From a virus: a stretch of 27,224 nucleotides of DNA. The notes under the pieces are model-generated. The model was not told the origin of the DNA. It worked only from the letters and a program-made list of their open reading frames with translations, and searched no databases. The stretch covers positions 1-27,224 of IMG/VR virus record IMGVR_UViG_3300036770_002476; one strand, 5' to 3'. Positions 1 to 27,224 of the stretch are shown here, piece after piece. Position 1 is the first letter of the stretch. The number at the start of each line of letters is the position of its first letter. A program made the position numbers and the translations under genes.

Positions 1-1
1 G

Positions 2-34
2 GTTCTGGGCTACAACCCGATGGAGCGTGCATGA
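2..34 (+). CDS. C-terminal end of an unidentified upstream gene (partial)
   Basis: An open frame enters from the left edge and ends in TGA at 32-34. It encodes only VLGYNPMERA before the stop. The stop overlaps the next start codon as ATGA, the same coupling seen throughout this operon, which supports it being a real gene end. Too little is visible to assign a function. Confidence 0.5.
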   Translation, partial: VLGYNPMERA

Positions 35-333
35 AGCACCCCGTCACCATCACCGAGCACGCCCTCCTGCGCTACATCGAGCGCATCTGGGAAATCGACC
101 TCGACGCCATCCGCGCCAGGCTTGCCAAGGACATCCAGGCCGCCGCCGCCCTCGGCGCCAAGACCTACACCACCCAGAACGCCACCTTTATCCTCGAGCG
201 CAACAAGGCCACCGGCGGCATCGTCGTCGCCACCGTGGTCACCGAGAAAATGCGCCGCAACATTCACTCCCGCCGCGCCTTCCGCATGCAAATCAACCGC
301 GAGCGCCAACCCCACAAATTGACCCAGCCCTGA
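31..333 (+). CDS. Small phage protein of unknown function
   Basis: This 100-residue basic protein starts at an ATG that overlaps the preceding stop as ATGA. It opens with a helix of the type TEHALLRYIERIWEIDLDAI, followed by a segment that looks like short beta strands (TYTTQNATFILERN) and a basic tail. I recall similar small proteins upstream of terminase genes in alphaproteobacterial phages, but know no function for them. The fold hint (one long helix plus strands, basic) is loosely like RelE/BrnT-type small toxins, but I see no catalytic signature and do not claim one. It lies directly upstream of the terminase promoter, so it may belong to the preceding transcription unit. Confidence 0.7.
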   Translation: MKHPVTITEHALLRYIERIWEIDLDAIRARLAKDIQAAAALGAKTYTTQNATFILERNKATGGIVVATVVTEKMRRNIHSRRAFRMQINRERQPHKLTQP

Positions 334-347
334 TAACGGCCTATAGT
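319..347 (+). promoter_or_regulatory. Sigma70-like promoter of the terminase operon
   Basis: TTGACC at 319-324 and TATAGT at 342-347 are separated by exactly 17 bases. This is a near-consensus vegetative sigma70 promoter. It begins inside the last codons of the preceding gene and reads into the 40-base gap before the small terminase start at 374. The predicted transcription start, around 354, falls within the palindromic element at 347-358. Confidence 0.6.
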
Positions 348-358
348 CAGTACACGGA
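347..358. promoter_or_regulatory. Palindromic element, copy 1 (TCAGTACACGGA)
   Basis: This matches the repeated element TCCGTAYACGGA at 11 of 12 positions. It abuts the -10 box of the terminase promoter, straddles the predicted start of transcription and ends 15 bases before the start codon at 374. The position is typical of a repressor operator or an initiation-region element. Confidence 0.45.
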
Positions 359-373
359 GTATCAGCAGAGCCT

Positions 374-763
374 ATGCCCGCCCGCATCCGCAAGATCAAA
401 CACGACGAGGACACCCGCTCTAAGATCAAGGCTGGCAACCTCATCACCCGGATTCAGCGCTTCGCCCTCGCCAAGCCCGTCGAGGAGGTGACTGTCAACC
501 CCTCTGGCGGCGTGTCGATCACCACCCGCTTTGAGGACGAGCAGGGCAACGATGTCTGGCCCATGACCAAGGAGCAAGTCGCCGCCGCCAAGATGCTGCT
601 CGACAAGGCCCTGCCCAACCTGACATCAGTCGACGTTAAGTCAGAAGAAACAAGAACATACGTTCTCAGGGCACCAGAACCGGCAAAAAATGCAACCGAT
701 TGGCTCAAGAACTACGGCCCGAAGACCATCGAACACGCCCCATCAAAGGACAAGGCCAACTGA
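374..763 (+). CDS. Putative terminase small subunit
   Basis: This 129-residue protein directly precedes the large terminase gene. Its central part carries helices including EQVAAAKMLLDKALPNLTSV, a pattern I associate with small-terminase-like proteins of alphaproteobacterial podoviruses. The N-terminus is basic (RIRKIKHDEDTRSKIK), consistent with DNA contact. By family role it would recognise the packaging start site and load the large subunit. No clear Shine-Dalgarno sequence precedes the ATG, only a weak GCAGAG. The call rests mainly on gene order and on the helical segment. A different DNA-binding protein remains possible. Confidence 0.6.
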   Translation: MPARIRKIKHDEDTRSKIKAGNLITRIQRFALAKPVEEVTVNPSGGVSITTRFEDEQGNDVWPMTKEQVAAAKMLLDKALPNLTSVDVKSEETRTYVLRAPEPAKNATDWLKNYGPKTIEHAPSKDKAN

Positions 764-2211
764 GTGACGCCGAGCCCATCACCGTCTGGAGTCCGCAGGC
801 AGGCCCCCAGACCGCGCTCCTCACCTGCCCGCTGCCCGAGATCTGCTTCGGCGGCTCCCGCGGCGGCGGCAAGACCGAGGGCGTGCTGGGCGAATGGGTG
901 TCGCACGCCTCCGCTCACGGCCCCAGCGCCATCGGCATCATGGTCCGCCGCCAGCGCACCGAGCTGATCGAGACCATGGAGCGCTCGAAAATCCTCTACA
1001 CCCCGCTGGGCGCCACCTTTAACGAGCAGACGAAGATGTGGACCTTCCCCAACGGGGCGCGCCTGCGCTTCGCCTATCTGGAACGGGACAGCGACGCCAA
1101 CGCCTATCAGGGCATGTCGTTCACGAGGCTGTATGTCGAAGAAGCAGGCAACTTCCCCAGCCCGACGCCGGTGTTCAAGATGTTCGGCACGTTGCGGTCC
1201 GGTGCGGGTGTGCCCACCAAGGCCATCCTCACCTGCAACCCCGGCGGCCCCGGCCACCAGTGGGTCAAGGCCCGCTACATCGACCCGGCCCCCATGGGCT
1301 ACACGCCGATTGAGGAAACCTTCGTCAATCCCTGGACCCATGAGAAGGTCATCCGGGCGCGGGTGTTCATCCCGTCGCGGCTCACGGACAACAAGTACCT
1401 CGGCGCGGATTACGTCGCCACCCTGCAGCAGGTCGGCAACGACAACCTCGTCAAGGCCTGGCTTCTGGGTGACTGGAACATCGTCGAAGGCGCGTTCTTC
1501 GACCGCTGGAGCCACAAGAACGTGCTGACCCCGTTCCGGGTGCCCGAGGACTGGCTCCGCTTCCGCGCCGCCGACTGGGGCTATTCCGCGCCGTTCTCCA
1601 TGGGCTGGTATGCGGTGGCGGGCGATGACGGCCCGGACCATGGCGTGCCCAAGGGCGCGCTGGTGCGCTACCGGGAGCTTTACACCATGAAGCCCGGCCA
1701 GCCCAACGTGGGGCTCCGGCTCACCACCGAGGAGCTGGCGGAGAAGATCAAATCCATGAGCCAGGGGGAACGCTATGCCTATTCCGTCATTGACCCGGCT
1801 GCTTTCGCAGAATCCGGCGGTCCTAGCATCGCAGAACGCTTCGCTCGTGCTGGCGTGGAGTTTCGCCGGGCTGACAATCGCCGCCTGGGGGCTCGCGGTG
1901 CCATGGGGGGCTGGGACCAGGTGCGCGCCCGCATCCAGGGCGAAGACGGGGTGCCGATGTTCTACACGTTTTCCACCTGCACCGAATTGATCCGCACCTT
2001 GCCGATCCTGCAGCACGACCCGGACCGGCCCGAAGACCTCGACACCACGCAGGAAGACCATGCAAGTGACGAACTCCGGTATGCCTGCATGTCGCGTCCG
2101 TGGATCGCCAAGCCCAGGCCCAAGCCGGAGGAGGGGCGCACGGTGCGCCAGATGACCATGGCGGAGGCTTGGGACAAGCTGAAAGAGCCGGTGCGCGAGG
2201 GCCGCATCTGA
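700..2211 (+). CDS. terL: Terminase large subunit (packaging ATPase-nuclease)
   Basis: This is the motor that translocates DNA into the prohead and cuts the concatemer. Numbered from the ATG at 700, the Walker A motif GGSRGGGKT is at residues 51-59 and the Walker B-like LYVEEAG at 144-150. The C-terminal nuclease half shows FRAADWGYS, VIDPAAF and EDHASDELRYA, the three acidic motifs expected of the RNase H-like domain. The length of about 480-500 residues is normal for the family. The ATG at 700 has no Shine-Dalgarno sequence and overlaps the upstream gene by 64 bases. A CTG at 760, nine bases after AAAGGA (745-750), would give a 483-residue protein starting just before TVWSPQAGPQT, as is usual for this family. 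I give the longest ATG form but consider the CTG start likely. Confidence 0.95.
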   Translation: MAQELRPEDHRTRPIKGQGQLSDAEPITVWSPQAGPQTALLTCPLPEICFGGSRGGGKTEGVLGEWVSHASAHGPSAIGIMVRRQRTELIETMERSKILYTPLGATFNEQTKMWTFPNGARLRFAYLERDSDANAYQGMSFTRLYVEEAGNFPSPTPVFKMFGTLRSGAGVPTKAILTCNPGGPGHQWVKARYIDPAPMGYTPIEETFVNPWTHEKVIRARVFIPSRLTDNKYLGADYVATLQQVGNDNLVKAWLLGDWNIVEGAFFDRWSHKNVLTPFRVPEDWLRFRAADWGYSAPFSMGWYAVAGDDGPDHGVPKGALVRYRELYTMKPGQPNVGLRLTTEELAEKIKSMSQGERYAYSVIDPAAFAESGGPSIAERFARAGVEFRRADNRRLGARGAMGGWDQVRARIQGEDGVPMFYTFSTCTELIRTLPILQHDPDRPEDLDTTQEDHASDELRYACMSRPWIAKPRPKPEEGRTVRQMTMAEAWDKLKEPVREGRI

Positions 2212-2234
2212 GCGTGTGGAAACGCCCGCCGAAC

Positions 2235-2243
2235 TGTGATATT
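2235..2243 (+). promoter_or_regulatory. Possible extended -10 promoter before the LysM gene
   Basis: TGTGATATT in the 61-base gap after the terminase gene fits an extended -10 element (TG, one base, then GATATT). No good -35 box is visible 17 bases upstream. The next palindromic element begins three bases downstream, as it does near the terminase promoter. Confidence 0.3.
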
Positions 2244-2245
2244 GC

Positions 2246-2257
2246 TCCGTATACGGA
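2246..2257. promoter_or_regulatory. Palindromic element, copy 2 (TCCGTATACGGA)
   Basis: This is the only perfectly palindromic copy of the repeated element. It lies in the gap between the large terminase and LysM genes, three bases after a possible -10 box and 15 bases before the start codon at 2273. Confidence 0.5.
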
Positions 2258-2272
2258 TGAAATGAGGCGCGG

Positions 2273-2839
2273 ATGAGCGGCAGGATTTCCGGTTTGGGCA
2301 TGGGATCGACGCGCGACAGGCTCGCGGCGCTCGACGCCCGGATTTCGCAGGACTGGCAGGCCATGGGCTTCATGCCGCCGCAGACGGTGGCCGATCCCCG
2401 CGCCCAGTACGTTGGCAACAACACCGACATCTTCGTCGGGGCCAACAGCCCGCTCGCCAACACCGGGCCGGACCCGTTCGGCCAGGACACCCGCGCCGGG
2501 CTCGCCGCACAGGGGGCAGAGATCGACGCCGACATGGCCCGCACCAATGCGCTGGTCGATGCCATCCTCAATGCCCCGGCCGGGCCGCCCCAGCCCCGCA
2601 ACGCCCCCTCCGGCATGGCCTACACGCCGGAGCTGCCCAAGCCCCAGCCCGCCGCTGCCATGGCCCCGCCCAAGCCCAAGGCAAGGCCCCGGCCCGAGAC
2701 CTACACCATCAAGGCGGGCGACAATCCCACGACCATCGCCAAGGCCTTCGGCATGAGCCTGAAGGAACTCGAAGCCAAGAACCCCGGCATTCTCAGGAAG
2801 GCCCGCCGCCTCAAGGTCGGCGCAACCGTGAAGGTGTGA
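2273..2839 (+). CDS. LysM-domain protein
   Basis: This 188-residue protein ends in a single LysM peptidoglycan-binding domain at residues 143-188, recognisable from TYTIKAGDNPTTIAKAFGMS and the closing LKVGATVKV. The N-terminal 100 residues are unremarkable and are joined by a Pro/Ala/Lys-rich linker at about 100-140. There is no signal peptide or membrane segment. LysM proteins in phage structural regions are usually minor virion components that touch the cell wall during entry. Here it lies between terminase and portal. The start has an upstream TGAGG, and the stop is one base before the portal ATG, so the two are coupled. The LysM call is secure; the virion role is inferred. Confidence 0.8.
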   Translation: MSGRISGLGMGSTRDRLAALDARISQDWQAMGFMPPQTVADPRAQYVGNNTDIFVGANSPLANTGPDPFGQDTRAGLAAQGAEIDADMARTNALVDAILNAPAGPPQPRNAPSGMAYTPELPKPQPAAAMAPPKPKARPRPETYTIKAGDNPTTIAKAFGMSLKELEAKNPGILRKARRLKVGATVKV

Positions 2840-2840
2840 T

Positions 2841-5078
2841 ATGACGGACGGCGACAAGGCCCCGGCCATCGACAAGGACCAGAAGCACTGGCGGCGCGAG
2901 ATCGAGCGCGCCGAGAAGCATTTCAAGCCGTTCTGGCAGAAGGCCGACAAGCTCTACAAGCTCTATGCCCGGCAGGGCGAGGAAAACGACACCAAAAAGC
3001 GCTTCGCCATGCTGTGGTCGAACACGGAAGTGCTGAAGCCCTCGATCTACGCGAGGCCCCCAGTGCCGCAGGTGTCGCGCCGCTACCGCGACAAGGATCC
3101 GGTGGGCAGGCTGGCTGCTGAAATGCTGGAGCGCGCCTGTTCCTATGAGTTCGAGCGCATGAATGTCGACAGCGTTTTGCGCTCGGTGCGTGATGACCTG
3201 TTGCTGCCGGGCCGGGGGGCCGCATGGCTGCGCTATGAAGCCGACATCGAGGCCGATCCCGCGACCGGGCAGGAGGGCGTGGCCGGCCATCGCGTGGTCT
3301 GCGATTACGTCCACTATTCGCAGTTCCTGCACGAGCCGGTGCGGCGCTGGGAGGAGGTCACCTGGGTGGCCAAGAAGACCTACATGGGCAAGGAGGAAGG
3401 CCGCGAGCGCTTTCCCGAGACATGGAAGGGGGTCGAACTCGACAACAAGGCCGACAGTTCCGCCGACAGCGATGCGGTGAAGGACCCGGCCCTGGTCGAC
3501 GCCCAGGAGGCCAAGGCGACGGTCTATGAGATCTGGTGCAAGACATCGCGCAAGACCATCTTCATCGCCCGCTCCTGCGACCATGTGCTGGGCACCGAGG
3601 ACCCGCTCCTCGACTTCGAGGGCTTCTTCCCGTGTCCCAAGCCGGTCTATGCCACGCTGACCAACAATTCGCTGCTGCCGACGCCGGATTACAAATATTA
3701 CCAGGACCAGGCGCAGGAGGTGGACAGCCTCACCCATCGCATCGACAAGATGATGGACGGGCTCAAGGTGGTGGGCTTCTATCCGTCAGGTGCCGAGGGT
3801 GACGTGTCCGAGGCCATCGCCAAGGCGCTGTCGCCCGACACCCAGAACCAGATGATCCCGGTGGCCTCCTGGGCGGCGTTCGGCGAGCGCGGCGGCTCCA
3901 ATGCCATCATCTGGTTGCCCATTCGTGACATTGCGGAGACCATCAAGGCGTGCGTCGAGCTGCGAAACCAGGTCATTCAGGACATCTACCAGATCACCGG
4001 CATTTCCGACATCCTCAGAGGAAGCACGGAAGCCAGCGAGACGGCCACGGCGCAGCAGATCAAGGCGCAGTGGGGCTCGGTCAGGATCAGGGACCGCCAG
4101 CAGGAGATGGTCAGGCTGGCGCGCGACATCACGCGGATGGCCTGCGAGATCGTGGCCGAGCAGTTTGACCCGCAATACGTGATGCAGATGGCCAACATGG
4201 AACTGCCGCAGCCGCCCCAGCCGCCGCAGATGCCGCCCCCGCAGCCGACCGGCGACCCGGAACAGGACCAGCAGGCGCAGATGCAGTACCAGCAGATGCA
4301 GCAGCAGGCCCAGGCCGCCCAGCAGGCCTATCAGGCCGAGGTGCAGAAATACCAGCAGGCCTTCGCCATCCTCAAGGATGACCGGCTCCGCGGCTTCCGC
4401 ATCGACATCGAAACCGATTCCACCATCCAGCCCGACGAGGACGCCGAGAAGCAGCGCCGCACCGAGTTCGTGACCGCCATTGGCGGGCTGATCCAGCAGG
4501 CAGTGCCCCTGGTGGCGCAGGTGCCGGAGATGGCGAGCTTGGTGCGCGAAACGCTGCTGTTCACGGCGCGGGGCTTCCGTGCCGGCCGCCAGCTCGAGGA
4601 CCAGATCGAGCAGACCATGCAGTCCATCGAGGACCGCCTCAAGCAGCAGATGAGCCAGAAGCCGCAAGACCCCAATGCGCCGGTGATCGCGGCCAAGCAA
4701 AAGCAGGCCGAGATCGACATTGAGCACACCCAGGCCAAGAACCAGCTCGAACTGCAGCACAAGCAGGAGGCGCACGCTCTCGACATGCAGATGAAGCAGC
4801 AGCAGGGCGACATGGCGCTGAACACCGGCCGCGCCCGGCTGCGCGAGGAGATCCTGCGCGAGGAGGGCGAGGCCTTCCTCGGGCCGGAGACCGGCGAGCA
4901 GACCAGCGCCGTGGCCCAGGTGCTGCAGCAGGCCATGGCCGGGCTGATCGAGACGCTCAACGCCTCGAACCAGTCGGTCATCGCCTCGAACGCCCAGGTG
5001 CTGCAGGCCCTGACCGCGCCCAAGGTCATCACCGCGCCGGACGGGCGGCAGTACACGGCGCAGACCGCCATCAACTAG
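2841..5078 (+). CDS. Portal protein (P22-like size)
   Basis: This 745-residue protein follows terminase and precedes scaffold and capsid genes, the standard portal position. The N-terminus (KHWRREIERAEKHFKPFWQK) and the middle section, with helices such as DIYQITGISDILRGSTEASE and TATAQQIKAQWGS, are typical of large podovirus portals. It forms the dodecameric ring through which DNA enters and leaves the head. Residues about 453-510 are an extreme Gln/Pro-rich insert. The last 150 residues are Gln- and Glu-rich and predicted helical, consistent with a C-terminal barrel like that of the 725-residue P22 portal. The ATG is one base after the LysM stop. Confidence 0.88.
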   Translation: MTDGDKAPAIDKDQKHWRREIERAEKHFKPFWQKADKLYKLYARQGEENDTKKRFAMLWSNTEVLKPSIYARPPVPQVSRRYRDKDPVGRLAAEMLERACSYEFERMNVDSVLRSVRDDLLLPGRGAAWLRYEADIEADPATGQEGVAGHRVVCDYVHYSQFLHEPVRRWEEVTWVAKKTYMGKEEGRERFPETWKGVELDNKADSSADSDAVKDPALVDAQEAKATVYEIWCKTSRKTIFIARSCDHVLGTEDPLLDFEGFFPCPKPVYATLTNNSLLPTPDYKYYQDQAQEVDSLTHRIDKMMDGLKVVGFYPSGAEGDVSEAIAKALSPDTQNQMIPVASWAAFGERGGSNAIIWLPIRDIAETIKACVELRNQVIQDIYQITGISDILRGSTEASETATAQQIKAQWGSVRIRDRQQEMVRLARDITRMACEIVAEQFDPQYVMQMANMELPQPPQPPQMPPPQPTGDPEQDQQAQMQYQQMQQQAQAAQQAYQAEVQKYQQAFAILKDDRLRGFRIDIETDSTIQPDEDAEKQRRTEFVTAIGGLIQQAVPLVAQVPEMASLVRETLLFTARGFRAGRQLEDQIEQTMQSIEDRLKQQMSQKPQDPNAPVIAAKQKQAEIDIEHTQAKNQLELQHKQEAHALDMQMKQQQGDMALNTGRARLREEILREEGEAFLGPETGEQTSAVAQVLQQAMAGLIETLNASNQSVIASNAQVLQALTAPKVITAPDGRQYTAQTAIN

Positions 5079-5089
5079 GAGACTGACGC

Positions 5090-5458
5090 ATGCCGTTTCT
5101 CGCGGACTACATCCTCGATCTGGCGCTGGCGGAACTCGATACCGCCACTACCACGCTGTACATCACCAGCGCCGAGGCCACGACCTACACGCAGGCCGCC
5201 TCGACCTACAAGCTCGGCACCAAGACCTCGCTGTCGATTGGCGCACCCGGCGACCGGACGCCGAACGGCCGCAAGGTGACGGTGGCGGCGATCACCGACG
5301 GAGTGGTCGACAGCACCGGCACGGCGACCCACTGGGCGATCACCAAGGACGGCACCACGCTGATGGCGACGGGCGCGCTGTCGGCCAGCCAGGCGGTGAC
5401 CAGCGGCAACACCTTCACGCTGGGGGCTTTCGACATCGGCATTCCCGACGCGGCCTAA
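5090..5458 (+). CDS. Small conserved phage structural protein, function unknown
   Basis: This 122-residue protein is rich in Thr, Ala and Ser and seems to be mostly beta strand. It includes TLYITSAEATTYTQAAST near the N-terminus, and the later part resembles an immunoglobulin-like or jelly-roll layout. The start is clear: AGGAG (5077-5081) overlaps the portal stop codon, with eight bases to the ATG. I recall proteins of this type next to portal or fibre genes in alphaproteobacterial phages, without known function. Its place between the portal and a fibre gene suggests a head, neck or fibre-attachment component. This is inference. Confidence 0.7.
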   Translation: MPFLADYILDLALAELDTATTTLYITSAEATTYTQAASTYKLGTKTSLSIGAPGDRTPNGRKVTVAAITDGVVDSTGTATHWAITKDGTTLMATGALSASQAVTSGNTFTLGAFDIGIPDAA

Positions 5459-5461
5459 GAC

Positions 5462-6550
5462 ATGGCGGTCTCCCTCACCCATACCACCGTCGCCGTTGGC
5501 ACCGATGCCGGGAACGGCGAAATCGCCAAGGCGCAGTGGAACGAACCCCACACGCTGACGATGGCGACGAACAAGCTTTTGGGCCGCGCCACGGCGGGCG
5601 ATGGCGCTGTCGAGGAAATTGACCTGACAGCGGCAGGCCGTGCGCTGCTCGATGACGCGACGGCGGCCGATCAGCGCACTACGCTTGGCGTTGGCATAGG
5701 CGACAGCCCGACATTCACCGGACTGACGCTGACGGGCGTGGGCAACTTCAGCGCAGGCACAGCCCTGCTTCCGTCGCTCATCCCATCCGGCGACACCAAC
5801 ACCGGCATGTGGTTCCCCGCAGCCGACACGATTGCGTTTAGCACGGGCGGCTCTGAAAGGCTCAGGATAACATCAACGGGAGCACCGCAAGTTACGTTCC
5901 AATCCGCAGATGTTTGGTCAAACGGATTGCAGATTAGGAAAAGAGGGACTACAGGCGATGCGAACGCTGCCATTACAACTGGAACAGAAATAGGCTATCA
6001 TTCCTTTTTTGGGTTTGATGGTGCAGCATATCGGCGCGGCGCGTTTGTTCTGGTGACTGCCGCCGAGAACTTTTCCTCTACAAATGCCGGGACGAACTAC
6101 GCAATTTTTACCGCAGCAATAGGTGGGACTGCGACGAGTGAGCGGCTCCGCATTACCGCTAGTGGCAACGTCGGCATTGGCACTAGCGCCCCAGATGCCC
6201 TTCTCTCTGTGAATGGCATCGCTTCCTTCGGGGATGGCGCAGCCGCCACTCCGTCAATCACAAACTTTGGCGACCTCAACACTGGCATGTGGTTTCCTGC
6301 CGCTGACACAATTGCTGCCAGTACAAACGGCACAGAGCGCCTTCGTGTAGATAGCAACGGTAACGTTGTTATTAACACTGCCGCCATTGCAACCACTGCA
6401 ACTGACGGCTTCCTCTACGTGCCGTCATGCGCCGGAACGCCTACCGGAACGCCAACCGCATTCACAGGTCGTGTGCCTATCGTGGTCGATACCACCAACA
6501 ACAAGCTCTATTTCTATTCTGGCGGCGCATGGCGCGATGCAGGGCCGTAA
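5462..6550 (+). CDS. Putative tail fibre or receptor-binding protein
   Basis: This 362-residue protein begins with a fibre-attachment-like region (GNGEIAKAQWNEPHTLTMAT, LLGRATAGDGAVEEIDLT). It continues with shaft modules seen in phage fibres: FTGLTLTGVGNFSAG, ERLRITSTG and SGNVGIGTSAPDALLSVNG. A block centred on NTGMWFPAADTIA followed by ERLR occurs twice, at about 5790-5870 and 6265-6350, implying internal duplication. The part around 5870-6150 is visibly richer in A and T and uses different codons, as expected of a recombined receptor-binding module. No chaperone or collar domain is visible at the C-terminus. It lies three bases after the preceding stop. A fibre this early, between portal and scaffold, is unusual. 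Confidence 0.72.
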   Translation: MAVSLTHTTVAVGTDAGNGEIAKAQWNEPHTLTMATNKLLGRATAGDGAVEEIDLTAAGRALLDDATAADQRTTLGVGIGDSPTFTGLTLTGVGNFSAGTALLPSLIPSGDTNTGMWFPAADTIAFSTGGSERLRITSTGAPQVTFQSADVWSNGLQIRKRGTTGDANAAITTGTEIGYHSFFGFDGAAYRRGAFVLVTAAENFSSTNAGTNYAIFTAAIGGTATSERLRITASGNVGIGTSAPDALLSVNGIASFGDGAAATPSITNFGDLNTGMWFPAADTIAASTNGTERLRVDSNGNVVINTAAIATTATDGFLYVPSCAGTPTGTPTAFTGRVPIVVDTTNNKLYFYSGGAWRDAGP

Positions 6551-6561
6551 CGAGAGGATGA

Positions 6562-6720
6562 ATGATCATCAAACTTGAACTGACACCGGAAGAAGCCAAC
6601 ACTCTCGCCAGCCTTATCGACCTTGCGGTCAAGGCAGGTGGCGTCAGGACGGCGGCGGCAGCCATGCCGATCTTCCAGAAGCTTGAACAGGCTGCCACCA
6701 AGCCGAAGGATGCTGAATAA
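6562..6720 (+). CDS. Small helical phage protein (52 aa)
   Basis: This short gene has a good start: GAGAGGATGA lies immediately upstream of the ATG at 6562. It encodes a 52-residue protein with the core LTPEEANTLASLIDLAVKAG followed by a second amphipathic helix. Its TAA stop shares its last base with the ATG of the next gene (TAATG). I recall similar tiny proteins beside DUF7936-type genes in phages and know no function for them. The tight coupling on both sides and the sensible amphipathic sequence make it credible. A competing ATG at 6558 gives only six codons. Confidence 0.72.
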   Translation: MIIKLELTPEEANTLASLIDLAVKAGGVRTAAAAMPIFQKLEQAATKPKDAE

Positions 6721-7040
6721 TGGCTGTCACCTACACTTGGACGTTCCCGAAACTTGAAGTGGTTTACGATGACAACGGCTTCAAAAACGTGGTGCGCTTG
6801 GTGCATTGGCGGCTGAAGGCGGAAGAAAGCGGCGTTTCGTCTGACGCATATGGGACGGTTGGCCTGCCAAGTGCCAGAATGCCATTTACGGCCTACGAAG
6901 CGTTGACACCTTCTGTTGTCCAGAAATGGACGGAACGGGCACTTGGCGACGAACTGAACCCTATCAAGGACGGTTTGGCTGCAAGCCTCATTATCAAAGC
7001 GGCACCATCTAGCGGGGAACTTTCCCCGCCTTGGGAATAA
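6720..7040 (+). CDS. DUF7936-like phage protein
   Basis: This 106-residue protein has the pattern I associate with a widespread small phage family (DUF7936): YTWTFPKLEVVYDDNGFKNV at the start, then HWRLKAEESGVSSDAYGTVGL, then a helical LTPSVVQKWTERALG. The C-terminus ends in PPW-E, also common in this family. The function is unknown. It is usually found near tail-fibre or structural genes, as here. The start overlaps the stop of the preceding 52-residue gene. Family assignment is from memory of the motif pattern, so it is moderately sure. Confidence 0.75.
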   Translation: MAVTYTWTFPKLEVVYDDNGFKNVVRLVHWRLKAEESGVSSDAYGTVGLPSARMPFTAYEALTPSVVQKWTERALGDELNPIKDGLAASLIIKAAPSSGELSPPWE

Positions 7041-7055
7041 TAGGCGGCGTAGACG

Positions 7056-7859
7056 GTGGCCGGGATTTTCGACACAGGCATTTTCGACACCGGCATCTTC
7101 GACCACGCCGGTGCCGTTGCCCTGACCGCGACCGGGATTGCCACCGGCGCGCCCACCGTCGGAACACCCACCCTCGGTCAGGTGCACGCGCTCACGGCAA
7201 CCGGCATCGCCACCGGCGCGCCCACCGTGGGCACGCCTGCGCCGGGACAGGTCCACAGTCTTACCGCCACCGGCATTGCGGCCGGGGCTCCGGTCAGTGG
7301 CACGCCCGCCCTCGGCCAGGTCCATGGCCTGACCGCCACGGGGATTGCCACCGGCGCGCCAACGCTGGGCACCCCGGTGCTCACCGACGTCGCGCCGGGG
7401 ACCGACGCGCTCACCGCCACCGGCATCGCCACCGGCGCCCCGGCCCTCGGCACCCCGGCCTTGACCTCGGGGGCGGTGGTCACCCCGCCCTCCGGCGGCG
7501 GTGGCGGCTCGGCCCTGACCTTCCGGGGCCGTGACTGGGACACTGTCCGCCGGGCGCGCGACGACATCCGCCAAGCGCTGGAAGAGGCCGCGTCGGGGCC
7601 GAAGACCAAGCGCCAGGCTGCCGCCCGCAAGGCCGCGAGTGCTGTGGCCAAGGTGGCGCAGGCCGTTGCCGTCAGCCCGGACCTCGCGGCGCTCGACGCG
7701 CTGATGGCGCAGCTCGACGCGCTGATCGCCCAGAGCACCATGATCGAGGCGGCGCAGGCCCGCCGCGCTGCCCTGCTGTGGCAGGAAGCCGAGGCCGCAT
7801 TGGCTGTGGAAAAGGCGCGCGAAGAGGAATTAATGGTTGTGTTCGCCCTCGCAGCGTGA
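7056..7859 (+). CDS. Tandem-repeat phage protein
   Basis: This 267-residue protein starts at GTG 7056. It opens with three copies of GIFDTG/GIFD, then five copies of a 23-27-residue unit beginning with LTATGIATGAP and usually ending in a Gly-Thr-Pro segment and a GQVH-like spacer (residues 22 to about 139). A Gly-rich hinge (PPSGGGGGS) leads to a charged, probably helical C-terminus of about 110 residues, rich in Ala, Arg and Glu. I recall such IFD plus TGAP repeat proteins in alphaproteobacterial phages and prophages, with no known function. The layout suggests an extended beta-repeat stalk joined to a coiled-coil or helical anchor. No strong Shine-Dalgarno sequence precedes the GTG. Confidence 0.72.
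   Translation: MAGIFDTGIFDTGIFDHAGAVALTATGIATGAPTVGTPTLGQVHALTATGIATGAPTVGTPAPGQVHSLTATGIAAGAPVSGTPALGQVHGLTATGIATGAPTLGTPVLTDVAPGTDALTATGIATGAPALGTPALTSGAVVTPPSGGGGGSALTFRGRDWDTVRRARDDIRQALEEAASGPKTKRQAAARKAASAVAKVAQAVAVSPDLAALDALMAQLDALIAQSTMIEAAQARRAALLWQEAEAALAVEKAREEELMVVFALAA
7119..7470 (+). repeat. Five in-frame tandem repeats of about 69-81 bp
   Basis: Units start near 7119, 7188, 7257, 7326 and 7407. The first three are 69 bases, the fourth 81 because of a four-residue insertion, and the last runs into the Gly-rich hinge. They encode LTATGIATGAP-type modules and are in phase with the gene, so they are protein repeats and not intergenic repeats. Confidence 0.85.
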
Positions 7860-7863
7860 TTCA

Positions 7864-7875
7864 TCCGTACACGGA
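7864..7875. promoter_or_regulatory. Palindromic element, copy 3 (TCCGTACACGGA)
   Basis: This copy lies in the 34-base gap after the repeat-protein gene and ends 18 bases before the ATG at 7894. A loose -10-like GATTCA directly precedes it. It differs from the perfect palindrome only at the central C. Confidence 0.5.
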
Positions 7876-7893
7876 AACTCCGTCAACGGATCA

Positions 7894-8223
7894 ATGGCAC
7901 ACCAGCGGTTCTGCAAAGTCTGTCGCTCCTGGCATGATCTGGACGCTCCGTGGCCGGACAATTGTCTCCCCGAGCGCAATCTCGCCCGTTCCGATCTGCC
8001 GACGCCGCGCCTGATCCGCGACGGTCTGGACAATGTGTGGAACCCGGTGGACGGGCGGACCTATGACAGCAAGAGCGCCTATTACAGCGCCGTGAAGGCC
8101 GCTGGCTGCGAGATCGCCGGCAACGACAGCTCGATCACGCAGGCCCACGAGAAACCCCGCGACGTGAAACCGCCACCCGGCCTCAAGGACGCCTTGAGGC
8201 AGGCGTGGGACCAGCACAGCTAA
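7894..8223 (+). CDS. Small Cys-motif phage protein (possible zinc ribbon)
   Basis: This protein is 109 residues from the ATG at 7894. A longer form from 7837 would overlap the previous gene and read through the palindromic element, so I prefer the short one. The N-terminus has C7-x2-C10, H14 and C24 in a Trp-rich context (CKVCRSWHDLDAPWPDNC), consistent with a small metal-binding knuckle. A middle segment, DGLDNVWNPVDGRTYDSKSA, resembles part of a phage family where a protein's fill-in sequence tells of a deletable surface loop; I do not know its role. It lies just upstream of the scaffold and is coupled by GAGGA before the scaffold ATG. Function unknown. Confidence 0.7.
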   Translation: MAHQRFCKVCRSWHDLDAPWPDNCLPERNLARSDLPTPRLIRDGLDNVWNPVDGRTYDSKSAYYSAVKAAGCEIAGNDSSITQAHEKPRDVKPPPGLKDALRQAWDQHS

Positions 8224-8235
8224 GAGGACGCATCA

Positions 8236-9312
8236 ATGCCGCCCGAACTGGACAACACCGAGACCGCCGACGAGCTGTCCCTGCGCGATGCGCTGAGCGC
8301 CGCCTTCGACGAGGCCAGCGAGGCCGAAACGCCCGCCGATGACGCCGCCGGTGAGACGGCGCAGGGCGAGACCGCCGAAGACGGCCAGCCGCGCGATGAA
8401 CAGGGCCGCTGGACCAAGGCGCAGCGCGAGCACTTCGAGGCCCAGCAGCGCGAGGAACAGGCGGCCAAGGACGCGGCACAGCAGGGCCAGCAGGAGCAGC
8501 AGCAGGAAGGGCAGGAGCCGCTCCGCCTTGCCCCGCCGCATGGCTGGAGCCCGGCCGCCAAGGCCGCTTACGCCAAGCTGCCGCCCGAGGTGCAGGAGGC
8601 GGTGGCCCGCCGCGAGGTCGAGATCAACAACGGCTTCGCCAAGCTCAAGGACTACAAGGGGCTGGACGAATATGCCGAGATGGCAAAGGCCTCCGGCACC
8701 ACGCTGCGCGAGGCCTTCGACCGCTACAAGGCGGCGGAAGACCTCCTCGACCGCGACTTCCGCGGCGGCGTCATGCAGCTCTGCGAGATGTACGGCGTCC
8801 ACCCGATGCAGTTGGCGCAGGAGTTTGCGGCGCTGTTCCAAGGGCAGGGCGGCCAGCCGCAGCCCGGCCAGCCGCCCGGCGCCCAGCCCGGCGCCGATCC
8901 GCAGGTCGCCTTGCTTTCGCGCGAGCTTGCTGGTATAAAGGATTTCGTCCGTACACTGACCACACGGGAAGAGCAGCGGGAGCGCGAGGGGATCAACACC
9001 TTCGTCCAGCAGTTCGCCCAGGACAAGTTGTACTTCGAGGATGTCCGGCAGGACATGGCCCACCTGATCAGGACAGGGCAGGCCAACGACCTGAACGATG
9101 CCTACGACAAGGCATGCTGGATGAACCCTCAGATCCGCGACCTTCTCATCAAAGAGCGGGCCGCTCCACAGGAAGCCGAAGCCCGCGTCTCAAAAGCGCG
9201 CCGCGCCTCTGGTTCCCTGCCCACCGGAGCGCCCGCAGGCACGACCTCGCCAAGCTCCGCCCATTCAATCCGCGCCGCCCTCGAGGATGCTTGGGGCTCC
9301 GGCGCACTCTAA
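8236..9312 (+). CDS. Putative scaffolding protein
   Basis: This 358-residue protein lies immediately before the major capsid gene. It is highly charged, with an acidic N-terminus (residues about 1-60, rich in Glu, Asp and Ala), a Gln/Glu-rich helical stretch around 65-95, and a mixed helical body. This composition and position are typical of phage scaffolding proteins, which direct coat assembly and then leave the prohead. A Pro/Gln/Gly-rich linker (about 210-225) precedes a helical C-terminal half that ends in a basic Ser/Ala-rich tail, the usual coat-binding region. Sequence identity among scaffolds is low, so the call depends on context. The start follows AGAGGA at 8223-8228. Confidence 0.78.
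   Translation: MPPELDNTETADELSLRDALSAAFDEASEAETPADDAAGETAQGETAEDGQPRDEQGRWTKAQREHFEAQQREEQAAKDAAQQGQQEQQQEGQEPLRLAPPHGWSPAAKAAYAKLPPEVQEAVARREVEINNGFAKLKDYKGLDEYAEMAKASGTTLREAFDRYKAAEDLLDRDFRGGVMQLCEMYGVHPMQLAQEFAALFQGQGGQPQPGQPPGAQPGADPQVALLSRELAGIKDFVRTLTTREEQREREGINTFVQQFAQDKLYFEDVRQDMAHLIRTGQANDLNDAYDKACWMNPQIRDLLIKERAAPQEAEARVSKARRASGSLPTGAPAGTTSPSSAHSIRAALEDAWGSGAL
8911..8939 (+). promoter_or_regulatory. Possible internal promoter ahead of the capsid gene
   Basis: TTGCTT at 8911-8916 and TATAAA at 8934-8939 are separated by exactly 17 bases within the scaffold gene, about 390 bases before the capsid start. The -10 box is 5/6 consensus and stands out in GC-rich coding DNA. The fourth palindromic element follows at 8948-8959. 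It could boost coat protein expression. Confidence 0.4.
8948..8959. promoter_or_regulatory. Palindromic element, copy 4 (TCCGTACACTGA)
   Basis: This matches the repeated element at 11 of 12 positions. It is inside the scaffold gene but nine bases downstream of a TATAAA box, so it again coincides with a predicted transcription start. Confidence 0.35.
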
Positions 9313-9325
9313 GGAGCAGTGACAG

Positions 9326-10294
9326 ATGGCCTCGCCAAATCTGAGCGAAATCATCACCACCACGCTGCGGAACCGGACCGGCAAGCTCGCTGACAACGTC
9401 ACCGACAACAACGCCATCCTGTACCGTCTGAAGCAGCGCGGCAAGGTCAAGCCCGCATCCGGCGGCCGAACGCTGGTGCAGGAACTGGCCTACCAGGAGA
9501 ACTCCACCTTCATGTGGTACTCCGGGTACGACACCCTCGACGTGTCCGCGACCGACGTCATGTCGGCGGCGGAGTTCGACTGGAAGCAGGCGGCGGTCGC
9601 CGTCACCATTTCCGGCCTCGAACAGCTCCAGAACTCCGGCAAGGAGAAGATCCTCGACCTCATGGAAAACCGCATCGACATCGCGGAAAAGACCATGATG
9701 AACAAGATCGCCCTTGGCTGCTATGCCGATGGCACCGGCAACGGCGGCAAGGAGATCGGTGGTCTCCAGCATCTCGTGGCGGACCTGCCGACGTCCGGCA
9801 CGGTGGGCGGCATCAACCGCGCAACGTGGTCGTTCTGGCAGAACCAGTACCGGGACAGCTCGGACAATTCCGTGACGCTTTCGAGCACCACGATCCAGTC
9901 CGAGATGAACATCATGTACACGCGCCTGGTGCGCGGTACGGACCGCCCGGACCTGATCATCACCGACAACACGATCTGGCTGTACTACCTCGCTAGCCTG
10001 CAGAACATCCAGCGCATCACCAACGACAAGATGGCGAGCGCCGGCTTCACGAACCTCAAGTTCATGGACGCCGATGTGGTGCTCGACGGCGGGCAGGGCG
10101 GCAACTGCCCGAGCGCCCACATGTATTTCCTCAACACCGATTACATTCATTTCCGCCCGCACTCGGAGCGGAACATGACCGTGCTCGGCGGGGAGCGCAT
10201 GAACACCAACCAGGACGCCATCGTGAAGCTCATCGGTTGGGCGGGCAACATGACCGCCTCCAACTGCGCGCTTCAGGGCGTGCTCAAGGCTTAA
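9326..10294 (+). CDS. Major capsid protein
   Basis: This 322-residue protein has the best ribosome binding site in the window, AAGGAG at 9311-9316 overlapping the scaffold stop and nine bases before the ATG, as expected for the most abundant virion protein. Recognisable blocks include NLSEIITTTLRNRTGKLADN, GGRTLVQELAYQENSTF, AAEFDWKQAAVAVTISGLEQ and GTVGGINRATWSFWQNQYRD, which I know from coat proteins of alphaproteobacterial podoviruses and prophages. An HK97-type fold is expected from the family's role but cannot be shown here. It forms the icosahedral shell. Neighbours are scaffold upstream and a decoration-like protein downstream. Confidence 0.9.
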   Translation: MASPNLSEIITTTLRNRTGKLADNVTDNNAILYRLKQRGKVKPASGGRTLVQELAYQENSTFMWYSGYDTLDVSATDVMSAAEFDWKQAAVAVTISGLEQLQNSGKEKILDLMENRIDIAEKTMMNKIALGCYADGTGNGGKEIGGLQHLVADLPTSGTVGGINRATWSFWQNQYRDSSDNSVTLSSTTIQSEMNIMYTRLVRGTDRPDLIITDNTIWLYYLASLQNIQRITNDKMASAGFTNLKFMDADVVLDGGQGGNCPSAHMYFLNTDYIHFRPHSERNMTVLGGERMNTNQDAIVKLIGWAGNMTASNCALQGVLKA

Positions 10295-10306
10295 GGAGAG
10301 CAGACA

Positions 10307-10801
10307 ATGACCTTTCGCGTCTCTGATGGCCGCATCGGTATCCAGCCCATCGCGGATACCTCCACGACACAGAACCATCCTCTCGGCACCATCGTGCGGG
10401 CCGTGTCCGTCACGCTGGGCGAGGGTGAGTTCATCTATCTCAAGGGCGTTGCCAACACCGCCGTCGGCAACATCGTCAATTACGACGATGGCTTCCAGAC
10501 GGCGCTGGACTCCTCCGCCGTCGCCGGGCCGTCGCGCCCGCTGGCGGTGGCGATGTCGGCCAACGTCGCTGACCAATACGGCTGGTATCAGATTTCCGGC
10601 CTCGCGGTCGCCAAGAAGGACGCTGCGGTGTCCTTCGCGGGCGGCGCGGGTCTGGGGGCTGGCTCCGGCCTTGCGGTGGCGGTCGCCACCGGCACGGTGA
10701 TCCAGGGTGCGGTGGTCCGCACCGTGGCCTCGGCCAAGTCGGGCGTGACCACGGTGGCCATCGCCATCAACCGTCCGCACGACCCCTCGGACGTCTCGTA
10801 A
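10307..10801 (+). CDS. Putative capsid decoration protein
   Basis: This 164-residue protein follows the coat gene with AAGGAG (10293-10298) overlapping the coat stop. It is predicted to be all beta, rich in Val, Ala and Gly. It includes HPLGTIVRAVSVTLGEGEFI, where a plain strand pattern recurs, and an Ala/Gly-rich hydrophobic part (about 105-125). The sequence pattern and position match small outer-capsid stabilising proteins found after coat genes in many phages. A terminator hairpin follows directly, so coat and decoration close the head block. Decoration is inferred from position and composition; a minor structural role is possible. Confidence 0.68.
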   Translation: MTFRVSDGRIGIQPIADTSTTQNHPLGTIVRAVSVTLGEGEFIYLKGVANTAVGNIVNYDDGFQTALDSSAVAGPSRPLAVAMSANVADQYGWYQISGLAVAKKDAAVSFAGGAGLGAGSGLAVAVATGTVIQGAVVRTVASAKSGVTTVAIAINRPHDPSDVS

Positions 10802-10810
10802 CGACGCATG

Positions 10811-10837
10811 AGGGCGGGGCTCCGGCTCCGCCCTTTC
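10811..10837 (+). terminator. Rho-independent-type terminator after the capsid block
   Basis: The arms at 10811-10820 and 10825-10834 form a 10-bp stem (one G-T wobble) closed by a TCCG tetraloop, followed by TTTCTCCCTCTC. It lies in the 59-base gap after the decoration gene. The T tract is short and broken, so it may be leaky and reduce rather than stop transcription into the tail genes. Confidence 0.65.
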
Positions 10838-10860
10838 TCCCTCTCTCCTGAAGGTTCCCG

Positions 10861-12246
10861 ATGGCGCGCCCGACTTCCACCGTCTACCAGATGGAATATC
10901 AGAACCCGCACGCCACGGCCCCGCTCAAGGTGCCGGTGCTTGTCGTGTGCAACACCTCCGACGAGCAGCTTTTCGCCAACATCAGGACCAATGCCGCCAA
11001 CGGAGCCGAGTGGATCGGCTTCCGCGAGGCGCATGACAGCGTGGCCATCCTCGTGGGCGGCGGCCCGTCGCTGGCCGATCATCTCGACGACATCCGCAGG
11101 CTGGCGCTGGCGGGCGGCGTCATTTTCGCGATGAACGGGGCGGCCACCTTCCTCGACCGCAACGGCATCCGGCCCGGCTATCAGGTGATTGCCGACGCCA
11201 AGCCCGAGACCGCCACGCTCATCGAGCCCCGCGCCATCGCGCACCTGTTCGCCTCCCAGGTTGATCCCAACTGCTTCGCGCTCGTGCCTGGCGCGCTTCT
11301 GTGGCACCTCGAAATGCCCGGTATCGAGGACGCCTTCCCGGAAGAGCGCCGCAAGCGCGGCGGCTATGCCCTGGTGGGCGGCGGCGCGGCCGTGGGCAAT
11401 TCCGCCTGTGCGCTGGCCTATGTCATGGGCTACCGCACCATGCACCTGTTCGGCTACGACAGCTCGCACAAGGGCGAGGCCAGCCACGCCTACGACCAGC
11501 CGATGAACCGCTTTATTCCCACCATCGATGTCGAATGGGCGGGCAAGACGTTCACATCCTCTCTGGCGATGAAGGCGCAGGCCGAGAAATTCATGATCAC
11601 CGGCCAGGCGCTGAAACAGGCGGGGGTCGATCTCCACGTCCACGGCGAAGGGCTCCTGCCCACCATGTGGAACACACCCGTCGAGAACATCACCGAGCGC
11701 GACAAGTACCGCCTGATGTGGCAGCTCGACGCCTACCGCGAGCATGCGCCGGGCGAATACCTCGTGGAACTGTTCCTGCATCATTTGCATCCGGTGGGCC
11801 TCATCATCGATTTTGGCTGCGGCACCGGCCGGGCGGCGCTGGCGCTGGCGAAAAAGGGCCATGACGTGCTCTTGATCGATTTCGCCGACAACTGCCGCGA
11901 CGAGGAGGCCATCGGGCTTCCCTTCCTCGAATGGGATTTGTCCCTGCCGATCCCGGCGCGGGCGGAGTTCGGGCTGTGCACCGACGTCATGGAGCACATT
12001 CCGACCGAGGACGTCGCCAAGGTTCTGGGCAACATTATGGAAAGTGCCCGCACCGTGATGTTCCAGATCTCGACCGTCAAGGACGCCTTCGGGGCGCTGC
12101 TCGGCACCGACCTGCACCTGACCGTCAAGAGCCATGAATGGTGGCTCGCGCATTTCGATTGGATCGATTGCGCCGTCCTGCACCAGCACCGGGGCGAGAA
12201 TGCCTCGATCTTCATCGTCACCCGAAAGGAAAGCCTCAATGCTTGA
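10861..12246 (+). CDS. DUF115 (MptE-like) and SAM methyltransferase fusion
   Basis: This 461-residue protein combines two enzyme-like halves. Residues about 55-240 resemble DUF115/MptE-like proteins (VAILVGGGPSLADHLDDIR, FAMNGAATFLDRNGIRPGYQ, YRTMHLFGYDSSHKGEASHA), a family tied to pterin diphosphokinase or, in bacteria, to flagellin glycosylation. Residues about 300-461 are a class I methyltransferase, with motif I DFGCGTGRAALAL near 317, the acidic motif II region LLIDFADN, and CTDVMEHIP near 374. The protein would bind a sugar-nucleotide- or pterin-like ligand and SAM; the real substrate is unknown. It follows the terminator and opens the tail block with a CTGAAGG ribosome binding site. 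A role in modifying virion or host surface sugars is speculative. Confidence 0.78.
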   Translation: MARPTSTVYQMEYQNPHATAPLKVPVLVVCNTSDEQLFANIRTNAANGAEWIGFREAHDSVAILVGGGPSLADHLDDIRRLALAGGVIFAMNGAATFLDRNGIRPGYQVIADAKPETATLIEPRAIAHLFASQVDPNCFALVPGALLWHLEMPGIEDAFPEERRKRGGYALVGGGAAVGNSACALAYVMGYRTMHLFGYDSSHKGEASHAYDQPMNRFIPTIDVEWAGKTFTSSLAMKAQAEKFMITGQALKQAGVDLHVHGEGLLPTMWNTPVENITERDKYRLMWQLDAYREHAPGEYLVELFLHHLHPVGLIIDFGCGTGRAALALAKKGHDVLLIDFADNCRDEEAIGLPFLEWDLSLPIPARAEFGLCTDVMEHIPTEDVAKVLGNIMESARTVMFQISTVKDAFGALLGTDLHLTVKSHEWWLAHFDWIDCAVLHQHRGENASIFIVTRKESLNA

Positions 12247-12820
12247 TCCTGCCCTGGACACGACCTTTTTCGACGCCGCGCCGCCGCAGCAGCGTGGGCC
12301 TCGGCCTTTGCTGCGCTTCTTCACCGAGCCCGTCGAACTGCCCGGCAAGAGCGCCGAGGAGGGCCGCCCGGTCTATGTCGACCGCGATTTCGTCGGCATC
12401 ACCAACCCCGGCTCGCGCGACGAGGTGGTCAGGCGCGCCGAGGACAAGGCCAGGGAAGACGAGTTCGTGGCGTGGGCCTACAAGAAATGGAAGGCCACCC
12501 AGCAGCAGCCGACCGATGGCACGCCCTTGGAAACCGTGCCGTTCCTCAACAAGAGCCAGGTCTTGGAGCTGAAGGGGGTCGCGATCCACAGCCTTGAGAC
12601 GCTGGCGGACGCCCCGGAGCAGGCGATGCAGCGCATGATGGGCCTGCGCGAACTGAAGAAGAAGGCCGCCGCCTATCTGGCCGCCGCCAAGGACAGCGCA
12701 GTTGTCACCAGGCTGCAGCATGAACTCGACCAGCGGGACGGCAAGATCGCGCTCATGGAGAAGCAGATGGCGGAGATGAACGCCCGCTTCGAGGAACTGT
12801 CCAGGCGGGTGCCGGCATGA
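12239..12820 (+). CDS. Phage protein with C-terminal coiled coil
   Basis: The protein is 193 residues from ATG 12239, which overlaps the previous stop by eight bases; a longer frame from 12134 overlaps much more and I reject it. The first 90 residues hold a motif I associate with small phage proteins (FVGITNPGSRDEVVRRAEDK). A segment at about 105-130, LELKGVAIHSLETLADAP, has the rhythm of a helix-hairpin-helix. The C-terminus (about 150-190) is a clear coiled coil, LQHELDQRDGKIALMEKQMA. No catalytic motif is visible. Location among head-tail joining genes suggests a structural or assembly role. Confidence 0.72.
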   Translation: MLDPALDTTFFDAAPPQQRGPRPLLRFFTEPVELPGKSAEEGRPVYVDRDFVGITNPGSRDEVVRRAEDKAREDEFVAWAYKKWKATQQQPTDGTPLETVPFLNKSQVLELKGVAIHSLETLADAPEQAMQRMMGLRELKKKAAAYLAAAKDSAVVTRLQHELDQRDGKIALMEKQMAEMNARFEELSRRVPA

Positions 12821-13041
12821 ACCGCATCGAGCGCAGCCCGCAGTTCAAGGCCGGACCCCGGTTCTTCCGCGCCGAGGACGGCCAGGACATGTTTGAGCAC
12901 CGCATCGACAGCCGGGCCTGCATCGGCCCGCGCGTGGCGACGAAGCGCGACAAGGAGATCAACCCCGACCTCTGGGCCGAATACCTCGCCCAATGGACCG
13001 CCGAGGAAGACCGCAAGATCAAGCGCCGGGCGAAAGGGTAA
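12817..13041 (+). CDS. Small basic phage protein, function unknown
   Basis: This 74-residue protein starts at an ATG overlapping the preceding stop as ATGA. It contains FKAGPRFFRAEDGQDMFEHR, then ATKRDKEINPDLWAEYLAQW, and a very basic tail (EDRKIKRRAKG). No known domain is recognised. It lies between the coiled-coil protein and the adaptor gene, three bases before the adaptor ATG, so it is coupled to virion assembly genes. The basic tail could contact DNA or nucleic-acid-filled portal, but that is a guess. Confidence 0.68.
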   Translation: MNRIERSPQFKAGPRFFRAEDGQDMFEHRIDSRACIGPRVATKRDKEINPDLWAEYLAQWTAEEDRKIKRRAKG

Positions 13042-13044
13042 GCC

Positions 13045-13749
13045 ATGAAGACGCTGCTGCAGATCGTCCAGCAGGCCTGCCGCGATGTCGGACAGCCCAG
13101 CCCGACGCTGGTGGCCTCGGCCTCCACCGAGACGCCGCTCAGGATGCTGCGGCTCCTCAACAAGGCCGGGCAGCAGCTCATCAAGGACCACAACTGGCAG
13201 GCCCTGACCGACGTCGAGACCTTCACCCCCACCGCCACCCAGGTGCAGGCCTTGCACCCGCCGTCCGACTATGACCGCATGACGCCGCCCAGCCAGATCT
13301 GGGACATCGGCAACAAGCGCCCGCTGGTGGGCCCGCTCGCCGTCGAGAAATGGCTGCGCCTCGTGGTCGATGCCCAGCAGTCGATTGACAAGTATTGGAC
13401 GCTGATCGGCGGCAAGATCAACATCCTGCCGATGCCTGCGACGACAGACAGTTTCGTTTATGCCTACCAGAGCAAAAATTGGGTTTATGCGGCGGACGGC
13501 GCGACGGCCAAGGCGGAGTTCGACGCCGACGACGACACGCCGCGCATCCCGGACGAGCTGCTGATCCTCGAACTCGTCTGGCGCTGGAAACAGTCCATCG
13601 GCATCGACTACGGCGAGGACATGGCGTCCTGCAACCGCATGAAGGAGATGCTCATTGCGGCGGATCGCGGGCCGCGCATCCTGTCGCTGTCGCAACCCTT
13701 CCCCGAAGGCGTGCCGGACGGCTTCTGGCCGGGGACCATCACGCCGTGA
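13045..13749 (+). CDS. Head-tail adaptor (P22 gp4-like)
   Basis: This 234-residue protein begins LLQIVQQACRDVGQPSPTLV and continues with LRMLRLLNKAGQQLIKDHNW. These are the N-terminal helices typical of the P22 gp4-like tail accessory or adaptor family, which forms a ring under the portal and prepares it for the tail hub. The later part has short beta strands (KINILPMPATTDSFVYAYQS) and a helical C-terminus with ELLILELVWRWKQSIG. P22 gp4 itself is 166 residues and has muramidase activity; I see no sign of that here. The stop overlaps the GTG of the HNH gene. Confidence 0.8.
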   Translation: MKTLLQIVQQACRDVGQPSPTLVASASTETPLRMLRLLNKAGQQLIKDHNWQALTDVETFTPTATQVQALHPPSDYDRMTPPSQIWDIGNKRPLVGPLAVEKWLRLVVDAQQSIDKYWTLIGGKINILPMPATTDSFVYAYQSKNWVYAADGATAKAEFDADDDTPRIPDELLILELVWRWKQSIGIDYGEDMASCNRMKEMLIAADRGPRILSLSQPFPEGVPDGFWPGTITP

Positions 13750-14198
13750 GCCGCCCTCCCAAGCCGTTCATGCATTATGTCTCTCCAGAACCAAACAGCG
13801 GGTGCTGGCTCTGGGTGGGGGGCGTGTTCCAAAATGGCTATGGCAACGTGCAATACAAAAGGAAGCCACATCTCGCGCATCGTGTATCATACATGATCCA
13901 CCGTGGTCCCATCCCAAATGGGATGTTTGTCTGCCACAAGTGCGATGTCCCATCGTGCGTAAACCCTGATCATCTGTTTCTCGGCACGCCTGCCGACAAT
14001 ATGCGTGATCGAGATACCAAAGGCCGCGTGGCTGCAGGAGAGTTAAACGGGTTCGCGAAGCTGACGGATGTGCAGGTCCGCGAAATCAGAAATAAACTGG
14101 CTGTGGGCCAGTCGAAGCATAGCCTTTCTCGGCAGTACCAGATCAGCCGCACCCACATTTCAAGGATTGAAAATGGTCAAGTGAGGAAAACAGCATGA
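13746..14198 (+). CDS. HNH homing endonuclease, free-standing
   Basis: This 150-residue protein starts at GTG 13746, which overlaps the adaptor stop as GTGA; a longer frame from 13395 runs inside the adaptor gene and is rejected. The N-terminal half has GCWLWVGG, then HRVSYMIHRGPIPNGMFVCH and CDVPSCVNPDHLFLGTPADN, a classic HNH signature with C63, H64, C66, C71, N73 and H76. The C-terminal half (about 105-148) is a helix-turn-helix (LTDVQVREIRNKL, SLSRQYQISRTHISRIENGQ) for DNA targeting. The gene is richer in A and T than its flanks and splits two tail genes, as expected of a mobile endonuclease. Such enzymes cut phage lacking the gene and spread by repair. Confidence 0.9.
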   Translation: MSRPPKPFMHYVSPEPNSGCWLWVGGVFQNGYGNVQYKRKPHLAHRVSYMIHRGPIPNGMFVCHKCDVPSCVNPDHLFLGTPADNMRDRDTKGRVAAGELNGFAKLTDVQVREIRNKLAVGQSKHSLSRQYQISRTHISRIENGQVRKTA

Positions 14199-15760
14199 GA
14201 AAGGCGCTGAGACAGAGCAGCCGTCAAGCTGTTGCGACACCAAGCATCATCCAAGCACCAACAAAAGGGTGGAGTGCAAATAGCCTGCCCGTCAAAGCAG
14301 AAGAAGGAACTTCCCTGATCCTCGAAAACTGGTTTCCCGAGGCCACCTCGATCCGCCCGCGCAAGGGCTTCACCGAGCAGACCACCGGCATCACCGGCGG
14401 CGTCGAGACCCTGATGCCCTATGTCTCGGGTTCCACCCAGAAGCTGTTCGCGGCAGGCAACGACGCCATCTATGACGTGACCAGCGCCGGGGTTCTGGGT
14501 GCCGCCGTCCAGAGCAGCCTCAATTCGACGAAATTCATCTACACCAACTTCGCCACGGCGGCGGGGCAGTACCTGTTCATGGTCAACGGCGCGGATGCCG
14601 CCCGGCACTATAACGGCTCCTCCTGGGTGCAGCCGGTCATCACCAACGTGACCTCCTCCGACCTGTCTTATGTCGCATCGCACAAGTCGCGGCTGTTCTT
14701 CGTCGAGAAGACCTCGACCACCATCTGGTATCTGCCGGTGGACAGCATCGCCGGGGCCGCCACCGCCTTCGAGGTGGGCTCGCAACTGCGGCGCGGCGGC
14801 TACATCATGGCCATCGCCTCGTGGTCGGTCGATTCCGGCGACGGCATGGATGACCTGTTCGTGATCTGGTCCTCGGAAGGCGAAGTCCTGGTCTATGCCG
14901 GGACCAATCCGTCGAGCGATTACGCCCTTGTCGGCCGCTATTCGACCGGCAACCCCATCGGGGCGCGCTGCCTGTTCCCCATCGGCGGCGACCTCGCCAT
15001 GCTGTCGGAAGACGGGGTTCTCGCCTTGTCCTCGGTGATGCGCTTTGACCGCCTCACCACCAAGGAAAAGGCGCTCTCCGCCAAGATCGTGGACGAGTAC
15101 CGCCGGGTGGTGAAGGGCTATGCGGGCGAGTTCGGCTGGCAGATGGTGACGCTGCCCAAGGCGTCGATGGCGCTGATCAACGTGCCGGGCGACGGCGATG
15201 CCGGGGCCTCGGTGCAGTTCGCCTATAATGTTTCCACCAAGGCGTGGAGCCGGTTCACCGGCATGGACGCCACCTGCTGGGAGTTCTTCGACGGCGAGAT
15301 CTGGTTCGGCACGCCCGCAGGCGGAGTCTACAAGGCCGAGAGCGGCGGCACCGATGACGGGGCCTCGATCACCTGCCGCTGCCTCCCGGCCTTCTCGCAT
15401 CTGGGCGCGCCGGGGCGCACCAAGCACATCAAGCTGATCCAGCCGATGCTGTCCACGGACCTGAGCGAATACGCCTTCGGCCAGGGCTGCGTGGTCAACT
15501 TCCAGATGCCGGGCGTCATCGGCTCGGGCTCGCCCGCCGCCGTTGGGGTCTTCACCTGGGACGTCAGCACCTGGGACGGCGCGGATCTGTGGGCGGGCGA
15601 TCAGGTCTATGACTTCTGGGAGAGCGCCAACGCCATCGGCTACGTGATCTCGCCCTATACCGAGGTGCGGATCGACGCCACCGAGACGCCGGATTTCGAT
15701 TTCAGCCTGATCGGGTGGAACATTCTCCATGAAGCTGGCGGCCTGTCGTTCTCTGCCTGA
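14195..15760 (+). CDS. Tail hub or DNA stabilisation protein (P22 gp10-like)
   Basis: This 521-residue protein follows the adaptor gene. Its sequence is a run of beta strands with repeated aromatic and Gly turns, as in a propeller: NWFPEATSIRPRKGFTEQTT, DAARHYNGSSWVQPVI, SRLFFVEKTSTTIWYLPVDS and LGRYS-like turns. This pattern matches the gp10-like tail hub family, which closes the portal after packaging and carries the spikes. P22 gp10 is 472 residues, so the length is suitable. The start overlaps the HNH stop as ATGA. Its first 35 residues are of lower GC, like the HNH gene, so part of the original 5' end may have been replaced during insertion. Confidence 0.82.
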   Translation: MRKALRQSSRQAVATPSIIQAPTKGWSANSLPVKAEEGTSLILENWFPEATSIRPRKGFTEQTTGITGGVETLMPYVSGSTQKLFAAGNDAIYDVTSAGVLGAAVQSSLNSTKFIYTNFATAAGQYLFMVNGADAARHYNGSSWVQPVITNVTSSDLSYVASHKSRLFFVEKTSTTIWYLPVDSIAGAATAFEVGSQLRRGGYIMAIASWSVDSGDGMDDLFVIWSSEGEVLVYAGTNPSSDYALVGRYSTGNPIGARCLFPIGGDLAMLSEDGVLALSSVMRFDRLTTKEKALSAKIVDEYRRVVKGYAGEFGWQMVTLPKASMALINVPGDGDAGASVQFAYNVSTKAWSRFTGMDATCWEFFDGEIWFGTPAGGVYKAESGGTDDGASITCRCLPAFSHLGAPGRTKHIKLIQPMLSTDLSEYAFGQGCVVNFQMPGVIGSGSPAAVGVFTWDVSTWDGADLWAGDQVYDFWESANAIGYVISPYTEVRIDATETPDFDFSLIGWNILHEAGGLSFSA

Positions 15761-16175
15761 CGGCCCGGTGATCGTGGGCCGGTTTCTTCTGTGTGCGGAC
15801 GAAATGGTCGCGGGCTGGATGGCGAAGACGGCGGGGATCGAGATCAATCCTCCGTACACGGCCTTTGCCACGCTGTCGGATGATGGACAAATTGCCGGTG
15901 CCGTGCTATTCAATGACCTCCAAGAGGCCAGCGTCGAGGTGTCGATAGTCGCCCCCCGCCGCGTGTCTCGCAGCCTTCTCCGCGCTGCAGCCAGCTATGC
16001 GTTCGACACGCTGGGATGCAGCCGGGTGACGGCGAGGACCAGAGCATCAACCCTCCCGGTTCGTAGGTTCATAGAGAAGGCGGGCTTCCGGCAGGAAGGC
16101 GTCCTCCGGTCCTACTATCGAGACGGAGATGACGCCATCGTGTTCGGGATGCTGAAAACCGAATGCAGGTGGTGA
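15729..16175 (+). CDS. GNAT-family N-acetyltransferase
   Basis: This 148-residue protein has the GNAT layout: strand-rich start, VEVSIVAPRRVSRSLLRAAA leading into the acetyl-CoA helix, then the characteristic LGCSRVTARTRASTLPVRRF and IEKAGFRQEGVLRSYYRDGD before a final strand. It is closest to the phage GNAT type that ends in FGMLKTECRW-like sequences. The canonical QxxGxG loop is not obvious, with RRVSRS in its place. The ATG at 15729 lies inside the gp10-like gene (32-base overlap); a GTG at 15769 is an alternative. Such genes are common in tail regions of podoviruses, with unknown targets, possibly a virion or host protein. Confidence 0.85.
   Translation: MKLAACRSLPDGPVIVGRFLLCADEMVAGWMAKTAGIEINPPYTAFATLSDDGQIAGAVLFNDLQEASVEVSIVAPRRVSRSLLRAAASYAFDTLGCSRVTARTRASTLPVRRFIEKAGFRQEGVLRSYYRDGDDAIVFGMLKTECRW
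15851..15862. promoter_or_regulatory. Palindromic element, copy 5 (TCCGTACACGGC), in coding sequence
   Basis: This matches the repeated element at 11 of 12 positions, inside the acetyltransferase gene. I see no -10 or -35 box near it, so it may be fortuitous or a secondary binding site. Confidence 0.25.
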
Positions 16176-16176
16176 A

Positions 16177-16614
16177 ATGTCCTATCCGATGCCCTCGATC
16201 CTCTCCAAGGGACTGGAGTACATCCTCGGCCCCAACGGCATGGGGGTGACCGGCGGGACCACCTCTCAGACCGGTACGGGCGGCGGATCGTCCGCCAACG
16301 GATCATCGGCGGGCTTCCTGCCCGGCCAGTCGGCGCGCTTCACTCCTGATCCCACCGTCAACGGCCCGTGGACCCACACCCGCGCCGACATTCCGCTGTT
16401 CCGCCAGGCTGGCGGCAGCGCCACGCCCGCGGTTGGCGGGTTACCCGGCAACGCCATCGCCGCCCAGCCCATCGTCCCGCCGAACACGCCGCCGATGACG
16501 CCGCCGCCCGCGCCCAAGCCGCAGAATCCGGCGTTCTCGGGCGCGCGCCGCTGGCGCACCGCGCAGCGCCCCGATTACCGCAGCATGCTGGCCGACATCC
16601 TGGCGGGGAAATGA
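16177..16614 (+). CDS. Pro/Gly-rich phage protein, function unknown
   Basis: This 145-residue protein starts one base after the acetyltransferase stop; the GGTGGTGAA before it serves as a weak ribosome binding site. It opens with a short helix (PSILSKGLEYILGPNG), followed by a Gly/Ser/Thr-rich stretch, a Pro-rich stretch (about 95-125) and a C-terminal helix ending RSMLADILAGK. It looks largely disordered. Its place before the virion lysin and ejection genes suggests a small internal virion or tail-needle-like component. No domain is recognised. Confidence 0.65.
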   Translation: MSYPMPSILSKGLEYILGPNGMGVTGGTTSQTGTGGGSSANGSSAGFLPGQSARFTPDPTVNGPWTHTRADIPLFRQAGGSATPAVGGLPGNAIAAQPIVPPNTPPMTPPPAPKPQNPAFSGARRWRTAQRPDYRSMLADILAGK

Positions 16615-16618
16615 CCCG

Positions 16619-19000
16619 GTGCTGAACAAACGCCACATCACGGTGCCCAAGACCCATGACCCCGGCCTTGGGCGGCCCAAGGAGCATCTGGCCTACATCA
16701 ACAAGGCCGAGGCGGAAATGCTCCGTGTGCTGACGGATGGCACGGTCGAGGATGGCCCCAAGGGCATCCCGAGCTACGCCTCCTTCGCGGGCACGCAGGG
16801 CACCGGCTATGCCAGCGCGGCGCGGTCGACCCCGGTGTCGCGCCCGGCGGCCAGCCAGCCGTCGCGGCCCAATTCCGGCCCGACCAGCGCTCCGGTCCGT
16901 ACCCAGCCGTCGGCCAGCGTCAACCGGCCCTCCGACAGCGGCGGCTCGCGGCCTGCCGGTTCGCCCAGCTCAGCCAATGTGAACCGCCCTTCGGACAGCG
17001 GCGGCTCGCGCCCGGCGGGATCGGCGACCGCCCGGCCCTCCGGTGCGCCTGCCGCGCCGGGAGCCAGCCGGGCTGCGGCGGCGTCCTCCGCCCCGGCCAC
17101 GCGGTCGTTGACGCAGCCCGCCAACCGCCCTGCGGCGGCCCCTGTGGCTCCTGGCCGCGCTCCCGGCGTCGGCACCAATGCGCGCGGCCCGAACCCGGCT
17201 GCGGCGGCGGCGATGAACCGGCTGGCGGACCCGGCTCCGACGCCGGGCGCGCCCCTGCGGCCCAGCCAGAACATGCAGCGCCCGGCGCGCCCAGAAGTAG
17301 ACCGGCAGGCCCAGGCCAGTGCCGTGTCACGCGGCCCCGGCGTGCTGACCGGCTACCGTCCCGAGACCATTGCCCGCACCGTGGCGTTCGGCGAGAGCCC
17401 CGCAGGCCTGCGCGCCCCGGCGCTGGCTGGCGATCTCCGCAAGGCGGCGCTTAACGACCGGCAGCTTTTTTCAATGCAGGGGGCCACCCCGGAGCAGCAA
17501 GCGCTGTTGGGGCAGATCGGCTCGTCGGCGCTGCATGTTGCAATGCGGACGGGCCTCGATCCCCGCACCGTGCTGGGACAGGCCATGACCGAAAGCACCA
17601 CCGGCAGGCATGATAGCAAAGTGTCGGCGCTGGCCCGCAACGCCAACAACCTGTTTGGTATCAAGGGCCGTGGCAAGACGGGCGAGAACTGGGACGGCAG
17701 CGTGGTCCGCATGCCGACCAAGGAAGTGTTCAACGGCCAGACCGTGACCCTGCGCGAGCCATTTCGCGCCTATCCGACGCCGAACCAGTCGGTGCTGGAT
17801 TATGGCAACCTGATTGAGCGCCGTTATGCCAATGCCGCCAACGAGCCCACCGTCGAGGGCCAACTCGCGCGCATCCGCAGCGGTGGCTACGCCACCCATC
17901 CCTCGGCGGGCTATGTCCGCATGGGCGTCAGGAATGCCGAGCGCCTGTCGGTGGGGGGCGAGGATGCTTCCGGCACCCAGCTTGCCGCTCCCACAGAGCG
18001 GGCCACGGGCGGTTTCCAGACCGCCTCCGCCGCCGCGCCTGCCCAGCCCGCAGGCCCCGTGCCGCGCCCCGTGCCGCGTCCGTGGACGACGCCGCCCAAG
18101 CCCAATCCCCGCCCGTGGGGCGAGGCCCCGATCCCCCGCGCCCGTCCCGAGGTGCAAGGCCCGCCCCGGCCTCTCGCGGGCGATCCGCGCGTCAGCATGG
18201 CCCTTGGCTCTTATCCGGCCCGCGCTGTTCCCGTACCCACGGCCCGCCCGCCGGTGCAGGGGCCGCCGCGCCCCATGAGCGGCGATCCGCGCGTTTCGAT
18301 GCCGCCGGGCAGCTATCCCGCCGCCGGACGCATGGACAGCCAGGTGATGACGGACCCGCGCATCGGCCTGCCGCCGGGGCGCTATCCCGGCGCGCCGCCG
18401 GTCAAGGACCGCTCGCGGGTGCCTGCCGTCTCCATCGCCATGACCGATCCCCGGGTGACCCTGCCGCCCGGCTCCTATCCGGCGGCAGCCGCTCCGGCGC
18501 GCGGCCTTCCCCTGCGCGGCATTGACGGGCTCACCGGCCTGCCGCCCGGCTATGCCGAGCGCTACGGCCTCGGCGCCAAGCCTGCCGCCCCCGCTGCGCC
18601 GCCCGCCGAAGCCCCTGCCACGCGCGGCTGGCTGGAAGCGGCACAGGAAGGCCTTGGCGGCTTCCAGACCGCCGCCACCCAGAAGGTGGCCGAGGTCCAG
18701 CAGCAGATCGCCGACGCGCAGGAGAAATACGGCCCGATCACGCCTGAAAAGATCAAGCTGGCGCTGCTGTGGAACCGGCTGACCAGCGGTGATGGCAAGC
18801 CGTCATACGATTTCCGCGACACCACCAATGGCCGCGACGCGCCCGCACCGCGCCGCCGCATCGCCTTCCCGGCGGCTGGCACCGCCGCACCAGAACCGGT
18901 TCCGCCCGCCGTAGCACCGGTGGACATGAGCTATTTCACCAACGTCATGAGCCGCGAGGAGGCTTTGCGCCGCCTGCTCGGAGAGGAGTGGTCCGCATGA
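16619..19000 (+). CDS. Virion-associated glucosaminidase-domain protein
   Basis: This 793-residue protein starts at GTG 16619. Residues about 60-280 are low-complexity, rich in Ala, Pro, Arg and Ser, with a duplicated NRPSDSGGSRPAG. Residues about 290-440 form a glucosaminidase-type domain: HVAMRTGLDPRTVLGQAMTE with a likely catalytic Glu, NANNLFGIKG, then FRAYPTPNQSVLDYGNLIE and YATHPSAGYV. This family cuts peptidoglycan glycan strands. The C-terminal part has four units of the DPRVSMPPGSYP type (about 515-625) and a final helical region. In the tail and ejection block it most likely opens the cell wall during DNA entry. Start evidence is weak (no strong Shine-Dalgarno). Confidence 0.8.
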   Translation: MLNKRHITVPKTHDPGLGRPKEHLAYINKAEAEMLRVLTDGTVEDGPKGIPSYASFAGTQGTGYASAARSTPVSRPAASQPSRPNSGPTSAPVRTQPSASVNRPSDSGGSRPAGSPSSANVNRPSDSGGSRPAGSATARPSGAPAAPGASRAAAASSAPATRSLTQPANRPAAAPVAPGRAPGVGTNARGPNPAAAAAMNRLADPAPTPGAPLRPSQNMQRPARPEVDRQAQASAVSRGPGVLTGYRPETIARTVAFGESPAGLRAPALAGDLRKAALNDRQLFSMQGATPEQQALLGQIGSSALHVAMRTGLDPRTVLGQAMTESTTGRHDSKVSALARNANNLFGIKGRGKTGENWDGSVVRMPTKEVFNGQTVTLREPFRAYPTPNQSVLDYGNLIERRYANAANEPTVEGQLARIRSGGYATHPSAGYVRMGVRNAERLSVGGEDASGTQLAAPTERATGGFQTASAAAPAQPAGPVPRPVPRPWTTPPKPNPRPWGEAPIPRARPEVQGPPRPLAGDPRVSMALGSYPARAVPVPTARPPVQGPPRPMSGDPRVSMPPGSYPAAGRMDSQVMTDPRIGLPPGRYPGAPPVKDRSRVPAVSIAMTDPRVTLPPGSYPAAAAPARGLPLRGIDGLTGLPPGYAERYGLGAKPAAPAAPPAEAPATRGWLEAAQEGLGGFQTAATQKVAEVQQQIADAQEKYGPITPEKIKLALLWNRLTSGDGKPSYDFRDTTNGRDAPAPRRRIAFPAAGTAAPEPVPPAVAPVDMSYFTNVMSREEALRRLLGEEWSA
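16922..17020 (+). repeat. Duplicated 39-base coding unit
   Basis: Two copies (16922-16960 and 16982-17020), offset by 60 bases, encode NRPSDSGGSRPAG in the disordered N-terminal part of the glucosaminidase protein. The copies differ at a few third positions. Confidence 0.8.
18160..18485 (+). repeat. Four degenerate DPR-PPGSYP coding repeats
   Basis: Units of about 20-30 residues share GDPRVSM, TDPRIGL or TDPRVTL followed by a PPG(S/R)YP turn. They alternate with Arg/Pro/Ala linkers and are in frame. They suggest an extended, possibly partner-binding arm after the glucosaminidase domain. Confidence 0.75.
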
Positions 19001-20220
19001 ACTCTGGATCGAGAGCCCCCAAGCCGCCAGACCCCGTCAAGACCGCCGCCGCACAGACCGGCTCGAACCAGTCCACGGCGATCTATGAGCAGATGCTCAA
19101 CATGCAGGACCAGCGCACGCCCTATGGCTCGGTGACCTGGCAACCGGCTGGAACGTGGTCCTACACCGATCCCACCACCGGCAAGCTGATCAACGTGCCG
19201 AAGTTTATGGCCTCGACGGTGCTGAGCCCGGCGCAGCAGGGGCTGCTCGATCAGGAGCAGACCTTCGACGCCCGCTATAACCAGATGGCCATCGACCAAG
19301 CGGGCCGCGTCAAGGACACGCTGTCGACGCCGTTCAAGTATGATCCGGGCGTGCATGAAAGCTGGGCGGGCGGGCTGTACGACAAGCTGAACCGCGACAG
19401 CATCTCCCGCAATCAGGACGAGCTGGCGCAGTCGCTGGCCAACCGCGGCCTCAACATCGGCACCAAGGCCTATGACCAGGCTATGCGCGACTTCACCGAG
19501 GGCAACCAGCGCGCCCGCGACCAGTTCATGCTCGACAGCTATGGCACCGGCATGAACACCGCCCTGACCGAGCGCAACCAGCCCCTGAAGGAGGGCATCG
19601 CGCTCATGGGCGGCGGGCAGATCACCGAGCCCACCTGGCTGCAGGGTCCGCAGTCCGGGGTCGCCAACACCGATGTGGCAGGCCTCACCAACCAAGCCTA
19701 TGCCCAGAAGCTTGCGGCCTCGCAGCAGCAGGGCGGGCTGTGGAGTGCCTTGGGCCAGATCGGCGGCGCGGCGCTGGGCGGCTGGATGGCCTCCGACGAG
19801 CGCGTCAAGAACGTGAAGAGCGGCAAGAAGGGCTTGTCCAAGCTGGCCGAGAAGGAATGGTCCTACAAGGGCTCGGATCAGGTTCACCGGACGCCGACCG
19901 CGCAGGACGTCGAGCGCCAGATCCCCGAGGCGGTGGCCGAGGTCGATGGCGTCAAGTATGTGAACTGGAACCGGGTGCCGCAGGGCGAGAAGTACGCCCG
20001 CGACATCGCGCGCGAGCGCCAAGTGGACCCGCGTCTCTATGGCGGGCCGGGACGGCCCATGACCGATCTCCCGGACGGCCACATGGTGAAGCGCGGCGAG
20101 ATGCGCCTGCCGCCTGATGATCCCAATTACAACATCCGCAAGGCCCTGCCGAAGGCGACCTATCAGGACGCCGGACTGAAGCGCGGCGGGCTGCAGCGGC
20201 TCGGAAAGGCGGTGGCCTGA
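18997..20220 (+). CDS. Virion protein with S74-like C-terminal segment
   Basis: The protein is 407 residues from ATG 18997, chosen because GAGAGGA (18981-18987) lies nine bases upstream; a GTG at 18988 is too close to it. The first 240 residues are helical and Gln-rich (SPAQQGLLDQEQTFDARYNQ, LAQSLANRGLNIGTKAYDQA), like internal or ejection proteins. After a Gly/Ala hydrophobic stretch comes ASDERVKNVKSGKKGLSKLA, then EWSYKGSDQVHRTPTAQDVE and VDGVKYVNW, resembling the start of an S74 intramolecular chaperone domain. That family helps fibres trimerise and then self-cleaves at its Ser. Here S266 is present, but a helical non-fibre protein is attached. It overlaps both neighbours (ATGA and TGATG). 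Confidence 0.72.
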   Translation: MNSGSRAPKPPDPVKTAAAQTGSNQSTAIYEQMLNMQDQRTPYGSVTWQPAGTWSYTDPTTGKLINVPKFMASTVLSPAQQGLLDQEQTFDARYNQMAIDQAGRVKDTLSTPFKYDPGVHESWAGGLYDKLNRDSISRNQDELAQSLANRGLNIGTKAYDQAMRDFTEGNQRARDQFMLDSYGTGMNTALTERNQPLKEGIALMGGGQITEPTWLQGPQSGVANTDVAGLTNQAYAQKLAASQQQGGLWSALGQIGGAALGGWMASDERVKNVKSGKKGLSKLAEKEWSYKGSDQVHRTPTAQDVERQIPEAVAEVDGVKYVNWNRVPQGEKYARDIARERQVDPRLYGGPGRPMTDLPDGHMVKRGEMRLPPDDPNYNIRKALPKATYQDAGLKRGGLQRLGKAVA

Positions 20221-21722
20221 TGCTTCCTCCCCGTTCCCCCGGCATGGCCAAGATGGCCTCCGTTGTACGCGACAAGACCAAGAAGCCGATGGCGGCCTCT
20301 GCCGTCAGCGCGGTGACCTCGCGGCTTCCCGGCATCACCGGCGGGGCCATGGGACCGGCAGGCTTCGACGCCAGCCGCGATGCCTGGGCCAACGCGCTCT
20401 CGACGATGAGCGGGGTGAACACGCCCACGCCGCTCACCGCGCTGGCGAAGGTGGCGGGCATGGGGCTGGCGGGCTACGGGCAGGGCAAGGCCACGCGCGA
20501 GAAGGAGGCGGGGTCTTCCGCCTTCAAGTCGAAGCTGGCGGATGCGCTGGCGGGCACGCCCGACAACGGCGCGCTGATGGGCCTGATGGCTGATCCGTAT
20601 GCGGACGAATCGTCACAGCGCATGCTGTGGAGCATGTACGAGCGCAACAATCCGAGCGAACAGGACCAGCTCGCGCTGCGCAAGTCTCAGCTTGAGATCG
20701 AGCAGATGCAGCAGCCCGATCCGGTGACCGGCGTCGAGGTCGGCGGCAGGCTAATCAATCCGCAAACCGGCGAAGTCATGTATGAGGGCGGCCCCGAGCA
20801 GCAAAAGCCCGTGGTTGTCGGTGGGCGTCTCGTCAATCCCGTGACCGGCGATATTATTTTTGAAAGCCCCCAGGACGACGCCACAAAGGGCGTCGAGGTC
20901 AATGGCAAGCTCGTGAATCCCCTCACTGGCGAAGTGATCTACGACGGGCCCGGAAGTGCTGCGGACGCTCCGAAAGTCGATACCTACAAGGCGACAGATC
21001 CGCAGACTGGGAAGCCTGTGGAAATTACGCGCGAGTGGCGCAATGGCGACTGGGTCGAAGTCGGCAGGGCTCCTGTGCAGCAGTCCGGCATCAACATCGA
21101 CATGGGCGGCGGCGGCGATAAGCAGGTGTTCGACCGCATGGGCCAGATGTACGATGGCGTCAACACCATGAGGCAAGGTCTCCGTTCGCTACGGGAAGCC
21201 AAGAAAGCCATTCTTGACGGTGCCATCACTGGCCCGATGGCCGAGCAGCGCCTTTATCTTCAGAAGATCGGCGCAGCCCTTGGCATCGCTGATCCAAGCC
21301 GGATCGAAAACACGGAAACATTCCGGGCGGCTATTGCGCCGCAGGTCGCCGCGATGATCAAGGCCACGGTTGGTTCAACGCAGATTTCGAACACCGACCG
21401 CGACTTTGCCATGATGGCAGCGGGCGGCCAGATCGACCTGAACGAGGGCACCATCCTCCGGCTTGTGGACATCATGGAGCGTGCCAACGCCGCTGCCATT
21501 GATGACTATCAGGCACGTCTTGATCGTGTCTATGCACCCGACAGCGCTGATCCGAATGTCCAGCGCAGCCGCGCAATCTTTGAGATTCAAGACGAACCTG
21601 CCATGCCGGGCGACATCATGCGCCTGCCGCAGGACGATGCAGGGGCGGACGCTATGTATGAACAACTCCCCTCTGGCGCATGGTTCCAGGCTCCAGACGG
21701 GTCGATCAGGAGGAAACCCTGA
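20220..21722 (+). CDS. Putative ejection or internal virion protein
   Basis: This 500-residue protein starts at an ATG sharing the last base of the previous stop. The first 100 residues contain Ala/Gly-rich helices (ALAKVAGMGLAGYGQGKATR). Residues about 167-244 hold three copies of a unit like VEVGGRLINPQTGEVMYEGG. The C-terminal half is helical and regular (GLRSLREAKKAILDGAITGP, NTETFRAAIAPQVAAMIKAT, QISNTDRDFAMMAAGGQIDL). I associate such C-terminal segments with large internal proteins of podoviruses that are injected with the DNA. No enzyme motif is visible. Placement between the S74-like and the 715-residue protein supports an ejection role. Confidence 0.68.
   Translation: MLPPRSPGMAKMASVVRDKTKKPMAASAVSAVTSRLPGITGGAMGPAGFDASRDAWANALSTMSGVNTPTPLTALAKVAGMGLAGYGQGKATREKEAGSSAFKSKLADALAGTPDNGALMGLMADPYADESSQRMLWSMYERNNPSEQDQLALRKSQLEIEQMQQPDPVTGVEVGGRLINPQTGEVMYEGGPEQQKPVVVGGRLVNPVTGDIIFESPQDDATKGVEVNGKLVNPLTGEVIYDGPGSAADAPKVDTYKATDPQTGKPVEITREWRNGDWVEVGRAPVQQSGINIDMGGGGDKQVFDRMGQMYDGVNTMRQGLRSLREAKKAILDGAITGPMAEQRLYLQKIGAALGIADPSRIENTETFRAAIAPQVAAMIKATVGSTQISNTDRDFAMMAAGGQIDLNEGTILRLVDIMERANAAAIDDYQARLDRVYAPDSADPNVQRSRAIFEIQDEPAMPGDIMRLPQDDAGADAMYEQLPSGAWFQAPDGSIRRKP
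20594..20605. promoter_or_regulatory. Palindromic element, copy 6 (TCCGTATGCGGA), in coding sequence
   Basis: This matches the repeated element at 11 of 12 positions, inside the 500-residue ejection-type gene. There is no promoter-like sequence nearby, so its relevance is uncertain. Confidence 0.25.
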
Positions 21723-23869
21723 TGGGCTGGAAAGACGCCCCCATTGCCCAGCCGCCCAGCGTTCCGCAACAGCCTGCTGCGCCGCGTAAATGGGAAACCG
21801 CGCCTTCGGTTGACGACACCGTGCGGGCAATGTCGCGCGAGCAGATGATTGACTATTACCGGACCTCCAAAAAGGGCGACCCGGTGGCGGATCGCATCGA
21901 GCAGGTTCTGTCGCAGCCGCTGGAAGGCGAAAGCCCGGAGGACACGGAGCGCCGCCTGTACGGTCACATGGACAACCAGTTCTCCGGTCCCGGCGCGCTT
22001 GCCGCAGGCTGGGCGGATGGTGCCGCAACGGGCGGTGCCGACGAGCTTGCGGGTGGCATCAGCGCGCTCACTGGAGGGGGTTATGATCAAGGCGTATCCA
22101 AGGCCCGCGAAGCACTGCGCGTTGCGGGCGAAGAACATCCGTGGTGGTACAATGCCGGAACGGTGCTTGGCGGCTTGACGCAAGGCCTCGCCACCGGGCT
22201 TGGTCCGGCCCAATCGGTGCAGACTGCGGCTCCGCAGGTGATGTCACAATTTGCCGTTCGATCTGGACCGTCACTTCTTGGTCGCATCGGAACGGGCGCT
22301 GCTGTTGGCGGCGGGCAGGGTGGTCTTTACAGCTTTCTGTCTGGTGAGGGTGGGTTCACCGAGCGCATGAAGCGGGTGCCGATGGGGGCTGGTATCGGCG
22401 CGGCATTCGGCGCGGCGTTCCCTGCGGTTTCGGCTGGCATCGGTGCCTTGCGCGGGCGGTGGACCGACAAGGGCCTCGACCAGAAAGCGCTGGGCAAGGT
22501 TGCCGACATGCTGGACAGCACCACGATGTCCGCCGACGAGGCCGCTAACGTTGCATCTCAGCAAGGCAATCTCGGCATGATTGCCGACGTGAACCCCGGC
22601 ATGCAGCAGGCCACGGGCGGCACCAGTGCGGCGGGCGGCGCGGGCGTGATCGGCCCTCGGCTGTCCTATCGCCGCGAAGGAGCCAAGGACCGGGTCGGCA
22701 AGTATCTGGACGACACGTTCGGCAGCTACATCGGCCCGCAAGCCGTCAAGGAGGCCGTTGCCGATGCCCGCGCTCCGGCTGGCCCCGCCTACGAACTGGC
22801 AAAACAGCATGTGGTCGATCCCGAGGACGCGCTGACCAAGATCGACGACCTGCTGAAGACCTACAGCCCCAAGAGCCCCCTTGGCAGCATGCTGCAAGGC
22901 TATCGTGGTCAGTTGGTGGACGATGCGGGCAACGTCATCGGACAAGGCAACATTGTGCACGGTGTGCGCGAGCAGCTCGATGACCAGATCAACAAGCTGT
23001 ACCGGGCGGGCGAGGGCAAGGCGGCGGGCCGCCTCAAGGAGGTGCGCCAGGAACTCGACAAGGTGCTCAAAGGCCAGATTCCCGGCTTCGCCGAGGCGGA
23101 CCAGTTGTGGTCCGAAACGGCCAAGGTGGATGAAGCCTACAGGTGGGGCAAGGACGAGGTTCTGGGCCGCATTCACCCCGGCGAGGTCGAAGCCAAGCTC
23201 AAGGGCATGCCCTATCCCGAGAACGCGGCAGCGCGCGCCGGAGTGCGTGATGAAATCGAGATGCGGATGGCACAGCCCGGCGATCCGGCAAGGCGCGCGG
23301 AACGCATCATCGAGCAGAACATGAACCGGGAGAAGCTGGCAGGATTCACCACGCCGCAGCGTGCTGACGTGCTGGCCCGCAACCTCGACAACGAGGCGAC
23401 GTTCATGGAGACGTCGAATCTGGCCGAGCCGTCCCGCCAGTCGCGTACGGCTCCTGTGTCGGCTGCGGCGCAGCGTTGGTGGGGTACTAGCCCCGGCAAG
23501 ATGAGCGATGCCATCACCGATATCGCGGCGGGAACTGGCGCTGGAATGGCAATCGGTGGCCCGCACGGTGCGATGGTTGGCGGTGCCGCAGCAGCAACCA
23601 GCAAGGCCCGCGAACTCATCGCCAACGTTCTGAGTGGCAGCGGCCCATCGCCTGAACTTATCAACAAGACTGCCGATCTGCTGACCCGGCAGGGCGCGGC
23701 ACGCGACAAGGTGATCGAGAACATCATGCGGCGCGCCGAACAGAAGATGTCAAAGGCGGCGGCGGGCAAACGGCTCGACCTCATCATCCGCACGCTGCTG
23801 CGCGGCCTGCCGGGTGTAGCCGCCGATGCCTACCTCGACCTCAGAGAACAGAACACCGGAGAACGCTGA
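21722..23869 (+). CDS. Large putative ejection protein
   Basis: This 715-residue protein starts at ATG 21722, eight bases after a strong AGGAGG-like site (21709-21714) and overlapping the previous stop; the longer frame from 21680 is rejected. After a Pro-rich start and a helix (SREQMIDYYRTSKKGDPVAD), residues about 90-215 are Gly/Ala-rich and hydrophobic (ALAAGWADGAATGGADELAG, VLGGLTQGLATGLGPA, MGAGIGAAFGAAFPAVSAGI). They could line a membrane channel. The rest is helical. The pattern, including YDQGVSKAREALRVAGEEHP, is frequent in ejection proteins of podoviruses that cross the periplasm. No hydrolase motif is visible. Confidence 0.72.
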   Translation: MGWKDAPIAQPPSVPQQPAAPRKWETAPSVDDTVRAMSREQMIDYYRTSKKGDPVADRIEQVLSQPLEGESPEDTERRLYGHMDNQFSGPGALAAGWADGAATGGADELAGGISALTGGGYDQGVSKAREALRVAGEEHPWWYNAGTVLGGLTQGLATGLGPAQSVQTAAPQVMSQFAVRSGPSLLGRIGTGAAVGGGQGGLYSFLSGEGGFTERMKRVPMGAGIGAAFGAAFPAVSAGIGALRGRWTDKGLDQKALGKVADMLDSTTMSADEAANVASQQGNLGMIADVNPGMQQATGGTSAAGGAGVIGPRLSYRREGAKDRVGKYLDDTFGSYIGPQAVKEAVADARAPAGPAYELAKQHVVDPEDALTKIDDLLKTYSPKSPLGSMLQGYRGQLVDDAGNVIGQGNIVHGVREQLDDQINKLYRAGEGKAAGRLKEVRQELDKVLKGQIPGFAEADQLWSETAKVDEAYRWGKDEVLGRIHPGEVEAKLKGMPYPENAAARAGVRDEIEMRMAQPGDPARRAERIIEQNMNREKLAGFTTPQRADVLARNLDNEATFMETSNLAEPSRQSRTAPVSAAAQRWWGTSPGKMSDAITDIAAGTGAGMAIGGPHGAMVGGAAAATSKARELIANVLSGSGPSPELINKTADLLTRQGAARDKVIENIMRRAEQKMSKAAAGKRLDLIIRTLLRGLPGVAADAYLDLREQNTGER

Positions 23870-25047
23870 TGTCCCGCGACGGATCAGGCACCTATTCCCT
23901 TCCCGCCACCATGGCGACCGCCAACGCGGTGGCGTCCTCGACCACCGTCAACACCATCATGGCGGACATCGCCCAGGCGCTCACCGACAGCGTCAACAAG
24001 GACGGCTCCAAGGCCTTCGCCGGGGCGCAGTCGATGGGCGGCAACAAGCTGACCAATCTGGCGGCAGGCACCGCGGCGACCGACGCGGCGCGGCTGGCGC
24101 AGGTGCAAACGGCCAGCGCCCAGCAGGCCACCACGGTCGGCGGCACGGTCGATGCCATCACGCTCGCCTTCACCCCGGCCGTCACCGCCTATGCCGCCGG
24201 CCAAGTCATCCGCTGGGTGTCGGGCGGGGCCAACACGGTGGTGGCGCCGACCGTCAACTGCGACAGCGTCGGGGCCAAGACCATCAAGAAGAACCCCGGC
24301 GGTGCGGCGCTGGCGGCGGGCGATCTGGGCGTCTCCGGCACCATCAACATGGCGGTGTACGACGGCACCGACTTCATCCTATTGAGCCCGCCCGCAAATG
24401 CAAACATGGTCGCCCCTTCCGGGACACCGGCGCAAGGTGACGTCCTTTATCACAACGGCTCGGCATGGACGCGGCTCGCGGCCGGAACTGACGGTTACTA
24501 TCTCAAGACGCGCGGTTCAGGCCAAAACCCGGAATGGGCGGCAGTCTCCGTTGCCGCAAGCATCCCCAGCGGCTCCGTGATGCCTTATGCCGGGGCGACT
24601 GAACCGTCTGGCTGGCTGTTCTGCTACGGGCAGGCCGTCAGCCGAACCACCTATGCCGACCTGTTCGCGGCCATCAGCACCACCTATGGCGCGGGCGACG
24701 GTTCGACCACGTTTAACCTGCCTGACCTGCGCGGGCGTGTCGTTGCCGGTCAGGACGACATGGGTGGCGTCTCCGCCAACCGCCTGACAGACCAATCGGG
24801 TGGACTGAACGGCGACACATTGGGCGCGACGGGCGGTGCCGAGACGCACGCCCTTACCACGTCGGAAATGCCAGCGCACACCCATTCCCTCACCAATATA
24901 TCGTCAAATCCTTCCGGCGGTTCTTCCAACTACATTGGCACGATAGACGCCACAAGCGAGACAGCGACCACAGGCTCAACTGGCGGCGGTGGTGCCCACA
25001 ACAACGTGCAGCCCACCATTATTCTCAACTACATCATCAAAACCTGA
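23869..25047 (+). CDS. Tail fibre with phage tail-collar domain
   Basis: This 392-residue protein starts one base into the previous stop (TGATG). The N-terminus, MSRDGSGTYSLPATMATANA, is a typical attachment region for podovirus and prophage fibres, followed by helical SMGGNKLTNLAAGTAATDAA. The middle is beta-rich. Residues about 240-300 form a tail-collar domain: PSGSVMPYAGATEPSGWLFC, GQAVSRTTYADLFAAI, FNLPDLRGRVVAGQDDMGG. The end has ALTTSEMPAHTHSL and the terminal QPTIILNYIIK, also typical. It is probably the main receptor-binding fibre, and its position just before lysis genes is the usual one. A His in PAHTH is common in metal-binding fibre tips. Confidence 0.88.
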   Translation: MSRDGSGTYSLPATMATANAVASSTTVNTIMADIAQALTDSVNKDGSKAFAGAQSMGGNKLTNLAAGTAATDAARLAQVQTASAQQATTVGGTVDAITLAFTPAVTAYAAGQVIRWVSGGANTVVAPTVNCDSVGAKTIKKNPGGAALAAGDLGVSGTINMAVYDGTDFILLSPPANANMVAPSGTPAQGDVLYHNGSAWTRLAAGTDGYYLKTRGSGQNPEWAAVSVAASIPSGSVMPYAGATEPSGWLFCYGQAVSRTTYADLFAAISTTYGAGDGSTTFNLPDLRGRVVAGQDDMGGVSANRLTDQSGGLNGDTLGATGGAETHALTTSEMPAHTHSLTNISSNPSGGSSNYIGTIDATSETATTGSTGGGGAHNNVQPTIILNYIIKT

Positions 25048-25075
25048 GACATGGCGGCGCAGTTGTGAGGCGGAC

Positions 25076-25324
25076 ATGGTGCATGAAGCTGACATCGTAA
25101 CGGCAGAGCGGCTGACCCGGCTTGAAACCAAGCTGGACATCCTCATCGCGCAGATCGACAAGCTGCCGCCGTCTCCCGTGTGCGTTGCCAATCACCGCGA
25201 CCACGACAAGCGGCTGACCAGCCTTGAGGCGTGGCGCAACAAGATCATCGGCGTCATGTTGGCGGCAAACATCATTTTCATCCTCGTCATCGACAAGCTC
25301 AAGCACTGGATATGGCCGACATGA
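25076..25324 (+). CDS. XhlA-like membrane protein of the lysis cassette
   Basis: The protein is 82 residues from ATG 25076, with GAGG at 25067-25070; an earlier in-frame ATG (24989) overlaps the fibre gene and is rejected. The N-terminus is helical and coiled-coil-like (RLTRLETKLDILIAQIDKLP), then a linker with one Cys and His residues. A second charged helix (KRLTSLEAWRNK) leads into one membrane span at about 56-74. This matches the XhlA layout, a soluble coiled coil followed by a C-terminal membrane helix, whose members assist holin-driven lysis. It is coupled to the lysozyme gene by ATGA. It could also be an i-spanin, but its membrane helix is at the wrong end for that. Confidence 0.68.
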   Translation: MVHEADIVTAERLTRLETKLDILIAQIDKLPPSPVCVANHRDHDKRLTSLEAWRNKIIGVMLAANIIFILVIDKLKHWIWPT

Positions 25325-25950
25325 AAACATCGCTCGCAGGCCTCGACCTCATCAAAAGATGGGAAGGGTGCCGCCTCAAGGCCTACCAGGACAGCGTCGG
25401 CGTGTGGACCATCGGCTATGGCCTCACCTCCGCCGCCGGAATCGTGCCCGTCACCGCGGGCATGACCGTCACCCAGCGGCAGGCCGATGCCTATTTGATT
25501 GAGGCCCTCGCCAAGTACGAGGCCGCCGTCACGAAGGCGCTGACCCGCACACCCACCCAGCCGCAGTTCGATGCCATGGTGAGCCTTTGCTACAACATCG
25601 GACCGGGGGCGTTCGCCGGATCGACGCTGGTCCGCCGCTTCAACGCGGGCGACATTGCCGGGGCCGCCGACGCCTTCCTGATGTGGAACAAAGCCGGAGG
25701 CAAGGTACTGCAAGGCCTCGTCAACCGCCGTAAGGACGAGCGGGCGCTGTTCCTCACAGCAGGCGCGCCAGCAAGCCCCGTAGCGCCCGAGAAGCCGTCC
25801 CCGGCGCCAACCCCGCCCCCACCCCCGGAAACGCCGCCAGCGGCCACGCCGGAGGCACCTGAGACGCCCGCCCAGAGCCTCGCCAAGTGGATCATGGCGG
25901 CGGTCGGCGTGGCGCTGGCGGCCCTCATGGGCTGGATGATGAAGGGCTGA
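25321..25950 (+). CDS. GH24 lysozyme endolysin with C-terminal membrane anchor
   Basis: This 209-residue protein cleaves the glycan chains of peptidoglycan. The catalytic triad is exact for T4-type lysozymes: E15, eight residues, D24, five residues, T30, within RWEGCRLKAYQDSVGVWTIG. The domain ends near residue 145 after WNKAGGKVLQGLVNRRKDER, a conserved GH24 block. A Pro/Ala-rich linker (about 148-185) then leads to one membrane span at about 190-207 (WIMAAVGVALAALMGWMM). There is no N-terminal signal or SAR sequence. The start at 25321 overlaps the previous stop (ATGA). Export may need the holins nearby. Confidence 0.92.
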   Translation: MKTSLAGLDLIKRWEGCRLKAYQDSVGVWTIGYGLTSAAGIVPVTAGMTVTQRQADAYLIEALAKYEAAVTKALTRTPTQPQFDAMVSLCYNIGPGAFAGSTLVRRFNAGDIAGAADAFLMWNKAGGKVLQGLVNRRKDERALFLTAGAPASPVAPEKPSPAPTPPPPPETPPAATPEAPETPAQSLAKWIMAAVGVALAALMGWMMKG

Positions 25951-25982
25951 TCCTTTTCTTACGCCGAACCTAAAGAAAGGAT
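25950..25982 (+). promoter_or_regulatory. Hairpin sequestering the holin ribosome binding site
   Basis: Arms at 25950-25961 and 25971-25982 pair over 12 positions with one mismatch and one wobble, around a nine-base loop. The right arm contains AAAGAAAGGA, the ribosome binding site for the holin start at 25990. A stem here could lower holin translation. It could also be a weak terminator, but there is no T tract. Confidence 0.45.
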
Positions 25983-25989
25983 GCTTTCA

Positions 25990-26199
25990 ATGCGGCTCGT
26001 TGAAGACTGGAAACAGGCCTGGCGCTGGTTCTCGGTGCAGGCCCTTGCCGCCATCGTCGCCCTGCCGGTGGCGTGGGGGCTGCTGCCCGCTGACGTGAAG
26101 GCCTTCCTGCCGCAGAGCTGGGAGCCGTGGGTGCTGGTGGGCATCGCAGCCGCTGGCATCGTGGGCCGGATCATCGACCAGAACAAGGCGGCGGCGTGA
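25990..26199 (+). CDS. Holin (DUF7940-like)
   Basis: The protein is 69 residues from ATG 25990, chosen because GAAAGGA lies eight bases before it; an ATG at 25981 directly abuts that site and cannot use it. It has an amphipathic start (DWKQAWRWFSVQ), two membrane spans at about 14-31 and 46-62, with LLPADVKAFLPQSWEP between, and a short basic end (GRIIDQNKAAA). This matches small holins of the DUF7940 type. It would open the inner membrane to time lysis. GTGA overlap joins it to the next gene. Confidence 0.82.
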   Translation: MRLVEDWKQAWRWFSVQALAAIVALPVAWGLLPADVKAFLPQSWEPWVLVGIAAAGIVGRIIDQNKAAA

Positions 26200-26570
26200 T
26201 CGCCTCCATCCTCGCCAAGATCCTGACGGGCGGCCTCCTCGACAAGCTGCTGGAAGCCTACAGGCTGCGCCAGGAAGGCAAGATCAGCGAGGCGGAGTTC
26301 CGGTCGCGCGTCCAGATCGCAGCGGAGGAGACGGCGCAGGAGACGGCCAAGGCGACCCATGACAGCCTTGGGAAATCCGCCATCCTGCAGCGGGCGTGGG
26401 CGTCGGTGCTGTTCCTTCAGGTGACGGTGCTCGTCTGGTATCAGCTCGGGGCGCCCGCCTTTCAAGTGATTACCGGGGCAGCGTGGCCGTCACCCGGAAT
26501 CAGCCTTGATTGGGCCTATGCGCTGGTGGCGGCGATGATCGGGGCGGGGCCGCTGGTCCTGCGGCGCTAG
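26196..26570 (+). CDS. Second holin-like protein (3TM-type)
   Basis: The protein is 124 residues from GTG 26196, overlapping the previous stop as GTGA; the longer frame from 26127 is rejected. An N-terminal hydrophobic, amphipathic helix (ASILAKILTGGLLDKLLEAY) is followed by a charged helical part (about 25-60) and two clear membrane spans at about 66-85 and 104-121. This layout resembles the 3TM holins of gene transfer agents and alphaproteobacterial phages. With the other holin it may form a holin/antiholin pair. Its stop codon TAG overlaps the stop of the convergent minus-strand gene. Confidence 0.7.
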   Translation: MIASILAKILTGGLLDKLLEAYRLRQEGKISEAEFRSRVQIAAEETAQETAKATHDSLGKSAILQRAWASVLFLQVTVLVWYQLGAPAFQVITGAAWPSPGISLDWAYALVAAMIGAGPLVLRR

Positions 26571-26752
26571 TCGCCTTGACGCCATTTCTTGGCGCCCTCG
26601 ATTTGAGCCACGACAATATCCTCGTGCGCCCTGTTGATGATTTCGGCGCACACGGCCTGCCATGCCATGCCGGGGTTTTTCCTGATCCACTTGTGATAGG
26701 TAGACATTGCTGCGCGCCATTGCTCCTCAGTGACTTCTTCGGGCTTAAGCAT
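26567..26752 (-). CDS. Small conserved phage protein (minus strand)
   Basis: The protein is 61 residues from the ATG at 26752, which overlaps the preceding minus-strand stop (ATGCTTAA). A 72-residue form from 26785 is possible but overlaps more. It contains EEQWRAAMSTYHKWIRKNPG and MAWQAVCAEIINRA, an all-helical pattern. I do not recognise a family. Its stop converges with that of the plus-strand holin gene. Confidence 0.6.
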   Translation of the reverse strand: MLKPEEVTEEQWRAAMSTYHKWIRKNPGMAWQAVCAEIINRAHEDIVVAQIEGAKKWRQGD

Positions 26753-26975
26753 CGGCGGTGTCTTCAATGCTGTCTGCCCGCGCATGCTCGATCTCGAGAG
26801 TTATAGAATGGCTCAGTGCCGGGTGGCTCATCAGGTGGGTGCGGTGCCCCGTCAACGCTCCGCGCCTCGTCGTTGGCCTTCCTGCGTGCCGTGAAGGGTA
26901 GGCAAAATGCACATCCGCTGTCGGATGGGCGGCAGCAAGGCTGGTCAGGATTTCAATCAACTGTTCAATCTTCAT
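26745..26975 (-). CDS. Small phage protein, function unknown (minus strand)
   Basis: This 76-residue protein starts KIEQLIEILTSLAAAHPTAD, a helix followed by strands (VHFAYPSRH), a basic stretch, and an acidic helical end (ITLEIEHARADSIEDTADA). The stop overlaps the next start, and its own start overlaps the stop of the upstream gene, so the minus-strand genes form one operon. No domain is recognised. Composition is ordinary for this phage. Confidence 0.6.
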   Translation of the reverse strand: MKIEQLIEILTSLAAAHPTADVHFAYPSRHAGRPTTRRGALTGHRTHLMSHPALSHSITLEIEHARADSIEDTADA

Positions 26976-27174
26976 TGTTCTTCTCCATGAGGGCGCGGAT
27001 CACATCGGCAAGCGTATTGTACGCGCGAAGGTCAAGCTCTGTCGCCGCCTCCTCCAGCGCCGCGTTCCTTATCGCAGGACGGGCGGCGTCGAGGGCGGCC
27101 TCTACAACAACAGCAAGTTCTGCGTCAGTGAGTTCCCACGCGCGGCAGTCTTCTTCCACCAGTGACTGGATCAT
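26965..27174 (-). CDS. Small acidic helical protein, 5' end uncertain (minus strand)
   Basis: The frame encodes 69 residues from the ATG at 27174 and is predicted all helical and acidic: IQSLVEEDCRAWELTDAELA, VVVEAALDAARPAIRNAALE, TLADVIRALMEKNNED. The reading frame stays open upstream to the right edge of the window, encoding THDPALAEAVAQTRR, which also looks helical and coding-like. The true start may therefore lie outside the window. The stop overlaps the next gene's start. Function unknown. Confidence 0.55.
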   Translation of the reverse strand: MIQSLVEEDCRAWELTDAELAVVVEAALDAARPAIRNAALEEAATELDLRAYNTLADVIRALMEKNNED

Positions 27175-27224
27175 CCTGCGCGTCTGGGCTACAGCCTCAG
27201 CAAGTGCCGGATCGTGTGTGTGAG

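Follow-up and report, generated by a model that had tools for sequence, protein, structure and literature searches.

A fused enzyme gene among head and tail genes

The locus at 10861..12246 (+ strand) of a 27,224-base stretch of viral DNA (IMG/VR virus record IMGVR_UViG_3300036770_002476, the whole of which is referred to here as the window) raises the question of what two enzyme-like halves joined in one phage protein are doing inside a structural operon. The open reading frame has exact coordinates, from a start ATG at 10861 to a stop TGA at 12246, and encodes a DUF115 - class I methyltransferase fusion of 461 aa. A sequence-only reading of the window had described two halves with intact motifs located between head and tail genes, and both points were borne out, as each Pfam domain scored above its cut-off and the motifs were near-invariant in 65 relatives.

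The N-terminal half (aa 33-271; 10957..11673, + strand) matched PF01973, MptE-like/DUF115, over residues 37-203 (E 1.7e-17; 64.2 bits vs a gathering cut-off of 34.6; model positions 3-168 of 171). Near-invariant positions in this half were G66/G68/S70, N92, D112, S132, D200 and H209, including the nucleotide-binding-type motif GGGPS (aa 66-70; 11056..11070), in which G66, G68 and S70 were conserved in at least 90% of sequences, and the D200...H209 motif (GYDSSH...SHAY; 11458..11487). The C-terminal half (aa 277-456; 11689..12228) matched Methyltransf_23/25/11 over residues 293-419 (E 1.6e-6 to 1.1e-4, above the Pfam cut-off) and its near-invariant positions were D317-x-G-x-GTG323, D340 and D375/E378, with D317, G319, G321, T322 and G323 invariant in the SAM-binding motif DFGCGTG (aa 317-323; 11809..11829). 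An NCBIfam search gave methyltransferase matches below threshold, a weak PseD match (E 0.004) and no equivalog at cut-off. The AlphaFold2 model built from the 65 relatives was confident throughout (mean pLDDT 93, pTM 0.86), and no membrane segment was found in the protein (highest 19-residue hydropathy 1.46).

The head-tail operon has the order terminase, portal, 'scaffold', capsid, decoration gene, fusion, phrog_20268 gene, adaptor and amidase, where the 'scaffold' (8236-9312) is named from its position and has a weak virion-structural match. The fusion thus lies 3' of the capsid and virion structural genes and 5' of the phrog_20268 and adaptor genes. The major capsid protein gene (9326..10294, + strand; phrog_9953, E 9e-117, and NF033394) is a backbone gene and is followed by a gene for a 164-aa virion structural protein (10307..10801, + strand; phrog_29386), which from its position is probably a decoration protein and is called so below. 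Downstream, the backbone gene phrog_20268 (12239..12820, + strand) starts 8 bases inside the end of the fusion, and the adaptor gene follows (PF24175, phrog_6013). The gap that separates the decoration gene from the fusion contains a G+C-rich hairpin (10810..10835, + strand). Its stem is 11 bp long and the whole stretch has -25.8 kcal/mol (z -2.1), and a similar hairpin was found 3' of the decoration gene in a fusion-less relative (L202). Despite the hairpin of the window, consensus scans detected no terminator-like site in this gap, nor did they give a promoter-like site in 9000-14300. None of the scanned genes of the 27-kb window was recognised as one for sugar-donor biosynthesis.

Other genes of the window included a tail-fibre-like protein gene (5462-6550; phrog_18345, E 3e-31) between the portal and capsid genes, an unusual location for a fibre, close to where the G+C content is lower (0.55). 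Three wall-degrading proteins were encoded, an amidase-type protein (14195-15760), a 793-aa protein with a glucosaminidase domain (16619-19000) and a phage lysozyme (25231-25950).

Conservation of the fusion

A scan of IMG/VR returned 576 relatives of the fusion, a large set of environmental phages. Both halves were in one frame in all of the best 80 of these (44-72% identity), a few being cut by contig ends, and where flanks were long enough the same order of capsid, decoration, fusion, phrog_20268, adaptor and amidase genes was retained with occasional extra genes inserted, so that the fusion was kept at the same gene position as the sequence-only reading had asked to be checked. For informative pairs, dN/dS was estimated at ~0.05-0.3 in each half, indicating purifying selection. 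The methyltransferase half was conserved as strongly as the DUF115 half with the peaks at the motifs, and residues of catalytic type, whose loss across relatives would have spoken against an enzyme, were kept. A chance reading frame or an assembly artefact is excluded because of the recurrence of the fusion in these 80 relatives, the dN/dS values and the kept gene order. The locus was also present on four bacterial MAG contigs, on one of which (L088, 649 kb, Isosphaeraceae) it is internal and prophage-like. Among isolate phages, tblastn against 50,697 genomes recovered a methyltransferase-only gene, in ctUtU524, and in no case the DUF115-methyltransferase fusion.

Several related loci carried additional DUF115 genes. 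Stand-alone paralogues were located directly 3' of the fusion or within ~750 bases of it (L045:9305-10132, L055:4898-5551, L058:7472-8176, L061:3188-3892, L075:2540-3232), were 27-33% identical to the N-terminal half of the fusion where measured, and possibly serve a second sugar-transfer step. The methyltransferase half alone, with CTDVMEH and DFxxNxRD motifs, was scattered over many bacterial genomes (L092-L119) such as those of Lysobacter, Rhodobacteraceae and Seleniivibrio.

Identity of the two halves

The methyltransferase half has the Rossmann-like fold of class I SAM methyltransferases and matched many class I enzymes at Z 17-19, these structural matches covering many substrate types. 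The Foldseek list for the whole model was dominated by methyltransferases, and the DUF115 half was therefore examined through a structure comparison, a sequence profile and the model of a GT8-DUF115 relative. Its top match among solved structures was the Maf flagellin glycosyltransferase 5mu5 (Z 22.2, 221 aligned residues, rmsd 3.2 A), the alignment being confined to residues 244-502 of 5mu5. The profile, made from 63 diverse DUF115 domains of fusion and relative loci, scored Maf at E 4.6e-16 and the Methanocaldococcus 6-hydroxymethylpterin pyrophosphokinase (8sd5) at E 1.2e-5. Eight DUF115 positions were invariant in all 63 sequences, among them S70, D112, D200 and H209, and the His of the D200...H209 motif aligned with a Maf His. 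The DUF115 half is therefore more similar to Maf than to this pterin enzyme. In the kinase, a DLDGD stretch is probably metal-binding and activity-defining; it corresponds to D112-A-K-P-E in the fusion and D-A-K-x-E in DUF115 domains, where the first Asp alone is kept and is invariant.

The pfam01973 domain of Maf has been described as resembling the sialyltransferase Cst-II (PMC11339370). The match of the profile to Cst-II (1ro8) was short and local (E 0.29; 42 residues, aa 175-216). Some of the relatives' DUF115 domains matched phrog_4603, 'alpha-2,3-sialyltransferase', at E 1e-4 to 9e-3, a match that was not reached by the fusion protein of the window.

Alternative occupants of the slot

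Loci fetched with capsid genes as bait were surveyed for the gene occupying the slot of the fusion. The fusion proved to be optional, as most of these relatives had no such gene between the capsid/decoration and phrog_20268 genes, and where the slot was filled its contents varied. One occupant was a GT8-DUF115 protein (L210), the model of which matched glycogenin/LgtC at Z 16.9 (aa 1-199), Maf at Z 21.2 and the pterin kinase 8sd5 at Z 15.7 and which itself matched phrog_1962, 'glycosyltransferase'. Others were GT8-DUF115-Methyltransf_24 (L251, L332), a reversed methyltransferase-DUF115 order (L265), a hexapeptide transferase gene ahead of GT-DUF115 (L271) and DUF115 alone (L320, L340), while an FkbM methyltransferase gene adjoined the DUF115 gene at three loci (L210, L214, L219). 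In L348 (4411-6108), and also L349 and L350, the slot held DUF115 with a different C-terminal domain of ~280 residues. Outside this phage group, reversed methyltransferase-DUF115 fusions were found in L090, on a contig where no phage gene was recognised, and in L091, where the gene starts 52 bases 3' of a capsid gene from a different family (phrog_267). Phage ctUtU524 has separate methyltransferase-only and DUF115-like genes directly 3' of an unrelated phrog_247 capsid gene.

Glycan synthesis on the virion is suggested mainly because DUF115 was repeatedly paired with glycosyltransferases or methyltransferases beside capsid genes. Based on the fold, a likeness that favours Maf over the pterin kinase, and the glycosyltransferase partners in the slot, we infer that the DUF115 half is a glycosyl transfer enzyme.

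In two relatives a small gene (L058:5589-6170, L064:4660-5184) separates the fusion from the decoration gene. Its motifs looked sulfotransferase-like by eye, a reading that was set aside as neither family nor PDB matches supported it. HNH-type endonuclease genes recurred next to or within the decoration-fusion region and might aid mobility of the cassette. They included one in the window (13752-14198; HNH_3, E 2e-14) and one in L210 (1529-1981; HNH_3, E 6e-14), with others identified by eye and lacking a Pfam match (L063:7370-8020; L271:7099-7872 and 8432-8914).

Co-inheritance with the decoration gene

The fusion follows the decoration gene and not the phage backbone, which was unexpected, and this coupling to the upstream gene had been missed by the sequence-only reading. 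In one relative (L004) the capsid and phrog_20268 proteins were 35% and 33% identical to those of the window but the decoration protein was 76% and the fusion 61% identical. The opposite was seen in L202, where the capsid (84%), phrog_20268 protein (69%) and amidase (71%) were similar to those of the window, the decoration protein was 43% identical and the fusion was absent. Across 50 dereplicated loci, fusion distances correlated at 0.72 with the decoration protein, 0.21 with the capsid and 0.39 with the phrog_20268 gene, and capsid and adaptor distances correlated with each other at 0.84. The partial correlation of fusion and decoration distances was 0.70 and was reached in 0 of 2000 permutations; the partial correlation with the downstream gene was 0.33, so the fusion somewhat tracks this gene as well, and that with the capsid was ~ -0.1 with the others held.

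Trees gave the same result. With the 111 shared rows, a single change on the decoration tree was enough to account for which loci have the fusion, as compared to 5 on the capsid, 9 on the phrog_20268 and 7 on the adaptor tree. Fusion carriers were grouped on the decoration-protein tree with an SH-aLRT of 98, and a single capsid clade for all carriers was rejected in a 50-row subset (AU p 1e-64). This co-inheritance may partly reflect hitch-hiking of neighbours. Adjacency alone is weakened as a cause because the borders of capsid with decoration gene and of fusion with phrog_20268, where the genes are just as close, were broken far more often.

Three codons of the decoration gene differed between loci with and without the fusion. 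K104 (10616..10618, + strand) was Lys in 63 of 63 sequences with the fusion and 4 of 61 without, T128 (10688..10690, + strand) was Ser/Thr in 100% with and 2% without, and S142 (10730..10732, + strand) was Ser/Thr in 63 of 63 with and 2 of 57 without. Glycine 121, another apparently fusion-specific residue, was rejected as an alignment artefact. In a reverse survey, loci were fetched by the decoration gene and those already known were removed, leaving 90 that were resolved. A DUF115 gene was next to the decoration gene in 12 of the 12 loci, several of them near-copies, that had the K104, Ser/Thr128 and Ser/Thr142 signature, and was lacking in 71 of the 78 that did not, with the remaining 7 adjoining a DUF115 gene (Fisher p 2e-10, a value not corrected for relatedness). 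L348-L350 were considered as exceptions to this pairing and dismissed, since each holds a DUF115 fusion with another C-terminal domain. Exchange between Ser and Thr that keeps the hydroxyl is the pattern that would be expected of an O-linked acceptor. T128 and S142 are nonetheless a lead and not proof, because the signature residues mark one partner-protein clade and are not independent of descent.

Proposed function and alternatives

We favour, with moderate confidence, an explanation in which the fusion is a Maf-like glycosyltransferase and methyltransferase acting on a virion protein, likely the upstream 164-aa protein, and in which the two genes move together as a cassette. The decoration protein is the likely target because the fusion is inherited together with it. 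Under this explanation a cytoplasmic bifunctional enzyme would be made late in infection, its DUF115 half would take a sugar from a host-made nucleotide donor, by analogy a nonulosonic acid activated with CMP, and attach it to Ser/Thr residues in a virion protein, and its C-terminal half would carry out SAM-dependent methylation of that sugar or of the same protein. The most likely acceptor would be the 164-aa protein (10307-10801), with T128 and S142 as candidate sites, modified before or during virion assembly. Speculatively, the hairpin at 10810..10835 may reduce enzyme output relative to the structural protein. The decoration gene and fusion would move between backbones as a unit into the fixed slot behind the capsid gene, and concealment or protection of the virion by its glycan coat, or an altered adsorption, would be fitting benefits. 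More tentatively, the decoration protein and its dedicated glycosyltransferase-methyltransferase might form a mobile two-gene module with an interchangeable enzyme half (methyltransferase, GT8, FkbM or others), by which the virion glycan could be diversified and a whole modified coat exchanged.

The same chemistry could be directed at another virion target such as the capsid or tail, co-inheritance then arising because the genes are neighbours and recombination preferentially breaks just 3' of the capsid gene. In mycobacteriophages Che8 and Rita the glycan is reported to be borne by the capsid protein (PMC11256854), and the enzyme genes of L091 and ctUtU524 lie directly 3' of different capsid genes (phrog_267 and phrog_247). 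We regard this as unlikely, given that fusion and capsid distances were uncorrelated once the others were held and that the same enzyme clade occurs with a 35%-identical capsid in L004, where the upstream protein is still 76% identical. Less probable again is an enzyme of lysogenic conversion or superinfection exclusion that glycosylates and methylates a surface glycan or flagellin of the host. Glycosyltransferase morons are common (phrog_1962 category), and Maf itself is reported to act on flagellin in the cytoplasm, before export (PMC4065374). Placement inside a late structural operon with an 8-base overlap with the next gene and no promoter-like site in 9000-14300, the lack of a membrane segment and inheritance with a virion protein all argue against a host target, and of the two targets offered by the sequence-only reading, virion or host surface, it is therefore the virion that is favoured.

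Two further alternatives are very improbable. A pterin pyrophosphokinase or other small-molecule kinase joined to a methyltransferase, for synthesis of a cofactor or modified nucleotide, would agree with the Pfam name of PF01973, with the profile match to the Methanocaldococcus enzyme (E 1.2e-5) and with the alignment of the GT8-DUF115 relative to the pterin kinase (Z 15.7), the fold being common to both. Maf nevertheless scored above the kinase in both structure and profile comparisons, DLDGD is kept at its first aspartate only and the slot partners are glycosyltransferases and other glycan enzymes, so that the action on pterins that had been mentioned for DUF115 relatives is disfavoured. Equally hard to credit is a structural or assembly protein that has retained the fold and, without enzymatic activity, chaperones the virion protein encoded upstream. 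Such a role would suit the strict pairing of the fusion with a single virion protein, but conservation is highest at the SAM motif and at the residues of the DUF115 pocket, and the swapped methyltransferase types and domain orders fit enzymes rather than a chaperone. The combined role in sugar transfer and methylation that the sequence-only reading had put forward is supported as a prediction.

If correct, this explanation would extend sugar-coated virions beyond mycobacteriophages to hundreds of IMG/VR contigs from many samples, each with a dedicated glycosylation and methylation unit. A phage gene that is widespread and at present annotated as 'pterin kinase-like' would gain a function, with an acceptor protein and candidate residues named for it. 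There would also be a new Maf-type enzyme acting on a small capsid protein, and a clear example of joint transfer of enzyme and substrate between viruses.

Comparison with known systems

The idea of a virion modified with sugar is not in itself new, because mycobacteriophage glycosyltransferases and, in the databases, a glycosyltransferase-and-methyltransferase protein of a giant virus (Catovirus) are already known, and the novelty that the sequence-only reading gave to the combined role was in this respect overstated. Mycobacteriophages Che8 and Rita use phage-encoded glycosyltransferases to modify their own virions (Freeman et al. 2023, as cited in PMC11256854 and PMC12691614). In the present phages, too, genes of glycosyltransferase type are linked to virion genes, through the fixed slot and co-inheritance. 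The mycobacteriophage glycosyltransferases are different enzymes and in the F1 phage Maravista are encoded near the 3' end of the genome (PMC11256854). Neither a DUF115-methyltransferase fusion nor an acceptor-enzyme cassette features in the descriptions of mycobacteriophages consulted in PMC11256854 and PMC12691614.

Uncultured Caudovirales 'MptE-like' proteins (A0A6J7XC21, A0A6J5PVH5, A0A6J5L5C1) were the top BFVD structural matches and have a homologous DUF115 domain within longer proteins, their annotation in UniProt/BFVD being the Pfam name only. To our knowledge, no analysis of the function, slot or partners of these proteins exists. A literature search on DUF115 or MptE-like together with phage, its coverage leaving out most subscription papers, returned no study of the family, and mention of DUF115 in a BREX paper proved to be a string match to DUF1156.

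With the MptE pterin pyrophosphokinase (8sd5) the fusion shares the PF01973 family and fold, although the match is weaker than that to Maf and DLDGD is missing beyond its first Asp. Likeness to the GT42 sialyltransferases (Cst-II, phrog_4603) is too weak for membership of that family. Maf of Magnetospirillum magneticum (5mu5) shares with the fusion the DUF115/PF01973 core, GxGPS and G-x-D with a following His and, by analogy, may share the modification of a structural protein in the cytoplasm. The fusion differs in having ~30 residues before the PF01973 core, the N-terminal Rossmann-like and C-terminal helical domains of Maf being missing, and in having a SAM methyltransferase and a phage head operon setting with no flagellin in sight. 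The DUF115-methyltransferase enzyme type and the substrate-enzyme cassette both seem to be new.
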